From Caballeronia glebae (lineage in GTDB: Bacteria; Pseudomonadota; Gammaproteobacteria; Burkholderiales; Burkholderiaceae): a stretch of 64,000 nt of DNA. The translations under genes and the position numbers were made by a program. Below the pieces are notes generated by a model. It ran no database searches. It was not told the origin of the DNA and saw nothing but the letters and a program-made list of their open reading frames with translations. Where the stretch lies: assembly GCF_001545035.1 (NCBI RefSeq), contig NZ_FCOJ02000035.1:1-64000 (forward strand), in the 5' to 3' direction. This document shows, piece by piece, positions 1-64,000 of the stretch. Each line of letters opens with the position of its first letter. Position 1 is the first letter of the stretch.

Positions 1-293
1 GGCCTCGCGATGTTTACCTGATTCAGACCATTCTGCGTTTGAATGACGTGCGCGCCCGACCCCGGAGCGGCCACGATCTGCGCAAGCGAAAGCGTCGAGG
101 CGGTGCCCAGCATCAGCATCGCAGCCAGTGCGACGGCGCGAAGCGGAAGGATCAAACCAGACTGTTGAAAACGCGCGGCAGGAGTCCGCTGCGCGCTGCT
201 GCCTTGGCCGCCATGCCCCGTGGCGAAATCGGCTACCGCGATCATCATGCCGCGAGTCTTATTGAAGACCAATTTGTACAGCTTATTATTCAT
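1..293 (-). CDS. TpsA-type exoprotein (FHA/CdiA family), N-terminal fragment cut by window edge
   Basis: Reading leftward from an ATG at 293, the first 97 residues are visible and the gene leaves the window at base 1. The protein opens with MNNKLYKLVFNKTRGMM, the extended signal peptide region typical of large autotransporters and two-partner-secretion (TPS) exoproteins. A hydrophobic signal core (AVALAAMLMLGTAST) and a likely cleavage after SLA follow. The mature start, QIVAAPGSGAHVIQTQNG, then QVNIARP, matches the beginning of the TPS secretion domain of filamentous haemagglutinin and CdiA. The protein would be secreted through an outer-membrane TpsB partner, not visible here. Known relatives are adhesins or contact-dependent growth inhibition toxins. 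Which one this is depends on the C-terminus outside the window. A purine-rich stretch about 10 bases before the ATG could serve as ribosome binding site. Confidence 0.85.
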   Translation of the reverse strand, partial: MNNKLYKLVFNKTRGMMIAVADFATGHGGQGSSAQRTPAARFQQSGLILPLRAVALAAMLMLGTASTLSLAQIVAAPGSGAHVIQTQNGLNQVNIAR

Positions 294-453
294 CAGCCAG
301 CTTCTTCTTATAGTTTGGGTTGCGACTTCCCCTCAGGAAGGGAACGCGCAAAGAACCGGCGATTATTCTCCTTTGCAACAATCGGTCATATACGAATTGT
401 CTGAATTTTGACTATGGCGGGGTTCGCGTGCTTCCGTTCGCGAAAGCGGTTCC

Positions 454-921
454 TCACGCGTGGTGTTGGGTTGCGGCACGGTGAGCGACCGAGCTAGCGC
501 TGTTCTTGACCTGCGGAGTGAATTCGGCGAGCGTGCCCGCGGCTGGCGGGTGGCTGATGGACAGCACCGTCATTCCGACCGGAATCGGCAGATTGAAAAG
601 GATCTCGGGCGCGCCTTTCAAGATCGGCGTGAGATCGAGCGTCACAATCGCATAGCTCGCGAGATTGACGATGTTGGTGCCCGCAGCGCTTAACGTGCCA
701 TCGGCGGCGACCGTGGTGCCGGAACCCGCGATGATCCCGCCGAGCGTCGTCGTGGTCGCAACAGGCAACGAATCAGGCCGGCGCGTGACCAGCACATCGT
801 ATTCGCCGTTCACCCGCGACAGGCACAGCGCGAACTTGCCGGGTTGAAGAACGACGCTCGGCGCAGCGACAGGTCCGCCCGTCCAGAGGAAATCACTGCC
901 TTGCGTCAACAGATTGAGCAC
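454..921 (-). CDS. hypothetical protein of 155 aa with GxGxxVxxDGTLS-type motif
   Basis: The reading frame begins with GTG at 921 (the same frame is closed by a stop at 952-954) and ends 160 bases before the TpsA-like gene, on the same strand. Residues around 60-80 contain TTTTLGGIIAGSGTTVAADG followed by TLSAAG, a motif style seen in phage tail and surface-fibre proteins. The rest is rich in small and hydrophobic residues, with no clear signal peptide or transmembrane segment. No function can be assigned. Its position next to a secreted exoprotein makes a surface or structural role possible, but that is inference. The GTG start is the only usable start near the upstream stop. Confidence 0.5.
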   Translation of the reverse strand: MLNLLTQGSDFLWTGGPVAAPSVVLQPGKFALCLSRVNGEYDVLVTRRPDSLPVATTTTLGGIIAGSGTTVAADGTLSAAGTNIVNLASYAIVTLDLTPILKGAPEILFNLPIPVGMTVLSISHPPAAGTLAEFTPQVKNSASSVAHRAATQHHA

Positions 922-1012
922 GCCCGCGCCGAACGCGAGCGCACGGCACGCTCACGGGCGGCGTGCCGGCACCCTCATCCGCGCGCGATGCGGTGGATGC
1001 CGGCTGACGCCG

Positions 1013-2494
1013 CTATCGCAGGAAAAGACGCATCGGCATTTCGCTCGGCACCGCGGTGAACGTGCAGACTTCGTGAATATTGGCTGGGTCGGTGGCGAGT
1101 TGCGCGGTGAAATTCGCCGTCAGCATCGACACGACGAGCCGCATCTCCACCGCCGCCAGATGCCGCCCCGGACAAACGCGCGGTCCCGCGCCGAACTGCA
1201 GATAGGCGCGCGATTCATGCGCGCCACGCGGCGACAAAGATGCCGGCGCATCGCTCTCATGCCGACGCTCATGCAGCCATCGATCGGGATCGTAGCGCGC
1301 GGGAACGGCGTAGTTTTTCGGGTCCATCATCGCCGGCCGATGCAGCATGAACATCTTCGTGCCGGCGGGCAGGCGCACGCCGCGCAGCCGCACTTCCTCA
1401 AGCGGTTCGAGCGACAGATACGGCGCGATCGGATGCAAACGGCTCGCTTCCGTGCACACGGCCTCGCACAGGTCGAGTTCGCGCATCGCGCCGTAACCCG
1501 GGCATACGGCCGATTCGCCGAGGACGCGCCGCGCGCTGGCGGCGACGCGGGCCTGCAATGCGTCGTCGGTGCCGAGAAAGAGCAGCGCCCACGCAATCGA
1601 CGTCGCGGTCGTCTCCTCGCCCGCGACGAGCATCGTCAGCACGTTAGCGGCGACTTCGTCGTCGGTGATGCCGGAGCCGGGCGCGTCGCGCAACGCGAGC
1701 ATCGCTTCGAGCAGATTGCGCGGCGCAGGGGCCGTCTCGGCGAGCGGCGTTGCGCACGCTTCGATGGCCGCTTCCTCGCGCATGCGGGCGCGCGTCCGTG
1801 CCATCAATTCGCGGATATGCCGATGCACGTCGATCATCGCCGCGTCGAACTTGCGGTCGCGCGGAAACCTGACGTAACGCCAGTACGCGAACGGCGCGTT
1901 CACGCGCGTCATCAGCATCGGCAGGAGCATCGCCAGTTGTTCCTGGATCAGCACGTGCTCGTTTTCCAGCGTGTTCGGATCTTCGCCGAACGCGAGCGCG
2001 CTCGTCACGTCGACGGTGAAGCGACGCAGATCCTCGATCATGTCGACGACGCCCCCGGCGCGCGCCGCCGCGTCCCAGCGCCGCCGCAGCCGTTCGGTGA
2101 TCGCGGCGAGCGTCGGATAAAACGCCTTGATGTGCGGAATCGAAAGCGCCTGCATCACGAGACGGCGCTGCGGCTCCCAGGCCGCGCCTTCGATCGAGAA
2201 GAGACCATTGCAGCCGAATTCCTTCAGGATGTTCTCGATGGGCGCATAACGGCGATAACGATGCGGCCGCTCGCGCATGACGGCATGCGATAACTCGATG
2301 TCGTTCCAGACCGTGACGGGAGTCGTGCCGAAGCGGAACACGTAGGGCGTGCCGAGTTCGGCGGCCCAGCGCTCTAGCGTCAGATGGTGCGTGGCGGGTG
2401 GCAACTGATGCAGATTGCCGAGCAGAGGAAGGCCGCGCGGCGACGGTAAATCATCGACTTCGCGCGGGGACACGCTGACGGACGCTGCGTTCAT
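1013..2494 (-). CDS. cytochrome P450
   Basis: A 493-residue haem monooxygenase of normal bacterial P450 length with no membrane anchor, so probably cytosolic. The I-helix oxygen-activation segment GEETTATSIAW is near residue 310, the K-helix ExxR is in EASRLHP, and the haem-binding loop FGAGPRVCPG places the proximal cysteine at about residue 441. The enzyme needs a ferredoxin or flavodoxin-type reductase, and none is encoded beside it. It lies downstream of an IclR regulator gene on the same strand, separated by 141 bases that contain a perfect 23-base palindrome. Oxidation of a substrate in the neighbouring catabolic cluster is likely, but the substrate cannot be read from sequence. Confidence 0.93.
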   Translation of the reverse strand: MNAASVSVSPREVDDLPSPRGLPLLGNLHQLPPATHHLTLERWAAELGTPYVFRFGTTPVTVWNDIELSHAVMRERPHRYRRYAPIENILKEFGCNGLFSIEGAAWEPQRRLVMQALSIPHIKAFYPTLAAITERLRRRWDAAARAGGVVDMIEDLRRFTVDVTSALAFGEDPNTLENEHVLIQEQLAMLLPMLMTRVNAPFAYWRYVRFPRDRKFDAAMIDVHRHIRELMARTRARMREEAAIEACATPLAETAPAPRNLLEAMLALRDAPGSGITDDEVAANVLTMLVAGEETTATSIAWALLFLGTDDALQARVAASARRVLGESAVCPGYGAMRELDLCEAVCTEASRLHPIAPYLSLEPLEEVRLRGVRLPAGTKMFMLHRPAMMDPKNYAVPARYDPDRWLHERRHESDAPASLSPRGAHESRAYLQFGAGPRVCPGRHLAAVEMRLVVSMLTANFTAQLATDPANIHEVCTFTAVPSEMPMRLFLR

Positions 2495-2556
2495 GATCGG
2501 CCTCGCGAGGGCTTGATCTGTGCAGGATAGTGCAGGAGCGCAACGCCGGCGTGGAA

Positions 2557-2579
2557 AGTGTGAAGCGGCGCTTCACACT
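2557..2579. promoter_or_regulatory. perfect 11-bp inverted repeat upstream of the P450 gene
   Basis: The arms AGTGTGAAGCG (2557-2567) and CGCTTCACACT (2569-2579) are exact reverse complements around a single central base. The site lies about 65 bases before the P450 start and about 60 bases after the IclR stop. No T-tract follows on either strand, so an operator is more likely than an intrinsic terminator. It does not resemble the IclR-like sites found elsewhere in this cluster. Confidence 0.5.
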
Positions 2580-2635
2580 CATTTGCGCATGGCAAACATC
2601 CTTGAAAACGACAGTCTCGGCCACTCCGCGCAACG

Positions 2636-3490
2636 TCAAACGCTGCTCGCTTTCTTCGCTTTCGTCTTCGCCGCAGGTGCCGCGGCCGCGTCTTGCGCCT
2701 GCACCGCCGGCCGCTTGAAATAAGGCGAACTCAGGGTCGCCGCGCCCATGTCCGTCGCCGCTTCGAGCAGCGCCGGCGCGAGCTCCTTCAGGCGCGCATC
2801 GGGCAAACGGCTCGTCGGCCCGGCAAGACTCACGACGCCCACGACGACACCCGTCACCGGATGATGGATCGGCGCGGCCATCGACGTCATGCCGGCCTCG
2901 TAAGTCTCGCTCGCGACGCCGTAGCCGCGCTTGCGCGCCGCCTGCAGATCAGCGAGAAACTGCTGGATCGTCTTGGGCGCTTTCGGCCCGCCCGAGCCCG
3001 GCTTGCCGAGACCGCCCTGTTTCGATACGAGTTCGAGCGCCTCCTCATCGGAAAGCGACGACAGCCACGCCTGCCCGCTCGCCGTGCAATGCAAGGGCGG
3101 CTGGCTGCCCATGTCCGGGTCGTAGCGCAAGCCGGACTTCGCGCCCTGCGCCTTGCCGACGAACGTGATGTGATCGTCCTCGACGACGCCAAGCCGCGCC
3201 AGCTCGCCCGACTGCGAAGCGAGCCGGTCGAGCACCGGCTGCGACACATCGAGCACGCCGCCCGTCGACAGATAAATGAGCGCGAGCGACACGAGCTTCA
3301 GCGCGAGCATGTATTCGCCGTGATCCTCGTCCTGCCGCACATAGCCTTCGTCGATCAGCATCGCGAGCAGGCGATGCGTGCCGCTGCGCGGAATATCGAG
3401 CGTATCGGCGATGGCGGCGAGTTGCATCCGCCCGCCGTTTTTCGCCAGAAGCTCGATGATCGACAACGCCCGTTCAAGATTTCCCGCCAT
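2636..3490 (-). CDS. IclR-family transcriptional regulator
   Basis: The N-terminal winged helix (LERALSIIELLAKNGG, then DIPRSGTHRLLAMLIDEGYV) is followed by an IclR effector-binding domain, with the conserved CTASGQAWLS region and a late GVVVGVVSLAGP strand. ATG 3490 is preferred over the longer open frame (to 3595) because the protein then begins directly at the HTH and does not overlap the upstream gene; this gives 284 residues. The tail is alanine/lysine-rich. It is the last regulator-type gene after the FAD/NIPSNAP/isomerase genes and precedes the P450, so it is the natural candidate to control this cluster. IclR-like sites upstream of itself and of the flavoprotein operon fit that. The effector is unknown. 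Confidence 0.9.
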   Translation of the reverse strand: MAGNLERALSIIELLAKNGGRMQLAAIADTLDIPRSGTHRLLAMLIDEGYVRQDEDHGEYMLALKLVSLALIYLSTGGVLDVSQPVLDRLASQSGELARLGVVEDDHITFVGKAQGAKSGLRYDPDMGSQPPLHCTASGQAWLSSLSDEEALELVSKQGGLGKPGSGGPKAPKTIQQFLADLQAARKRGYGVASETYEAGMTSMAAPIHHPVTGVVVGVVSLAGPTSRLPDARLKELAPALLEAATDMGAATLSSPYFKRPAVQAQDAAAAPAAKTKAKKASSV

Positions 3491-3522
3491 TTCTCGATCT
3501 CTCGAAGTTCCGAATCCCAAAT

Positions 3523-3537
3523 GAGAACATGATTCCA
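3523..3537 (-). promoter_or_regulatory. degenerate IclR-type operator candidate upstream of iclR
   Basis: On the minus strand this reads TGGAATCATGTTCTC. It keeps 8 of the 10 fixed half-site positions of the classical IclR pattern TGGAA-N5-TTCCA. It lies about 33 bases before the IclR start, where autoregulation would be expected. On its own the match is weak. It gains weight from the better copies at 8612 and 11430. Confidence 0.3.
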
Positions 3538-3560
3538 CCTCGGAATTCAACTGGCAGGCA

Positions 3561-4385
3561 TCAGTGGCCGGCGTATGTTTCCTCCAGCACCGCAAGCGTC
3601 GCGTCGCGCAGGCGCTTCGCCCGCGTAAGCGCGCTCGCCGTTTTCGCCCATTCGTTCATCGGCACTTCGATCGAGAGCGGGAGATCGTCCGGCAACGCGC
3701 GCAGGATGCCCGCGAGATCGATGCCGCCCTCGCCCGGAATTATGCGTTCGGCGCGCGCCTGATACAGCAGCGTGTCGAGATCGGACGGGCGCTCGGCGGG
3801 CGCGTCGCAGAACTGCACGTAGCCGAACCATTCGCGCGGCAAATCGCTCAGCATCTGGGTCGACGATCCGGCGCGGTCGAAGTGGATCGGATCGACGATC
3901 AGGCCCGTATTCGCGCGCCGCGCCGCCTTCACGATGCGCGCGCCCTGCACGATATCTTTCGCGTCGGTCCAGGGCATCGGTTCGAGCGACGGCGACAATC
4001 TGTACGGTTTCGCGAGATCGCACAACGCGGCGAGCCGTTCGGCCGTGCGCGCCTCGTCGGGATCGTTGCCCGCCACGAGCACGTAGCGCGCGCCCAGTTC
4101 GGCGGCGGTTTCGAGCATCGGTTCGTAATCCACGACGTTCGTGTCGGGCTTCAAGCGCAGGATTTCCGCATCGAGTACGCCGATGCCGGTGTCTTTCAGC
4201 GCCGCGAGCGTTTCGCGCTTCAACGGCGTCGCGCCGACGATCGCGTGGCGCGCTTCCGTATCGGTCGCGGGCACGAGCCGCAGGCCCACGAAATCGTAAC
4301 CGGCCTGCGCCGCGCACTCGACCATCTGCGGCGGCGTCAGTTCGAGGATCGTCAGCGCGGACAAAGATAGCTTGCGTCGTGACAT
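3561..4385 (-). CDS. sugar phosphate isomerase/epimerase (xylose isomerase-like TIM barrel)
   Basis: This 274-residue protein has the AP-endonuclease-2/xylose-isomerase-like barrel pattern. It starts with LSLSALTILELTPPQMVECA and AGYDFVGLRL, then has acidic metal-ligand candidates in SLEPMPW, LIVDPIHFDRAG, VQFCDAP and LSIEVPM at the ends of successive strands. The family includes sugar isomerases, epimerases and dehydroshikimate-dehydratase-like enzymes acting with divalent metal. It starts 14 bases after the NIPSNAP gene in the same operon, so it probably processes an intermediate made by the flavoproteins. The exact substrate is unknown. Confidence 0.85.
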   Translation of the reverse strand: MSRRKLSLSALTILELTPPQMVECAAQAGYDFVGLRLVPATDTEARHAIVGATPLKRETLAALKDTGIGVLDAEILRLKPDTNVVDYEPMLETAAELGARYVLVAGNDPDEARTAERLAALCDLAKPYRLSPSLEPMPWTDAKDIVQGARIVKAARRANTGLIVDPIHFDRAGSSTQMLSDLPREWFGYVQFCDAPAERPSDLDTLLYQARAERIIPGEGGIDLAGILRALPDDLPLSIEVPMNEWAKTASALTRAKRLRDATLAVLEETYAGH

Positions 4386-4399
4386 CGGAAAGTCTCCGG

Positions 4400-5011
4400 T
4401 TAGCGCAGCGGCGAGAACGGCGCGGGCACGTAAATGGTCGATTCCATCGTCGTCAGATGCGCCGGTCCGCCCTTAGGCGGCCAGATGCCGTCCTTCACCG
4501 CTTCCGCGCGAATCCGCGAGCGCTCGTCCACGCTCTTGTACGGCCAGATGTTGAGAAAGCGCGGCACGGTGCCGTCGAGCGCATACATTGCGCCGATGAG
4601 CGGCGAGCGCTGCGTGCGCTCCGGCACGGCGTTGCGCCATGCATCGATCGTGTGTTGCAGGCTCGCGAGCCTGGTGCCGTAGACGCGCATCTCGTAGATG
4701 CCGCCGTGCACGGCCGGTTCGATCGGCGGCAGAAATGGAAACAGCGCGTAGCTATTCACTTCGATATCGGTGATGAACTCGCCGCAGCCGAACGGATTGC
4801 CTTCGAGCAGCAGACGCCGCCGTTCCTCAATCAATGCCGCTTCCGATTCGAAGCCGCGCAACACCATGATCTTGCCGAGCGCGCCGATATCCGAATACCA
4901 GCAGCCGAGCAGCTTCGAGCCGGGCGTGTCGCCGCTCGTCTTGATGTTCTCGAAAACCTGCGCATTCGCGCCGATCTTCACCGTCAACGTGACTGTGTCG
5001 TAAAGAGTCAT
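4400..5011 (-). CDS. NIPSNAP family protein
   Basis: The 203-residue protein holds two ferredoxin-like alpha/beta repeats. The C-terminal one has the NIPSNAP signature: YEMRVYGTRLASLQHTIDAW near residue 115, then RFLNIWPYKSVDER. Bacterial NIPSNAP proteins recur in aromatic and terpenoid degradation operons, but their chemistry is mostly undetermined. The ATG at 5011 overlaps the TGA of the upstream flavoprotein (ATGA), so translation is probably coupled. It is the third gene of a tight operon. Confidence 0.85.
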   Translation of the reverse strand: MTLYDTVTLTVKIGANAQVFENIKTSGDTPGSKLLGCWYSDIGALGKIMVLRGFESEAALIEERRRLLLEGNPFGCGEFITDIEVNSYALFPFLPPIEPAVHGGIYEMRVYGTRLASLQHTIDAWRNAVPERTQRSPLIGAMYALDGTVPRFLNIWPYKSVDERSRIRAEAVKDGIWPPKGGPAHLTTMESTIYVPAPFSPLR

Positions 5012-6753
5012 TGCAGAGTCCTTGCCTGTTTGATGTTGGAGTTGGAGAGATTCGTGATGCCTTCGTCGCGCGGCGCTTCGGCGAGTTCGAGGCCCGCGAG
5101 ATAGCCGAAAGTCATCGCCGGGCCGAGCGTGATGCCGCCCGCGGGATAGTGTCCGCCCATCATGCTGGCGGCGTCGTTGCCGACCGCGTAGAGACCGGGA
5201 ATCGGCGCGCGCGCTTCGTCGAGCGCCCGCGAACGCGCATCCGTCGACAAGCCCGCGAAGGTGCCGAGGCTGCCCGGCACGATTTTCACCGCGTGAAACG
5301 GGCCGACGACGATCGGTGCGAGACACGGATTGGGCTTCATCGATGCATCGCCCTGCACGCGGTTGTACGGTGTCGAGCCTTTGTGGAACTGCGGATCGAA
5401 GCCGTCTTTCGCGTAGCCGTTGTAGGTGGCGACGGTATCGGCGAGGCCGCGCGCGTCGATGCCGCATTGCTGCGCCAGCGCTTCGAGCGTCGGCGCGGAT
5501 TTCAGATACCCCGAGCGCTCGTAAGATCCGAGCGGAAACGGAAATGGCTTTGCGAAACCGAGACCGTATCTACGCTGAAAGCGGTGATCGCAGACAAGCC
5601 ACGCGCACGCTTCTTCGCCCGCCTGCGTCGTGCCGATGAGCGCGCAGATGAAGTCGTAATAGGACGACGCCTCGTTCGTGAAGCGTCTGCCCGCGCGCGT
5701 CACCGCAATCACGCCCGGCTTCGCGCGCTCGATCAGGTGCGGAAACGCGGCGTCTCGTCCTTCGGACTTCGGCACGAGCGACACGGGCGCCCACGCGGCG
5801 GGCGTTTCAAGCGACGCGTCGAAATGCGCGCCCGCCCGTTCGCCCAGGCGAATGCCATCGCCGGTATTGCTCGGCGGCGCGGCCGACCAGTGCGGCATGA
5901 CCGGAAATGTCTCTGCCTGCCGCTTCGCGTCGTGCGGATAACCGCCGCACGCGAGCACGACGCCGCGCCGCGCGCGCACGTCGTGCATCACGCCATCGAT
6001 CTCGACGCGCGCGCCGGTCACGCGGTTCGCTTCGCGCGTCAGCGACACAGCCTTCGCCCGCGTGCGCAGATCGACGCCGCGATCCGCCGCCGACTTCAAC
6101 AAACGCGCGACGAGCGCATTGCCGTTCACGAGATGCATCGAACGCCGATGACGCAGCATGTGCCACGCGAACGTGGCGAAACGCTTCGTGACGTGCCACG
6201 CCGACTTCGCGCTGCGCGTCGCGTTCAGAAAATGCGCGAGGTCCTGTCCCGACGCGATCGCCATGCCTTTGATCGTCACCTCGGCCAATGGCGGACGAAG
6301 CTTGTCGATGAGCGGTCCCAGCTCGCGTCCGTCGAACGGCATCGCGCAGACCGAGCGGCCGCCCGTCGCCGCGCCGTGCGTCGTGTGGAAATCGGGAATA
6401 CGGTTGCCATCGATGAAACGCATCGACGTATTGCGCTCGAAGAACTCGATCATGCGCGGGCCATGTTCGATGAGCGCATCGGCTTTCGCGGCATCGAAAT
6501 GCGCGCCAAGCTCGCTCTTCAGATACGTGCGCGGCGCGCTTTCGTCTTCGACGATGCCCGCGCGCGTCGCCAGCGGATTGCGCGGGATCCACATCCAGCC
6601 GCCCGACCACGCGGTCGTGCCGCCGAACACGTCTTCCTTTTCGCAGACGAGCACGGACAGACCGCGCGTCGCCGCGGTGACGGCCGTCGACAGACCGCCC
6701 GCGCCGGAACCCAGCACGAGGACGTCGCATTCAAGAATCGGTTGGAGCTTCAT
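5008..6753 (-). CDS. FAD-dependent oxidoreductase, 3-ketosteroid dehydrogenase-like (second of a tandem pair)
   Basis: A 581-residue FAD-binding-2 flavoprotein. The N-terminal dinucleotide fold is VLVLGSGAGGLSTAVTAA, with a GGTTAWSGGWMWIP loop after it. The C-terminus has the family closing motif GLYAVGNDAASMMGG followed by GGITLGPAMTFGYLAG. This pattern is shared by 3-oxosteroid-1-dehydrogenases and related dehydrogenases that introduce double bonds next to a ketone. The ATG at 6753 overlaps the stop of the preceding paralogue, and its own stop overlaps the NIPSNAP start. The start is placed at MKLQPILECDVLVLG because the longer frame upstream lies inside the neighbour. A steroid substrate is not implied; these enzymes occur in many alicyclic pathways. 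Confidence 0.9.
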   Translation of the reverse strand: MKLQPILECDVLVLGSGAGGLSTAVTAATRGLSVLVCEKEDVFGGTTAWSGGWMWIPRNPLATRAGIVEDESAPRTYLKSELGAHFDAAKADALIEHGPRMIEFFERNTSMRFIDGNRIPDFHTTHGAATGGRSVCAMPFDGRELGPLIDKLRPPLAEVTIKGMAIASGQDLAHFLNATRSAKSAWHVTKRFATFAWHMLRHRRSMHLVNGNALVARLLKSAADRGVDLRTRAKAVSLTREANRVTGARVEIDGVMHDVRARRGVVLACGGYPHDAKRQAETFPVMPHWSAAPPSNTGDGIRLGERAGAHFDASLETPAAWAPVSLVPKSEGRDAAFPHLIERAKPGVIAVTRAGRRFTNEASSYYDFICALIGTTQAGEEACAWLVCDHRFQRRYGLGFAKPFPFPLGSYERSGYLKSAPTLEALAQQCGIDARGLADTVATYNGYAKDGFDPQFHKGSTPYNRVQGDASMKPNPCLAPIVVGPFHAVKIVPGSLGTFAGLSTDARSRALDEARAPIPGLYAVGNDAASMMGGHYPAGGITLGPAMTFGYLAGLELAEAPRDEGITNLSNSNIKQARTLQ

Positions 6754-8531
6754 TTGGCGTGGGCGTGCGTGGGGAGATCGATTGGCAGGGCAAGCGTGGG
6801 CGCCGCGCTCGCCGGTTGCCTTGCGCGCATCGTCGCGTGTCGCGCCGCGAGATAGCCGAACGCGAGACCGGGTCCGAGCGTGATGCCGGGGCCGGGATAC
6901 ACGCCGCCCATCACCGATTGCGCATCGTTGCCGCATGCGTAGAGACCGTCGATCGGCCGGTCGGCGCGATCGAGCACGCGCGCGTCGGTGTCGATGACGA
7001 GGCCCGTCGCCGCGCCGATATCGCCCGGATAGAGCCGCACCGCATAGAACGGCGCCGCACCGATCGGACCGAGACACTTGTTCGGGCCGCTCCAGTTGAC
7101 GTCGCCGTTGGCGTTCTGATAATCCGTCGTGCCGCGCTGAAAATCCGCGTCGACGCCGGTTTGCGCGTAGCGATTCATGCGCGCGACGCTATCGGCGAGT
7201 CCGGCCGCGTCGATATCGAGTTTCGTCGCCAGTTCGTCGAGCGTCTTGCCCGCCACGAGATAGCCATCGGCGAGAAACGGCGCGAGTCCCTTGCCGCCCG
7301 GACGCACCATGCCGAGACCGTACTTGCGCAATCCTTCGGAGTCCGTGACGAGATACGCGGGCACCGAAGGCGTCGACTTGTTCGCTTCCTGCATCGCGAC
7401 GCCGAAGAGGTGATACGACGTGTTCTCGTTGAGAAACCGCCTGCCCGACTTGTCGACGGTGATCATGCCCGGCTTGCCGCGATCCATGATGAAGTGCGGG
7501 AACACGGCGGTCGTGCCGTCGGCGCGCCGGCGCACGGAAACCGGCGCCCAGAACGCGTTCGACAGCGCGCCTTCGCCGAAGCGCGCGCCGGCCGCGAGCG
7601 CGAGATCCTGCGCGCCGCCGCTGTGGCCGGGCGCGCCGGGACACCACGCCGGATCGGCGCCCGGCAGCATCTCGCCGCGACGCTTCGGATGACGGTTGAA
7701 GCCGCCGCTCGCGAGAACCACGCCGCCTCGCACGACGACACGCCGCCGCTCGTTGACGTGGCTCAGCGTCACGGCTTCGACGCCGTTCGCGCCCGTATGC
7801 AAGGCTTCGATCTTCGTGTTCGTCAGCACGGTCACGCCGCGCTGAAGCAGCGAATACAACAGCCGCCCGATCAGCGCGTTGCCCATCACGAGACGCGTGC
7901 CGCGCGGCGAACTCATGCGGTCGCGCGCATGACGCGCGAGCAGTTTCGCCGCATGCCTGAACGAGGCGAACGACTTCGTCATGTTCAAAAGATGCCCGAC
8001 GTCGTCGCGGTCCACCATCATTGCGCCGAGCACGGTGAATTCCGGAATCGGCGGGCGGATGAGCGAGAACGCGCGACCGAGTTTGCGGCCGTCGAATGGA
8101 AGCGGCTCCAGCGCGCGGCCGCGCAAGGTCGAGCCTTCGATTTCCGACAGATAATCCGGATGAAACGGCCGCGCCCGGTATTTCACGTCCGAGTTCGCCT
8201 CGATGTGCGCGACCGCCTTCGGGCCGGCATCGAGAAACGCGCGGCGCATCGCGGCGCTGCTGCGCCCGCCGACCGCGCGATTCAGAAAAGCTTCGGCGTT
8301 CGCGGACGAATCGTCGGGATTGACGCTCGCCGCATGCATCGACGCGGGAATCCACGTCGTGCCCGCCGAATACGCGGTCGTGCCGCCGACGTATTCCGTG
8401 CCTTCGACAAGCAGCACGCGCGCCCCGTCGATAGCCGCGACGAGCGCCGCCGACATGCCCGCGCCGCCCGCGCCGACCACGATTACATCGAACGTTTCGT
8501 TCTGTTTCAGACTCTCCAGTGTCTCCGCCAT
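6750..8531 (-). CDS. FAD-dependent oxidoreductase, 3-ketosteroid dehydrogenase-like (first gene of operon)
   Basis: A 593-residue paralogue of the next gene. It has an N-terminal FAD fold (VIVVGAGGAGMSAALVAA), a GGTTAYSAGTTWIP loop, and a C-terminal GLYACGNDAQSVMGG with GITLGPGLAFGYLAA. Start 8531 is preferred over the longer frame to 8645 because MAETLESLK is preceded by a GGAG-containing ribosome site and the extra residues are not family-like. The stop overlaps the next start by four bases. It heads the operon transcribed leftward. A perfect IclR-type palindrome lies about 80 bases upstream in the divergent region shared with the epimerase gene. The probable role is oxidation of a cyclic ketone or enone intermediate. 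Confidence 0.9.
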   Translation of the reverse strand: MAETLESLKQNETFDVIVVGAGGAGMSAALVAAIDGARVLLVEGTEYVGGTTAYSAGTTWIPASMHAASVNPDDSSANAEAFLNRAVGGRSSAAMRRAFLDAGPKAVAHIEANSDVKYRARPFHPDYLSEIEGSTLRGRALEPLPFDGRKLGRAFSLIRPPIPEFTVLGAMMVDRDDVGHLLNMTKSFASFRHAAKLLARHARDRMSSPRGTRLVMGNALIGRLLYSLLQRGVTVLTNTKIEALHTGANGVEAVTLSHVNERRRVVVRGGVVLASGGFNRHPKRRGEMLPGADPAWCPGAPGHSGGAQDLALAAGARFGEGALSNAFWAPVSVRRRADGTTAVFPHFIMDRGKPGMITVDKSGRRFLNENTSYHLFGVAMQEANKSTPSVPAYLVTDSEGLRKYGLGMVRPGGKGLAPFLADGYLVAGKTLDELATKLDIDAAGLADSVARMNRYAQTGVDADFQRGTTDYQNANGDVNWSGPNKCLGPIGAAPFYAVRLYPGDIGAATGLVIDTDARVLDRADRPIDGLYACGNDAQSVMGGVYPGPGITLGPGLAFGYLAARHATMRARQPASAAPTLALPIDLPTHAHAK

Positions 8532-8611
8532 TCGTCCGCTCCGTTGCGTTTCGTCCCGCCTTTTCTCCGACGATTCGAAACGCGTGTTTGCCGTAGAACT
8601 CTCTTTGATAT

Positions 8612-8626
8612 TGGAATAGTATTCCA
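8612..8626. promoter_or_regulatory. perfect IclR-type operator palindrome
   Basis: TGGAATAGTATTCCA is a perfect 15-base palindrome with one central base. Its half-sites TGGAA/TTCCA equal those of the IclR consensus TGGAAATNATTTCCA. It sits between the divergent flavoprotein operon (start 8531) and epimerase gene (start 8676), so one bound regulator could control both. The IclR gene at 2636-3490 is the obvious candidate ligand. Confidence 0.6.
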
Positions 8627-8675
8627 GAATAGCGACGTGAGCCAAGCTCTTTTTTGAGACGAAGGGAGAAACGAT

Positions 8676-9563
8676 ATGCGAGTGCTAGTAACAGGCGGAA
8701 GCGGTTTTCTGGCAGCCTGGGTGATGCGGCGGCTGCTTATGCGCGGCATGAACGTGCGCGCGTTCGACGTCCGCGAGGATGCGCGCCTTCTGCGTGCGCT
8801 CGCCCCCGAACGCGCCGATGAAGTCCAATGGCGCATCGGCGATATCGGCGAAGCGCTCGACGTTGCGCGCGCGCTCGACGGCTGCGATGCCGTCGTCCAT
8901 CTCGCAGGCGTGCTTACGCCCGCCTGCGCGGCCGATCCGGTGCGCGGCGCGCGCATCAACCTGATCGGCTCGCTCAACGTGTTCGATGCGGCCGTCGCCA
9001 ACGGCTTGCGCTCGGTGCTGTATGCGAGCAGCGCGGGCGTGTTCGGCCCCGACGATGGCGCGACGCCCTTTCCCCAGACTCACTACGGCGCGTTCAAGCT
9101 CGCGTGCGAAGGCTCGGCGCGCGCGTACTGGCACGATCATGGCGTGGCGAGCATCGGCTTGCGGCCGCTCGTCGTGTACGGCGCGGGGCGCGAGACGGGT
9201 TCGAGCGCGGGTCCGAGCCTCGCGTGCCGTGCCGCCGCGCGCGGCGAGCCGTACACGATTCCGTTCACCGGCGCGACCGGCCTCGTCTATGCCGACGACG
9301 TCGCCGCCGCGTATGAACTCGCCCTCGTACACGCGTTCGACGGGGCGTACGCGTTCACGCTCGCGGGCGACATCACGCCGATATCAAGCGTGATCGCGAC
9401 GCTCAAGGAGATCGCGCCCGGCGCGCGCATCGACGCGCAAGGCGCGCCATTGCCCATCGCGACGTCCTTTCCCGACGATCCCGCGCTCGCCCGAGTGCTG
9501 CCCGGTCTCGCGAAAACGCCGCTCATCGAAGGACTGCGGCAAACCGTGGCGTTCTACCGGTAG
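8676..9563 (+). CDS. NAD-dependent epimerase/dehydratase family protein
   Basis: A 295-residue extended SDR. The nucleotide-binding motif is VLVTGGSGFLAAW, the following acidic position AFDVRED suggests NAD preference, and the active site shows ASSAGVFG with YGAFKLACEG, giving the Ser and YxxxK residues. A good ribosome site (GAAGGGAGAA) precedes the ATG. It is transcribed divergently from the flavoprotein operon and shares its operator region, so it probably acts in the same pathway as a keto-reductase, hydroxy-dehydrogenase or lactone-forming enzyme. The substrate is not deducible. Confidence 0.87.
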   Translation: MRVLVTGGSGFLAAWVMRRLLMRGMNVRAFDVREDARLLRALAPERADEVQWRIGDIGEALDVARALDGCDAVVHLAGVLTPACAADPVRGARINLIGSLNVFDAAVANGLRSVLYASSAGVFGPDDGATPFPQTHYGAFKLACEGSARAYWHDHGVASIGLRPLVVYGAGRETGSSAGPSLACRAAARGEPYTIPFTGATGLVYADDVAAAYELALVHAFDGAYAFTLAGDITPISSVIATLKEIAPGARIDAQGAPLPIATSFPDDPALARVLPGLAKTPLIEGLRQTVAFYR

Positions 9564-9631
9564 ACAAACCGACGCTTGGCACCGGCTGTTCCTTGGGGCA
9601 CGATTCGCTTCTTCAGGAACACGGGGCCACG

Positions 9632-11350
9632 ATGCAAGACACAACCAGAACGCCCGCGGCGCGCAAGACGCTGCTCAAAGGCATCCTTCCCATCAACCGC
9701 GCCGGCGCATTGCGCGATGCGCTCGCCGGCATCTCGCTTGCGTCGATGGACATTCCGCAAGTGCTCGGCTATGCGCGCATCGCCGGCATGCCCGCGGTGA
9801 CGGGCCTTTACACGGCATTCCTGCCGCTCGTCGCGTTCGCGCTCTTCGGCGCGTCGCGGCATCTCGTGGTCGCGGCCGATTCGGCGACCGCGACGATCTT
9901 CGCGAGCAAGGTTTCGTCGATGGCCGCGATGGGCAGTCCGGAATACGTCGCGCTCGCGGGCATGGTTGCGCTGCAGACGGCCACGCTGCTTCTGCTCGCG
10001 CGGCTCTTCAAGCTCGGCTTTCTCGCCGATTTCCTGTCGCGCACCGTGCTGACGGGTTTTCTCGCGGGCGTCGGCATACAGGTGTCGATCGCGATGTTCG
10101 GCGATCTCTTCGGCATGACGGTGCCGTATCCGTCCTCGCGCAGTCTCGCCCAACTCGCCTACGTGATCGGCCATCTCATGCACGCGCATGGACCGACGCT
10201 CGTGCTCGCGCTCGCCGTGAGCGTCGCGATTCTCGGCTGCAAGCGCTTCGCGCCGCGCCTGCCGATGCCGCTCATCGCGGTGATCGGCAGCATCGCCGCG
10301 AGCAAGGCATTCGATTTCGCCGCGCACGGCATCTCGGTGCTCGGTCCGGTCGAGGGCGGCCTGCCCTCGATCCGCTTTCCCCACGTCACCTGGCAGCAAT
10401 CGCTCGACCTCGTGCCCGTCGCGGCGTCGTGCTTCGTGATGATCATCGCGCAGAGCGCCGCCGCGTCGCGCGTCTTCGCGCAGCAATATCGCGAGGACGT
10501 CGATACCAACGGCGACATCCTCGGTCTCGCCGCGGCGAACGCGGCGGCGGCCATGACCGGCACCTTCGTCGTCAACGGCAGCCCGACGCAAACCGCGATG
10601 GCGGAGCGCGCCGGCACGCGCAGCCAGTTCGGACAACTCGTCTTCGCGGCCGTCGTCGCCGTCGTGCTGCTGTTTCTGAGCGGCTATCTGCGCTATCTGC
10701 CGCATTGCGTGCTGGCGGCCATCGTGTTCACGATCGCGATCGGCCTGATCAACGTGCAAAGCCTGCGGGACATTCGCGCGGAAAGCCCCGGCGAGTTCGC
10801 GCTCGCGCTCATCACGGCGGCAGCGGTGGTGATGGTGGGCGTCGAGCACGGCATTCTGCTCGCGGTGGCGCTGTCGCTGCTGCGGCACGTGCGCCACAGC
10901 TATCATCCGCACACGATGGTGCTCACGCCCGTCGCGCCCGGCAAACCCTGGCAGTACATGCCGACGGAGGCCGCCGCGATGACCACGCCGGACCTGATCG
11001 TGTATCGCTTCGGCGCGGATCTGTTCTACGCGAACGATCACTTTTTCGCGTCGGAAGTGACGAAACTCGTGGACACGGCTCCCGACGAATTACGTCATTT
11101 CGTCATCGATGCCGGCGCGATCACCGATCTCGATTATTCGGCTGCCCGCACGATCGGCGAGTTGGTCGAAACGCTGCGCACACGCGGCGTCGTTGTGATC
11201 TTCGGGCGCGTGAGCCGCTTCTTGCGCAACGACATGGACCGGCACGGACTGACGCACGTGCTCGGCGTATCGAACATGTACGACACGTTGCATGAGGCGC
11301 TGGCGGCGGTTGGTGTGAGCCCGGGCGCGCATGAGCCGAACGAGCTGTGA
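9632..11350 (+). CDS. SulP family inorganic anion transporter with STAS domain
   Basis: A 572-residue inner-membrane protein. Residues about 20-410 give a dozen or so hydrophobic helices, with the SulP signature IPQVLGYARIAGMPAVTGLY near the start. Residues about 430-560 form a cytoplasmic STAS domain (HFVIDAGAITDLDYSAARTI). Relatives carry sulfate, bicarbonate or dicarboxylates. ATG 9632 is chosen over an upstream TTG (9593) because it begins just before the conserved N-terminal region. It follows the epimerase by about 70 bases on the same strand and may be cotranscribed. Its ligand in this context could be an organic acid, which is inference. Confidence 0.9.
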   Translation: MQDTTRTPAARKTLLKGILPINRAGALRDALAGISLASMDIPQVLGYARIAGMPAVTGLYTAFLPLVAFALFGASRHLVVAADSATATIFASKVSSMAAMGSPEYVALAGMVALQTATLLLLARLFKLGFLADFLSRTVLTGFLAGVGIQVSIAMFGDLFGMTVPYPSSRSLAQLAYVIGHLMHAHGPTLVLALAVSVAILGCKRFAPRLPMPLIAVIGSIAASKAFDFAAHGISVLGPVEGGLPSIRFPHVTWQQSLDLVPVAASCFVMIIAQSAAASRVFAQQYREDVDTNGDILGLAAANAAAAMTGTFVVNGSPTQTAMAERAGTRSQFGQLVFAAVVAVVLLFLSGYLRYLPHCVLAAIVFTIAIGLINVQSLRDIRAESPGEFALALITAAAVVMVGVEHGILLAVALSLLRHVRHSYHPHTMVLTPVAPGKPWQYMPTEAAAMTTPDLIVYRFGADLFYANDHFFASEVTKLVDTAPDELRHFVIDAGAITDLDYSAARTIGELVETLRTRGVVVIFGRVSRFLRNDMDRHGLTHVLGVSNMYDTLHEALAAVGVSPGAHEPNEL

Positions 11351-11429
11351 CAGGCACCTTGGCCGCTGTTTGTGGCGGCCAGGTCGTGGAAAGACCGTTA
11401 GTTGCCTCCAATAAACTGAGCACAATTTG

Positions 11430-11444
11430 TTGAACGCTATTCCA
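11430..11444 (+). promoter_or_regulatory. IclR-type operator candidate upstream of the shikimate-dehydrogenase-like gene
   Basis: TTGAACGCTATTCCA matches TGGAA-N5-TTCCA at 9 of 10 fixed positions. It lies inside a longer inverted repeat, GTTGAA (11429-11434) and TTCAAC (11447-11452). It is about 70 bases before the ATG at 11514, in an AT-richer stretch suited to a promoter. It matches the half-sites of the perfect palindrome at 8612 better than those of other palindromes in the window. Confidence 0.4.
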
Positions 11445-11513
11445 TTTTCAACTAGCATTCAGACTATGCGTTCACGAATTTTTTCAATCGGCGTTCAAGG
11501 AGGCAATCGAGGC

Positions 11514-12341
11514 ATGGCGCAGGACACTTCTTTTTCCGCATCGCTCGATGCGGGCTTGAGCGGCGCGACGCGCGTCTATTTCATCGTCGGCGATCCGATC
11601 GCGCAGGTGCGCTCGCCTTCCGGCGTCACGGCGGCGTTGCGCGCGGCAGGCCGCGACGCGATCGTGATTCCGGCGCACGTCGCGCCCGAGGATCTCGGCG
11701 CGTTCTTCGCGGGCATCGCGCCGCTGCGCAATTGCGACGGCGTGATCATCACCGTGCCGCACAAGTTCAGCGCGACCGGACACTGCGGCTCGCTGACCGA
11801 TGAAGGCGCGTTTCTCGGCGCGGTGAATATGCTCAGGCGCAATGCCGATGGCACGTGGCACGGCGGCGCGTCGGACGGCATCGGCATGGTGGCGGCGTTG
11901 AGGGACGCGGGTTGCGAGCCGAAGGGCAAGCGCGCGCTCTTGATCGGCGCGGGCGGCGCGGGGTCGGCGATCGGCCACGCGCTCGTCGATGCGGGCGTGG
12001 CGTCGCTCGCGATTCGCGATTTCGATGCCGCGCGCACGGGCGCCCTCGCCGCGCGCCTCGCTGCATTGGGGCGCGGCACGGTGAGCGTCGACGACGATTC
12101 CGCCGCCGAAACTTATGATCTCATCGTGAACGCGTCGCCGGCGGGCATGCGGCCGGGCGATCCACTGCCGATCGACGTCTCCCGCCTGTCGCCGACGACT
12201 TTCGTCGGCGACGTCGTGACCAAGCCGCCGCTCACGCCTTTCATCGAAGCGGCCCGCGCGCGCGGCTGCACGACCGTCACGGGCACGCAGATGTTCGGCC
12301 GCGTGTGCGATGCGATCGTCGCGTATTTATTGAAGGGCTGA
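11514..12341 (+). CDS. shikimate/quinate dehydrogenase-like protein (AroE family paralogue)
   Basis: A 275-residue enzyme with the AroE substrate domain (YFIVGDPIAQVRSPSGV and the catalytic lysine in IITVPHKFSATGHC) and a Rossmann domain beginning ALLIGAGGAGSAIGHAL, ending with GTQMFGRVCDAIVAYL. It would reversibly reduce a dehydroshikimate-like ketone with NAD(P)H. The setting is catabolic rather than the aromatic amino-acid pathway. AAGGAGG, about ten bases before ATG 11514, fixes the start; the longer frame to 11427 includes promoter sequence. An IclR-like operator candidate lies upstream. Substrate specificity (shikimate, quinate or a related cyclic acid) cannot be told. Confidence 0.88.
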   Translation: MAQDTSFSASLDAGLSGATRVYFIVGDPIAQVRSPSGVTAALRAAGRDAIVIPAHVAPEDLGAFFAGIAPLRNCDGVIITVPHKFSATGHCGSLTDEGAFLGAVNMLRRNADGTWHGGASDGIGMVAALRDAGCEPKGKRALLIGAGGAGSAIGHALVDAGVASLAIRDFDAARTGALAARLAALGRGTVSVDDDSAAETYDLIVNASPAGMRPGDPLPIDVSRLSPTTFVGDVVTKPPLTPFIEAARARGCTTVTGTQMFGRVCDAIVAYLLKG

Positions 12342-12599
12342 ATACGCGAAGGAGTACACGCGAGCGATGGCGCATGAGCCGCACCGACGCGGTTCTTTGG
12401 CATGTCGAACTAACGGCGATTGCTTTCGAAACGGCGATTTGTGGGCGGCGCTGCGCTTTGCCGCCCTGCCTCGTCGATCGTTCTCGCCGCGTCTCCAGGC
12501 GGCTTTCTCTACACGCGGCCTATTACCTTTGGCGTAATTGTGCCGCTCACTTTCTCCTGCGACGATGCAGTCACACCGTTCATCGACGAGGAGAATCAC

Positions 12600-13469
12600 A
12601 TGTCCGAGAAGCACCGACGAACCCACGCCGAAATCGCCCGCCCGGGTTTCATTGCGACCACTGACGGCGTCGAATTGTTTTACCGCGACTGGCAGCCGCT
12701 GGGCGGGCCGGGCAACGGAAGGACGATCCTCTTCGTTCCCAGCTATTCACTGCCGAGCGACATGTGGGCGTATCAGATGTTGCCGCTCGCGCGGCAAGGC
12801 TTTCGCTGCGTCGCCTACGACCGGCGCGGCCACGGCCGCTCAAGCGATCCGGGCGGCGGCTACGACTACGACACGCTCGCGGACGATCTCGCCGCCGTCA
12901 TCGATGCGCTCGATCTGTCGGACATTACGCTCGTCGGCTATTCCATGGGCGGCGCGGAAGCAGTGCGCTATCTGACGCGTCACGGCAGCACGCGCGTCGC
13001 GCGCCTCGCGTTGATCGCATCGACCTTGCCGATGCTCGCGAAGACGCACGACAATCCCGATGGCATCGACCGCGCCTATGTCGATGCTTTCCAGCAAGAC
13101 CTGCTGACCGATTATCCGCAGTGGCTCGCCAGCAACGCCCGTCCGTTCGCGGGGCCGGACGCATCGGAGTCCATGATCGACTGGGTTGGGGAAATGGCGT
13201 TGCGCACGTCGCATCAGGCGCTCTTCGCGTGCAACGAAACGGTGAGTCACGGCGATTTTCGCAACGAGTTGCGCGACATCGACGTGCCGACGCTGATCGT
13301 GCAAGGCGATCGCGATGTGTCGAATCCGCTCGAACTGACTTCGCAGCGCACCGCGCGCCTGATTCCGCATGCGCGGCTCGTCGTCTACGAAGGCGCGCCG
13401 CATGGCGTCTTTCTGAGCGATGCGGCGCGGCTGACGGCGGATATCGGCGCGTTTGCGTCGGCGTCGTGA
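12600..13469 (+). CDS. alpha/beta hydrolase (chloroperoxidase/esterase-like)
   Basis: A 289-residue alpha/beta-fold hydrolase. The oxyanion region is FVPSYSLPSDMW, followed by AYDRRGHGRSSDP. The nucleophile elbow GYSMGG gives the catalytic Ser, VQGDRDVSNP the Asp, and EGAPHGVFLS the His. Similar proteins are annotated as non-haem chloroperoxidases, esterases or C-C-bond hydrolases. The ATG at 12600 has GAGGAGAATCAC before it; the upstream frame extension has no homologous look. It stands 258 bases after the AroE-like gene with its own probable promoter region, and may open a ring product or lactone of this pathway. Confidence 0.87.
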   Translation: MSEKHRRTHAEIARPGFIATTDGVELFYRDWQPLGGPGNGRTILFVPSYSLPSDMWAYQMLPLARQGFRCVAYDRRGHGRSSDPGGGYDYDTLADDLAAVIDALDLSDITLVGYSMGGAEAVRYLTRHGSTRVARLALIASTLPMLAKTHDNPDGIDRAYVDAFQQDLLTDYPQWLASNARPFAGPDASESMIDWVGEMALRTSHQALFACNETVSHGDFRNELRDIDVPTLIVQGDRDVSNPLELTSQRTARLIPHARLVVYEGAPHGVFLSDAARLTADIGAFASAS

Positions 13470-13500
13470 TTCGCTCTGTGCGGTAGCGGCTTAATTAAGT

Positions 13501-13538
13501 TCAGGCTCGGCGTTTGTCGGATAAGCGCTGAGTCCTGA
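13501..13538. terminator. imperfect hairpin after the hydrolase gene
   Basis: TCAGG-CTCGGCG (from 13501) can pair with CGCTGAGTCCTGA (to 13538), leaving a 12-13 base loop. It lies 32 bases after the hydrolase stop. There is no clean T-tract, so it may be a weak terminator or only a transcript-end hairpin. Confidence 0.3.
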
Positions 13539-13673
13539 CGCGTTTGAAAACACTCATAACAATAGACTCTGGAAGAATCGCGAACACACCGTAGCACTGC
13601 GAATCGACACCCCAGCGCGCGACATGAAAGCATCGCCGCGCACGCCCTCCCACGTTCACCGGAGTCCATCGCG

Positions 13674-14156
13674 ATGATCTTCCACGCATCCATTCCCGCC
13701 AACGATCCGAAACACGTCGCGCAGGTGCTCGCCGAACTGTGGGACGGCTTCGCCGCGCCGTTTTCGCCCTTTCCCGACGCCTGGATGGCGGTCGCCGGCG
13801 ACGATCGCGGCAGCATCATCGAGGTGTATCCGAGCGACCAGGTCATCACGCCGGGCGGCGGCCACGAGGAAAGCGTCAGCTACGGCGCGGACACGATGAA
13901 GCGCCCGCAGTACAGCGCGTTCCACATGGCCATCGCGACGAAGCTGAGCACCGATGAAGTCATCGCGATCGGCGAGCGCGAAGGCTGGCGCGCGGTGCGC
14001 TGCACGCGCGGCGACAACTTCTTCCACGTGATCGAATTCTGGATCGAGAACTCGACCATGCTCGAATTCCTCACACCCGAAATGCAGGCTGAATATCTCG
14101 CCTTCGCGACGCCCGAAAACTTCAAGGCGCTCGCAGCCGCCGCCATGCCTCAATGA
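13674..14156 (+). CDS. conserved hypothetical protein, possibly VOC-like fold
   Basis: A 160-residue soluble protein. The start MIFHASIPANDPKHVAQVLAE and segments such as WMAVAGDDRGSIIEVYPSD and YSAFHMAIATKLSTDEVIAI suggest beta-alpha-beta-beta-beta repeats like glyoxalase/VOC proteins, but the metal ligands of that fold are not obvious. An acidic face near FHVIEFWIENSTMLEFLTP may be its functional end. Its last seven bases overlap the end of the convergent MFS gene. No enzymatic role is assigned. Confidence 0.65.
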   Translation: MIFHASIPANDPKHVAQVLAELWDGFAAPFSPFPDAWMAVAGDDRGSIIEVYPSDQVITPGGGHEESVSYGADTMKRPQYSAFHMAIATKLSTDEVIAIGEREGWRAVRCTRGDNFFHVIEFWIENSTMLEFLTPEMQAEYLAFATPENFKALAAAAMPQ

Positions 14157-15502
14157 TCGCCCGCCTTTGAAGCCGCATCGCCGCCGCGCAGCCCGAACAT
14201 CAGCGCGGCGCCGCTCGCGAACAGCAGCAGCGAAAGCAGGAGCACGGCGAGATCCATGCTGCCCGTCGCGGTGCGGATCTGGCCGATCACCCACGGACTC
14301 ACGATCCCGCTCGTGATGCCGATACTGCTGATGAACGCAATGCCCGCCGCCGCGCTTTTGCCCGGAAGCTCGCTCGCGGGCACGGCCCAGAAAATCGGCA
14401 GCGCGGCGAAAATCAGCGTCGCGGCGAGCGAGAGAATCGCGAGCATCAGCGCAAAACTCGGGAAATGCAGCGTGAGAGCCGCGAGCGCGATGCCGCCGCC
14501 GATCGTGCAGCACGCGAAGTGCTTGCGCCGCTCGGCGACGCGGTCCGAATGCCGCGCGATCAGAATCAGCCCCACCGCGCCGATCGCGTTGGGCACGACG
14601 GTATAAAGGCTGACGGACATGACATCGGTGATGCCGAAGTCGCGAATCATCAGCGGCATCCAGAAACTCAGCGTGAGCGACGCACAGGTCAGCGAGAAAT
14701 AGATGAACGCGAAGAGATAGACGCGCGGGTTACGCAGCGCGTCGAGCATGCCGCGGCGGTCGTGCGCGTCGGCGCGGGCGTTCGTTTCGGCGCACAGCGC
14801 AGCGAGGCGCTCCTTGTCCGGCGGCGCGAGCCAGTGCGCGTCGCGCGGCGTATCGACGAGCAGACGCAGCGCGATCAGCCCGAGAACGAGCGCGGGCGCG
14901 CCTTCGATCGCGAACATCCACTGCCAGCCGTAGAGGCCCATCACGCCCGCCATGTCGCGCATGATCCAGCCCGACACGAGCCCGCCGAACACGCCCGCCA
15001 CCGCCACGCCCGCGAAGAATACCGACATTACGCCCGCGCGCCGTTTGGCGGGAAACCAGTACGTCAGATAAAGCACGATGCCCGGAAAGAATCCCGCTTC
15101 GAACACGCCGAGCAGAAAGCGCAGCAGATAGAAATGGCCGGGCGTCGACACGAACATCATCCCGACCGACGCCGCGCCCCACAGCAGCATGATCCGCGTG
15201 AACGTGCGGCGCGCGCCGAACTTCGCGAGCAAGAGGTTGCTCGGCACCTCGAAGAGCACATAGCCGACGTAGAACACGGCGGCGCCGAGGCCGTACATCG
15301 CATCGGAGAAGCCCAGATCGTGCTTCATCTGCAACTGCGCGAAGCCGATATTGATGCGGTCCAGAAACGACACCACGTAGCACAGAAACAGAAACGGAAT
15401 GATGCGCCACGCGATTTTGCTGAACAGCGCATCGTCCGACAGGGCGTGCTGCTCCGCGGCGGCGCTCGGGCTGAGCGCCGCCGTGCTGATCGACTTCGAC
15501 AT
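14150..15502 (-). CDS. MFS transporter, anion:cation symporter (phthalate permease-like) family
   Basis: A 450-residue, 12-helix inner-membrane carrier. The first helix pair contains the ACS-family stretch VSFLDRINIGFAQLQMKHDL, followed by LFEVPSNLLLAKFGARR (the motif-A region). A cytoplasmic loop lies after helix six. Family members import organic acids such as phthalate, tartrate, glucarate or hydroxyphenylacetate with protons. It lies downstream of the MBL-fold gene on the same strand, 108 bases away with a GC-rich hairpin between, so it may be separately transcribed. The likely role is uptake of the acid degraded by this cluster. Confidence 0.9.
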   Translation of the reverse strand: MSKSISTAALSPSAAAEQHALSDDALFSKIAWRIIPFLFLCYVVSFLDRINIGFAQLQMKHDLGFSDAMYGLGAAVFYVGYVLFEVPSNLLLAKFGARRTFTRIMLLWGAASVGMMFVSTPGHFYLLRFLLGVFEAGFFPGIVLYLTYWFPAKRRAGVMSVFFAGVAVAGVFGGLVSGWIMRDMAGVMGLYGWQWMFAIEGAPALVLGLIALRLLVDTPRDAHWLAPPDKERLAALCAETNARADAHDRRGMLDALRNPRVYLFAFIYFSLTCASLTLSFWMPLMIRDFGITDVMSVSLYTVVPNAIGAVGLILIARHSDRVAERRKHFACCTIGGGIALAALTLHFPSFALMLAILSLAATLIFAALPIFWAVPASELPGKSAAAGIAFISSIGITSGIVSPWVIGQIRTATGSMDLAVLLLSLLLFASGAALMFGLRGGDAASKAGDH

Positions 15503-15569
15503 GTCTCGCTCCAGATGGGCGTGAAGAGGCCGGCGTCTTGATCGCGCCTGTTGAGCCTTTTGAGAGAAA

Positions 15570-15599
15570 TGCGGCGCGCTCTCGCTAAAACGCGCCGCA
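15570..15599 (-). terminator. GC-rich hairpin after the MBL-fold gene
   Basis: TGCGGCGCG (15570-15578) and CGCGCCGCA (15591-15599) are exact reverse complements with a 12-base loop. It starts 12 bases past the MBL gene stop on the minus strand. The loop contributes TTTT, and a TTTCTCTC stretch follows the stem on the minus strand, so termination or attenuation before the MFS gene is plausible. Confidence 0.45.
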
Positions 15600-15610
15600 A
15601 GGGATGAACG

Positions 15611-16570
15611 TCAGTCCTGCAATGCGGCCCACATGTCCTTATCGCGCTGGGCCGTCCAGATGCGCGGATGCTTGATGCCGCTCGCTTCGTCATAGGCGCG
15701 CGACACATCGAACGGCAGACAGTGCTCGTAGATGAAGACGTGACCGAACTTCGGGTCCATCGCGCGGCGGGTGAGCGCCATCGAGCCCTTCAGATCGAGC
15801 TTCTCGGCGACCGCGTCGCGGCCCGCCTGCAACAGCGTCGTGACGAAATCCTTCGTGTAATCGATGCCCTTGTCGACGTCCGCCGGCGACAGCAGCGCGG
15901 GGCCACGGCCCGGCACGAGCTTGTCGGCTTTCAGCGCGCGCAGCGCTTCGAGGGTCGTGGGCCACGCTTCGAGTTGCGCATCGCCGCAATAACAGGCGGC
16001 GTCGTACTCAACGAGATCGCCCGAAAACAGCACTTTCTGCGACGGCAACCAGACGACGGTGTCGCCCTTCGTATGGCCCGAACCGAGATGGGCGATCTTC
16101 ACTTCGAGCTTGCCGAGGAACAGCGTGATTTCCTTTTCGAAGACGAGCGTCGGCCACGTGAGACCCGGCACCGTCTCGACGCCCGCGAAAAGACGCGGAA
16201 AGCGCTCGATCTCCGATTTCATGTCCTGCTCGCCGCGCTCGACGATCATTTCGTATGTGCCGCGGCTCGCGATGACCTGCTGCGCGCCTTCCGCGAAATA
16301 CGCCGACGCGCCGAGCACGCGCACCGCGTGATAGTGCGACAGCACGACGTACTTGATCGGCTTGTCGGTGACGCTGCGGATTTTGGCGATGAGGTCCTGC
16401 GCCATCGCGGGCGTGGCGGTCGTATCGACGATGAGCACGCCGTCGTCCCCGATGATCACGCCCGAGTTCGGATCGCCCTCCGCCGTGTAGGCGTACGCGT
16501 TCTCGGAGAGTTGGGTGAAGGTGATCTTCTTCTCTTCCAGGTCGGCCTGCGATGCGAATGCTTTTGCCAT
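15611..16570 (-). CDS. MBL-fold metallo-hydrolase family protein with altered metal motif
   Basis: A 319-residue protein starting at ATG 16570. The fold is clear: DDGVLIVDTTATPAMAQDL, then VVLSHYHAVRVLGASAYF, AHLGSGHTKGDTVVWLPS and KVLFSGDLVEYDA. In typical family members the third motif is HxHxDH. Here it reads HYHAVR, so the aspartate and last histidine are absent, while the later His (GHTKGD) and Asp (SGDLV) ligands remain. The protein may bind one metal or use a changed ligand set. It is divergent from the tandem IclR genes and heads a unit followed by the MFS importer. The substrate is unknown. Confidence 0.88.
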   Translation of the reverse strand: MAKAFASQADLEEKKITFTQLSENAYAYTAEGDPNSGVIIGDDGVLIVDTTATPAMAQDLIAKIRSVTDKPIKYVVLSHYHAVRVLGASAYFAEGAQQVIASRGTYEMIVERGEQDMKSEIERFPRLFAGVETVPGLTWPTLVFEKEITLFLGKLEVKIAHLGSGHTKGDTVVWLPSQKVLFSGDLVEYDAACYCGDAQLEAWPTTLEALRALKADKLVPGRGPALLSPADVDKGIDYTKDFVTTLLQAGRDAVAEKLDLKGSMALTRRAMDPKFGHVFIYEHCLPFDVSRAYDEASGIKHPRIWTAQRDKDMWAALQD

Positions 16571-16638
16571 GGTCGTGTCTCGCTTCCATTCTCGTGGGGA
16601 TGGGTGGATGATCGGCGTGTCACCGATTTTTGTCAACA

Positions 16639-16652
16639 GCAAGCGAACTTGC
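16639..16652. promoter_or_regulatory. inverted repeat in the MBL/IclR divergent promoter region
   Basis: GCAAG (16639-16643) and CTTGC (16648-16652) flank CGAA in the region separating the MBL gene (start 16570) from the tandem IclR genes. It is a short operator candidate. A hairpin of this size could also arise by chance. Confidence 0.25.
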
Positions 16653-16752
16653 TATTTGCAAATTACGGGTAAATACCGAATCGCTTCATCGGATGATTCC
16701 GGCTCGGCTAACATTTGCGGTTCGTTCATCCTTTATAGATCGCGGAGTGCTT

Positions 16753-17511
16753 TTGGCTCGTTCCGAAAACGGCGAAGAAAAGAAACAGCGCGGCATCCAG
16801 AGCGTCGAAGTGGGCGCGCGTCTGCTCGATGCGCTCGCCGCGCGGCGCGAGCCGCTCGCGCTCAGCGCGCTGGCCGAAGCGTCCGAGCTTTCGAGCGCGC
16901 AGGCGCACACCTATCTCGTGAGCCTCACGCGGCTCGGGCTCGTCAAGCGCGATGCGCTCACCGGCAATTACGAGCCGGGACCGCTCTCGCTCAGGCTCGG
17001 TTTGTTGAATCTGGAGCATCAGCCAGCGTATCGCGCGGCCGCGCCGCGTGTGTCGGCGCTCGCGCTCGCGACCGGCATGAGCGTCGCGGTCAGCGTCGCC
17101 GGGCCGCAAGGGCCAACGGTCGTGCGCTATGAGCGCGGCGGATATCCGCTGCACGTGAATCTGCACGTCGGCACGGTGATGTCGCTCTCGGCAACCTCCA
17201 CCGGCCGCGTGTTCCGCGCTTTCGACGACGACGCCCGCGTCGCCGCGATGCTCGCGCATCAGGCCGAAGCCGATGCGCCGGAGATGGCGGCGCGCATCGG
17301 CGAGATCCGCACGCGCGGCATCGAACGCAGCGTCGATGCGCCGAGTCCGGGCGTAAGCAGCATGAGCGTGCCGGTATTCGACAGCGCGCGGCGCATGCAG
17401 CTCGCGCTGACCGCGATCGGGCCGACCGGTCTCGCCGACGTCGACTGGGACGGCCCGCTCGCGCACGCGCTGAAGGACGCCGCGCGCGACATCACCGGAC
17501 TGCTTTCATGA
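16753..17511 (+). CDS. IclR-family regulator (first of an overlapping pair)
   Basis: A 252-residue regulator with an N-terminal winged helix (IQSVEVGARLLDALAARREP and LSSAQAHTYLVSLTRLGLV) and an IclR ligand domain containing LHVGTVMSLSATSTGRVF and a late PSPGVSSMSVPVFD. The start is taken as TTG 16753, five bases after GGAG; a GTG at 16747 is an alternative. The longer frame upstream lies in promoter sequence. Its stop overlaps the ATG of a second IclR gene, so both are made together. It is divergent from the MBL/MFS genes, which are the likely targets. Confidence 0.88.
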   Translation: MARSENGEEKKQRGIQSVEVGARLLDALAARREPLALSALAEASELSSAQAHTYLVSLTRLGLVKRDALTGNYEPGPLSLRLGLLNLEHQPAYRAAAPRVSALALATGMSVAVSVAGPQGPTVVRYERGGYPLHVNLHVGTVMSLSATSTGRVFRAFDDDARVAAMLAHQAEADAPEMAARIGEIRTRGIERSVDAPSPGVSSMSVPVFDSARRMQLALTAIGPTGLADVDWDGPLAHALKDAARDITGLLS

Positions 17512-18302
17512 CCGCGTTCGACGAAGACACGAAGCCGCAGCGCGGCATCAACGCGCTCGACGCGACCGGCGATCTGCTGCGCGCACTCGTCGCGGCGGGC
17601 CAGCCGCTCACATTGCGCGACCTCGCGGCGGCGGCCGGCATGCCGCCCGCGAAGGCGTTCGCGCATCTGGTGAGTCTCGTGAAGGTCGGCCTGCTCGCGC
17701 GCGACGACGCCGGGCTCTTTCACGCGGGTCATTTGAGCCGCGAGCTGGGACTGATCGCGTTGCAGCGCCTTTCGCCGATCCGCGACGCGGAAAGCGAGAT
17801 CGTCGCGCTCGCCGCGAGCACGTCGATGACGGTCGCCGCCGCCGCGCTCGGACCGCTCGGCCCGACAGTGATCCGGCTGGAGGAATCGGCGCGGCCGCAG
17901 CACGTGAGCCTGCGCGTCGGCACGGTGATGTCGCTCGTCAATACGGCGATCGGGCGCGTGTACGCCGCGCATCTTCCCGCCGATATGCTCACGAGCCTGA
18001 TGGCGCAAGACGCGATCCGCCTCGCGGGCGCGCAACCGGATGCGGGACTCGATGCCGCCTATCGCGCACGGCTCGATGAGATTCGCAAACGCGGCCTCGA
18101 CACCGCGCTCGGCACGCCGGTGCCCGGCATTCATACGCTGGCCGCGCCAGTGTTCGATCACACGGGCAGCGTGTGTCTCGTGATTGCGTTGATCGGTTCG
18201 TCGGGCGGCTTCGACAGCGCCCCGGACGGCCCGCTCGCCCGTGCGCTGCTAGCCGCGACGCGGCGTCTGTCGTGGCGTTTCGGGCTGATGGAGGCGAGTT
18301 AG
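17508..18302 (+). CDS. IclR-family regulator (second of an overlapping pair)
   Basis: A 264-residue paralogue of the preceding gene, translationally coupled through an ATGA overlap. [23 protein letters not shown] with [19 protein letters not shown]. Ligand domain: [18 protein letters not shown] and [15 protein letters not shown]. The collinear motifs indicate tandem duplication followed by divergence, mainly in the recognition helix and pocket. The two products may form heteromers or answer to different ligands; this is inference. The 3' end overlaps the convergent pdxY gene by four bases. Confidence 0.88.
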
Positions 18303-19180
18303 CCGCCCTTGATCGTCCCCGTTCCGGTCACGCGGATCGCGGGGAAACGGTCGGTCGGCTTCGCGATTTCGTCCTGCGACGCGACGATCTCCAGCTCGTA
18401 GCGCCCCGCATCGTAAGTCGCCCTGACGACGGCGTTGACCGCCGCGAGCGTGTGCTCCAGCGCGGTGCGCAGCGAATCGCCTTGCAACGTGCGCGCGACG
18501 AAAACCGCGCTCGTCAGATCGCCGACGCCCACCGGCTGACGCGCGAACGGATAGAGCGGGCGCTGCGCGAACCACGCTTCGGTGGGCGTCACGGCGAGCA
18601 TGTTGAAGGTGTCGGCGCGACTGTTGCGATCGAGCAGATGCTTGACCAGCACGATACGCGGCCCCCGCGCGATCAATTCGCGACATGCGTCGACGGCTTC
18701 CTCCACCGTCTCGATCGCGCGCCCGGCGAGCTTTTCCAGTTCGACGTGATTCGGCATGATCGCGTCGGCGATCTCGGGCATTGTCGTGACGAGGAAATCC
18801 TCGATGCCGGCCGCGACCGTGCAGCCGCCCGTCTGACCCATGACCGGATCGCAGAAATAGAGCGCGCGCGGATTCACCGCCTTCACCATCTTCACGATTT
18901 CGACGACCGCGCGGCCCTGATCCGGCGCGCCGAGAAAGCCCGAGAGCACCGCGTTGCAGCGCCCGAGCACGCCGATCGCGCCGATGCCCTCGATCACGTT
19001 CTGGAGTTCCTCGGCATCGAACGCGCTGCCGGTCCAGCGGCCGTACTGCGTGTGATTGGAGAACTGCACGGTGTTGAGCGGCCAGACGTTCACGCCGAGC
19101 CGCCGCATCGGGAAAACCGCCGCGCTGTTGCCCGCATGGCCGAACACCACATGCGATTGAATGCTCAGGACGTTATTCAT
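18299..19180 (-). CDS. pdxY: pyridoxal kinase PdxY
   Basis: A 293-residue ribokinase-fold kinase that phosphorylates pyridoxal (salvage of vitamin B6). The start [20 protein letters not shown] is the family N-terminus. [16 protein letters not shown] lines the substrate site, YFCDPVMG binds metal and phosphate, and [14 protein letters not shown] carries the GxGD catalytic aspartate. Length is near the usual 285-290. ATG 19180 is chosen because it opens the conserved N-terminus. It faces the IclR pair and diverges from glgC. No pathway link to its neighbours is apparent. Confidence 0.93.
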
Positions 19181-19632
19181 GTTCTGCTTTCCCGATTGAT
19201 CGTGTCCGGTCAGGTGAAACGTTTGTCGCGCCAGGGCCGTGCAGCGCAGCGCGGCGATGGCTTCGGAAAGCCCGCCCGTGGGCGTCGTGGGCGGACAGCG
19301 CAACTTTCGTATTGTGCCGTGCCTCGACGCACTGCGGCATGGCGTGCTCGTTTTAAATTGCGAGGGCGCATTTTATCGAGCGATGCGAACGATCGGAAGC
19401 TCAAAAAGGTCGCGCCGCCGCAACAAGTACACGGCCCGTGCGACGTTCGGCACGCCACTTGCTCGATCGAGCGGCTGCACCGGCGTTTCGCGCATCGCAA
19501 AAAAACGGGCGACTGCAGCACACGAATTCGAATGCGCGCCGGATAATGCTCCATCGGCGCATACGTCGAAAGCATACGAGGACGAACACACGGCAAGACA
19601 TCAATAGTCGCAGGTCAAATCAGGAGGCTGAC
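19181..19632. other. 452-bp divergent intergenic region between pdxY and glgC
   Basis: No coding region is supported here; the open frames present have no ribosome site or homology. It must hold both promoters. Visible items are a 12-base palindrome GCTCGATCGAGC (19461-19472) and a GATAAT -10-like hexamer near 19541-19546 without a convincing -35. AGGAGG at 19622-19627 serves glgC. Confidence 0.5.
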
Positions 19633-20907
19633 ATGGAGACGCTGTCGAAGAATCGCACCGATTTGCAGAAGTCGACCCTCGCAATCGTTCTCGCCGGCGG
19701 GCGTGGCACCCGGCTCGGTCCGCTTACCGACAAACGCGTGAAGCCGGCCGTCCACTTCGGCGGCAAGTACCGAATCGTGGACTTCGCGCTGTCCAACTGC
19801 CTCAATTCCGGCATCCGGCGCATCGCTGTCGTCACGCAATACAAGGCGCATTCGCTCATCCGCCATCTGCAGCGCGGCTGGGGGTTCCTGCGCGGCGAGT
19901 TCAACGAGTTCATCGATATCTGGCCGGCGCAACAACGCGTCGATTCGAGCTGGTATCGCGGCACGGCCGACGCGGTGTATCAGAACCTCGATATCGTCCG
20001 CTCGATCGGGCCGGAGTTCGTGATCGTGCTGGCGGGCGATCACATCTACAAGATGGATTACACGCGCATGGTTCTCGACCATGTGGAAAGCGGCGCGGAC
20101 TGCACGGTCGGCTGTATCGAGGTGCCGCGCATGGATGCGGTCGCGTTCGGCGTGATGCACGTCGACGAGAACCGCCGCGTCACCGCCTTCCTCGAAAAGC
20201 CCGCCGATCCGCCCGCGATGCCCGGCAAGCCCGACATCGCGCTCGCGAGTATGGGCATCTACGTGTTCAGCGCGAAGTATCTCTACGACATGCTGCAGGA
20301 GAACATCGAAACGTCGAACACGGATCACGACTTCGGTAAGGACATCATTCCGCGCGTCGTGACGACCGGCAAGGCGATCGCACATCCGTTCGGCATGTCG
20401 TGCGTGACGTCGAGCAGCGACCCGGAGGCGCCCGCGTACTGGCGCGACGTCGGCACCGTCGACGCGTACTGGTCCGCGAACCTCGATCTCGCGTCGACGA
20501 TTCCGGAACTCGACTTGTACGACCGTAAATGGCCGATCTGGACGAATCAGGAGCAACTGCCGCCCGGCAAGTTCGTGCGCGACCTGAACGGCCAGCAAGG
20601 CGCGATCACCAATCTGCTGGTGTGCGGCGGCTGCGTGATCTCGGGATCGCAGGTGTCGAAGTCGGTGTTTTCGTCGGCGGTGCGGGTGCACTCGTTCTGT
20701 AACATCAATGAGGCAGTCTTGTTGCCGCAAGTGACCATCGGGCCGAGTTGCAGATTGCAGCGCGTCGTGATCGACCGCGGTTGCACGGTACCCGAAGGGC
20801 TCGTGGTCGGCGAGGACCCGGACGACGACGCCGCGCGTTTCTTCCGCACGGAGTCCGGCATCACGCTCATCACGCGCGAGGCGCTGGCGCGGCTGCCGCA
20901 AAGTTAG
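19633..20907 (+). CDS. glgC: glucose-1-phosphate adenylyltransferase
   Basis: A 424-residue enzyme making ADP-glucose from glucose-1-phosphate and ATP, the committed step of glycogen synthesis. The nucleotide-binding start is [19 protein letters not shown], with [19 protein letters not shown] after it. The catalytic [12 protein letters not shown]-type segment reads [15 protein letters not shown], the substrate lysine is in FLEKP, and a left-handed beta-helix lies at the C-terminus. AGGAGG five bases before ATG 19633 fixes the start. It is followed 54 bases later by glgA. Confidence 0.96.
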
Positions 20908-20961
20908 CCGGCGGCGCGCCGGACGACCACGACAACACGAATCCATCCGACGGGAGCGCCG

Positions 20962-22425
20962 ATGACCGTATGCGTGCTGCATGCCGCAGCAGAAATGTTT
21001 CCGCTGTTGAAAACCGGCGGTCTCGCCGACGTGGTCGGCGCGCTGCCGCCCGCGCAATCGCAACTGGGCACGCACGCGCGCGTCGTGTTGCCGGGCTTTC
21101 CCGCCGTGCTGGCGGGGCTCGACGACCTTCAGAGCGTCGCCGATCTGGGCGGCGCGTTCGGCGCGGGCAATATCCGGCTTGAGCGCGGCGTGCTGCAACC
21201 GCACGGCGTGGTCGTGTACGTGGTGCGCGCCGATCAGTTCTACGACCGTCCGGGCAATCCGTATCTGGATGCAGGACATCGCCCATACGCGGATAACGAT
21301 CGCCGCTTCGCGCTGCTCGGCTGGGCGGCGGCGCGCATCGCGACGGGCGCCGATCCGGCGTGGAAGCCGCATATCGTCCACGCGCACGACTGGCACGCCG
21401 GGCTCGCGCCCGCGTATCTGCGCGCGTTTGAGCGTGGCGGCGCGGCCCGGGTCGGCAGCGTGATGACGGTGCACAACCTGGCGTATCAGGGCACGTTCCC
21501 GGCGTCGGAGTTCGGCGCGCTCCAGTTGCCCGGCGACTTTTACGCGGTGGAAGGCGTCGAGTTCTATGGCCACGTCTCGTTTCTCAAAGCGGGCCTCTAT
21601 TACGCCGATCGCATCACGACCGTCAGCCCGACCTATGCGCGCGAAATCCAGACGCAGGCCCAAGGCGCTGGTCTGCACGGGCTGTTGCAGACGCGCACGC
21701 ACGACATCACCGGCATTCTGAACGGCGTCGATTATTCGATCTGGAGCCCGAGCTCCGATGAATCCATCGCGTCGAAATACACGCAGTCGAAATTCGGCGG
21801 CAAGTCGAAGTGCAAAACGGCGCTGCAGGAACGCATGGGTCTCGCGCGCGACGACGACGCCCTGCTCTTCGGCGTCGTCAGTCGGCTGACCGAGCAGAAG
21901 GGACTCGATCTGCTGCTCTCGGCCGTGCCCGACATCGTGCAGCGCGGCGGCCAGCTTGCCGTGCTCGGCACCGGCGACCCGGCGCTCGAAACCGGCATGA
22001 AGAACGCGGCGGCGGCGCATCCGGGCGCGGTCGCGGTCGAGCTGGGTTTCGACGAGACGCTGTCGCATTCGATCATCGCCGGCAGCGATGTGGTGATGGT
22101 GCCTTCGCGCTTCGAGCCGTGCGGCCTCACGCAGCTCTACGCGCTCGCCTACGGCTCGCTGCCGCTCGTGCATCGCGTAGGCGGGCTGGCCGATACCGTC
22201 GTCGACAGTTCGCTCGAAAATCTCGCGGAGGACCTCGCGACCGGCTTCGTGTTCGACACCTTCGATCGCGCGGGCATCGTCGGCGCGATCCGGCGCGCGT
22301 TCGCGCTCAAGGCGCGGCGCTCGGAGTGGAAAGCCGTCGTCAAGCGCACCATGGGCCAGAGCTTCGGCTGGGAAGACGCGGCGCTCAAGTACGCGGAGGT
22401 TTATCGGGGTCTGGTCGACGCCTGA
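20962..22425 (+). CDS. glgA: glycogen synthase (ADP-glucose type)
   Basis: A 487-residue GT5-family glucosyltransferase that elongates alpha-1,4-glucan with ADP-glucose. The ADP-glucose-binding KTGGL motif appears in LLKTGGLADVVGALP, then HAHDWHAGL and TVHNLAYQG, and in the C-terminal half GVVSRLTEQKGLDLL and PSRFEPCGLTQLYALAYG with the catalytic glutamate. It forms an operon with glgC. No branching or debranching enzyme gene is adjacent. Confidence 0.96.
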   Translation: MTVCVLHAAAEMFPLLKTGGLADVVGALPPAQSQLGTHARVVLPGFPAVLAGLDDLQSVADLGGAFGAGNIRLERGVLQPHGVVVYVVRADQFYDRPGNPYLDAGHRPYADNDRRFALLGWAAARIATGADPAWKPHIVHAHDWHAGLAPAYLRAFERGGAARVGSVMTVHNLAYQGTFPASEFGALQLPGDFYAVEGVEFYGHVSFLKAGLYYADRITTVSPTYAREIQTQAQGAGLHGLLQTRTHDITGILNGVDYSIWSPSSDESIASKYTQSKFGGKSKCKTALQERMGLARDDDALLFGVVSRLTEQKGLDLLLSAVPDIVQRGGQLAVLGTGDPALETGMKNAAAAHPGAVAVELGFDETLSHSIIAGSDVVMVPSRFEPCGLTQLYALAYGSLPLVHRVGGLADTVVDSSLENLAEDLATGFVFDTFDRAGIVGAIRRAFALKARRSEWKAVVKRTMGQSFGWEDAALKYAEVYRGLVDA

Positions 22426-22482
22426 GGTTCATCGGGCGCGCAATTTGCGTCGCGCACGGGGAAACCTCACACGAGAACGCAC

Positions 22483-23283
22483 ATGCACAAACCCCTCGCA
22501 GGCCAGATCGCGCTCGTGACAGGCGCGAGTTCCGGCATCGGCACGGGCGTAGCGACCGCGCTCGCCGATGCGGGCGCGCACGTCGCCATCAACTATCACT
22601 CGCACGCGGAACCCGCTGAAAAGCTCGCCGCCGCCATCGCGGCAAAAGGCGGCGAAGCGTTCGCGGTCGGCGCGGACGTGACCGACGAAACCCAGATCGA
22701 CGCGATGTTCGATGCCGTCGTGAAACGCTACGGCACGGTCGATATCGTCATCGCGAATTCGGGCTTGCAGAAGGATGCGAAGTTCACCGCGCTCACGCTC
22801 GCCGACTGGAATACGGTCATCGAAACGAATCTCACCGGCCAGTTCCTCACCGCGCAGCGCGCCGTGCGCGAATTCGAGCGGCGCGGCATGCGCGACGTGT
22901 CGAAGGCGCTCGGGAAAATCATCTGCATGAGTTCCGTGCACGAGGTCATTCCGTGGGCCGGGCACGTGAACTACGCGGCGTCCAAAGGCGGCATCCAGAT
23001 GATGATGAAAACGATCGCGCAGGAAGTTGCGCCGCAGCGTATCCGCGTGAACGGCATCGCGCCCGGCGCGATTCGCACGCCGATCAACAAGGACGCGTGG
23101 GACACGCAGGAACAGCTCGATCGCCTGCTGAAGCTGATTCCGTACGGGCGCGTCGGCGAGGTCGAGGATATCGGGCGCGCGGCGGTCTGGCTTGCGTCGG
23201 ACGAAAGCGATTACGTCGTCGGCACAACGCTTTTCGTCGATGGCGGCATGACGCTTTACCCGGGATTCGCGGATAACGGCTGA
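22483..23283 (+). CDS. short-chain dehydrogenase, glucose 1-dehydrogenase-like
   Basis: A 266-residue classical SDR. The cofactor motif is TGASSGIGTG, the catalytic Ser lies in MSSVHEVIPW and the YxxxK pair in YAASKGG. The stretches MSSVHEVIPW, GAIRTPIN and LFVDGGMTLYPGF are those of Bacillus-type glucose 1-dehydrogenases, which oxidise beta-D-glucose to gluconolactone with NAD(P). It follows glgA by 57 bases, which fits a sugar role, and precedes the Lpd-like gene by 32 bases. The substrate could also be another aldose. Confidence 0.85.
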   Translation: MHKPLAGQIALVTGASSGIGTGVATALADAGAHVAINYHSHAEPAEKLAAAIAAKGGEAFAVGADVTDETQIDAMFDAVVKRYGTVDIVIANSGLQKDAKFTALTLADWNTVIETNLTGQFLTAQRAVREFERRGMRDVSKALGKIICMSSVHEVIPWAGHVNYAASKGGIQMMMKTIAQEVAPQRIRVNGIAPGAIRTPINKDAWDTQEQLDRLLKLIPYGRVGEVEDIGRAAVWLASDESDYVVGTTLFVDGGMTLYPGFADNG

Positions 23284-23315
23284 TACCGCATCGACATGAA
23301 AACAACGGAAAACGG

Positions 23316-24752
23316 ATGAACGAAATCGAGGTGGAGGTCGCCGTGATCGGCGCCGGCACGGCGGGCATGGCCGCGTTTCGCGCGGCGCGGCTCGCGGGCG
23401 TGAGCGCGGTGCTGATCGAAGGCGGCGAACTGGGCACGACCTGCGCGCGCGTCGGCTGCATGCCGTCGAAGCTCTTGCTCGCGGCGGCGAACGGTCTGCA
23501 CGATGCGCATTCGCTGGCCGCGCGCGGCATCGAAGGCACGCACGCGCTCGAAGCCGACTACGCGCACGTGCACGACTACGTGCGGCGCGAGCGCGATCAC
23601 TTCGTCAAAGGCGTGCTCGACGAAATAGAAGCGCTGCCCGACGGCATGCTGCTGCGCGGCAAGGCGCGCTTCGAAGCGCCGACGCGATTGCTGGTCGGCG
23701 ACGACACGCGCGTAAAAGCCCAACGCGTCGTGATCGCGACGGGCGCGGCGCCGCGCGTGCCAGACGAGCTGAAGGTGTTCGGCGACAAACTCATCACGAG
23801 CGACGATCTCTTCGAGTTGCGCACGCTGCCCGGGCGCATCGCCGTGTTCGGCGGCGGGCCGATCGCGCTGGAACTCGGGCAGGCGCTCGCGCGGCTGGGC
23901 ATCGAAATCTTCATGTTCGGCAAAGGCGGCGGCGTTGGGGCGCTCACGGACAAACCGGTGCGCGACGCACTGGCCAGTGCGCTCGCCGACGAGTTCTATT
24001 TCGATCCCGACGCGAAGTTCGACGTGATGTCGCTCGAAGACGGCCAGCCGACGCTGCGCTTCACTTCGCCGGACGGCGAGGCGCATGTCGAACGGTTCGA
24101 CCTCGTGCTCGCCGCGACCGGCCGCGCGCCGAATCTGAAGCCGCTCGCGCTCGAAAACGCGGGCATCGAACTGAACGAAAAGGGCGTGCCGCTGTTCGAT
24201 GAAACCACGATGCAATGCGGCAAAAGCGCTATTTTCATCGCGGGCGATTGCGACGGCACGCGCCCGTGGCTTCACGACGCCGCCGACGAAGGCAAGCTCG
24301 CGGGCGACAACGCCGCGCGCTTTCCCGACGTGCAGCGGATCAAACGCAAGGTGCCGTTCTCGATCGTCTTCTGCGAGCCGCAGGTGGCGATCGTCGGCGC
24401 ATCGTATGACGATCTCGACAAGCAGATGACGGTGACTGGCGAAGTTTCGTTCGAGAATCAGGGCCGGAGCCGCGTGATGCGGCAGAATCGCGGCCTGCTG
24501 CACGTCTACGCCGACGCGAAAACCGGCAAGCTGCGCGGCGCCCAGGGTTGCGGCCCGGCAATGGAGCATCTCGGGCATCTGCTCGCGTGGGCGCTGCAAC
24601 TGGAACTGACGCTCGATGAAGCGCTCAATCTGCCCTTCTATCACCCGACCGTGGAAGAAGGCTTGCGCAGCGCGCTGAAAGATGCGGACAAAAAGTGCTA
24701 CGAGGAAAGGTCGGAAACGCCGCCGGCCCTGGCAAGCGCGGCGGGTTGCTAG
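23316..24752 (+). CDS. dihydrolipoyl dehydrogenase-like pyridine nucleotide-disulfide oxidoreductase
   Basis: A 478-residue two-dinucleotide-fold flavoprotein. The FAD motif is VIGAGTAGMAAFRAA, the redox disulfide is GTTCARVGCMPSKL, the NAD motif is VFGGGPIALELGQALA, the second FAD motif is AIFIAGDCDGTRP, and the C-terminal catalytic His-Glu pair is in PFYHPTVEEGL. It belongs to the Lpd/mercuric-reductase-like group, but no E2/E3 complex genes are adjacent, so a quinone or other disulfide substrate is possible. The last residues include an isolated terminal cysteine. A bidirectional terminator follows directly. Confidence 0.88.
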   Translation: MNEIEVEVAVIGAGTAGMAAFRAARLAGVSAVLIEGGELGTTCARVGCMPSKLLLAAANGLHDAHSLAARGIEGTHALEADYAHVHDYVRRERDHFVKGVLDEIEALPDGMLLRGKARFEAPTRLLVGDDTRVKAQRVVIATGAAPRVPDELKVFGDKLITSDDLFELRTLPGRIAVFGGGPIALELGQALARLGIEIFMFGKGGGVGALTDKPVRDALASALADEFYFDPDAKFDVMSLEDGQPTLRFTSPDGEAHVERFDLVLAATGRAPNLKPLALENAGIELNEKGVPLFDETTMQCGKSAIFIAGDCDGTRPWLHDAADEGKLAGDNAARFPDVQRIKRKVPFSIVFCEPQVAIVGASYDDLDKQMTVTGEVSFENQGRSRVMRQNRGLLHVYADAKTGKLRGAQGCGPAMEHLGHLLAWALQLELTLDEALNLPFYHPTVEEGLRSALKDADKKCYEERSETPPALASAAGC

Positions 24753-24763
24753 GAGAAAAGAAA

Positions 24764-24787
24764 ATGCCGGTTGCGAGCAACCGGCAT
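24764..24787. terminator. bidirectional rho-independent terminator
   Basis: ATGCCGGTTGC (24764-24774) pairs exactly with GCAACCGGCAT (24777-24787), with a 2-base centre. CTTTACTTTC follows on the plus strand, and TTTTCTTTTC follows on the minus strand. It sits between the convergent Lpd-like and small membrane protein genes and can end both transcripts. Confidence 0.85.
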
Positions 24788-24823
24788 CTTTACTTTCGGA
24801 TCAGGCGCGCGAACCGTTATCGA

Positions 24824-25180
24824 TCAGCTACCGCTCAAACCGTATTGCAGCGCCAGATCGAAACCCAGCACCACCATCGAGCAGAAAAGCCCCAGCGCCA
24901 GATTCGCCAGCCTATGGCCGACGTCCTTGTGCTTCGTCAGAACGGCGCCCGCGAGGAACGCGATTTCCACGATTATCTGCATGCAGAACACGGCAATCAT
25001 CAACGCGAACTCATAACCCATCGAGCTGTAGTTCATGAAGTTGAAGCCGTTCACCGCGACCCAGGACCCCACTCGCCAAACTTCGTATGCCAATAGCAGC
25101 AACGGGAAGAAATAGCTGGCGACATAAGTCGGCACCGTGGCGTGCCGCAATTCCATATTTAAGTGACGTGTTACTTGCAT
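24824..25180 (-). CDS. small integral membrane protein (118 aa), unknown function
   Basis: Start 25180 is supported by GAGGGAG six bases upstream; a second ATG at 25195 is less well placed and the open frame to 25339 is not protein-like. Three hydrophobic helices are visible: VPTYVASYFFPLLLLAYEVW, FALMIAVFCMQIIVEIAFLA and LANLALGLFCSMVVLGFDLA. A basic loop (LTKHKDVGHR) lies between helices two and three. No known family was recognised. It is a monocistronic unit ending at the bidirectional terminator. Confidence 0.75.
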   Translation of the reverse strand: MQVTRHLNMELRHATVPTYVASYFFPLLLLAYEVWRVGSWVAVNGFNFMNYSSMGYEFALMIAVFCMQIIVEIAFLAGAVLTKHKDVGHRLANLALGLFCSMVVLGFDLALQYGLSGS

Positions 25181-25403
25181 CGCGCGCTCCCTCATCTGAT
25201 TGCCCGAAAACGACGGGCGTTCTACCTGCACTGTGGCGCAACCGGAGCGTTCTGAGCGAACGGCTGACGGGCGTCGTGCTTTCAGAATAGGACAATTTTC
25301 GGGAAAGCGAATCATCGTATTCCCGATGATCACGTCCAATAAGGAAGCGCGCGAAGCTTTGTGCAGTGCAACTGAATAAAGCAGTTATTTCCCGGCCCTT
25401 AAT

Positions 25404-25425
25404 TCGGCACGCGCGTGCGTGCCGA
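25404..25425. terminator. hairpin after mmsB
   Basis: TCGGCACGC (25404-25412) and GCGTGCCGA (25417-25425) are exact complements with a four-base loop. The site lies 33 bases beyond the mmsB stop on the minus strand. Only a short AATTAA follows on that strand, so it is a moderate terminator candidate. Confidence 0.5.
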
Positions 25426-25457
25426 TTTCCTAAAGTATTTGAGTTTTATCGAGCGCG

Positions 25458-26342
25458 TCAGTTCTTCGCGTATAGCTTGATAATGCCGGAAAAGTCGAGC
25501 GCGCCGAGTCCTTGCTGGCTCATCGACTGATACAACTGTTGTGCCAGCGCGCCCATGAAAACCGGCTGCTTCGCGCCGCGCGCCGCATCCACGGCGAGGC
25601 CGAGATCCTTCAACATCAGATCCGCGCCGAATCCGCCCGAATAACCGCGCGAAGCCGGCGCCGTTTCGACGATACCCGGATAGGGATTACACGTATCCGA
25701 ACTCCAGCAACGCCCTGTCGAAGTATTCAGGATGCTCGCCAGCTTCGCCGGATCGATGCCGAGCGTTTCGCCGAGTTTCATCGCTTCGGCGACTCCGATC
25801 ATGGAAATCCCTAGCAGCAGGTTATTGCAAATCTTCGCGATCTGGCCGGTGCCGGTTTCGCCGCAGCGCACCATATTTTTTCCCATACCGGACAACACGG
25901 GACGCAAAGTTTCGAATAGCGCTTCGTCCGCGCCGACCATGAAGGTCAGCGTGCCCGCCTGCGCACCGACGACGCCGCCGGAAACGGGCGCATCCGCGAA
26001 CGGATTGCCCTGCTTCGAAGCCGCTTCGCCGATGAACCTCGCGGTAGACGGATCGATCGTGCTGCTATCGACGAGCGGCACGCCCGCGGCGACCCCGGCG
26101 AGCACGCCGTCATCGCCCAGATAGACCGTCTTCACATGCTGCGCCGCGGGCAGCATGGTGATGACGACCTGCGCGCCTTCGACCGCCGCGCGCGGCGATG
26201 CGGCGAGCGTCGCGCCCGCCGCCTTCGCTGCGTCGAGCGCGGCGGGCACGAGATCGAACGCCGTCACCGCGTGACCCGCTTTCAGGAGATTGGCGGCCAT
26301 CGGACCGCCCATGTGACCCAAGCCAATGAAGCCGATTTGCAT
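25458..26342 (-). CDS. mmsB: 3-hydroxyisobutyrate dehydrogenase
   Basis: A 294-residue beta-hydroxyacid dehydrogenase that oxidises 3-hydroxyisobutyrate to methylmalonate semialdehyde in valine degradation. The cofactor motif is IGFIGLGHMGGPMAANLLKA, the substrate site is DAPVSGGVVGAQAGTLTFMV, and the catalytic lysine lies in GQIAKICNNL. The ATG at 26342 starts exactly at the conserved N-terminus; a longer open frame crosses into mmsA and is spurious. It follows mmsA by 11 bases. Confidence 0.95.
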   Translation of the reverse strand: MQIGFIGLGHMGGPMAANLLKAGHAVTAFDLVPAALDAAKAAGATLAASPRAAVEGAQVVITMLPAAQHVKTVYLGDDGVLAGVAAGVPLVDSSTIDPSTARFIGEAASKQGNPFADAPVSGGVVGAQAGTLTFMVGADEALFETLRPVLSGMGKNMVRCGETGTGQIAKICNNLLLGISMIGVAEAMKLGETLGIDPAKLASILNTSTGRCWSSDTCNPYPGIVETAPASRGYSGGFGADLMLKDLGLAVDAARGAKQPVFMGALAQQLYQSMSQQGLGALDFSGIIKLYAKN

Positions 26343-26353
26343 GAGAAATCTCC

Positions 26354-27886
26354 TCAACGAAGCGCGATGGTCGTGTTGACGCCGTCGTTCACCGTGGCGT
26401 CGTCGAACCAGCGCGCCGTGACCGTCTTCGTCTGCGTGTAGAACTGCACGACCTGTTTGCCGTACGGGCCGAGGTCGCCGAGCTTCGAGCCGCGCGAGCC
26501 GGTAAAGCTGAACGCGGGCACAGGCACCGGAATCGGAATGTTTATGCCGACCTGGCCGATATCGATCTCGCTCTGGAACTTGCGCGCCGCCGCGCCGCTT
26601 TGCGTGAAGAGACCGACGCCGTTGCCCATCGGATTGCGGTTGACGAGCGCGATGGCGTCGTCGAGCGTGTCGGCTTCCACCACGCAAAGCACCGGGCCGA
26701 AGATCTCCGTCTTGTAGATCGACATGTTGGTGTCGACGTTCGTGAAAATCGTCGGGCCGATGAAATTGCCGCTCTCGTAGCCCTTCACGTCGATATTGCG
26801 GCCATCGAGCGCGAGCGTCGCGCCCTCTTCCACGCCCTGGCCGATCAGCCCGAGAACGCGCTCCTTCGCCGCCTTCGACACGACCGGGCCGACATCCGTA
26901 TTCGGCTCGGTGCCGCCATTGACCTTGAGGGTTTTCGCTTTCTCGACGAGTTCGGGCACCCAGTCCTTCGACGCCCCGACGAACACGGCCACCGACGTCG
27001 CCATGCAGCGCTGACCCGCCGCGCCGAAGCCCGCGCCCGCGAGCGCATTGAGCGTCTGCTCCTTGTTCGCGTCGGGCAGCACGACGGCGTGATTCTTCGC
27101 GCCCATCATCGATTGCACGCGTTTGCCGTGCTGGCTCGCGAGGTTGTAGACGTGCGTGCCGACGGCCGTCGAGCCGACGAACGAGATCGCCTTGATATCG
27201 GGATGCGTGCAGATCGCATCGACGACCTCCTTGCCGCCATGCACGACGTTCAGCACGCCGGCCGGCACGCCCGCTTCGAGTGCGAGTTCCACGAGTTCCA
27301 TGGTCGAAAGCGGGTCCTGTTCCGACGGCTTCAGCACGAAGGTGTTGCCGCAGACGATGGCCATCGGGAACATCCATAGCGGGATCATCGCGGGAAAATT
27401 GAACGGCGTGATGCCCGCGCACACGCCGATGGGCTGGCGCAGCGTGTACGTGTCGACGCCGCCCGCGACGTTTTCCGAGAACTCGCCTTGCTGCAAGGTG
27501 CTGATCGAGCACGCATGCTCGACGACTTCAAGACCGCGGAAGATGTCGCCTTCGGCATCGGCGAGCGTCTTGCCCTGCTCGGCCGTCAAGGTCTGCGCGA
27601 TGCGCTTCTGGTTCTGGCGCACGAGATCCTGGAACTTGAGCATCAGGCGCATGCGCGCGCCGAGCGGCGTCGTGCGCCACGTCTGAAACGCCTTGTGCGC
27701 CGCGGCGACGGCGGCGTTCACTTCGTCCATCGTCGCAAACGGCACGCGGCCGACGACTTCCTGCGTCGCCGGATTGACGATGTCGCGCCACTCCGTCGTC
27801 TTCGAATCGACGAACTGACCGTCGATGAGCAGCTTGGCCGTGCGGACGGACGCACTTTGCGCCGGATGTTCAGCAGCGATATTCAC
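26354..27886 (-). CDS. mmsA: CoA-acylating methylmalonate-semialdehyde dehydrogenase
   Basis: A 510-residue aldehyde dehydrogenase that turns methylmalonate semialdehyde into propionyl-CoA. Features include the GVCAGITPFNFPAMIPLWMF segment characteristic of MmsA, the NAD site SFVGSTAVGTHVY and the catalytic cysteine in GAAGQRCMATSV. The start codon is GTG (27886), supported by AAGGAG seven bases before it. It is the first gene of the valine/thymine catabolic pair with mmsB and diverges from a LysR regulator. Confidence 0.95.
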   Translation of the reverse strand: MNIAAEHPAQSASVRTAKLLIDGQFVDSKTTEWRDIVNPATQEVVGRVPFATMDEVNAAVAAAHKAFQTWRTTPLGARMRLMLKFQDLVRQNQKRIAQTLTAEQGKTLADAEGDIFRGLEVVEHACSISTLQQGEFSENVAGGVDTYTLRQPIGVCAGITPFNFPAMIPLWMFPMAIVCGNTFVLKPSEQDPLSTMELVELALEAGVPAGVLNVVHGGKEVVDAICTHPDIKAISFVGSTAVGTHVYNLASQHGKRVQSMMGAKNHAVVLPDANKEQTLNALAGAGFGAAGQRCMATSVAVFVGASKDWVPELVEKAKTLKVNGGTEPNTDVGPVVSKAAKERVLGLIGQGVEEGATLALDGRNIDVKGYESGNFIGPTIFTNVDTNMSIYKTEIFGPVLCVVEADTLDDAIALVNRNPMGNGVGLFTQSGAAARKFQSEIDIGQVGINIPIPVPVPAFSFTGSRGSKLGDLGPYGKQVVQFYTQTKTVTARWFDDATVNDGVNTTIALR

Positions 27887-28038
27887 GAGTCACTCCTTGA
27901 TTGGAAAGTTGCCGATGCGGCGGATGGGATGGGAAGCGAAGACGCGCGGCCGAAGCGCCGGTGCGGCGCCGTAGAGAAAGGCATGTCGTCTCCGTCTATA
28001 AGAATCGGCGTGCCGTGCCGCACGCTCGTTTCCTTGAG

Positions 28039-28071
28039 TATAGTTATGCAAAAGTCCATCATGGCACTATA
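28039..28071. promoter_or_regulatory. interrupted palindrome in the mmsA-lysR divergent region
   Basis: TATAGT (28039-28044) and ACTATA (28066-28071) form an inverted repeat 21 bases apart, just before the LysR start at 28088. LysR-type activators often bind such T-rich/A-rich arms in divergent promoters. The same right arm overlaps a possible TATAAA -10 for the regulator, which would allow autorepression. Confidence 0.35.
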
Positions 28072-28087
28072 AAAATACCCGATCGAT

Positions 28088-29062
28088 ATGCAAAAACACG
28101 CCATGCAAACCGGCAAGCTCGACCTGACCCGACTCAACTGGGACGATCTGCGATTCTTCCTCGAAGTTGCCCGCACCCAGCGCGCGAGCGGCGCGGCGAA
28201 GCGGCTGGGCGTCGATTACACGACCGTCGCACGGCGCGTGCGCGCGCTGGAAGACGCGCTCGGCACACTTCTGTTCGACAAGTCGCGCAGCGGCGGATTC
28301 ATTCTGACCGCCGAGGGCCAGCGGCTGCTCGGTTATGTCGATTCGATCGAGACGACGGTGCAATCCGCGACCGAACAGATCGCCAATACGGGACACGCGC
28401 TGTCCGGACACGTGCGGGTCGGATCGACGGAAGGCTTCGGCTGCTTCTTTCTCGCGCCGCAGCTCGCGCGCTTTCAGGACGCACATCCGAACATTTCCAT
28501 CGATCTTTTGCCGGTGCCGCATTTCGTGAGCTTGTCGAAGCGCGAGGCGGATATCGCGGTGACGCTAGAGCGCCCCGAGCAAGGCCAGTATGTCTACACG
28601 AAGCTGTGCGAATACCGGCTCAAGCTCTACGCGACCGCCGAATATCTCGACGCGCACGGACCGATTCGCACGAGCGACGATCTGCGCCATCATCGCTTTG
28701 CAAGCTATATCGACGATCTCGCGTTCAGCTACGAATTGCTGTATCTCGAACGCGCGGTGCCGGGCGCGGTGTCGCGCTGGCGCAGCACGAGTGCGATCGC
28801 GCAATACTTCGCCGCGCTGCAGGGCCGCGCGCTCGCGATCCTGCCGTGCTTCATGACCTCGGCCGATCCGCGCTTCGTGCCCGTATTGCCCGACGAAATC
28901 GTCGTGACGCGCGCCTTCTATCTGTCCTGCCGCGAGGACTTGCGCAAGTTGAAGCGCATCACGGCCGTGTGGGACTATCTGCGCGCGGCGGCCGAAGCGA
29001 ATCGCGCCTTCCTGATGGGCGACGGCTCGCAAATGGCCTGGGTCGATATCAAGTCATCCTGA
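28088..29062 (+). CDS. LysR-family transcriptional regulator (candidate mmsAB regulator)
   Basis: A 324-residue LysR regulator. HTH region: LRFFLEVARTQRASGAAKRL with VDYTTVARRVRALEDALGTL. The co-inducer domain begins near residue 95 (LSGHVRVGSTEGFGCFFLAP). Divergent transcription from mmsA implies control of valine catabolism. No strong ribosome site precedes ATG 28088, and a possible -10 lies about 15 bases before it, so the mRNA leader is very short; ATG 28103 is an alternative start. Confidence 0.88.
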   Translation: MQKHAMQTGKLDLTRLNWDDLRFFLEVARTQRASGAAKRLGVDYTTVARRVRALEDALGTLLFDKSRSGGFILTAEGQRLLGYVDSIETTVQSATEQIANTGHALSGHVRVGSTEGFGCFFLAPQLARFQDAHPNISIDLLPVPHFVSLSKREADIAVTLERPEQGQYVYTKLCEYRLKLYATAEYLDAHGPIRTSDDLRHHRFASYIDDLAFSYELLYLERAVPGAVSRWRSTSAIAQYFAALQGRALAILPCFMTSADPRFVPVLPDEIVVTRAFYLSCREDLRKLKRITAVWDYLRAAAEANRAFLMGDGSQMAWVDIKSS

Positions 29063-29384
29063 TTGCGCGGACGTCACAATTCTTGACTCGCCAGATCGTG
29101 GAATTTTGCTTCGATATCCTGCTGAAACGTCACTCGCATGTGGACGTGCGCAAGCTCGCACCATGTCTGCGTCACCGGCGATGTCACCGTCTCATTTCGT
29201 CGAACTCGAGTCCACCGCGCGTGCTGGGCAACTTGCACGCTCGCCACTCGCTGGCAACCCGGCGCATGTCCAGCTAAGATTCGGTGGATGAAGGCCACGC
29301 GCTCGCGCCCTTAGCGAATCACGCGACTTCGAGCGCCCATCGACGCGTGGCCGGTGACATCGAAATAACTATAAAGGGCGCCCC
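29063..29384. other. 322-bp intergenic region before corA
   Basis: No gene is supported on either strand. A minus-strand frame ends in a short amphipathic-looking peptide near 29074-29140, but it lacks a convincing start. The last 40 bases (AACTATAAAGGG) are AT-richer and could hold the corA promoter. Confidence 0.4.
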
Positions 29385-30362
29385 ATGCTGGTCAATTGCG
29401 CGGCTTATCAAAATGGCCGAAAGCTCGCGGATGTCGAGATCGACGATATCAACGCCTACCGCGATCTGCCCGACTCTTTCATTTGGGTTGCACTGAAGGA
29501 ACCCGGTCCCGGCGAACTCGCGCACATGACGCAGCAGTTCGGCCTGCATGAACTGGCGGTCGAAGACGCACAACACGGTCATCAGCGGCCGAAGATCGAG
29601 GAATACGGCGATTCGCTGTTCGCGGTCTTTCATACGGTCGAGTTCGATGAAGAAGGCGAAGTCCTCGTCGGCGAGATGAACGTGTTCGTCGGCACGAACT
29701 ACGTGCTTTCGGTGCGCAACCGCACGACGCAGGGCTTTCAGGAAGTGCGCAAGCGCTGCGAGCGCGAGCCGCATCTGCTCAAGCACGGTCCGGCGTTCGT
29801 GATGTACGCGCTGCTCGATGCGGTCGTCGATCGATACTTTCCCGTGCTCGAAACGCTCGGCGCGGAAGTCGACGAGGTGGAAGAACGCATCTTCGAGCAG
29901 AAAGGTTCGGTGGAATCGCGCGAGATCATCGAGGATCTATACTCGCTCAAGCGCCGCATGACGATCCTGCAACACCACACCGCGCCGCTGCTCGAAGCCG
30001 TCAGCAAACTGTATGGTGGGCGCTCGCCCGGCGTATGCTCCGGCATGCAGGAATATTTCCGCGACGTGTACGATCATTTGCTGCGCATCGTGAAGACCAT
30101 CGAAGGACGGCGCGAAATGATCGTCACGGCGATCCAGGTGAATCTCGGCCTGATCGCGCTCGCGGAGAGCGAAGTGACCAAGCGCCTCGGCTCGTTCGCC
30201 GCGCTCTTCGCCGTGCCGACCATGATCGCCGGCATCTACGGGATGAATTTCAAGTCGATTCCGGAGCTGGACTGGGTCTACGGCTATCCGACCTGTCTCG
30301 CGGTCATGCTGATCGTCGACGTCGCGCTCTACTGGCGCTTCAAGAAAGCCGGCTGGCTGTAG
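29385..30362 (+). CDS. corA: magnesium/cobalt transporter CorA
   Basis: A 325-residue divalent-cation channel. It has a long cytoplasmic alpha/beta and coiled-coil N-terminal domain, then two C-terminal membrane helices. The signature YGMN (about residues 285-288) ends the first helix and KSIPELDW forms the periplasmic loop, where the usual MPE-type acidic residue is present as PEL. The ATG at 29385 has a weak ribosome site. It appears to be a single-gene unit. Confidence 0.94.
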   Translation: MLVNCAAYQNGRKLADVEIDDINAYRDLPDSFIWVALKEPGPGELAHMTQQFGLHELAVEDAQHGHQRPKIEEYGDSLFAVFHTVEFDEEGEVLVGEMNVFVGTNYVLSVRNRTTQGFQEVRKRCEREPHLLKHGPAFVMYALLDAVVDRYFPVLETLGAEVDEVEERIFEQKGSVESREIIEDLYSLKRRMTILQHHTAPLLEAVSKLYGGRSPGVCSGMQEYFRDVYDHLLRIVKTIEGRREMIVTAIQVNLGLIALAESEVTKRLGSFAALFAVPTMIAGIYGMNFKSIPELDWVYGYPTCLAVMLIVDVALYWRFKKAGWL

Positions 30363-30838
30363 TGCAACAGTTCCTTGCAAGAACCTGAAGGCGAAATTCA
30401 TTGTCTAATCAAGCGATTTGCGAGAGAATATCGTCCGGCCTTGCAAAATCGGCTTATCGACCGCACATGACGTAAGCGCACCGCAGAAGCGCTCACTTCC
30501 GCAGCACACGTTGCTTTTCCGTTTCACCCGCACGTCGGCTCCGCTGTCCGCCGATGTCGCCGTCCCGGTCATGCCGGCCGCGGCGCGCCGCCTCCGCGGT
30601 TCGCCCTTTTGTCCGGCCTATGCCGTCAAGCTCACGACGAGCCTGAATTTGAGACGCGGCGCGCTCCGATTGCACGTTCGATCGTGCATGGAGGTGCCAG
30701 GCCACGCTTTGCATCGCCTCTTACGATTCGTAGCGACGACGCTTTCCGGCAGCGGCGCTTAACGGATCATTGGCGCAAATGCGCGTTTTTCGGACGATGC
30801 GCGGCAGCACCCACTACAACTCATCACAGGAGCCGCAT
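30363..30838. other. 476-bp intergenic region between corA and infA
   Basis: No convincing gene; a 114-codon open frame (30418-30762) has arginine-rich composition unlike a real protein and no ribosome site. The region presumably carries the infA promoter and a long leader. CAGGAG at about 30830 serves infA. Confidence 0.4.
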
Positions 30839-31105
30839 ATGGCGAAAGAAGAACTACTCGAACTCGACGGTATCGTTGACGAAGTGCTTCCCGACAGCCG
30901 CTATCGCGTCACGCTGGACAACGGCGTCGTCGTGGGCGCTTACGCCTCGGGCCGCATGCGCAAGAATCACATCCGTATTCTGGCCGGCGACCGCGTAACG
31001 CTGGAACTGTCGGTGTACGACCTGACCAAGGGCCGCATCAACTTCCGTCACAAAGACGAGCGTGCCGGCACCGGCGGCCCGCGCGCGCCGATGCGCCGTC
31101 GTTGA
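30839..31105 (+). CDS. infA: translation initiation factor IF-1 (stand-alone copy)
   Basis: An 88-residue S1/OB-fold protein that occupies the ribosomal A site during initiation. The start [20 protein letters not shown], the core [20 protein letters not shown] and [20 protein letters not shown] are typical. It is longer than the usual 72 residues because of a basic/Gly-Pro tail ([14 protein letters not shown]). It is away from ribosomal-protein genes, as in other Burkholderiales with two infA genes, so it is probably the second copy, used under particular conditions such as cold. That role is inferred. Confidence 0.92.
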
Positions 31106-31255
31106 TTTTCGGCCGTTTCATCTGAATCATCCGCAACGAGCGTGAGCCTGATCCGCAGCGCACGCTTTTGACCAACGCGCGGATCGCCCCCTGCTTCGAC
31201 GCGGCCGCATGCCTGTTTGCACCGGCCGCGCCACGCGTCGACGCCTCTTCCCCTT

Positions 31256-32152
31256 TCAGCCTCCCGCCGCACCGCGCGCCGCAAGCAGCGCGTCGATGCC
31301 GATCGCGAAGCCGTCCTCGTCGTTGCTCTTCGAGACCAGGCTCGCGTGACGCTGCACGGTGTCGGATGCCTGCCCCATCGCGATCGAAACGCCCGCGATC
31401 TCGAACATCGCCACATCGTTGCCCATGTCGCCGAGCACAGCCACGCGCTCAAGCGGTACGCCCGCGAGTTGCGCGAGCTCGCGCACCGCGGTGCCCTTGT
31501 TGGCTTCGAGGCTCGTGATATCGAGATAATAGGTTTGCGAGCGCGCCGCGTGTCCACGGCCTTCCAGTTGCTTCTGCACGCTGCTTTCAACACGCGCGAG
31601 CAGCGCCGTATCTGCGGTCGAACCGACAATCTTGTCGACCGCGTCGAGATCGAGGTCGTCGAAACGCGTGACGCACACGCCTTCGTAGCCGACCGTGCGC
31701 GTCTCTAGCGCCACGTAGGCGCCTTCGGGATGGGTCAGATACCACGCGTCGTCGATGAACACCCACGCGTCGACCTTCGCGGCGGCGAGCGCTTCGAGCG
31801 ACGTCTGCACGACGTCGCGCGGCAGTTTGTGCGACGACAGCACTTCCCACGTGCCAGGCTTAACCAGACTGCCGCCGTTGTACGACGCGTAAGGCATGTC
31901 GACGCCCAGCGCCTCGACGATATGCCGCATGCCCTTGCCCGGCCGGCTGCTCGCCACGGTAAAACGCACGCCGGCCTCCTTCAGACGGCGCACGGCGTCG
32001 ACCGCTGGCTCGCCCAGAGCCTTGTCGGTATAGAGCAGCGTGCCGTCGCAATCGGTGACGACGAGTTCCACTTTCGCGAGCGCTTCGTAGGCGGCGTCGT
32101 CGTCATCGCCGTCGCTCGCGCCGTGAAGACCGAATCTGCCGATGCCGTTCAT
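31256..32152 (-). CDS. HAD-superfamily hydrolase, Cof/sugar-phosphatase type
   Basis: A 298-residue phosphatase of the type-IIB cap group. The catalytic aspartates lie in VVTDCDGTLLYTD (about D34 and D36), motif II in FTVASSRPGKGM, and the late metal motif in VAVLGDMGNDVAMFEIAG. Family members hydrolyse sugar phosphates or nucleotide cofactors. It overlaps the end of the ROK kinase gene by one base and belongs to the zwf operon, suggesting work on a hexose phosphate. The acidic N-terminus DGDDDD is unusual. Confidence 0.88.
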   Translation of the reverse strand: MNGIGRFGLHGASDGDDDDAAYEALAKVELVVTDCDGTLLYTDKALGEPAVDAVRRLKEAGVRFTVASSRPGKGMRHIVEALGVDMPYASYNGGSLVKPGTWEVLSSHKLPRDVVQTSLEALAAAKVDAWVFIDDAWYLTHPEGAYVALETRTVGYEGVCVTRFDDLDLDAVDKIVGSTADTALLARVESSVQKQLEGRGHAARSQTYYLDITSLEANKGTAVRELAQLAGVPLERVAVLGDMGNDVAMFEIAGVSIAMGQASDTVQRHASLVSKSNDEDGFAIGIDALLAARGAAGG

Positions 32153-32973
32153 CAGTGCGCTCCTTCACGCTGATTGAAGTGCGGCAACTGGCGCGTCTCG
32201 CGCACCGAGCGCGGATGCCACAGTTGCGCGCCGCCTTCAATGCCCGCCGCGTTCGACACGATCGCGACGTTATCCGGCAGCTTGAACTTGATGTTCGCCG
32301 CATTGCCGCCGCCGATCCAGAGCTTGTCGTAATTCACGAGCGTCGCCAGGATGCCGATGATCTTCTCCACGCGCCGGTTCCAGCGCTTCTTGCCCGCCTT
32401 CTCAAACGCCGCGTTGCCGATGTACTCGTCGTAAGTCTTGTCCTTCGCGACCGGATGATGCGCGAGCTCCAGATGCGGCATCAGCTCGCCATCGCGAAAG
32501 AGCGCGGTGCCCGCGCCCGTGCCGAGCGTCAGCACCAGCTCGATACCGCGCCCTTCGATTGCCGCGAGCCCTTGCATCTCGGCGTCGTTGATCATGCGCG
32601 CGGGCACGTTGCCGAGCCGCTCGGAAATCAGCTGGGCGAGCGGCACGCCGCGCCAGGCGGGCGTGCCGAGATTCGGTGCGGTCAGCACGATGTTGTCGCG
32701 CACGACGCCGGGAAAGCCGATGGAAATGTGCGTCGGCGGTTCGGCGACGATCGGCGCAATCAGTTTGATGATCGCCTCGACGACCACGTCGGGCTTCGAC
32801 GGATGCGGCGTCGCCACGCGCACGCGATCGCTCTTCATCTCTCCGTCCTCCGAGATGATGGCCGCCTTCAATCCGGTCCCGCCGATATCGATCGCGAGAA
32901 TGCGGTCCGCCTTGATCGCGAGTTTGTCCGCCGAGACATGGGTCTTCTGTTTGGCTCTTGATTCTGTGCTCAC
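32152..32973 (-). CDS. ROK-family glucokinase, polyphosphate glucokinase-like
   Basis: A kinase of about 273 residues. The phosphate-binding motif is ILAIDIGGTGLKAAI, the substrate segment is MINDAEMQGLAAIEG, and LTLGTGAGTALF is followed by LMPHLELAHHP and the NRRVEKII region. The LELAHHP stretch and the motif order fit PpgK-type enzymes that phosphorylate glucose with polyphosphate and/or ATP. The start is taken as GTG 32973, preceded at good spacing by AAAGGA. An ATG at 32997 lies inside a 12-base tandem repeat with no ribosome site. It lies between zwf and a HAD phosphatase, so glucose is fed into the pentose phosphate or Entner-Doudoroff route. Confidence 0.85.
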   Translation of the reverse strand: MSTESRAKQKTHVSADKLAIKADRILAIDIGGTGLKAAIISEDGEMKSDRVRVATPHPSKPDVVVEAIIKLIAPIVAEPPTHISIGFPGVVRDNIVLTAPNLGTPAWRGVPLAQLISERLGNVPARMINDAEMQGLAAIEGRGIELVLTLGTGAGTALFRDGELMPHLELAHHPVAKDKTYDEYIGNAAFEKAGKKRWNRRVEKIIGILATLVNYDKLWIGGGNAANIKFKLPDNVAIVSNAAGIEGGAQLWHPRSVRETRQLPHFNQREGAH

Positions 32974-32988
32974 GCTCGTTGTCCTTTT

Positions 32989-33024
32989 GGTTGGCATTGT
33001 GGTTGGCGTTGCGGTTGGCGTTGC
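32989..33024. repeat. 12-bp tandem repeat, three copies, between zwf and the ROK kinase
   Basis: Three consecutive copies of GGTTGGC(A/G)TTG(C/T) occupy 32989-33000, 33001-33012 and 33013-33024; the last two are identical. They fill most of the gap between the zwf stop and the kinase start and include an alternative in-frame ATG. Copy-number change would alter spacing between the two genes but not the kinase reading frame if GTG 32973 is used. Confidence 0.8.
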
Positions 33025-33036
33025 GGTTGCATGGGT

Positions 33037-34584
33037 TCAGTCCTTCTTGTGCGCGTCGGTCAGCGGGCGCCACGCGCGGCCGTCCTCCGCAAGCAGCCGG
33101 TCCGCTTCCGCCGGTCCCGCGCTGCCCGCCGCATAGCCGCGCACGGGCAGCGGGCTGTCCGGATGCAGCACGCGATCCACCGCCGCCCACGCCGTCTCGA
33201 TGCTGTCCGCGCGCTGGAAAAGCGTGGCGTCGCCGAGCATGCAGTCGTAAAGCAGCGTCTCATAGCCGACGTTCGCGCGCTCCGCGAAGAAATCGGCGTA
33301 ATTGAACGCCGAGCGCACCTTGCCGATCTGCATCAGCGGACCCGGCACCTTCACGTTGAAGTCGAAGGACGTGCCGTGCGCCGGATCGATGCGCAGCGTG
33401 AACACGTTCGGCGTGAGCGCATCGACGGGCGTATCGCGGAACATCAGAAACGGCACCGCTTTCAATTGCACCGTGATCTCCGTGCGCCGCTCGGAAAGAC
33501 GCTTGCCCGTGCGCAGATAGAACGGCACGCCCGCCCAGCGCCAGTTATCCACATACACGCGCGCCGCCGCGTAGGTTTCGGTGCGGCTGTCCTTCGCGAC
33601 GCCCGGCTCTTCCTTGTAGCCCTGCCCGGCGGGACCGGCTTCGTACTGGCCGAGCACGACATCGTCCGCCGTGAGCGGGCGGATCGCATCGAAGACTTCG
33701 GCTTTTCTGTCGCGCACGGCTTCGGCATCGAAGGAATTGGGCGGCTCCATCGCGACCATGCCGAGCAACTGGAACAGATGGTTCGGCAGCATGTCGCGAA
33801 ACGCGCCCGTCTGCTCGTAAAACGCGCCGCGCGCTTCCACGCCGATCGTCTCCGCCGCCGTGATCTGCACGTTGTCGATATATTCGCGCCGCCAGATGGG
33901 CTCGAACATCGCGTTGGCGAAGCGCACGGCCAGAATGCTCTGCACGGTATCCTTGCCGAGAAAATGGTCGATGCGATAGACCTGCGACTCGCCCGCGTAC
34001 TTCTGGATGCAGCGGTTGAGTGCCTGTGCCGACGCCAGATCGCTGCCAAACGGCTTCTCGATGACGAGCCGTCTGAAATTGCCGTCCTTCTCTTCGAGCA
34101 TTCCGGCCGCGCCGAGATGCTCAATGATCGGCTGGAAAAAGCGCGCGCCGACCGCGAGATAGAACATGACATTGCCCGACTTCGCCTTCGCGAGCCGCGC
34201 CTTGAGCCGCGCGAAGGTTTCGTCTTCCTCGAACTCGCCGGGGAAATATTCGAGCCGTCCGACGACCCAGTTCCACGCGTCCTCGTTCAACTGCGACGTA
34301 TGGAACGTCGCGGCCTTGTCGGCGGCGAACGTGCGCAGCGACTGCGTAAGTTCGTCGCGCCATTCGGACGTCTCGCGCTCGCCGTGATTCACGCCGATGA
34401 TTTCCATGCCGTCGTCGAGCAGCTTGTCGGCGGACAGGTTATAGAGCGACGGCATCAACAACCGCTTGGTGAGATCGCCGCCCGCTCCGAAAATCACGAG
34501 CGTGCATGGCGGCGCGGGATGCTTGCCGGCGCATGTCGCGCTCACCGGGTTCGCGGGATTTGCTTTGTTCGATTCTTGCGGCAT
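33037..34584 (-). CDS. zwf: glucose-6-phosphate 1-dehydrogenase
   Basis: A 515-residue enzyme oxidising glucose-6-phosphate to 6-phosphogluconolactone with NAD(P). The cofactor fold is LVIFGAGGDLTKRLLMPSLY, the substrate lysine is in VIEKPFGSD, and the active-site motif is YRIDHFLGKDTV. It has a proline/serine-rich extra N-terminus of about 25 residues. It is the first gene of the zwf-kinase-HAD operon; the pgl and edd genes that often accompany zwf are not in the window. Confidence 0.95.
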   Translation of the reverse strand: MPQESNKANPANPVSATCAGKHPAPPCTLVIFGAGGDLTKRLLMPSLYNLSADKLLDDGMEIIGVNHGERETSEWRDELTQSLRTFAADKAATFHTSQLNEDAWNWVVGRLEYFPGEFEEDETFARLKARLAKAKSGNVMFYLAVGARFFQPIIEHLGAAGMLEEKDGNFRRLVIEKPFGSDLASAQALNRCIQKYAGESQVYRIDHFLGKDTVQSILAVRFANAMFEPIWRREYIDNVQITAAETIGVEARGAFYEQTGAFRDMLPNHLFQLLGMVAMEPPNSFDAEAVRDRKAEVFDAIRPLTADDVVLGQYEAGPAGQGYKEEPGVAKDSRTETYAAARVYVDNWRWAGVPFYLRTGKRLSERRTEITVQLKAVPFLMFRDTPVDALTPNVFTLRIDPAHGTSFDFNVKVPGPLMQIGKVRSAFNYADFFAERANVGYETLLYDCMLGDATLFQRADSIETAWAAVDRVLHPDSPLPVRGYAAGSAGPAEADRLLAEDGRAWRPLTDAHKKD

Positions 34585-34792
34585 GGCTTATCGCCCCTTG
34601 TCATTTGCACTTGAACATAGAAAGACCTTAATCGATGCGGCACAGTTCATTCGGACAGTACCGTGCCAGCTTGCGCGACGATTAACGTATGCAGTTTGTA
34701 ATTTTTAACCTTTCGTGTCGTAAAATATGCGCGCCTGGCGACAGCGCTCGCGGACATTGCGAAATCGAAGCTTTACGAAGCCTGAACTCCAC

Positions 34793-35629
34793 ATGAACGC
34801 ACACGACAGTTCCATCGACCTTTCCGCTTACTTCGAGCGCATCGGATTTTCCGGACCGGCGCGACCCGCGCCGACGCTCGACACGTTGCGCGCGCTGCAT
34901 CTGCTGCATCCTCAGGCCATTCCGTTCGAAAATCTAGACGTACTGATCGGTCGGCAGGTCAGTCTTGATCTGGACTTGATCCAGCGCAAGCTCGTGACCG
35001 AGCGGCGCGGCGGCTACTGCTTCGAACAAAACCGGCTTTTTCGCAGCGTATTGCAGACGCTGGGTTTTCGCGTGCGCAGCTTCGCGGGCCGCGTCCTGTG
35101 GGGACGTGAAGCGCAGGACATGCCGCCGCGCACGCACATGCTGCTGCTCGTCGATCTCGACGAAGGCACGTATCTCGCCGATGTTGGCTTCGGCGGCATG
35201 ACGCTGTCCGCGCCGCTCGCGCTCCAGACGAACCTCGAACAAATCACGCCGCACGGCGCGTTTCGTCTCGACGACACCGATGGCGATGCGCCCGGCTATA
35301 TCCTGCGGGCGCTCGTAAATGGCGCATGGACGAACGTCTATCGCTTCGACCTCGGCCCGCAGTATGACGCCGACTACGAGACGGCCAACCATTTCGTGTC
35401 GACGCATCCGCAGTCGATCTTCCTGCACAACCTGCTTGCCGCGCGTCTCGCGCCGGGCAAGCGCCTCGGCCTGTTCAACCGCCGCTTCTCGGTTCACGAC
35501 GAACGCGAAGGCAGCGATCAGCGCGAACTCGACGGCGTGGCCGACCTGCGCCGCGTGCTCGAAAGCGAACTGGGCATTCGTCTGCCGGATAGCCCCGATC
35601 TCGACGCCGCGCTCGCCCGTTTGCCCTGA
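34793..35629 (+). CDS. nat: arylamine N-acetyltransferase
   Basis: A 278-residue NAT enzyme, acetylating arylamines and hydrazines from acetyl-CoA. The catalytic triad is visible: C76 in ERRGGYCFEQN, H115 in PPRTHMLLL and D130 in YLADVGFGG. The start ATG 34793 (MNAHDSSIDLSAYFERIGF) aligns with the family; the longer upstream frame is excluded. It is followed 50 bases later by the transpeptidase gene on the same strand. It may detoxify or tailor aromatic amines. Confidence 0.93.
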   Translation: MNAHDSSIDLSAYFERIGFSGPARPAPTLDTLRALHLLHPQAIPFENLDVLIGRQVSLDLDLIQRKLVTERRGGYCFEQNRLFRSVLQTLGFRVRSFAGRVLWGREAQDMPPRTHMLLLVDLDEGTYLADVGFGGMTLSAPLALQTNLEQITPHGAFRLDDTDGDAPGYILRALVNGAWTNVYRFDLGPQYDADYETANHFVSTHPQSIFLHNLLAARLAPGKRLGLFNRRFSVHDEREGSDQRELDGVADLRRVLESELGIRLPDSPDLDAALARLP

Positions 35630-35678
35630 ATGCGCGGACATCCCGACCGGCACAACCAAGCTTAATCACAAGGCCACG

Positions 35679-37382
35679 ATGTTCAAGAAGAAGACGCGCG
35701 GCGCCAGCGATTTCCACACGCATCACCGCAACACGGTGCTCGCGAACCGGCTGCCGGCATGGCGCTCGCGGCTCGTCGTGATCGGCGTGACGGCGGCGTT
35801 TCTCGCGCTCGCCGGGCGCGCGCTATGGGTGCAGGTCATCGACCACGAGTTTTATCTCGGCGAAGGACAGAAGCGCTATCAGCGCACGCTGGCGCTCTCG
35901 GCGACGCGCGGGCGCATCGTCGATCGCAATGGCGCGATGCTCGCCGTGAGCCTCGCCACTTACGAAGTCTGGGCGACGCCCAAGCTCTTCGACGGCGACC
36001 ACGGCGAGGAGATCGGGCGTCTGCTCGACATGCCGCCGAAGGATCTGCAACGGCGCATGGACGGGAATCGCGCGTTCGTGCTGCTCAAACGTCAGGTCGA
36101 AGCGGAAACCGCCGAACGTATCGCGACGATTGGACGCGCGGGCATCACGCTCGTGCCGGACACGAAGCGCTTCTATCCGGAAGGCGAATCGGCGGCGCAC
36201 GTGGTCGGCTTCACGAATAACGAGGATCACGGGCAGGAAGGCGTCGAACTTGCCGCCGATGCGCGTCTGACGGGCGCGGCCGGCCAGCGCGAAGTGATCC
36301 GCGACCGGCTCGGGCGCGTCGTCCTGGAGATCGGCGAAACGGCCATGCCGCAGAACGGCGAGACCATTCAACTGACGATCGACCGGCGCATTCAGCAGCT
36401 CGCGCACTCGCAACTCAAGGCCGCGATCGCGAAGCACAAGGCGCGCGCGGGCAGCGTCGTCGTGCTCGATGCGAAGACCGGCGAAGTGCTCGCGCTCGCC
36501 AATTATCCGAGCTTCGATCCGAACGACCGCTCGCGCCTCAATGGCGAGCAGTTGCGCAACCGCGCGCTCACGGACACCTTCGAGCCCGGTTCGACCATCA
36601 AGCCGCTCGTCGCCGCGTTGTCGATCGATCTCGGCCGCGTGCGGCCCGAAACGCGCATCGACACCACGCCCGGCACGTTCAAGCTCGGCCCGAACGTGAT
36701 TCACGACACGTCGAATCACGGGATCATCACCGTGGCCGAGGCGGTGCAGATGTCGAGCAACGTCGCGCTCACGAAGCTCGCGCTGCAGATTCCCGCGCAG
36801 ACGATCTGGGACAAGTACCGCGAATACGGCATCGGCCGCGCGCCCGAGCTAACGTTTCCGGGCGCCGCGACCGGCCGCCTGCGCTCGCCCGAGCGCTGGA
36901 AGCCGATCGAACAGGCGACGATGGCTTACGGCTACGGCATGTCGCTCTCGCTCGTGCAGATCGCGCAGATCTATACCGCTTACGCCGGCGACGGACGCTT
37001 TCACCCCGCCACGCTGATTCAGGGCGAAACGCGCCGTGACGCTCTGCAAGTGACGAAGCCCGCGACCGCGAAGGCCGTGCGCAACATGCTCGAAAATGCG
37101 ACCGGCGACCACGGCACCGGGCGCGCGGCGGCGGTCGAAGGCTATCGCGTCGGCGGCAAGACGGGCACCGCGCGTAAGCAGGTCGGACGCTCGTATGCGG
37201 CGAACAAGTACCGGGCGTCTTTCGTCGGCATCGCGCCGATGAGCGATCCGCGCGTGATCGTGGCCGTCATGATCGACGAGCCCACGGGCGGCACCTACTA
37301 CGGCGGCACGGTGGCCGGGCCGGTGTTCTCGGGCATCGTCGGCGCGACGCTGCCGCTGCTCGACGTGCCGCCCGACGCGTGA
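35679..37382 (+). CDS. class B penicillin-binding protein, FtsI/PBP3-like transpeptidase
   Basis: A 567-residue inner-membrane protein with one N-terminal helix (RLVVIGVTAAFLALAGRALW), a PBP dimerisation domain (RGRIVDRNGAMLAVS), and a transpeptidase domain with SxxK at S305-K308 (PGSTIKP), SSN near 359-361 and GKTGTA near 490. It cross-links septal peptidoglycan. It is outside the usual division-cell-wall gene cluster, so it is probably a second FtsI-type copy. ATG 35679 is used; a longer frame overlapping nat is spurious. Confidence 0.9.
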   Translation: MFKKKTRGASDFHTHHRNTVLANRLPAWRSRLVVIGVTAAFLALAGRALWVQVIDHEFYLGEGQKRYQRTLALSATRGRIVDRNGAMLAVSLATYEVWATPKLFDGDHGEEIGRLLDMPPKDLQRRMDGNRAFVLLKRQVEAETAERIATIGRAGITLVPDTKRFYPEGESAAHVVGFTNNEDHGQEGVELAADARLTGAAGQREVIRDRLGRVVLEIGETAMPQNGETIQLTIDRRIQQLAHSQLKAAIAKHKARAGSVVVLDAKTGEVLALANYPSFDPNDRSRLNGEQLRNRALTDTFEPGSTIKPLVAALSIDLGRVRPETRIDTTPGTFKLGPNVIHDTSNHGIITVAEAVQMSSNVALTKLALQIPAQTIWDKYREYGIGRAPELTFPGAATGRLRSPERWKPIEQATMAYGYGMSLSLVQIAQIYTAYAGDGRFHPATLIQGETRRDALQVTKPATAKAVRNMLENATGDHGTGRAAAVEGYRVGGKTGTARKQVGRSYAANKYRASFVGIAPMSDPRVIVAVMIDEPTGGTYYGGTVAGPVFSGIVGATLPLLDVPPDA

Positions 37383-37506
37383 AGCGCGGCGCATGCGGGC
37401 GCGGGCCTTGCTGCGTCGATCGGGTGCATCCCGCCAACCTGACCGGACTGTAAAGGGCTTGTGCTCTAATGTCGCGTTCGGCACCAAGAGATCAACGGGG
37501 AATACC

Positions 37507-37872
37507 ATGAAAAAACTCGCCGCGGCGCTCGCGTTGCCTGTGCTTTTCGCCGCCTGCGCCCAGTTTCATAACGAAGATGCGGGACAACCCGAAGTCGAGA
37601 AGTCGTCGACGGAGAACAAGGTGAACGGCATCGTGCAATGCATCGCCGGCGAAGCGAAAAAGCACGACGCCCAATATAAACAGACGTCCATCCCGCAAGG
37701 CGTGATGCTCGAATTCGGCGATTCGAACGTGATCAAGGTCCGCTACGACAACGGCGAGACCACATATCGCTACTATCCGGGCCAGCGTCATCCGTCGAAC
37801 TTGTGGATCGAAGGCGCGGGCAAGAAATGCGCGCCGGCGGATTCGACCGCCCACGACGAACCCCAGAAATAA
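37507..37872 (+). CDS. small lipoprotein of unknown function (121 aa)
   Basis: ATG 37507 opens a lipoprotein signal, MKKLAAALALPVLFAACAQ, with the lipobox LFAAC at its end, so the mature protein would be lipid-anchored at the cysteine. The mature part is hydrophilic with VNGIVQCIAGEAKKHDAQ, IKVRYDNGETTYRYYPG and a second cysteine pair. No family was recognised. It follows the PBP by 124 bases and is 12 bases ahead of the next small gene, probably cotranscribed with it. Confidence 0.8.
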   Translation: MKKLAAALALPVLFAACAQFHNEDAGQPEVEKSSTENKVNGIVQCIAGEAKKHDAQYKQTSIPQGVMLEFGDSNVIKVRYDNGETTYRYYPGQRHPSNLWIEGAGKKCAPADSTAHDEPQK

Positions 37873-37884
37873 GCAGGCACGAAC

Positions 37885-38175
37885 ATGCGCTCGACCAAAG
37901 CCATCGGCGCCGTGGAACGGCTCAAGACGCGCAGCGGCAACGCCAATTACGCGGCCATCTCGATGCCGGGCGGCTACTTCTATCTCGTTGAGCGTTCGCC
38001 CGAAGGCTTGAAAAAAATCTCCGAGCCGATGCCCATGGACGACTTCGTCGCGTTCGTCAACGCGCGCGATCCGGCCAAGCCGCGCAAGGTCAGCAAGTTC
38101 GATCGCGCGCTGGAAGAGCAGATCGGCCGCAGCGGCAAACGCACGGAGAAAGCGCCCGCCGGCGACGACGAATAA
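37885..38175 (+). CDS. conserved hypothetical protein (96 aa)
   Basis: A basic, soluble 96-residue protein beginning MRSTKAIGAVERLKTRSGNA, with a beta-like core NYAAISMPGGYFYLVER and a charged C-terminal tail (SGKRTEKAPAGDDE). It has no signal peptide, membrane segment or known motif. The start is 12 bases after the lipoprotein stop, with AAGCAGGC as a weak ribosome site. Function unknown. Confidence 0.65.
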   Translation: MRSTKAIGAVERLKTRSGNANYAAISMPGGYFYLVERSPEGLKKISEPMPMDDFVAFVNARDPAKPRKVSKFDRALEEQIGRSGKRTEKAPAGDDE

Positions 38176-38471
38176 GCATCGCCGCACGTCTATTCCAATC
38201 GGTCCGCGTCGCCCTTGCGCGACGCAACATCGAAATCCCCGCGTTGCTCACGCATGAATGTGCGATGACAGACGGAGCCTGTAGGCCCGCATTGCGTACA
38301 TTTTTGCTAACGATCGAACTCGCTGAGACGGGAAAAGATCGGTCATCCGAAGAAAAGAGCAAGGGCCACCCGCCGACGTACAAAAAAATGCGCGGGTGAA
38401 CGGGGTGCCTCAACGACGCGCGTGTCCGATGCCGGGACTATGCGTCGTATGGCCGAGAGGAAGACCAGAAA

Positions 38472-38777
38472 ATGAAGAAGAAAAGCGAGACCAAGGGCAG
38501 TCTTTTGCCCTCGGCGTTGGCGGACGTCGAGCTTCAACACATCGAGCGCGCAGTCGCGCAACTCCGCACGATGCATAAGCAATCTTCCGGCACGCTCAAC
38601 GTCGAATACTGGCGCGAGCGGCTTACCGCCGTGCTCAAAGGCTATGCGCTCGTGCCGGCGCAAAAGCAGCGCATCGAGGCGCTGCGCGTCGCGCTCGACA
38701 CGGTCGACAGCGGTCCGCGCGACGGCTCCGGCAGCCGTAAAAGGTCGACCAACAGGCTTTGGGCGAAAGCGGCCTGA
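38472..38777 (+). CDS. conserved hypothetical protein (101 aa)
   Basis: A helical, basic protein: MKKKSETKGSLLPSALADVE, then IERAVAQLRTMHKQSSG, VEYWRERLTAVLKGYALVP and QKQRIEALRVALDTV, with a short Arg/Ser-rich end. GAGGAAGACC precedes the ATG. No DNA-binding motif can be assigned. Its stop codon is in the loop of a perfect 12-bp hairpin. Function unknown. Confidence 0.65.
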   Translation: MKKKSETKGSLLPSALADVELQHIERAVAQLRTMHKQSSGTLNVEYWRERLTAVLKGYALVPAQKQRIEALRVALDTVDSGPRDGSGSRKRSTNRLWAKAA

Positions 38778-38791
38778 TCGCCGCTTTCGCC
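38762..38791 (+). terminator. perfect 12-bp hairpin enclosing a stop codon
   Basis: GGCGAAAGCGGC (38762-38773) and GCCGCTTTCGCC (38780-38791) are exact complements around CTGATC, and the TGA at 38775-38777 ends the preceding gene inside the loop. No U-tract follows, so it is a transcript-end or RNA-stabilising hairpin rather than a textbook terminator. Confidence 0.5.
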
Positions 38792-38974
38792 GCTCGCGCT
38801 GCGGCGCGAAACCCTCGTTCGCGCCCGCGTCTCGCGACGAGCCGGGCGCGCACCGCCGTTGGAAGTTCCGACGATTCGCGGCACGCGCATCTCGAACGCG
38901 CCGCTGTGCCGATGTGCTGCGTCAGGCACCGTTCATGCTCCAAAGCTAGTCTTTCGATCATGCCGGGAACTGTT

Positions 38975-39295
38975 ATGTCCACTCTTCTTCACGACCGCAC
39001 GCGCGCGCCGCGCCTGCTCGCCAACACGATCCTCGCTAGCCTCATCGCGACGTTCAGCACGTATGGCGTCGCGCAGATCCCGAACGGCGGCGGCTCGGAG
39101 CGTCAGGAAAGCCGTCAGTCGGATTCGAGCTCGCGCGACAATCCATCGGGCTCGCCGCTGGTCGAATCGCAGAAACCGCAATCGAAGGATGCCGCGCAAG
39201 GCCGCGCCGCGACCGCGGACAAGAATCACAAACCCGAAGGCAGCAGTGGCTTCGGCAACGGCTTGTACGGCACGGGCGCGGGCAACAACAAATGA
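38975..39295 (+). CDS. small exported hydrophilic protein (106 aa)
   Basis: After an N-terminal basic stretch and hydrophobic core (LLANTILASLIATFSTYGVAQ) a signal cleavage is likely. The mature part is low-complexity and rich in Ser, Gln, Asp, Gly and Asn (GGGSERQESRQSDSSSRDNP; GFGNGLYGTGAGNNK), so it is probably disordered and periplasmic. ATG 38975 has GGGA before it; ATG 38960 in the same frame is an alternative. Function unknown. It converges on the FNT gene with only nine bases between. Confidence 0.6.
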   Translation: MSTLLHDRTRAPRLLANTILASLIATFSTYGVAQIPNGGGSERQESRQSDSSSRDNPSGSPLVESQKPQSKDAAQGRAATADKNHKPEGSSGFGNGLYGTGAGNNK

Positions 39296-39304
39296 TGCGC
39301 ACGT

Positions 39305-40162
39305 TCAGTCGCGATGTTCGTGCGGCCCGCCCTCGATTTCCGGCGCGATCGCCGCATGATTGACGATCGCGACAAGCGACACGCCGCCGATCACATTGCC
39401 GATGAACGTCGGCACGAGGAACACGAAGAAGTAATCGGAGACGCCGGCCGCGCCGATCATCACGGCATACGCCGCTTCGACCGATCCCGCGATCACATGC
39501 GTGAGCTTGCTCACGGCGACGGTGTAGGTCACGAGCAGGATCGTCAAGAGACGCCCCGAGCGCGCGCTCGGCAAGAGCCACACCATCAGCGCGATGAGCC
39601 AGCCGGAAAACACGCCGCGCACGACCGTCACGCCGAAGTCGGCGGAAAGCGGCGTCATCGCGATTCTGGCGAGCGCCTCGCTCACTTCCGGCGAAAAGAC
39701 GCCGCGAATCTGCAGGATCGCGGCGAAGATCGTCGTGCCGATCAGGTTGAAGAAGAGCACGATCGCCCAGAGACGCAGCGCCTTGAACAAGGTCGCGAGA
39801 TCGCGCCGCGTGAGCACGGGCAGCACGGCCGTTAGCGTGCTCTCGGTGAAGAGTTGCTGACGCGCGAGGATCACGAAGACGAAGCCGATCGTGTAGCCGA
39901 AACTCGAAACGAGCCCGCTCCAGTCCGACTTCGGTAGCGCGCTTTCGAGAATCGACTGGACGAGAAACGAAAAGCCCATCGAGAGACCGGCGGCGAGCGC
40001 CGACCACATCAGCGCGGAGAAGGTGCGCTCCATCGCGACTTCGCCTTCCTCGCGCACGATCTCGTGGATGACGAGCGGATGCGGCGCGGAATGCTCGGCC
40101 GCCTGCTCCTGCTCGGCGCTATCGAGGTGCGGCGAGTCGGCCCCGGCTTGCGGGTCGTTCAT
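39305..40162 (-). CDS. formate/nitrite transporter (FNT) family protein
   Basis: A 285-residue membrane protein with six helices typical of FNT channels. The N-terminal cytoplasmic part (VIHEIVREEGEVAMERTFSA) and loops such as VLPVLTRRDLATLFKALRLW and FSGWLIALMVWLLPSA resemble the YfdC-like subgroup rather than FocA or NirC. ATG 40162 is the start consistent with the family. It probably passes a small monovalent anion, but which one is open. It lies 85 bases after the NiCoT gene on the same strand. Confidence 0.87.
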   Translation of the reverse strand: MNDPQAGADSPHLDSAEQEQAAEHSAPHPLVIHEIVREEGEVAMERTFSALMWSALAAGLSMGFSFLVQSILESALPKSDWSGLVSSFGYTIGFVFVILARQQLFTESTLTAVLPVLTRRDLATLFKALRLWAIVLFFNLIGTTIFAAILQIRGVFSPEVSEALARIAMTPLSADFGVTVVRGVFSGWLIALMVWLLPSARSGRLLTILLVTYTVAVSKLTHVIAGSVEAAYAVMIGAAGVSDYFFVFLVPTFIGNVIGGVSLVAIVNHAAIAPEIEGGPHEHRD

Positions 40163-40247
40163 ATTCGTTCTCCGTGAACGCCGCTCGATACGGAATGTGG
40201 ATGAGCGGCTGGCGCATCCACGAAGCACGAAGAATGCCCAAAAGGTC

Positions 40248-41315
40248 TTATCGGACGATGCCGCCGTCGAGCGATTCGTAACCGCGCCACTTGTAGATGA
40301 GCGCGGAAACGATCCAGCACGCGGCGAAGAGCGCGACGATCCCGTAGCCGAGCATGCCGAAGTGCTCGGAGAGCGACGCGGCCACGTCCCACAACCCGCC
40401 CTTCAGTCGCAGCCGGTCCGCGATCAGCCCGAGCGCCTCGATGCCGCCGACCAGCACGGCGATCAGCACCGACACGAGCGTGACGGTGAGGTTGTAGTAG
40501 AGCTTGCGGATCGGCTTCATGAACGCCCAGCCGTAGGCGCCGGTCATGAGCATGCTGTCGGCGGTGTCGATGAGCGACATGCCCGCCGTGAACAGCACCG
40601 GAAAAACGAGAATGGACCACACCGGCATGCCGCGCGCCGCCTCGGCCGCCGCGATGCCCATCAGCCCGATTTCGGTCGCCGTGTCGAAGCCCAGGCCGAA
40701 CAGAAAGCCGAGCGGATACATGTGCCAGCTCTTGCCGATCAGCCTGAAGAGCGGGCGAGCGATGCGCGCGAGCGGACCGCCGCCGACCGTGAGCATGTCG
40801 ATGTCGTCGTCGCTCCACGCTTCGCCGCGCCGCACGCGTCTGAAGGCGCGCCACACGCCGCGCAGCACGAACAGGTTCATCGCCGCGATCGCGAACAAAA
40901 AGAACGACGACACCGACGTGCCGATGATCCCGCCGATCTCGCGGAATTCGGCGAATCGGCCCTGCACGGCCAGCGCCGTCGCCGCGATGAGCGCGGTGGC
41001 CGCGACGACGATCGTCGAATGCCCGAGCGAAAAGAAGAAGCCGGCGAAGAGCGGCCGCTTGCCTTCGTGCATCAGTTTGCGCGTGACGTTGTCGATGGCT
41101 GCGATGTGATCGGCATCGACCGCATGGCGCAATCCGAGCGAATAGGCGAGCAACGACGTGCCGAGCAGCAGCGGATAGTGACGGAACGCGGCGAGCGCCC
41201 AGAGCCATGCGAGCACGTTGAAGGCGATCAGCCCGCCGATGAGACGCGCGGATTTGCGCGGCAGGTTGCGATGCGCCGGATTGGGCGCGGCAGCGGGCTC
41301 GATCGGTTCGGACAT
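40248..41315 (-). CDS. nickel/cobalt transporter (NiCoT family)
   Basis: A 355-residue, eight-helix permease. The NiCoT signature in helix two, GLRHAVDADHIAAIDNVTRK, supplies the metal-selecting HX4DH. The other conserved segments, LFFSLGHSTIVV-like (FFFSLGHSTIVVAATAL), LGFDTATEI and AGMSLIDTADSMLM, are all present. ATG 41315 is chosen; upstream codons are not membrane-like. It takes up Ni2+ and/or Co2+ for enzymes such as urease or hydrogenase, none of which are nearby. Confidence 0.93.
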   Translation of the reverse strand: MSEPIEPAAAPNPAHRNLPRKSARLIGGLIAFNVLAWLWALAAFRHYPLLLGTSLLAYSLGLRHAVDADHIAAIDNVTRKLMHEGKRPLFAGFFFSLGHSTIVVAATALIAATALAVQGRFAEFREIGGIIGTSVSSFFLFAIAAMNLFVLRGVWRAFRRVRRGEAWSDDDIDMLTVGGGPLARIARPLFRLIGKSWHMYPLGFLFGLGFDTATEIGLMGIAAAEAARGMPVWSILVFPVLFTAGMSLIDTADSMLMTGAYGWAFMKPIRKLYYNLTVTLVSVLIAVLVGGIEALGLIADRLRLKGGLWDVAASLSEHFGMLGYGIVALFAACWIVSALIYKWRGYESLDGGIVR

Positions 41316-41515
41316 GGGCGCACGCGCATGCGGTGAGGAAGGGACCAAGGATACCGTGCGCGGACGCGTGGCCAAAAATCGAATGATCGGCCGCTTCGTG
41401 AATGCTGGATGCTGAATGCTTATTGCGCGGATCGCGAAATCCATAGCCGGATTCGTTGGTTGGGACGGATTCGACGCGCCGCTACCATGGCCCTTCGCCT
41501 TTTTCGAAGTCCGCC

Positions 41516-42523
41516 ATGCCCCGCTACCTCGACGACGCCCAACGCCAGGAACTCCAGTGCCAGCGCGAAACCTGGCGGTGGCGCAGCGAATGGCCGACGT
41601 GGGTGGTCATCCTGGCGATCTACGGTGGCTGGTTCGGCGTCGCGCTCAACGCGCGCGCCATCGGGATCGTTCCGGCCGTCGCGCTGCTCGCAGTGCTGTC
41701 GTGCTGGTACATGTCGCTACAGCACGAGTTGATGCACGGTCATCCGACGCGCTGGCCGTTCGTCAACATGCTGCTCGGCATCGCCCCGCTCGCCGTGTGG
41801 TTTCCCTACGAGGTCTATCGCGAGTCGCATCTGCGGCATCACGACGACGCGCATCTGACCGAACCCGGCCGCGATCCCGAAAGCTTTTACGTGACGCCCA
41901 AGCACTGGGCGAGCGCGGGCCCCGTCCTGCGCGCCGGGCTCGCCGCGCGCAATACCTTCGTCGGGCGCATGCTGATCGGGCCGTGGTTCGCCATCGCTGC
42001 ATCGTGGCGGGAGGCGGCGCAGGCCGTCGTCGAACGGCGCTGGCGCATTGTCGCGAGCTGGGCGGTGCATCTCGCATCGCTCGTGCTGCTCGCGAGCTGG
42101 CTCGACACGCACTGCGGCATTCCGTGGCGCGCCTTCGTATTCGGCGTCGGATATGTGTCGCTCGCGCTGGCTTCGGTGCGCTCGTTTCAGGAGCATCGCG
42201 CGGCGGAGCGGGAAAGCGAACGCACGGTCGTCAACGAAGCTGCGTGGCCGTGGCGTCTGCTCTTTCTCAACAATAACTTTCACGCCGTGCATCACGATCT
42301 GCCCGGCGTGCCGTGGTTCGCGCTCGGCCGGATCTATGCGCGCCGGCGAAAAGCCTATCGCGCGAGCAACGGCGGCTTCGTCGTGCGCGGATACGGCGAA
42401 TGGGCGAGTCGTCACGCGTTCGCACAGGCGGCGCAGCCCGTGCATCCGTTCGCCGCACCGGAATCTCCGGCCCGCCGAAACCGGAGCGCGCGCGGCGGCG
42501 ATACGGCCAGCCTCGCGAGCTGA
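41516..42523 (+). CDS. fatty acid desaturase family protein
   Basis: A 335-residue membrane diiron enzyme. The three histidine boxes are HELMHGH, HLRHHDD and HAVHHDLPG, separated by two pairs of hydrophobic helices. Members introduce double bonds or hydroxyl groups into lipids or carotenoid-like molecules. The start ATG 41516 (MPRYLDDAQRQEL) is preferred; the 20-residue extension upstream is weak. The C-terminal 40 residues are disordered. It begins a short run of rightward genes (PhnD-like, flavin monooxygenase). Confidence 0.87.
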   Translation: MPRYLDDAQRQELQCQRETWRWRSEWPTWVVILAIYGGWFGVALNARAIGIVPAVALLAVLSCWYMSLQHELMHGHPTRWPFVNMLLGIAPLAVWFPYEVYRESHLRHHDDAHLTEPGRDPESFYVTPKHWASAGPVLRAGLAARNTFVGRMLIGPWFAIAASWREAAQAVVERRWRIVASWAVHLASLVLLASWLDTHCGIPWRAFVFGVGYVSLALASVRSFQEHRAAERESERTVVNEAAWPWRLLFLNNNFHAVHHDLPGVPWFALGRIYARRRKAYRASNGGFVVRGYGEWASRHAFAQAAQPVHPFAAPESPARRNRSARGGDTASLAS

Positions 42524-42570
42524 CCCGGCGGCCTGTACGATTCGTCATCGTCATTCGTCGACCGCTCGTC

Positions 42571-43374
42571 ATGCACTGGCTCGCCGCCCTGCCGATGTAC
42601 AACGTCGCGCCCGCCCTTGCCGCCGACTGGCGCACGCTGCTCGAACGCGTTCGCGAGCGTCTCGCGGACTGGCTGCGCGCGCGCGGCGATACGCTCGAAA
42701 TCGTCGAACCCGGCCCGGACCTCACCGCCTTCTGGCTGCGCGACGACGTGTTGCTGTCGCAAACCTGCGGCTATCCGCTCGTGCATGCGCTCGCGAACCG
42801 CGTGCGGGTCGTCGGCGCACCCGATTTCGACGTGCCCGGCTGCGAAAACGGCGCTTATCGCAGCGTGATCGTCGTCGGCGCGCATGTCGCCGCACGGTCG
42901 ATCGAAGACTGCCGGGATTTGCGCGCGGCCTATAACGACGACGATTCCAACAGCGGCATGAACCTCTTTCGGCGCGCCGTGGCCCCGTTCGCGCACGACG
43001 GACGCTTTTTCGCTTCGGCCACGAAAACCGGCGCGCATCTCGCGTCGCTGCGCGCAATCGCCGAATCGCGCGCGGACATCGCCGCGATAGATTGCGTCAC
43101 ATTCGCATTCGCGCAGTCGCATCTTCCGGAACTGACGGCCGGCGCACGCGTGCTCGGCGTGACGGCCAGTGCGAGCGCGCTGCCGTTCATCGCATCGATG
43201 CGCGCGCCCCAGGAAACAATTTTTGACGCCCTCTCCGATGCGCTCGCTTCCGACCCCGCGCTCGCCACCCGCTTAAGGCTCAAAGGCGTCGTGCGACGCG
43301 CGCCGGCGGACTACGCGCCGATTCTCGACTACGAACGCGAGGCTATCGAGCGCGGATATCCACGGCTCGCCTGA
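42571..43374 (+). CDS. PhnD-like phosphate/phosphonate-binding protein lacking a signal peptide
   Basis: A 267-residue periplasmic-binding-protein fold of the phosphonate/phosphite type. The start MHWLAALPMYNVAPALAADW goes directly into the fold, with DDSNSGMNLFRRAVAP and SHLPELTAGARVLG at the positions of the usual ligand loops and lobe hinge. There is no Sec signal and no adjacent ABC permease or ATPase gene. It may therefore be a cytoplasmic sensor or enzyme-like relative. Upstream GTC codons and the 48-base gap to the desaturase allow cotranscription. Confidence 0.75.
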   Translation: MHWLAALPMYNVAPALAADWRTLLERVRERLADWLRARGDTLEIVEPGPDLTAFWLRDDVLLSQTCGYPLVHALANRVRVVGAPDFDVPGCENGAYRSVIVVGAHVAARSIEDCRDLRAAYNDDDSNSGMNLFRRAVAPFAHDGRFFASATKTGAHLASLRAIAESRADIAAIDCVTFAFAQSHLPELTAGARVLGVTASASALPFIASMRAPQETIFDALSDALASDPALATRLRLKGVVRRAPADYAPILDYEREAIERGYPRLA

Positions 43375-43495
43375 TCGGACCGCGCCCGTCCGCTCCGGCA
43401 GATTCCGCGGAGTTTGTGCACAATCGGCTTTTTAAACGCGTGCCGGCGCCACGATGCGCATGCATCGCGATCCGTCACGCTTTCGGAAAGCCGCA

Positions 43496-44491
43496 ATGAT
43501 CCCCTTCTCGCTTCTCGACCTTTCTCCCGTCCCACTCGGCTCGACGCCGGCCGACGCCTTCGCTCATTCACTCGATCTGGCCCGGCACGCCGAGCGCTGG
43601 GGCTATCTGCGCTACTGGCTCGCCGAGCATCACAACATGACGGGCATCGCCAGCGCCGCGACCGCCGTCGTGATCGGCCATATCGCGGCGGGCACGAAGA
43701 CGATCCGCGTCGGTTCGGGCGGCGTCATGCTGCCGAATCACGCGCCGCTCGTGATCGCCGAGCAGTTCGGCACGCTGGCGTCGCTGTTTCCGGGGCGCAT
43801 CGATCTCGGACTCGGACGCGCGCCCGGCACCGACCAGACCACCGCGCGGGCGTTGCGCCGCGACCTGCACGGCAGCGCCGAATCGTTCCCCGACGACGTG
43901 GTGGAACTGCAGCGTTATTTCGCCGATCCGGTCGAAGGCCAGCGCGTGCGCGCCGTGCCGGGCGCCGGGCTGCACGTGCCGATCTGGCTGCTCGGCTCGT
44001 CGCTCTTCTCGGCGCAGCTCGCGGCCGCGCTTGGGCTTCCGTTCGCATTCGCGTCGCATTTCGCGCCGGATTATCTCCTGACCGCGCTCGAGGTCTATCG
44101 CAAGCAATTCCGCCGGTCCGCGACGCTGCAAAAACCCTACGCGATGGTCGGCGTGAACGTCTTCGCCGCCGATACCGCCGATGAAGCACGCTTTCACTTC
44201 ACGTCGCTGCAACAGCAGTTCATCAATTTGCGGCGTGGGACGCCCGGCCAGTTGCCGCCGCCGGTCGAATCGATCGCGTGGAACGAGGCCGAGCGCGCAG
44301 GCGTCGAGCACTCGCTCGCCTGCTCCGTCGTCGGCGCGCCGGCCGATGTCGAAGCCGGCCTGCGCTCGGTCATCGATCAGACCCAGGCCGACGAGTTGAT
44401 CATCACCGCGCAGATTTTCGATCACAAAGCGCGGCTGCGCTCCTTCGAACTCACGAGTCAGGCGCGCGACGCGATCGGCGCCGACGCCTGA
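43496..44491 (+). CDS. LLM-class flavin-dependent oxidoreductase (MsnO8-like)
   Basis: A 331-residue luciferase-like TIM-barrel enzyme using reduced FMN or F420-type flavin. The start [20 protein letters not shown] is characteristic of the MsnO8 subgroup, followed by [40 protein letters not shown] and [16 protein letters not shown] 43496 gives the family-like N-terminus; an upstream ATG at 43454 adds a basic extension. It is monocistronic or the end of the short desaturase/PhnD run. The substrate is unknown. Confidence 0.9.
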
Positions 44492-44721
44492 GCCGCGGCC
44501 CGGGCAGAGAAAATAGGGTCGCAACTTCAACGAGTCTCCCGCTGGACGCGCGCGCTTTTGACAGGCAATAATGAGATACCGGAGGGCGGCGCGGGCCGCG
44601 CTGCTCTTCGCGTCCGCGTCATTCGCTCAGTCGAAACACCGCAAAGCGCGCCTGAAATTCGTGCACGCCGGAAGTCGACGCGGCGAAACAACAACAACAA
44701 CGTCGCAAGACGGGAGGAAGA

Positions 44722-44973
44722 ATGTCGATGCCGAGAAGCGCCGCCACCGGCGCCATGACGCTCCTGACGGAATACGACGAAGCCAGCGGTCAGGAAGTGC
44801 GTTCGCTGCGCCTCGAACCGGCAGCCGACGGCAAAGCCGTGCTGCTGGTTGAAATCGACGAGCGCAAACCCGGCATTCACCGCGAAGTGCGTTATGAAAT
44901 TACGCCCGCGGAACTGATTGCCGCCATTCGCGCGCACGGTGCGGAATTACCGGGGGAACAACACAGTCGTTAA
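44722..44973 (+). CDS. conserved small hypothetical protein (83 aa)
   Basis: ATG 44722 is preceded by GGGAGGAAGA, a strong ribosome site. The 83-residue protein is acidic and soluble, with strands such as MTLLTEYDEASGQEVRSLRL and AVLLVEIDERKPGIHREVRY ending in ITPAELIAAIRAHGAELPGE. A short DUF-like alpha/beta fold is probable. No function was recognised, and no operon partner is obvious. Confidence 0.7.
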   Translation: MSMPRSAATGAMTLLTEYDEASGQEVRSLRLEPAADGKAVLLVEIDERKPGIHREVRYEITPAELIAAIRAHGAELPGEQHSR

Positions 44974-45342
44974 ACCGTTTTAATACTGGCCATAAGCAGC
45001 ATACAATAGAGTTAGGCGAAGTTTTCGGCCACCATGCTACATCGGCGGCGGGCTTCGCCATCGGTTCGTGGCTCCCTGTCGTGACGTTCCGCGCGCATTC
45101 TGTTCGCGCGTCCGTCACGGCGGTGCTTTGGCGGGCGAACGTTCGCATTGGTGGCAATGCCCACATTAAAGAGGCAAAGTCAGCGGGCGAATTAATAGGG
45201 GTGCGGTAAATACACTAATTGACGCGCGGCAAGCACAGCGTCACGCTTCATAAAACACTTATATCTAAGTCATCGAACCGCCCCGGTCCGCGCGGGGTAT
45301 CGGTTCATCCTCTGAAAATCAAAAAGCTGAATCAGGAAAGCC
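44974..45342. other. 369-bp intergenic region with imperfect hairpin
   Basis: No gene is supported. An imperfect hairpin pairs GTGACG (45081-45086) with CGTCAC (45113-45118), with CGCGCG runs inside. AT-rich blocks near 44975-45010 and 45185-45260 suit the promoter of the following H-NS-like gene. Confidence 0.4.
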
Positions 45343-45675
45343 GTGGACGAAAGAAAGCGAGACAGCATCATTGCGTATTTGCGCAGCCGAATGGCTGAGT
45401 TCGGCATCTCGGAGAGTGCGTTGGCCGAAGCATTGGCCGAAGCGCCGGTGGAGAACCCGCCGCCGCCCTCCTTCACCAGGACCAACGGGGCTCTTGGCGC
45501 GCCCAAGGCAAAGCGGCCAATGCCGCAAGTGCCCTTGATACCGCATTCGGCGGGCGGCGCAGCGCCGATATTCCGGAACGCGAATGGCGACACGTGGGAC
45601 GGCCTCGGCGATATGCCCGAGTGGCTAAAGCGCGCGGTGCACGCGGGCCAGGACATCGAGTTTTATCGCGTCTGA
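45343..45675 (+). CDS. H-NS-like nucleoid-associated protein
   Basis: A 110-residue protein starting at GTG 45343, eight bases after AGGAAAG. The N-terminus MDERKRDSIIAYLRSRMAEF is a helix of the oligomerisation type, a Pro-rich linker follows (PVENPPPPSFTRTNG), and the C-terminus FRNANGDTWDGLGDMPEWLK mirrors the H-NS DNA-binding core (Y-R-x-x-x-G-x-T-W-x-G-x-G-x-x-P-x-W). The usual RGR-type minor-groove loop is altered to DGLGD, which might reduce DNA binding. It could silence AT-rich foreign genes such as those 5 kb downstream; that is inference. Confidence 0.6.
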   Translation: MDERKRDSIIAYLRSRMAEFGISESALAEALAEAPVENPPPPSFTRTNGALGAPKAKRPMPQVPLIPHSAGGAAPIFRNANGDTWDGLGDMPEWLKRAVHAGQDIEFYRV

Positions 45676-46070
45676 GAACCGTCGGCGCTGGCCGCGACGC
45701 GCCGCGAACCACTCGCGGCGGATCACGCGCGCGCGGCGCGTACGAATGCCATGCCGTCGATGCACACAAGGCAGCATGAGGCGAGCCTTCCGCGTGACAT
45801 CAAACCCGCTTTGAAACGGACACCCGCCGCATTGCACTCCGCGTAGCGCTCGGCGCGTTGCCCGCTCCGATTTCGCTGCCAATCAGCAGCTACATAGACA
45901 ATTCGCAGAGATTTATCAAGCCCAAAAAAATTTCGCCGATGGTTGCCCATCGAGCCTGAAAACGTTTATTGATACTTCTCTGTAAGTCGGCTCGTAAGCG
46001 AGCCACGCATCGACCTGACGTCAAGCACGCCCGATCAAGTCTCGCCGTCTCCATTCGACAAGGGGCACGC
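45676..46070. other. 395-bp gene-free region upstream of the HTH gene
   Basis: No gene is supported. The part 45890-45985 is distinctly AT-rich (a run of seven A near 45925 and AACGTTTATTGATAC near 45960). A perfect hairpin GGCTCG-TAAG-CGAGCC lies at 45989-46004. Promoter activity for the following genes is likely. Confidence 0.4.
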
Positions 46071-46175
46071 ATGAACGCATACGGACGCCGCAACGTTGCA
46101 CCCGTCGCTCGCTCGCGTCGGCCGGCACGGGAAGGAGCGCCAGGCATCGGCTTCGGTTCGTGCAGTGGCGTCTGA
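46071..46175 (+). CDS. possible 34-residue leader peptide or small protein
   Basis: ATG 46071 follows AAGGGGCACGC, a fair ribosome site, and opens a 34-codon frame beginning MNAYGRRNVAPVARSRRPA and ending GSCSGV. It is very basic and ends 46 bases before the HTH gene start. It may be a leader peptide or chance; no homology is known to me. Confidence 0.25.
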   Translation: MNAYGRRNVAPVARSRRPAREGAPGIGFGSCSGV

Positions 46176-46221
46176 CGTCTCATTCAATCGAAGCAATCCT
46201 AACGATCGAGCGGCGCGCGCC

Positions 46222-46626
46222 ATGCTCTCCCGTCCCGACACACTGCCGAGCGTTGTGCGACGCATGACGGCCGGACGCATGTTGCTCGATGGCGCGTCGG
46301 TCGAGGCGGTGGCCGAGGCGTTGCATCTTTCGGTGCAGACGGTGCGGCGTTACAAGGCGATCGTCAGCGAGGGCGGCCTCGACGCGCTCGGCAAGATGGG
46401 CGTTGGCGGACGCGCGTCGGTGCTGGACCGCGAGGCGCTCGACTGGATCGCCGCCGCGCTGCGTGGACCCGCGCGCGCGCACGGTTTCGAAAGCGATGCG
46501 TGGACCAATGCGCGTCTGCGCGAACTGATCGAGCGGCGCTATGGCGTGCGTTATTCGCGCGTTTATATCTGGCAGATCGCCACGAATCTCGGTCTCGGGC
46601 ATTTGTTGTCCAAGTCGCGCCGCTGA
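46222..46626 (+). CDS. orphan winged-helix HTH protein (IS630-type N-terminal domain)
   Basis: A 134-residue DNA-binding protein. The first HTH is RMLLDGASVEAVAEALHLSV with QTVRRYKAIV; a second, winged-helix part is WTNARLRELIERRYGVRYSR with VYIWQIATNLGLGHL. This is the domain order found at the N-terminus of IS630-family transposases, but the DDE catalytic half is absent and there are no terminal repeats. It seems a stand-alone regulator. ATG 46222 is the best start; the frame extends upstream without a good ribosome site. Confidence 0.65.
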   Translation: MLSRPDTLPSVVRRMTAGRMLLDGASVEAVAEALHLSVQTVRRYKAIVSEGGLDALGKMGVGGRASVLDREALDWIAAALRGPARAHGFESDAWTNARLRELIERRYGVRYSRVYIWQIATNLGLGHLLSKSRR

Positions 46627-46672
46627 GCGCGTTTTGCATGCTGTGAAGCAACTCGAACACAAGGAGCAACGC

Positions 46673-47278
46673 ATGGTTCACTCGTCATCTCACCCTTCGC
46701 ATCGTTCACTCAAGATTGTCGTGGCCTGCATGGCGCTCGCGTTCGGCGCGGTAGGAAGCGCTTCCGCCGACGATGCCGCGTCCGCACCGACGGCGCGCGG
46801 CGCGGCGGCCATCGCGCAAGTCCAGGCGCGCGTGGTCGGCATCGATCCGACGTCGAACAGCGTGTCGCTGCAAGGACCGTCCGGGCGCGTCGTCGAAGTG
46901 GCGGTGAACCCCGAAGTCGGCGATGTGAAGAAACTCCAGCTCGGCGATATCGTGAACATCGAGTATCGCAGCGCGTTGCTCGTGAGCGCGACGAAGGTCA
47001 AGTCCGATGGCATCCGCGAGCGCATCGACACCCAGGCGACGATTCCCGCGTCGGGCGGCGTGACGGCGGAGGCGCGCGTCGTCGAGGTGATCGGGACGAT
47101 CGAACGTGTCGATACGAAGAACCGCCGCGTGACGCTGCGTGGACCGAACCGGACGGTGACGCTGCAGGCCGCGCCGGATGTGTCGCTCGCCGGGTTGAAG
47201 GCGGGGGACATGGTGCACGCGCGGTTTGAATCGGCGACGGCCGTGCAGGTGATGCGGGGTGGGCAGGCGATCAGATGA
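46673..47278 (+). CDS. exported protein with duplicated beta-domain, unknown function
   Basis: A 201-residue protein with a signal peptide (SLKIVVACMALAFGAVGSASA|DDA). Two related beta units follow: ARVVGIDPTSNSVSLQGPSG near residue 60 and GTIERVDTKNRRVTLRGPNR near residue 145, each followed by a KxLxxGDxVxxxxxxA pattern as in small OB- or KOW-like barrels. AAGGAG before ATG 46673 gives the start. It is probably periplasmic, with function unknown. It converges on the T6SS cargo genes. Confidence 0.75.
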   Translation: MVHSSSHPSHRSLKIVVACMALAFGAVGSASADDAASAPTARGAAAIAQVQARVVGIDPTSNSVSLQGPSGRVVEVAVNPEVGDVKKLQLGDIVNIEYRSALLVSATKVKSDGIRERIDTQATIPASGGVTAEARVVEVIGTIERVDTKNRRVTLRGPNRTVTLQAAPDVSLAGLKAGDMVHARFESATAVQVMRGGQAIR

Positions 47279-47424
47279 ACGCGTGGGGTTGTCCGCCAGC
47301 CGGATACGGGCGACCCACGCAGCCAGCGCAAACTGAATCAAACCTGCGCCAACGCTCGCGCCGTCGCTCTTTCCGGCAGCCATTGAGGATGGTGCTACGG
47401 AACGCGCGAGGACACTTTTAATTT

Positions 47425-48837
47425 TCATCTTCGTGCAGCACGTCGATAGAACTCGTTCGTCACCATACGCCGCTTGAAGATCGCCCCCGCTGGCATGCCA
47501 AAGAACAAGAGCAGCAAGGTAACGCCAAATACTCCTATAGCCCAGCCCATGCCCGCATCCAATTCGAGAAGGCAGAGCATGAGCAGGCACATGAGGCAAG
47601 CCACCCCGCCAGAGATCGAAGCTTCCCAAAAATCGATTTCCGGCTCCTCGACGGATGCGATTGGCGCGTAGTCGCTTCCAACGAGATTCAGGCGCAGGCC
47701 GTTCGCGTCGGGCATTGCGACAAGCTGCGGTCCTTGTCCATTCAACACGGCTTGCGCGGCAAGCGCTTGCAACAACAGTGGACTTGTCGACTCCGACACA
47801 CCGAGCGCTTGGTCGAGATCGAGCAAGGTCAAGGCTGGCTCGCTGTCCTTGGCGATGGCTTTCACAACATGTCCATCCCGCTTGGCCAGATTGCTGACCC
47901 AAAAATTACGCAGTCGCTTGAGTGGCGTCGGCTCGGCCGTGAACAGGGTCTTGAGCGCGTCAGGTATTTCATCGGTCGTCGTGGGGATGGAGCGGAACAA
48001 TCGAGCTTTGGGCTTGAGCTTCGCATGCTTGAGAAAGTCCCATGACCCGAACAGCAACGCCACGGCTGCCTCGGAAGCAGGCGATTGGGTCGATTGCTCA
48101 TTGAGGTGAAAAGCGAGCACCAGACACAAATCCGGCATCATCTTCTGCCTTTGGGAGCCGTAGCTATATCGCACTTTCTGACTAGTCATCCACTCATTGA
48201 GGTTATTCGGCAACTCTTTCAGTTCGAAGCGGGACATGGCGACGGCCTTGGTGTCGATCTCCAGCCGTTGCAACACGCTTCGCAAGATTCCCAAATGCGT
48301 TTCGTCGCCGGATTGAATCGCAATGTGGATGGTTCGCTTGCCTGCGAAGCGCTGAAACATTCCGGAGAACGGCGTGACGAGCCGCGTCAGAACGTCGTCG
48401 ATGCCCGCGTGCTGTAGCGTCAGAATTTGCCCGGCGTTCGTGGGCGGCGTACCTTCCAGCCCGAGCATGCGTTCGGCCAGTTCTACTTCCGGCGTGAGCG
48501 TCACCGTGTTGAGAATCGACAGGTTCCACTGCGTCCAGCCGCGCCAATCGTTGAAGTAATCTTTACAGAGGAAGTTCCACCACGCCGCGCGGTTGTTCCA
48601 GTCCTCCGAGGGCAGATAAAGGAAGGCACAGAACACGCCCCACAGCAGCACGGGGACGATGAGCGCGCAAGCGAAGAATCGGGCCGAGACGATGGACGTG
48701 CCCTGTTTCCAGTTGAGGATGGTAACGATGAAGCCGACGATGAGCGCGACGAACAACGCAACCACGGCGATCCCGATGGAGGGCGGCTTGGTGGGCTTAT
48801 GCTCGGGCACGTCGGGAATGCGCCAATCCATGCTCAT
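47425..48837 (-). CDS. four-helix membrane protein of the T6SS cargo operon, unknown
   Basis: A 470-residue protein. Two N-terminal helices (GIAVVALFVALIVGFIVTIL; FFACALIVPVLLWGVFCAFL) and two near the C-terminus (ISGGVACLMCLLMLCLLELD; WAIGVFGVTLLLLFFGMPAG) enclose about 330 soluble residues, including IHIAIQSGDETHLGILRSVL. No catalytic motif is evident. The ATG (48837) overlaps the PAAR stop as ATGA, so it is made together with the spike tip protein. It may be a PAAR-borne effector, an immunity protein, or a membrane adaptor; the sequence does not decide. Confidence 0.75.
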   Translation of the reverse strand: MSMDWRIPDVPEHKPTKPPSIGIAVVALFVALIVGFIVTILNWKQGTSIVSARFFACALIVPVLLWGVFCAFLYLPSEDWNNRAAWWNFLCKDYFNDWRGWTQWNLSILNTVTLTPEVELAERMLGLEGTPPTNAGQILTLQHAGIDDVLTRLVTPFSGMFQRFAGKRTIHIAIQSGDETHLGILRSVLQRLEIDTKAVAMSRFELKELPNNLNEWMTSQKVRYSYGSQRQKMMPDLCLVLAFHLNEQSTQSPASEAAVALLFGSWDFLKHAKLKPKARLFRSIPTTTDEIPDALKTLFTAEPTPLKRLRNFWVSNLAKRDGHVVKAIAKDSEPALTLLDLDQALGVSESTSPLLLQALAAQAVLNGQGPQLVAMPDANGLRLNLVGSDYAPIASVEEPEIDFWEASISGGVACLMCLLMLCLLELDAGMGWAIGVFGVTLLLLFFGMPAGAIFKRRMVTNEFYRRAARR

Positions 48838-49091
48838 GCGATGTCCATCCCCTTCGTCGTTGCTCGGACAATGCTGCCGCATTGCGTGCGGCAACCGTCC
48901 GCGACGAGCTGTCGGCCATTCTCGTTGTAGCCGTCGCCGCATTCGGTGATCCGGTTGTCACCGTGAAGGGGGCACGTGACGATGTCATGCAGCAGCGCCA
49001 CATTGCGCCCGTCGATGTCAAACGAGGACGAGGCGGTTTTGACGACGCCACCGTGCGAGGTGGGATCGCCCAGGCGAACAGGTTGTTTCAT
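48834..49091 (-). CDS. PAAR-domain T6SS spike tip protein
   Basis: An 85-residue PAAR protein: MKQPVRLGDPTSHGGVVKTA, then LLHDIVTCPLHGDNRITECG and a C-terminal VADGCRTQCGSIVRAT. It forms the metal-binding cone that sharpens the VgrG trimer, and here has the Cys/His residues (CPLHG, ECG, GCRTQCG) expected to hold zinc. GGAGACTTCG precedes the ATG. It has no C-terminal toxin extension. It lies between the candidate immunity gene and the four-helix membrane gene in the VgrG operon. Confidence 0.92.
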   Translation of the reverse strand: MKQPVRLGDPTSHGGVVKTASSSFDIDGRNVALLHDIVTCPLHGDNRITECGDGYNENGRQLVADGCRTQCGSIVRATTKGMDIA

Positions 49092-49143
49092 CGAAGTCTC
49101 CTGAAGGATGCGGTTAGCCGGGGCAGAACGCCCCGGAACGAAC

Positions 49144-50490
49144 TTAGGCGCCGAGCCATTCCCAATAAAGTTTCGACGCGGCTTCGTTCGACACTTCGAA
49201 AGTCGGCAGCGACTCGCCCGCGCGGAAACGCCGCTCGTACTGCGTATGCGTCTTATCGTCGGCTGCGGGCGTCCACTGCATAGTGCGTAACACCCAGCGC
49301 CCATCGCGCGCGCATGCTTCACCCGGCTTGCAGATCGTCGCCAGTGCGAGATCGGCTTCCCATTGCCACTGATCCCATTTCGCGTAGTCAAACTTGGGCG
49401 CGGTCTTCCCCGCTTCAAGCTTGGTCAGGAAGGAGCCGCGCGTCCCGCCGATGGCGGAGAGGCGGTAGTAGCCCGACTCGGCGACCATCGCGCCGGATGG
49501 CAGTGCCGACACTTCCTTAGCCTTGCGAGTTTCGAAGTCTTTCCACTCTTGCGGGGTCGAGGGGTAGTCCCGATCGATTGTTATTGATGTCGATTGCATT
49601 TTGAAATCCACTCGATTCGCTAGTGTCTTGCCGTCCAGAACGTAAGTCACGAGTGTGAAACAGATACCGCGAAAATCGAACGTCCCCTTCTTGGCTATTT
49701 TTTCAGGTGCCACTTTAAATGTCAGATTTTTGCTACTTCGTGTCGGTAAAACTACTGTTCCATCCGGAAATTCTTCAGAATTAACAAGTGGAACCCCGCT
49801 AAGAGTGAAACTCCAATTGGTTCCTGCTCCGTAGCTACCGACGCCGAGCGTTCCATCCTCCATTCGCCCTGACCACATATCAGGTGTAGAAAATGAGAGC
49901 GGGGTGTCACCCGCGTTGACAAATCGGATTGATACTAGATACGCACCCGGTTTAGGTTCGATCTTCTCAACCTTCGCGTACAGGTTGAGCAGTTTTGTTC
50001 CACGTTTAATTGCGGCTTCCTGCCACTCAGCCGCAAGCGTTCCTATCCGGGCTCTGCGTTCTTGCGGAATACGGTGCAGCGAACCATCTACGTTAGTCCG
50101 TTGGCCATCGTGCGAGCAAATTGCGCTGAAACGCGCTGAGGTTTCTGAATCGAGTGTAGAAGGTGGGCCGCTCTGGTTTTCGGGAGCACAGAGCAACTCG
50201 GCAACCTCTGCTACTTTGCTCGCGCCGATCTCTCGAACCGGCAGTTCAAAAATTCCCACACTATCTAACCTTGAATCGTTAATAGCGTCCCAAACAGCGA
50301 CCCTTACCTTGTCGTTGTTAATCTCAATAGAGCGGTCGCCATACTGCATACCGCCGCTCCAAGAAAGGGAAAATGTAGGTGCCTCAGTCATCGAATTTTC
50401 CCTCGCAAACGTGTCATCACTCTGATTTAAAAAAATTACCAACCCCAAAAACATCGAAGCTGAACGACTAAATATTTTGCCGGTCATCAT
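49144..50490 (-). CDS. exported protein downstream of VgrG, candidate immunity protein
   Basis: A 448-residue protein. ATG 50490 overlaps the VgrG stop (ATGA). It begins with a basic start and hydrophobic core (MFLGLVIFLNQSDDTFA) that makes a cleavable signal, so it probably acts in the periplasm. The middle has beta-rich segments (FSLSWSGGMQYGDRSIEIN; VRFVNAGDTPLSFSTP-like) and the C-terminus WDQWQWEADLALATICKPG with CxxGEACARDGRW cysteines, then EVSNEAASKLYWEWLGA. No family was recognised. The coupling to an effector-bearing VgrG and the periplasmic targeting are what an immunity protein to a periplasmic metallopeptidase would show. AT content is high in its first two thirds. Confidence 0.72.
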   Translation of the reverse strand: MMTGKIFSRSASMFLGLVIFLNQSDDTFARENSMTEAPTFSLSWSGGMQYGDRSIEINNDKVRVAVWDAINDSRLDSVGIFELPVREIGASKVAEVAELLCAPENQSGPPSTLDSETSARFSAICSHDGQRTNVDGSLHRIPQERRARIGTLAAEWQEAAIKRGTKLLNLYAKVEKIEPKPGAYLVSIRFVNAGDTPLSFSTPDMWSGRMEDGTLGVGSYGAGTNWSFTLSGVPLVNSEEFPDGTVVLPTRSSKNLTFKVAPEKIAKKGTFDFRGICFTLVTYVLDGKTLANRVDFKMQSTSITIDRDYPSTPQEWKDFETRKAKEVSALPSGAMVAESGYYRLSAIGGTRGSFLTKLEAGKTAPKFDYAKWDQWQWEADLALATICKPGEACARDGRWVLRTMQWTPAADDKTHTQYERRFRAGESLPTFEVSNEAASKLYWEWLGA

Positions 50491-53400
50491 TTCGTGCCTA
50501 CTCTCCATGCCATATTTGTTCGCGCGGTGAACCAGAACCTCATATACTCCATATAATGGGCTGGGATAACTGCTTTCGGTAACACGGCTCCACCTCCCAT
50601 CAGGTTTCGGGGAGAATACATCTGCCATTTATGTTTGCCGATGTTAGAGTTTCCCAACTGAAAATTGAGACTCTTGTCATTTTTAACGTAGGTAGAATGC
50701 ACGAATCCTCCGCCTTGCCAGTATTCATCCGGGAAGTTTAAAAGGTGGCCGCATTCGTGTGCAGCCACATTCAGAGCCATCGCAACAGGAACTGCGTTTC
50801 CCCCGTTGTCGATTTCTATATTGTCCTCACCCCAGTTCGCTGCATCAGCTCTTGCCGCTTGCGGATAGATATGCACTTTGCGAACATCCGTCATGGCGTC
50901 CGCTTCGGCTTCGTTAGCAATTAAAAAGTCAACCCGAAACACGATCGAAACTCGCCTTCCGCAAGCACTTCCTTTGCTACATCCATCGAGAACGAGTTTG
51001 TAGTTTCCTTGGTTCAGAGTTCGTTCCACGTCTGCTTTGTATTTGCTCGTATTGATATGCGAGCCAACACGGGCAATTTGTTTGAGGCCAAAATTAGAAA
51101 ATGGCTGAAGGCTATTAGCGCCGTTCGCGTAGGTTTCGTAGGGCGTTGTTTCGTATGACCCGTCTGCCCTGACGATTGGTTCATTAGTTATTGGATCAAG
51201 GTTGGCGAGCAACACCGGGATCAAAACGACTGTAACAGTCGCGGTAAGTGTCTTGTTCTTATCGTCGTATTCAATGGGAAATTTAGTGGTCGCGATGCCA
51301 GAACAAAGCGAAGTTGTCTTGCTTGTTTCAGTGTTCCCGTACTTATAATATTGCGGGGTCTCGCGCGCCCAAATGAATTCGTCGGAAAACGATGGCATGG
51401 ACCATTCACAAATGGCTGCTTCGCTTAGTGCGATAGGTTCACTTGGACTGGCTGCTAGAGGCAGTGTCGGTTCGTCGCTCGGATTTTTGTCAACGTCCTC
51501 TGTTTTGGGTAGGCTTGCTTTCTCGGCCTTCTTGGGTTGCGTTGTCTTTGCTTTCTCGGCCTTCTTGGATTGCGCTGTTTTTGCAGGCGGTTCAAGGCCA
51601 GTGGGCGCAGCAGGGACTGCTACTCCAGCATTGGCGTACTGTTCCCAAGAGGCAAACTTCGATTCCGGCGGCGCGAGCTTTTCAATGGTATTTGAACCGC
51701 CAATCCATGCGTCACATCTAGTGGACCAAGGTGCTACAGCGGGCGCGAACGACGGCCCCGCCAAGTGCATGATCTCCGGCGCTTGTTTGGTCATGCCCGG
51801 CAGCTTCAGTTGGAGCGGCTTGGCGCTGCCCAGCGTGATGGTGCCGTCCTTCAACTCGATATATGCGCCACCGCATTCGAGAACAAGTTCCTTGTTAGCC
51901 CGCACGCGCACCGCACCGTCGGCGCTGGTCACGACGACATCCTTTTGCGCGGCCAGCGCCAGCACGTCGGATTGCGCCTGAATCTCCACTGGGCCTTTGC
52001 CGGCAATCAGCTTGGCCCCAAGCGTGTTGGCGAACAGCGACAGCTTTTCACGGGCAGCAATCGCGACGTTCCTGAACGCGCTGACGTTGAAGCCCTGCGA
52101 AGTCGCCACGCTCACGTCCTTGCCTGCCCCTATCATCACGCGATCCGGCGTGGCAAGCCCGATGCCCTGCGGTGCGGAGAGCGCGATGACCTGCTTCTTG
52201 ATGTCGGCTAGCTCGTCTTTAAGCCACTGGTTCTCGGCCTTCAGATCCGCGATTTCGGCGTTCGATGCGCTCGCACCTTGAGCCAGCGCGCCAGCCTGCG
52301 CCTGCGTGCGCTCGAACAGCGCTGTCGCGCCGCTGGTGTCCGTGACCTGAGCTTGCGTGGCCTGCGGCTCGGTCGAGATGAGCAGTCCCTGAGCTGCACG
52401 GAGTGCGCCTTTGAAATTGGTCTTCAGCTCGAAACCGTCACCGCGCTTCTTGCGCGCCGCGTCAACGATATGCCCGAGGTTCAGTTGCGACTTGCCGCGT
52501 TCGCTCGCGAGCTTGATGTGCTCTTCGTCCGGCCAGTCGTCGGTTCTGAACTTGTTCCGGTGCGTCTGCAAGATCGTGCGGCTCATCCAGCGATCTTCAG
52601 CGACGATCGGATCGTCATTCAGCGAGTTATGGAATATATGGGCGATGTACAGGAGTTCAGGATTGCCGAGATGACCTGCTACGCCTACCTCTGTTCCGTC
52701 ATGCAGACCATAGTGAAAGCCCGTCCGGTGCGAGCCCGCGAAAGGTTTGGCCAGGCGTAGCAGGCAGCTTTCCATGCCCTTGATGCGCGGATCACGGTCG
52801 GCGAGGATTCGGGCAACATACTCGCCGTCTTTGGTGATGAACGGTTGGGAATACTGGTTCGGGGAGGCAATCACGGCCGTGATGTCGCCCTGCATGCGGG
52901 GCCATGTCTCTTCCAGCAAGGGCATCCGATAGAGGCGATCCGATGGAATCGCTTTGTACTCGACCCTGAAGGGCTGCTTGCGCGCGGCGCTGAATTTCGC
53001 GAAGAAGATCAGCATGCCGTACTTGGTGTCCGGAAGCGTGCGATTCGACGGCTTAACCACGTTGCCCGGCATGGCATCCAGCATATTGGTGCTGCCGTGG
53101 TACTCGACCTGCTGCGAAATGGCTGCTTCCTGCCGCAGCAGCGCCTCGACCTGTGCGTCCTCCTTGGTCAGCACAGGCACGCCGTAGGTGTAGCTTTCGC
53201 CGTAGGTGGTCTTGTCGTCGTGGATGACGCTCGTCGCTTCGATGGCATCCGGCGCTTTGCGGTAGTTGTACCCGCGCACCGTGTACGACTGAGGAATCAC
53301 CTTGGTGTGCGTTTCCAGCGAGAAGATTGATTCGGCTCCATCGCTGTTCATGCCGCCTTCGGGCAGCACCGGCACGTTGAGGTTGTCATCGTGCCGATAA

Positions 53401-54080
53401 TGCGTGAAGTCATCGTGGACGTAGATCATCTCGCAGTCTGCGACCGTGTCGCTTTCGCCGCACACGAACCAGATGCCCGCACGGCGGCAAAGCCGCTGGA
53501 TGAAGGTCAGATCGTCCTCTTCCCACTGAGCGATCACGGCACGCTTCACATACTGGCGATAGAGCCGCACCTTGAAATCGGCGCGCAGTTGATCGAAGCC
53601 ATGCTCTTTGAGTATCTGGACGATCACATCGACAAAGCTCTTGTCCCAAAACCAGCGGACCTTCGGCGCATTTCTCAGCAACGCCAGTCGTGATTCGAGA
53701 ACCAGTTCATAGAAACTTTCATCCCGGTTGCTGCTCAGGTGTGTGAAGCCCGTGATGATCCCGTGTATGCCACGCGGCTGCTCCGGCTTGATGCCTCGAC
53801 TCGGTTCGTGCGGCGGCTGAATCAGGAACTTCGCCATCTTGCCCACATAGTCCAGGCGCGTGAGCGCATGCGATGGGTGCGTGAAGCGGAGCTTGACGTG
53901 CGTGGGCTCGCCAATGGCACGGGTGCCCTCGACGCTGAAGATGTCCGCAAAAACCGAACTCGGCTCCTGCGGCATGTCGAGGGAATAGTGCTGATGCGCA
54001 GACAAATGTCTAACGCGCTCGATTTCATAGTCAGACCGTCTATTCAAGGACACCCCCGTGAAAGTGAATGAAACGTTCAA
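50487..54080 (-). CDS. vgrG: evolved VgrG with C-terminal metzincin-like metallopeptidase domain
   Basis: A 1197-residue T6SS spike. Residues 1 to about 560 are the gp27/gp5-like VgrG core (FIQRLCRRAGIWFVCGESD; YLNIAHIFHN-like segment near 510). About 560-800 is the DUF2345-type extension with a coiled coil (AEIADLKAENQWLKDELADI). About 820-880 is a Lys/Ala/Pro linker with repeats. The rest is an effector domain holding HECGHLLNFPDEY (H1108, E1109, H1112, D1118) and a Met-turn RNLMGGG at about 1158, the HExxHxxNxxD plan of metzincin zinc peptidases. The start is TTG 54080 with GGGATAGAG before it. The C-terminal 350 codons are AT-richer than the core. The target protein is unknown. Confidence 0.93.
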   Translation of the reverse strand: MNVSFTFTGVSLNRRSDYEIERVRHLSAHQHYSLDMPQEPSSVFADIFSVEGTRAIGEPTHVKLRFTHPSHALTRLDYVGKMAKFLIQPPHEPSRGIKPEQPRGIHGIITGFTHLSSNRDESFYELVLESRLALLRNAPKVRWFWDKSFVDVIVQILKEHGFDQLRADFKVRLYRQYVKRAVIAQWEEDDLTFIQRLCRRAGIWFVCGESDTVADCEMIYVHDDFTHYRHDDNLNVPVLPEGGMNSDGAESIFSLETHTKVIPQSYTVRGYNYRKAPDAIEATSVIHDDKTTYGESYTYGVPVLTKEDAQVEALLRQEAAISQQVEYHGSTNMLDAMPGNVVKPSNRTLPDTKYGMLIFFAKFSAARKQPFRVEYKAIPSDRLYRMPLLEETWPRMQGDITAVIASPNQYSQPFITKDGEYVARILADRDPRIKGMESCLLRLAKPFAGSHRTGFHYGLHDGTEVGVAGHLGNPELLYIAHIFHNSLNDDPIVAEDRWMSRTILQTHRNKFRTDDWPDEEHIKLASERGKSQLNLGHIVDAARKKRGDGFELKTNFKGALRAAQGLLISTEPQATQAQVTDTSGATALFERTQAQAGALAQGASASNAEIADLKAENQWLKDELADIKKQVIALSAPQGIGLATPDRVMIGAGKDVSVATSQGFNVSAFRNVAIAAREKLSLFANTLGAKLIAGKGPVEIQAQSDVLALAAQKDVVVTSADGAVRVRANKELVLECGGAYIELKDGTITLGSAKPLQLKLPGMTKQAPEIMHLAGPSFAPAVAPWSTRCDAWIGGSNTIEKLAPPESKFASWEQYANAGVAVPAAPTGLEPPAKTAQSKKAEKAKTTQPKKAEKASLPKTEDVDKNPSDEPTLPLAASPSEPIALSEAAICEWSMPSFSDEFIWARETPQYYKYGNTETSKTTSLCSGIATTKFPIEYDDKNKTLTATVTVVLIPVLLANLDPITNEPIVRADGSYETTPYETYANGANSLQPFSNFGLKQIARVGSHINTSKYKADVERTLNQGNYKLVLDGCSKGSACGRRVSIVFRVDFLIANEAEADAMTDVRKVHIYPQAARADAANWGEDNIEIDNGGNAVPVAMALNVAAHECGHLLNFPDEYWQGGGFVHSTYVKNDKSLNFQLGNSNIGKHKWQMYSPRNLMGGGAVLPKAVIPAHYMEYMRFWFTARTNMAWRVGTK
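51515..51574. repeat. 27-bp direct repeat in the VgrG linker
   Basis: A 27-base unit occurs at 51515-51541 and 51548-51574, differing at one position (33-base period). It encodes the linker repeats QxKKAEKA (about residues 836-855). Such repeats at the junction of core and effector can serve as recombination points for swapping C-terminal domains; this is inference. Confidence 0.8.
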
Positions 54081-54130
54081 CTCTATCCCGAGCGACTCGG
54101 AATTTGAACGTTGGTATTCCTATTTAATGA

Positions 54131-54529
54131 TTAAACGTCAGATATTTTGAGAACAACCTCAAGTGCGGCGGTCGTATGCTGAGCGATCGACTGCGTTTCG
54201 CGTGTGGCGATAAGTAGCGTTTCAAGGTTTTCTATCAAACGCGGGTCATCAGGCGCGTCACGCTGCACGATCAGCACGATGTTGACGAGCGCCGATAGCG
54301 CCTCAGCCATTGCGGCCATGCCTGATTGAGTCTGCGCAACGACGGGTTCGTACACCAACGCGAGGCGTTCGTAATCGCGCGCATGCCTGCGCGCATGCCG
54401 AAGCTGTGATACGAGCTTGCCGTTGCGCGCCCGCTCGTCCAGTAGTTGTGTCCGGAGTGCTTCGACTGGCGGATTCAGAGAGATGATCCGGTCCATGAAG
54501 TCCTTGAATTGCCAGGGAGGTTCAGTCAT
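54131..54529 (-). CDS. hypothetical helical protein upstream of vgrG (132 aa)
   Basis: A soluble, mostly helical protein: MTEPPWQFKDFMDRIISLNP, coiled-coil-like LDERARNGKLVSQLRHARRH, and heptad leucines in MAAMAEALSALVNIVLIVQ and LIENLETLLIATRETQS. It starts 30 bases after a terminator hairpin and ends 50 bases before vgrG, so it is probably the first gene of the VgrG operon. It does not match DUF4123, DUF1795 or other known T6SS adaptors by eye. An adaptor role is possible from position alone. Confidence 0.6.
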   Translation of the reverse strand: MTEPPWQFKDFMDRIISLNPPVEALRTQLLDERARNGKLVSQLRHARRHARDYERLALVYEPVVAQTQSGMAAMAEALSALVNIVLIVQRDAPDDPRLIENLETLLIATRETQSIAQHTTAALEVVLKISDV

Positions 54530-54560
54530 AGGAAGTCCTGATTCGACAAGTAGATTCCTA

Positions 54561-54595
54561 AAAAAAAACCCGCCGAACTGAAAGCGCGGCGGGGC
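54561..54595 (-). terminator. rho-independent terminator for the 54650-55165 gene
   Basis: On the minus strand CCCGCCG (54587-54593 complement) pairs with CGGCGGG (54569-54575 complement) across an 11-base loop and is followed by a run of eight or nine T (A run 54560-54568 on the plus strand). It lies 55 bases after the upstream gene, separating it from the VgrG operon. Confidence 0.75.
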
Positions 54596-54649
54596 AAAAA
54601 GAGAGAAGTCTCCGTAAGCCGTTACGGTGACTTCTCCGAGGCGCCAGAA

Positions 54650-55165
54650 TCAGGTGAGGGTTGATTCAATCGGCATTGCACCGCGCTTTTCCAGCCACGC
54701 GAGCAGCGGTTCGGCGGCGGCGCATAAGTCGCCCAGCACGCCGCGCAGAGCCGCAACCTTGCAGCGCATCGCGATCGCGTTATCTGCATAGGCAGCCAAC
54801 GAGTGAATCACTTCCAGATTGAATCTCGTCACTGCCACGCTGACGGTGTCCTTGAATCGTTGCTTCAACGCTTGGTAGTCCTGATCGATAGGGTCGATCA
54901 AAGCGTCGCTATGGTTCAGATAGTCAGCCAGGGTTCGGTTAAGGGCGTAGGCACCCTCCGAAACAATTTCCTCATAGGCTGCAAAGGAGATGGCGTTGCG
55001 TCCTTGAGCCTCGCGCAGCAACCACGAGCAACGCACCGCCTTTTCTTGAAGGTTTCGCACGCGCATAGCGACGCGCGTAGCAAGCACGGGCGTCTTATTG
55101 AAACGCAGTGAATGCCGGGGCGGCTTCGACGGGCTTGCTGCTTCGCGTTTGACTTCTTGCAACAT
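54650..55165 (-). CDS. hypothetical protein (171 aa), phage- or island-associated
   Basis: Start ATG 55165 has AGAGGACC before it. The protein has a basic N-terminus (MLQEVKREAASPSKPPRHSL) and a helical body (YEEIVSEGAYALNRTLADYL; AVTRFNLEVIHSLAAYADNA; GDLCAAAEPLLAWLEKRGAM). There are no membrane segments and no motif with a known function. It lies directly downstream of the 55188-55387 structured RNA element on the same strand, so its expression may be controlled by that element. Its own terminator follows. Confidence 0.6.
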   Translation of the reverse strand: MLQEVKREAASPSKPPRHSLRFNKTPVLATRVAMRVRNLQEKAVRCSWLLREAQGRNAISFAAYEEIVSEGAYALNRTLADYLNHSDALIDPIDQDYQALKQRFKDTVSVAVTRFNLEVIHSLAAYADNAIAMRCKVAALRGVLGDLCAAAEPLLAWLEKRGAMPIESTLT

Positions 55166-55187
55166 GGATGGTCCTCTGTTCGTGGAC

Positions 55188-55387
55188 CCACCCCACACGA
55201 GGGGTGGACGGGCACAGCAGCAGGTTCAACCCCGATATGCGGAAAGACGTACATACCGGCCCTGCTGCGGCCCGCCCATAGGCGAACAGCAGCACTCGCG
55301 GCCCGAATGGGCGCGCGATGCCGAGTGCTCCGCCCGTGTCGGCGCGGAGCGTCTTTCCTAACTGCTACATCACGCCGGGGTTGAACC
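55188..55387 (-). ncRNA. highly structured RNA element (leader or antisense RNA, C4-like in position)
   Basis: Six exactly complementary segments nest within 200 bases: 55223-55234 with 55376-55387 (12 bp, GGTTCAACCCCG/CGGGGTTGAACC); 55241-55249 with 55350-55358 (9 bp, GGAAAGACG/CGTCTTTCC); 55328-55333 with 55344-55349 (6 bp); 55292-55298 with 55322-55328 (7 bp) enclosing GCCC/GGGC at 55301-55312; 55262-55267 with 55287-55292 (6 bp) enclosing CGCC/GGCG at 55273-55284; and a hairpin 55188-55194 with 55201-55207 (7 bp) just before the following gene. Two long helices stack and close a three-way junction. Overlapping arginine-rich frames on both strands look like artefacts over an RNA. Phage C4 antisense RNA or a leader regulating the 171-aa gene are the best guesses; the class is not proven. 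Confidence 0.55.
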
Positions 55388-55527
55388 AGCGCTCGACGCA
55401 AAACGTCGAGGACTCAAGGATAGACGGCATTTGCGCGAAGGGCATTGTAGCCCGATGTCAAATTATGTTGCGCCTGAAGCGCGAACGTGGTCTAAGCCGA
55501 CATCCGCCACACGTCGCGGAGCGCGAG

Positions 55528-55689
55528 ATGAAAATGATGATAGGGATGTTGATCTGGCTGGTGCCGCTCACGGCCTGCACTTCGATCTCCGACAGTTCGA
55601 ACGTCAGTATCGAACGCGGGCCGTGGATCAGCCTGCATGACTTCGGTGCGCCTTCATTGCCTGCATCTGACGCGCAGGCCAACAAGTAG
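55528..55689 (+). CDS. small lipoprotein-like protein (53 aa)
   Basis: ATG 55528 follows GGAGCGCGAG at good spacing. The peptide MKMMIGMLIWLVPLTACTSI is a lipoprotein signal with an LTAC lipobox; the mature part of about 36 residues (ISDSSNVSIERGPWISLHDF and a short tail) is hydrophilic. It would be a small lipid-anchored envelope protein, such as a lysis- or entry-related lipopeptide. No homologue is recognised. It ends just before the promoter at 55706. Confidence 0.5.
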   Translation: MKMMIGMLIWLVPLTACTSISDSSNVSIERGPWISLHDFGAPSLPASDAQANK

Positions 55690-55705
55690 ATGCGCTGTAG
55701 TCGTA

Positions 55706-55734
55706 TTGACAACAAGTAGTTTTTTTGTTACAAT
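55706..55734 (+). promoter_or_regulatory. near-consensus sigma-70 promoter
   Basis: TTGACA (55706-55711) and TACAAT (55729-55734) are separated by exactly 17 bases, a perfect -35 and a five-of-six -10. Transcription would start near 55741, at the foot of a perfect hairpin, and run into a stretch without any gene. Such a strong promoter in front of no reading frame suggests a small RNA. Confidence 0.6.
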
Positions 55735-55741
55735 ACTTACA

Positions 55742-55771
55742 GTTTGAGAGGTGTCTGATTGCCTCTCAAAC
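55742..55771 (+). ncRNA. possible small RNA: 5' hairpin after strong promoter
   Basis: GTTTGAGAGG (55742-55751) and CCTCTCAAAC (55762-55771) are exact complements with a ten-base loop, starting at the predicted transcription start of the 55706 promoter. The transcript would continue through AT-rich non-coding sequence to an unclear end before 56025. No known RNA family was recognised. Confidence 0.4.
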
Positions 55772-55887
55772 GAAAAATCATGGGGTGTGATTTTCACGGG
55801 CCGTATACAACTTGTCTGAAACGCTTTTTGTTCAACAACTTAGATGTTCTATCTCAAGGTAGAGAGGTGGTGCGACGCAGCATAAAT

Positions 55888-55922
55888 CTATCCACAGTTT
55901 TCGTGTAGAGCCTTGTGGATAG
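55888..55922. other. two inverted DnaA-box-like sequences
   Basis: CTATCCACA (55888-55896) and its exact complement TGTGGATAG (55914-55922) lie 17 bases apart. Each matches the DnaA box TTATCCACA at 8 of 9 positions. They could bind DnaA, or pair as a hairpin of the putative small RNA from 55741. No replication gene is nearby. Confidence 0.45.
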
Positions 55923-55995
55923 CCTTGGGAGCATCGCCTCAACTCGCTGATCTCCAAGGCTTTTCCGTCATACACCGCAAACGCGGCAGGCGCTG

Positions 55996-56025
55996 AAAAA
56001 AAAGAAACGCCCCGAAGGGCGTTTC
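55996..56025 (-). terminator. rho-independent terminator of the rhamnose ABC operon
   Basis: Read on the minus strand, GAAACGCCC-TTCG-GGGCGTTTC (9-bp stem, 56004-56012 with 56017-56025) is followed by eight T (plus-strand A run 55996-56003). It lies 34 bases after the rhaS stop. It may also weakly end rightward transcription from 55706. Confidence 0.85.
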
Positions 56026-56058
56026 ATCATCTCTCAGGTTCCAATCGAACCCGCTGCC

Positions 56059-57072
56059 TCAAAAATTGAAGTTGTCGATATTAGCCGCATCGAAGGTCGT
56101 CGGCGGGCCGAGAATCACCTCGCCGCTCTTGCCGACCGTGCGCTTGCCCAGCTTGCCCGCCTCGAACGAATCGCCTTCCTTGCCGGTGATCGTCCCGGAC
56201 GCGAGATTGGCCGCCGCGAACGCCGCGAGATAACCCAGTTGACCCGGGTCCCACAACTGGAACGCCTTGACCGTGCCGTTCTTCACGAACGCGCGCATCT
56301 GATTCGGCGTGCCGAGGCCCGTCACGACCACCTTGCCCTTAGCCGGAGAGCTGGAGATATAACGCGCCGCCGCCGCGATCCCGACCGATGTCGGCGCGAC
56401 GATGCCCTTCAGGTTCGGATAAGCCTGCAACAAACCCTGCGTTTCGACGAAGGACTTTTGATCGTCGTCGTTGCCGTAGGCGATCTTCACGAGCTTCATC
56501 TTCGAATACTCGGGCTTCTTCAGTTCCTCCTGCATCCACTTGATCCAGGTGTTCTGGTTCGTCGCGTTGGGCGTCGCCGAGAGAATTGCAAACTCGCCCT
56601 CGCCGCCGATCAGCTTCGACAGCAATTGAATCTGCCCGCGCCCGATCGCTTCCGAATCGGCCTGATTGACGAAGATCTGCCGGCCGTCGGACGCCGTGTC
56701 GGAATCGAAGGTCACGACCTTGATGCCCTGCGACATCGCCTTCTTCAGATACGGCACGACCGCGTTGGCGTCGTTCGCCGCGATCACGATCGCGTTCTGC
56801 CGCTGCGTGATGAGCGTATTGATATAGCTCACCTGCGACGATGCGCCCGCATCCGACGGACCGACGACCTTGCCATCGCCTTTCAGCTCCTTGATCGCCG
56901 CCATGCCGCCGTCGTCCGCGATCACTTCGTAAGGGTTGTTGATCTGCTTGGGCAGGAAGGCGATCTTCAGGCCGCTCTTCACGTCTGCGGCGCTCGCGGA
57001 CAGCGCGACGGTCGCGGCGAGAAACGCCGCAACCAGCGCCGGGCCGCGCGCGAATCGAATGGGCTTTTTCAT
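56059..57072 (-). CDS. rhaS: rhamnose ABC transporter, periplasmic substrate-binding protein
   Basis: A 337-residue periplasmic-binding protein of the pentose/hexose (ribose-type) group. The signal is FARGPALVAAFLAATVALSA with cleavage near SASA|A; mature LKIAFLPKQINNPYEVIADD, then IVIAANDANAVVPYLKKAM and VVTFDSDTASDGRQIFVNQA. It captures the sugar and hands it to the two permeases. ATG 57072 opens the signal peptide. It is the last gene of the operon, downstream of the permeases, and is followed by a strong terminator. Confidence 0.92.
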   Translation of the reverse strand: MKKPIRFARGPALVAAFLAATVALSASAADVKSGLKIAFLPKQINNPYEVIADDGGMAAIKELKGDGKVVGPSDAGASSQVSYINTLITQRQNAIVIAANDANAVVPYLKKAMSQGIKVVTFDSDTASDGRQIFVNQADSEAIGRGQIQLLSKLIGGEGEFAILSATPNATNQNTWIKWMQEELKKPEYSKMKLVKIAYGNDDDQKSFVETQGLLQAYPNLKGIVAPTSVGIAAAARYISSSPAKGKVVVTGLGTPNQMRAFVKNGTVKAFQLWDPGQLGYLAAFAAANLASGTITGKEGDSFEAGKLGKRTVGKSGEVILGPPTTFDAANIDNFNF

Positions 57073-57146
57073 GTCGTAAAGTCTCCTGTCATTGCGCATG
57101 ACTGCGCTGGTTTGCAACGGATTCCCGCAACGGACACCACACCGGC

Positions 57147-58151
57147 TCAAAGCGCCTGCGCCATGAGACGCTTCTCGCGCGCCGCCCGCCAACGCGCGAC
57201 GAGATTCGGGATCAGCACCGACGAGAGCAACAGCGCGCCCGTCACGATGGTGAGCGTTTCACTCGATACATCCGCGAGCGTCAGCGCGTTGCGCAGCACG
57301 CCGATGATCACGAGCGACAGCAGTACGCCGATCATCGAGCCGCGTCCGCCGAAGATGCTCACGCCGCCGAAGAGCACCGCCGCGATCACGGAAAGCTCGA
57401 AGCCTTCGCCGTTGTCGCCGCGCGCGCTCGTGAAGCGCAGCGTATAGACGATGCCCGCGAGCGCCGCCATCGCGCCCGACATCATGAAGAGCCTGAGCTT
57501 CGTCTTCGCCACGTCGATGCCCGAGAACTGCGCGGCTGTCGGATTCGCGCCGATGGCGAAGAGGCTGCGGCCGAACGGCGTCGCCTGTAGCAATACCGTG
57601 AAAATGATTGCGCCCGCAATCACCAGGACGAACGGCATCGGCAGGAAGGTGTCGCCGAGCGTGTTGATGCCGAAGGCCGTGTACGACGCGGGAAAATCCG
57701 CGATCGCCTGATCGCCGAGCAGCACGTAGGCAAGACCGCGAAAGAGCGCGAGCGTGCCGATCGTCACCGCGAGCGAAGGCAGACTGAAGCGCACGATCAC
57801 GAGGCCGTTGAGCAGGCCCGCGAGCGTGCCGAAGACGAGCACGAGGACGATCACGAGCGGCATCGGCAGACCCATGTGCCACAGCACGCCCATCAGCGCG
57901 CTCGATGCGCCGAGCACCGAAGCCACCGACAAATCGATCTCCGCCGCGACGATGATGAGCGTCATCGGCAGCGCGATCAGCGCGATTTCGGTGAAGTCCG
58001 CGAGCATGTTCGCCATATTCGCCGTCGAGAGAAACAGCGGCGACAACACGCGCCCCGCGACGAGCGAGACGACGAGCACGATCGCGAGCATCGCTTCCCA
58101 TTGCAGGTGGCGGCGCTTGGTCGTCGACAGAGCGGAATCGGGTTTAGCCAT
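57147..58151 (-). CDS. rhaQ: rhamnose ABC transporter permease
   Basis: A 334-residue inner-membrane permease of the ribose/xylose BPD type with eight to ten helices and the EAA-like region FGGVSIFGGRGSMIGVLLSL near the C-terminus. It pairs with the upstream permease (RhaP), which it overlaps by eight bases. The rhaP/rhaQ assignment rests on gene order known from rhizobial rhamnose operons, not on a sequence difference that I could test. Confidence 0.88.
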   Translation of the reverse strand: MAKPDSALSTTKRRHLQWEAMLAIVLVVSLVAGRVLSPLFLSTANMANMLADFTEIALIALPMTLIIVAAEIDLSVASVLGASSALMGVLWHMGLPMPLVIVLVLVFGTLAGLLNGLVIVRFSLPSLAVTIGTLALFRGLAYVLLGDQAIADFPASYTAFGINTLGDTFLPMPFVLVIAGAIIFTVLLQATPFGRSLFAIGANPTAAQFSGIDVAKTKLRLFMMSGAMAALAGIVYTLRFTSARGDNGEGFELSVIAAVLFGGVSIFGGRGSMIGVLLSLVIIGVLRNALTLADVSSETLTIVTGALLLSSVLIPNLVARWRAAREKRLMAQAL

Positions 58152-59187
58152 GATCGCGTTTCCTCATCATGCGGCGCGCGACCGAGCGCGCGAGCAACGT
58201 ATCGAGCGCGATCGCCGCGACGATCAGCGCGCCTTGAATCGCCTGCTGCCAGAACGGCGACACGCGCAACACCACCAGCGCGATGTTGATGACGCCGAGC
58301 ACGAGCGCGCCGAGCGTCGCGCCGGCGATCGTGCCGACGCCGCCCGTGATCGCAACGCTGCCGACCACCGCCGCCGCGACCACCTGCAGTTCGATGCCCT
58401 TGGCCGTGCTCGCGTCAACGGTGCCGAAGCGCGCGAGCCACAGCACGCCCGCGAGCCCCGCGATCGCGCCGGAGAGCAGGAAGCCGATCATCACGCGGCG
58501 ATCCACGCGTATGCCCGCGAGACGAGCCGCTTCGGGGTTCGAGCCGATCGCGTAGTGCTCGCGTCCGCCGCGATACTGCTTCAGATAGACCGACAGCGCG
58601 ATCAGCACGACGAGCGCGATCAGCACGAGATTCGGCACGCCGAAGAGCGAGCCCGTCGCGATAGACGCGAACGAATCAGGCAGGCTCGTCGCGTTGATCT
58701 GGCCGCCGTGTACCCACGCGTAGTCCGCGCCGCGCACGATATAGAGCGTCGAAAGCGTCGCGACGAGCGAGGGCACGCGCCCGAACGTGACGAGCGCGCC
58801 GTTCACCGTGCCGATGATCAAGCCGACGCCGATGCCCCCGAGCATCGCGACGATCACCGGCATGTGCGGGAACATCACGAAGAGGCTGCCGACCGCATAC
58901 GCGCTCACGCCGACGACCGACGCGACCGACAGATCGATATGCCGCATCAGCATCACGATCGTCATGCCCGCCGTCAGCAGGCCGATGATCGACACGTTGA
59001 GCAGCACGTCGCGCAGATTCTGCAGGTTCAGGAAGTCGGGCTTTGCCGCGGCCGTCGCGCCGATCAGCACGAGCAGCACGATGAAGAGCGTGAGCTCGCG
59101 GCTCTTCGCGATCGTGACCGCGATACTTTCACGTTTGGATTCGGTCGGCGGCATCGCGGTTAGCGTCGGAGAGTGTCGTGTCATCAT
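58144..59187 (-). CDS. rhaP: rhamnose ABC transporter permease
   Basis: A 347-residue permease beginning at ATG 59187, which overlaps the stop of the ATPase gene. It has a cytoplasmic N-terminus of about 30 residues, helices such as [20 protein letters not shown] and [20 protein letters not shown], and the late motif [20 protein letters not shown]. It forms the membrane channel with RhaQ. The longer open frame to 59472 is within the ATPase gene and is not used. Confidence 0.88.
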
Positions 59188-60698
59188 GCTGCGCGTCCCA
59201 TCGTTTGTGGCGAGGCGCCCAAAGCAGCGCTCATCACGCGTTCTTCGTTCGCATCCGCGCGGGCGATATCCGCGCTGATGCGGCCTTCGTGCATCACGAG
59301 CACGCGATCGGCCATGCCGAGCACTTCGGGCAGCTCGCTCGAAATCATCAGCACGGCCATGCCTTCTTTCACGAGTTCGGCGAGCGTGCGATACACCTCC
59401 GCCTTCGCGCCCACGTCGATGCCGCGCGTCGGTTCGTCGATGATCAGCACCCTCGGATGCGTCGCGAGCCATTTGCCGAGCACGACCTTTTGCTGATTGC
59501 CGCCCGATAGCGTGCCGACCGGCGCATCGAGATCGCCGGCCTTGAGACGAAGCCGCTTGCCCCAGTCGGCGGCGAGCGCCGATTCGCTTTTCGCCGTGAT
59601 GAGCCCGTGGCGCATCAATCGGCCGAGCACGGTCAAAGACGCGTTGCGCGCGATGCTCAACTCCAGCGCGAGCCCTTGCGCGCGGCGATCCTCCGGCACG
59701 AGCGCGAGGCCGGCGCGCACCGCCGCCGCCGGATGTCCCAGCGCGAGTGTCTTGCCGGCGATCTTCACCTCGCCGCCATCGACCGGATCGATGCCGAAGA
59801 TCGCGCGCGCGACCTCGCTGCGTCCCGCGCCGACGAGTCCCGCCAGCGCGACGATCTCGCCCGCGCGCACATCGAACGACACGTTCTTGAACACGCCTTC
59901 GCGCGTGAGATTGCGCACCGAAAGACGCACGTCCCCGGGCGCGACATCGGCTTTCGGATAGAACGTGTCGAGATCGCGGCCGACCATTTTGCTCACGATC
60001 GCGTCGATGCTCATGTCTTCGGTGAGCGCGTCGTAGACCTTCATGCCGTCGCGCATGATCGTCATGCGCTGCGTCAGCGCGAACACTTCATCGAGACGAT
60101 GCGTGATGAACAGAATCGCCACGTCGCGCTCGCGCAACGCGCGCACGATCGCGAAGAGCCGTTCGACTTCCGGCAGCGAGAGCGCGGCGGTCGGCTCGTC
60201 CATGATCAGCACGTTTGCATCGAGCGAGAGCGCCTTGGCGATTTCCACGACCTGCTGATCCGCGATCGACAATCCGCGCACGAGCCGTTGCGCGCGCAGA
60301 TTCACGCCGAGCGACGCCAGCAGCGCATCGACCTCGCGATGCATTTCGTCATAGCGAATGCGCCCGAAGCGATCGCGCGGCTGCCGGCCCATATAGATGT
60401 TCTCGGCGATGGACAGATCCGCGAAGAGTGTCGGCTCCTGATAGATCACGGCGATGCCGGCATCGCGCGCTTCGGCGGGATTCGCGAAGCGCCGCGCGAC
60501 GCCTTCGACGAGCAACTCGCCCGCATCCGGCCGATACACGCCCGCGAGCAGCTTCACGAGCGTCGATTTGCCCGCGCCGTTCTCGCCGAGCAGCGCGTGT
60601 ACTTCGCCGGGAAAGAGTTGCAGGCTGCCGTCGCCGAGCGCGCGCACGCGACCGAACGATTTGCTTGCATGCCGCAGTTCAAGACGTGGCGTCGTCAT
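59184..60698 (-). CDS. rhaT: sugar ABC transporter ATP-binding protein, duplicated domains
   Basis: A 504-residue double-ATPase of the sugar-import type. The first domain has Walker [37 protein letters not shown] and Walker [13 protein letters not shown]. The second domain has a degenerate Walker A ([18 protein letters not shown]), signature [16 protein letters not shown] and [14 protein letters not shown]. It energises RhaPQ. ATG 60698 starts at [16 protein letters not shown]. It begins 10 bases after the lactonase gene and overlaps rhaP. Confidence 0.93.
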
Positions 60699-60708
60699 GT
60701 CGTTTTCC

Positions 60709-61599
60709 TCAGATGCGGTAGATGCGTTCGGCGTTGCGCACGAAGAGCGCGTCTTTCTCGCTATCGCTCGCATCGGCGACGATCCGCGCATACGCGTTCC
60801 ACAACGCCGTGTACGTGCCGAACAGACGATCCACCGGAAAGTTCGATGCGAACATCGCGCGCTCGACGCCGAACGTATCGATGGTTTCGTGCACGTAAGG
60901 ACGCAGGCTCTCGATGGTCCAGTCGTGATCGAACATCGCGAAGCCGCTCAGCTTCACCGCGACGTTCGGGCACGCGGCCAGCATGCGCATGCCGTCGCGC
61001 CACGCGCGATATCCCCGCGTCGCGTTGCGGTCCACGAACATACCCGCGTGATTGACGATGAATTGCGTATCCGCATGCTCGCGCGCGAGAAGCGCCGCCT
61101 CTTCCATCTGCGACGGATAAAGCTGCAGATCGAACGACATGCCGAAACGCTTCAGCAACGCAAAGTGCTTGCGCCATTGCGGCTCGCGCATGAAATGACG
61201 CCCGACATAATCGTAGAGCCTGTTTTCATGCACGTTGAGAATCTGGCGGATGCCGCGCGTATTGGCGAAGGCCGCATGCGCTTCGAGCACGGCGGGCGCA
61301 TCGTCGGCCGACAGATCCGCGCCCGCGACGATGCCGTTCGGCATGCCGCGACCTTCGCTATCGGCAATGCCTTGCAGCCAGCGCGTTTCCTCGACAGGAT
61401 CGGCGGGATCGTGATTCGCATCGACGTGCACGAGCTTCAGCACTTCGATATCTTCGGCATCGCGCAGCAGATCGGCCAGAAGATAGTCGTGCTGCAAGGC
61501 ACGCGCATCGCCGACGAACGACGTCTGCGGATTCGCGAGCCAGGGATAATGATGCGTCTTGAGGTCCCACAAATGAATGTGCGGATCGACGACCTGCAT
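60709..61599 (-). CDS. amidohydrolase-2 family lactonase (L-rhamnono- or L-fucono-lactonase type)
   Basis: A 296-residue metal-dependent barrel hydrolase. [19 protein letters not shown] carries the first metal ligands (HxH); later [20 protein letters not shown] and FASNFPVD supply the other His and Asp. The protein belongs to the COG3618 group, which includes sugar lactonases that open rhamnonolactone to rhamnonate. It lies between the mutarotase and the ABC transporter, consistent with the second step of the non-phosphorylating route. Confidence 0.87.
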
Positions 61600-61630
61600 G
61601 ATGGCGTTCCTCGCGAAAGAGGCGAACGTT

Positions 61631-61945
61631 TCAGGGAAGATGAAAGAGCGGCACGAGCGGCGTCGTCACGGGCGAATTATCCGCGTGCGTATGCATCAGT
61701 TCGGCCATGGCGTCCCACCACTTGCGCATGATCGGCAGCGCCGGTAACGCATCGGTCGTATGCGTTTGCGTGCGCAGATGTATGGCGAAGAGATGCCCGG
61801 TCGATTCGTCGAGAAAGATGCGGTAATCGCGGATGCCGGCAGCGCGCAACGCATCGGCCAGTTCCGGCCAGATCTCACGATGGCGCTTCTCGTATTCCTC
61901 GCGCATGCCCGGCTTCAGGGTCATGCGAAATGCCACTGTCTCCAT
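61631..61945 (-). CDS. rhaM: L-rhamnose mutarotase
   Basis: A 104-residue dimeric alpha/beta-barrel protein that interconverts alpha- and beta-L-rhamnose. The conserved segments AFRMTLKPGMREEYEKRHRE, IWPELADALRAAGIRDYRIF, the catalytic-region His in STGHLFAIHLR and PIMRKWWDAMAELMHT all fit RhaM, whose usual length is 104. ATG 61945 starts at METVAFRM. It is the first gene of the leftward operon, divergent from the LysR gene. Confidence 0.94.
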   Translation of the reverse strand: METVAFRMTLKPGMREEYEKRHREIWPELADALRAAGIRDYRIFLDESTGHLFAIHLRTQTHTTDALPALPIMRKWWDAMAELMHTHADNSPVTTPLVPLFHLP

Positions 61946-62029
61946 GGCGGGCCGCCTTATTTTGTTTAGTGAATCCCTGTGTTCGGGACTCGTTGTGCTG
62001 CGACTATAATTCGCCGACCGATAACACGA

Positions 62030-62048
62030 CAATCCGATTGCAGGATTG
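62030..62048. promoter_or_regulatory. inverted repeat in the rhaM-lysR divergent promoter region
   Basis: CAATCC (62030-62035) and GGATTG (62043-62048) are exact complements spaced by seven bases, in the 163-base region between the divergent mutarotase and LysR genes. This is a plausible LysR binding box. A TATAAT (62004-62009 region) lies 25 bases before it. Confidence 0.4.
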
Positions 62049-62108
62049 GCCGATCGCAAAAACGTATCGCTGCGCGGTATCATCGCGTGGTTCAGAGCGG
62101 ACTGTCGA

Positions 62109-63065
62109 ATGAATCAGAACGTGTCCCAAAGTGTGTCGCCGAATGCCCTGGTGAATCGGCTGAAATTCAAGCATCTCGCGCTGTTGGTTGCGCTCGACGA
62201 CGCACGCAATCTGCATCAGGCGGCCGAGGCCATCAACGTCGCGCAGCCGAGCGCGAGCCGCATGCTGGCGGATATCGAGGAAGCGTTCGGCTTTCTGCTG
62301 TTCGAGCGCAATGCGCGCGGCATGCAGCCGACGCCGCTCGGCACCGCCGCTCTCGCCTATGCGCGCCGTTCGCTCGCGGACCTCACGCGCTTCGCCGACG
62401 ATCTTGACGCCAAGCGCCGCGGCGGTCACGGTCAACTGACGGTCGGCGCGATCATGGGCGCCGCGCCCGACGTGCTCGCGATGGCCGTCACCGAACTGAA
62501 ATCCGAGCGCCCGCTTCTGAACGTGCGCATTCTCGGCGAGACGAGCGATCAGGTCGTGCAATTGCTGCATCGCCGCGAAGTGGATCTCGCGCTCGGGCGA
62601 CTGACCACGCCCTTGCAGCACAACGATTTCGATTTCGAACCGCTCGCGCGCGAGGCGATGCGGCTCGTCGTGCGCGCGGGTCATCCGCTTGCCGGGAAGA
62701 CTGAACTCGCGCTGGATATGCTCGTCGGCTGGCCGTGGATTTTGCAGCCGATCACGAGTCCCGCGCGCGGCCTGTTCGAAGACGAACTCGCGCGCGCCGG
62801 CCTGACGACGCCCGCCGATATCGTCGAATGCGCGTCGATCTTCGCGACGCTGCAGTTGCTGCAGAACAGCGAGGCCGTCGCGATGCTGCCGGAATCGGTC
62901 GTGCGCGATTATCTGCGCGCGCAATTGCTGATCGAATTGCCGATCGAAATCGGCAAGAGCCTCTCGGGATTCGGGCTGTTGCGTCGCAAGGCCGAGACTT
63001 TGAGCGAACCGGCCGAGTACTTCATCGCGTTGCTGCGCAAGTACTCGGCCGCGTCACCTCACTGA
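62109..63065 (+). CDS. LysR-family regulator of the rhamnose cluster
   Basis: A 318-residue LysR protein. HTH region: FKHLALLVALDDARNLHQAA with VAQPSASRMLADIEEAFGFL; the co-inducer domain starts at GHGQLTVGAIMGAAPDVLAM. The EFALNARGMQ-like FERNARGMQPTPLG end of the linker helix is typical of the GalR/CbhR-like subgroup that senses sugars or sugar acids. ATG 62109 is used; the first 20 residues of the longer frame are not family-like. It overlaps the convergent SDR gene by seven bases. Confidence 0.88.
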   Translation: MNQNVSQSVSPNALVNRLKFKHLALLVALDDARNLHQAAEAINVAQPSASRMLADIEEAFGFLLFERNARGMQPTPLGTAALAYARRSLADLTRFADDLDAKRRGGHGQLTVGAIMGAAPDVLAMAVTELKSERPLLNVRILGETSDQVVQLLHRREVDLALGRLTTPLQHNDFDFEPLAREAMRLVVRAGHPLAGKTELALDMLVGWPWILQPITSPARGLFEDELARAGLTTPADIVECASIFATLQLLQNSEAVAMLPESVVRDYLRAQLLIELPIEIGKSLSGFGLLRRKAETLSEPAEYFIALLRKYSAASPH

Positions 63066-63841
63066 AGATTGACGAACAGGCCGCCATCCACGAGCAGCGA
63101 CGCGCCTGTCACATAGCGCGCGCGATCCGAGGCGAGGAACACGACGCATTGCGCGACGTCATCGGGCGCGCCGAGCCGCCCGAGCGGGATGCGCTTTTCC
63201 ATGTAAGCGCGCTTGTCCGTGTCCGACAAATCGTCGGCGTTGAGGTCCGTCGCGATCGTGCCGGGCATCACCGAATTGCAGCGAATGCCGTATGGCCCAA
63301 GCGCGATCGCGCAGGATTGCATCAGCGAATGCACGCCCGCCTTGGTCGGCGTGTAGTGCGTCTGCATGCCGCCGCCGACGAGCGCGCTGATCGAACTCGT
63401 CGCGACGATCGCGCCGCCCGTGCCCTGCGCCTTCATCTGGTTCGCGGCGGCCTGCGTGACGTAGAACGCGCCATTCAGATTCACCGCGACCGTGGTTTCG
63501 TAGACGGAAGGCGGCATGTCGAGGAACGCGTGAAACGGGCAGATGCCCGCGTTGCTCGACAGCACGTCGACGCGGCCGAATGCCTCGACCGTGCGCCGGA
63601 CCAGTTCGATGCCCGTGTCGCGCTCGGCCACGTTGCCTTCCACCGCGATCGCGCGCCGCCCGAGCGCCTCGATCTCGCCGACGATCGATTCCACCGCCGA
63701 GGCCTTCCCGTAAGACTTGTCGTTGTCGCGCCAGTAGTTGATCGCGACATCCGCGCCTTCGCGCGCGCTCGCAAGCGCGATCGCACGGCCGATGCCGCGC
63801 GAGCCGCCCGTCACCACGACGACCTTGTTTTCGAGCAACAT
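63059..63841 (-). CDS. short-chain dehydrogenase, L-rhamnose 1-dehydrogenase-like
   Basis: A 260-residue classical SDR: VVVVTGGSRGIGRAIALASA (cofactor), NAGICPFHAFLDMP, catalytic Ser in IVATSSISALVGGG, and YTPTKAGVHS (Tyr and Lys). The NYWRD after the second strand replaces the acidic NAD-selecting residue and suggests NADP acceptance. In rhamnose clusters this enzyme oxidises L-rhamnose to rhamnono-lactone. It lies between the dehydratase and the LysR gene and is 11 bases after the dehydratase stop. Confidence 0.87.
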   Translation of the reverse strand: MLLENKVVVVTGGSRGIGRAIALASAREGADVAINYWRDNDKSYGKASAVESIVGEIEALGRRAIAVEGNVAERDTGIELVRRTVEAFGRVDVLSSNAGICPFHAFLDMPPSVYETTVAVNLNGAFYVTQAAANQMKAQGTGGAIVATSSISALVGGGMQTHYTPTKAGVHSLMQSCAIALGPYGIRCNSVMPGTIATDLNADDLSDTDKRAYMEKRIPLGRLGAPDDVAQCVVFLASDRARYVTGASLLVDGGLFVNLQ

Positions 63842-63852
63842 GCGATGCCCCT

Positions 63853-64000
63853 TCAGTGTGTGTAAGGCCGCGTCAACGCGCATTCCGAATTCAGCCGCAC
63901 GCCGAAGCCCGGCGTCTCCGGCACCTTCATGCGGCCGTTTACCGGCACGGGCTCGTCGAGCAGCAAAGGCGTGAACATCGGCACGACCTGATCCGCCTTG
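63853..64000 (-). CDS. rhmD: L-rhamnonate dehydratase, C-terminal fragment cut by window edge
   Basis: The visible 48 C-terminal residues, including [20 protein letters not shown] and [19 protein letters not shown], match the end of RhmD, an enolase-superfamily dehydratase converting L-rhamnonate to 2-keto-3-deoxyrhamnonate with Mg2+. E. coli RhmD ends with the same [12 protein letters not shown] and PGFGVELNRD pattern. The metal-binding and catalytic parts are off the right edge. The stop TGA lies 11 bases before the SDR start, so they are in one operon. Confidence 0.9.

Follow-up and report, generated by a model that had tools for sequence, protein, structure and literature searches.

A metzincin-like VgrG extension and its probable immunity gene in Caballeronia glebae: a candidate T6SS effector pair

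Results

A VgrG with a conserved C-terminal zinc motif

The window, a stretch of 64,000 nucleotides from Caballeronia glebae, encodes a VgrG protein whose C-terminal domain (CTD) resembles metzincin peptidases and, directly downstream, a candidate immunity protein. We consider it quite likely that this domain is an antibacterial metzincin that is delivered by the type VI secretion system (T6SS), acts in the periplasm and is countered by an exported immunity protein, and that it is exchanged as a cassette together with the N-terminal domain (N-domain) of that protein. The observations that lead us to this view are the sequences, the gene order, their conservation, the predicted fold, covariation and, for one pair of species, the cassette boundaries. 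The strand is new relative to the sequence-only reading that preceded this work, as are three further elements: the immunity gene, the two operon genes for the PAAR and membrane proteins, and the cassette.

The vgrG reading frame of the window is intact, and its longest ATG-started version (alternative ATG at 53975) has 1162 residues. Pfam located Phage_GPD at residues 54–351, T6SS_Vgr at 505–602 and DUF2345 at 623–758, all above cut-off. The VgrG domains span residues 54–758, the DUF2345 match stopping at 758, and the conserved CTD then occupies residues 880–1197 (Table 1), a region that reached no Pfam family at its cut-off. This bears out the description of the 1197-residue protein, with its C-terminal extension, as an evolved VgrG, which we now place on the minus strand. 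The host genome (7.84 Mb in 194 contigs) has four matches to VgrG (Phage_GPD) and four to the T6SS sheath protein VipB. The proposal that the protein is a T6SS effector is supported by its VgrG domains, by the four VipB matches in the same genome and by the adjoining immunity candidate with its export-type N-terminus; the CTD-bearing VgrG is thereby supported as a candidate for a specialised T6SS effector.

Table 1. Features of the vgrG operon in the window
Feature	Position	Strand	Basis and remarks
Evolved vgrG, 1197 aa	50487..54080	minus	TTG start; VgrG domains Phage_GPD, T6SS_Vgr, DUF2345
CTD, C-terminal metzincin-like domain, ~318 aa, residues 880–1197	50490..51443	minus	Conserved family, weak M6 matches, AlphaFold model, metzincin structural matches
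Zinc motif HECGHLLNFPD, residues 1108–1118 (H1108, E1109, H1112, D1118)	50727..50759	minus	Sequence and conservation
Met-turn RNLMGGG, residues 1158–1164 (M1161)	50589..50609	minus	Sequence and conservation
Probable immunity gene, 448 aa	49144..50490	minus	ATG overlaps vgrG stop (ATGA); signal-peptide-like N-terminus; four invariant Cys
Immunity N-domain	49576..50490	minus	Covaries with CTD; within exchanged cassette (favoured reading)
Immunity C-domain	49144..49575	minus	Tracks VgrG body more than CTD; absent in 4/4 divergent loci examined
PAAR protein (spike tip), 85 aa	48834..49091	minus	Pfam PAAR_motif 1.4e-15; similar PAAR in 4/26 scan loci
Membrane protein, 470 aa	47425..48837	minus	Start overlaps PAAR stop (ATGA); homologues in 15/26 scan loci

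The zinc motif and the Met-turn were confirmed at the residues first assigned to them. By the definition in the available text of PMC12237041, HECGHLLNFPD is a metzincin motif. The consensus given there is HExxHxxG/NxxH/D, in which Asp is rare (snapalysins, thuringilysins) and Asn occurs in lower pappalysins, in agreement with the earlier remark that a motif combining Asn with Asp is uncommon.

Since our pattern scan of genomes selects for part of this motif, we judged conservation from a genus-wide protein search, made with no selection on the motif, and from the loci fetched after a family-wide profile search. The pattern scan itself gave 26 loci, some ending at contig edges, in Caballeronia, Paraburkholderia, strains labelled Burkholderia and one Dyella. 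The genus-wide search found 13 places; 12 of them, the window included, extend into the peptidase half, and all 12 keep H229, E230, H233, D239 and M282 (CTD numbering). The thirteenth, L013, is broken and lacks the peptidase half. From the 44 places of the profile search, 30 loci were fetched, the other 14 (five of them fragments by match range) being left out. All 30 have the Asp at the third-ligand position and, by sequence, the Met-turn, and the H, E, H, D and Met-turn are retained even in members only 26–44% identical to the window. The Gly position of the motif is occupied by N in 22 of these loci, by G in five, by S in two and by A in one (N or G in 27/30). The divergent members L069–L072 carry HE[TS]GHL[FY]GWPDEY. 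Another possible third ligand, H249 (H1128), was rejected because Y or F stands in its place in L069–L072, whereas D239 is invariant. Two Cys are invariant in the CTD, and none is conserved after the Met-turn (16 members, divergent ones included). Judged by sequence, the CTD is a real, conserved family.

CTD homologues occur in 11 of 58 genomes of the genus and in 35 of 398 sampled Burkholderiaceae genomes, representing three of 25 genera. Among 369 class-level genomes, the CTD was found in the window's own genome, with one further weak match at the level of the motif, and this near-absence counters a wide spread. Plasmid carriage was also rejected, as 72,556 plasmid records gave no CTD match.

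Predicted fold and peptidase-family searches

AlphaFold produced a confident model of the CTD (mean pLDDT 86.8, pTM 0.84) with helices at residues 132–143, 223–234 and 295–309, the second of which bears HExxH; in our reading, these would be the backing helix, the active-site helix and the C-terminal helix. When the model was compared with known structures, 44 of the 50 matches listed bore names that we take to belong to the metzincin clan, at modest Z (5.8 at best).

The M6 peptidase domain of NCBIfam matched the window CTD with 24.4 bits (E 2.4e-5), below its curated cut-off of 110.8. The M6-domain profile gave weak matches to all 26 CTD members (best E 5.3e-6), and hhalign aligned only 20 columns of the CTD family with 13 M6 domains (probability 92). 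For M7 (snapalysin, PF02031), the window CTD gave no match at E up to 10, and four of the 26 members matched at E <= 0.1 (best 0.0055). The Pfam profile of M64 matched neither the window at E up to 10 nor any of the 26 members at 0.1. A profile search of the PDB with the CTD returned four hits at E up to 10; snapalysin (1c7k) was matched weakly, with E 0.053, and the VgrG2b chain was absent from the four.

Modelling of residues 880–1197 (a confident model with mostly metzincin structural matches, at modest Z) and the peptidase-family search (weak M6-domain matches) together uphold the suggestion of a metzincin-like peptidase. Strict membership of M6, M7 or M64 was rejected in each case, the score lying below the cut-off or the motif departing from that of the family. 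With Asn in most members, the Asp, and Asp-Glu-Tyr reached without an extra residue, the CTD family appears, by the tests made here, to be metzincin-like yet to fit none of M6, M7 and M64. A gluzincin of the VgrG2b type was ruled out by the motif, by the Met-turn and by the lack of a later conserved Glu, since beyond E240 (of DEY) no invariant or nearly invariant Glu is present in 16 CTD members, divergent ones included.

In the PDB profile search, phage T4 spackle was weakly matched by the N-terminal part of the CTD (E 0.0011 and 0.0021), and DUF4136 was weakly matched in 9 of the 26 CTD members.

A probable immunity gene follows vgrG

On the minus strand, vgrG is followed by the gene for the 448-residue protein, then by the PAAR gene and finally by the gene for a membrane protein. 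A homologue of the 448-residue protein is encoded downstream of the CTD in all 26 pattern-scan loci (tblastn E <= 1e-4; weakest 1.1e-14). Each of the 24 proteins examined, that of the window and those of 23 loci, has a hydrophobic N-terminal stretch, with an 11-residue Kyte-Doolittle maximum of 1.35 to 3.29, which mostly terminates at a site of the Ala-x-Ala type as judged by eye. Left out of this survey of starts were L016 (homologue in two frames in the matching genome), L018 (contig end) and L039; among the proteins included, that of L036 is only 331 residues long, and the start chosen by script in L028 is doubtful. Four Cys are invariant across the 21 aligned immunity proteins and, together with the two of the CTD, suit an oxidising compartment. 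The product of this gene is probably a periplasmic immunity protein.

Across the 398 genomes, 26 have both the CTD and the immunity protein, nine have the CTD alone and five have the immunity protein alone (four of these weak). With 35 CTD genomes and 31 immunity genomes, the Fisher value for this co-occurrence, which ignores relatedness, is 2.5e-28. In four of the nine CTD-only genomes, those of L069–L072, an open frame of 313–319 residues with a hydrophobic start (by eye) lies downstream of the CTD, with matches (E 2.3e-11 to 3.4e-7) to portions of the immunity N-domain profile; the profile of the C-terminal domain (C-domain) gave no match in these frames. Among the other five, G725 has a CTD fragment only.

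Ig-like and NPCBM_assoc were each weakly matched in one of 21 immunity members. We considered whether the membrane gene encodes a Tvp accessory protein and rejected this: Tvp proteins are DUF2169 proteins according to the available part of PMC13373197, and the gene found here gave no DUF2169 match.

Covariation of the CTD with one half of the immunity protein

Over 21 loci, CTD distances correlated with those of the immunity N-domain at r 0.948, a value matched by none of 1000 permutations, and with those of the C-domain at r 0.529; mean identity over the same loci is 0.46 for the CTD, 0.45 for the C-domain and 0.34 for the N-domain. At the 15 loci where the VgrG body, the CTD and the immunity parts were all aligned, the VgrG body distance correlated at 0.372 with the CTD, 0.346 with the N-domain and 0.741 with the C-domain. 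With distances of the same type at these 15 loci, the CTD correlated at 0.55 with the C-domain and at 0.964 with the N-domain, or 0.959 with the VgrG distance removed.

The cassette boundaries are seen in one clear species pair; beyond this pair, the cassette reading relies on the correlations. The proteins of the window and of Caballeronia temeraria (L030) share identities of 0.86 (VgrG), 0.35 (CTD), 0.22 (N-domain) and 0.77 (C-domain). DNA identity in 150-bp bins is 0.69–0.89 over the aligned VgrG body, 0.35–0.53 across the CTD and the N-domain, from about 51650 to 49570, and 0.62–0.87 through the C-domain, PAAR and membrane gene, as against 0.37–0.49 outside. The L030 copy may be non-functional, because about 480 bp of its VgrG body (residues about 495–654) are missing. 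In the window, the G+C content goes from 0.596 (VgrG body) to 0.503 (linker and CTD) and 0.484 (immunity N-domain), then up to 0.629 (C-domain); the G+C boundary inside the immunity gene is independent support for the end of the cassette.

On balance, we lean towards an exchange unit that runs from inside vgrG to inside the immunity gene, in which the toxin domain and its cognate N-domain move together, and the constant C-domain is left with the VgrG body, where it may act as a 3′ recombination anchor. The same favoured account holds that the metzincin family of the toxin is new, with Asn and Asp in its zinc motif, and that failed recombination or deletion can yield an in-frame toxin–immunity hybrid (L013). 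That the cassette ends within the immunity gene is a new part of the account.

Several relatives have broken copies. In L013/L117, the first half of the CTD is fused in frame to the remainder of the immunity protein, and HExxH is gone. L116 has lost most of vgrG and the CTD by deletion and keeps a full-length immunity gene, the immunity gene of L115 is short at its N-terminus and adjoins a truncated VgrG, and L067 has a single stop within the vgrG frame.

Discussion

From these observations, we infer delivery, compartment, catalysis, toxicity and neutralisation as follows. The VgrG body would form the spike, probably capped by the PAAR protein encoded downstream, and the CTD would be carried covalently into a neighbouring cell, where it would work as a metzincin-type zinc endopeptidase, the periplasm being its most likely site of action. 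On the metzincin plan, H1108, H1112 and D1118 would bind zinc, E1109 would activate water, M1161 would provide the Met-turn floor and Y1120 may be the tyrosine switch. The CTD would cleave an envelope protein of the prey, which would harm the prey cell. The product of the next gene would be exported to the periplasm and shield the producer and its kin, its N-domain probably binding and blocking the CTD. Recombination at two sites, one within vgrG 5′ of the CTD and the other close to where the immunity N-domain ends, would move the toxin with the cognate half of its immunity protein, and the moved cassette would be joined to a VgrG body and an immunity C-domain that both stay constant.

The CTD might instead be a metzincin effector used mainly against eukaryotic hosts or predators (insect, plant or amoeba), with another envelope role for the adjacent gene. 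Caballeronia includes insect gut symbionts, as stated in partial source text, and many of the structural matches listed are eukaryotic metzincins; a coupled partner of the export type that accompanies the CTD at 26/26 scan loci and covaries with it nevertheless fits an antibacterial pair better, and L116 retains a full orphan immunity copy. We regard a mainly eukaryotic target as unlikely. It also seems to us quite improbable that the CTD is a peptidoglycan hydrolase on a metzincin-like fold and not a protease. Many T6SS effectors target peptidoglycan, and the N-terminus of the partner suggests periplasmic action; against this, Pfam and NCBIfam revealed no peptidoglycan-binding or known hydrolase domain. 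In addition, the available text of PMC6899460 describes VgrG2b, itself a metallopeptidase effector of the periplasm, as lacking peptidoglycan hydrolase activity. That the CTD is decayed or non-catalytic, its motif retained by descent only, would agree with the broken copies of L013/L117, L116, L115 and L067 but is very improbable given that the H, E, H, D and Met-turn persist in 30/30 fetched loci, and in divergent members too, and that the window gene is intact.

As a putative antibacterial metzincin encoded next to its probable immunity gene, the system resembles VgrG2b–PA0261 of P. aeruginosa, an evolved VgrG tipped with a zinc metallopeptidase and followed by a small gene for a periplasmic immunity protein (PMC6899460, in the text available). 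By analogy, it would share its overall way of working with VgrG2b and the Tpe–Tpi family, including Tpe1–Tpi1 of A. baylyi. VgrG2b is described in the same text as a thermolysin-like gluzincin with Glu983 as the third ligand; by contrast, the candidate third ligand here is an Asp six residues past the second His, with a Met-turn after it. The M6 and M7 peptidases (thuringilysin and snapalysin) likewise have HExxH and an Asp six residues past the second His, within PDxY in most M6 sequences seen. Unlike M6 and M7 peptidases, the CTD scores far below the curated cut-offs, usually has Asn instead of Gly and is fused to a T6SS spike. In the M64 IgAse, as here, Glu-Tyr comes directly after the Asp ligand, but its HExxHxxxGxxD has one more residue before the Gly, the CTD having one fewer (PMC12237041, available text). 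The M64 IgAse is also described, in partial source text, as having a Cys-liganded structural zinc, whereas the CTD family conserves no Cys beyond its Met-turn.

A Peptidase_M64 candidate T6SS effector has been described in Salmonella SPI-6 (PMC11669294), and a VgrG fusion is not named in the available part of that paper. A tssI (vgrG) gene of B. cenocepacia J2315 with a 'metalloprotease domain' appears in the available part of PMC6612558, which gives no family or sequence; like the window gene, it is a VgrG with a metalloprotease extension in a related genus, a likeness by description only. Among the papers listed by searches of the open-licence literature, judged by title and start of the abstract, no metzincin VgrG fusion was found.

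An apparently unnamed metzincin-type family with a rare Asp ligand would join the T6SS spike effectors, among which a characterised VgrG metallopeptidase, VgrG2b, is a gluzincin. The immunity candidate, for its part, may fall into two halves, one that sets specificity and one that stays constant. If the cassette reading is true, toxin and cognate immunity half are exchanged together, and a strain can therefore swap its toxin while still holding the matching antidote, without loss of protection.

The carrier, too, may vary. In L039, only the peptidase part (about 130 residues) is fused to a PAAR-like sequence, in two copies; one copy has an incomplete start, and the PAAR motifs of both (E 6.7e-5 and 3.3e-4) score below the Pfam cut-off. 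The same locus has a third CTD piece without HExxH, and an immunity homologue follows each of the three. The fusions make a switch of carrier from VgrG to PAAR likely in L039 and suggest that the peptidase core may be the smaller unit.

Island limits and flanking genes

Similarity to the DNA of Caballeronia temeraria stops sharply at window positions ~47400 and 54080, that is, at both ends of the stretch running from vgrG to the membrane protein gene, which therefore constitutes an island. The membrane protein gene was a conserved neighbour in 15 of the 26 named loci encoding the C-terminal metzincin-like domain (CTD). Its product, for which a family search returned no confident match, may be either an accessory to the T6SS or a second protein of the envelope. 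The two small ORFs had no confident match in the family search, and tblastn against the 26 named loci (E 1e-4) found nothing for either. Upstream, outside the island, lie genes resembling those of sugar ABC transporters, named by eye from their translations.

Features in and around the island
Feature	Window position	Strand	Remark
Membrane protein, 470 aa	47425-48837	-	Conserved alongside CTD loci
Possible spackle-like stretch	51200-51443		CTD residues ~1-80; weak profile match
Two small ORFs	54131-55198	-	5' of vgrG
Sugar-ABC-transporter-like genes	56059-60791		Upstream of the island

Rearranged forms of the CTD and its probable immunity gene

Phage T4 spackle, a protein acting on gp5, the spike lysozyme of that phage, matched positions 9-74 of the CTD profile weakly (E 0.0011 and 0.0021), a similarity that may be due to chance.

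Several relatives carry rearranged versions of the locus. At L013/L117 (genome G054, contig C61), VgrG and the first half of the CTD are joined in-frame to the remainder of the immunity protein, forming a natural hybrid, beyond which a membrane protein gene is matched in pieces only. At L116 (~3176-4916, minus strand), a deletion joined VgrG residues 12-88 to the final ~40 CTD residues; the full immunity gene was retained after this deletion and is an orphan immunity gene. Paraburkholderia domus (L039, 2178-2867) carries a fusion of a PAAR-motif protein with the peptidase half of the CTD only, and the three CTD pieces of this locus are arrayed, each followed by an immunity homologue.
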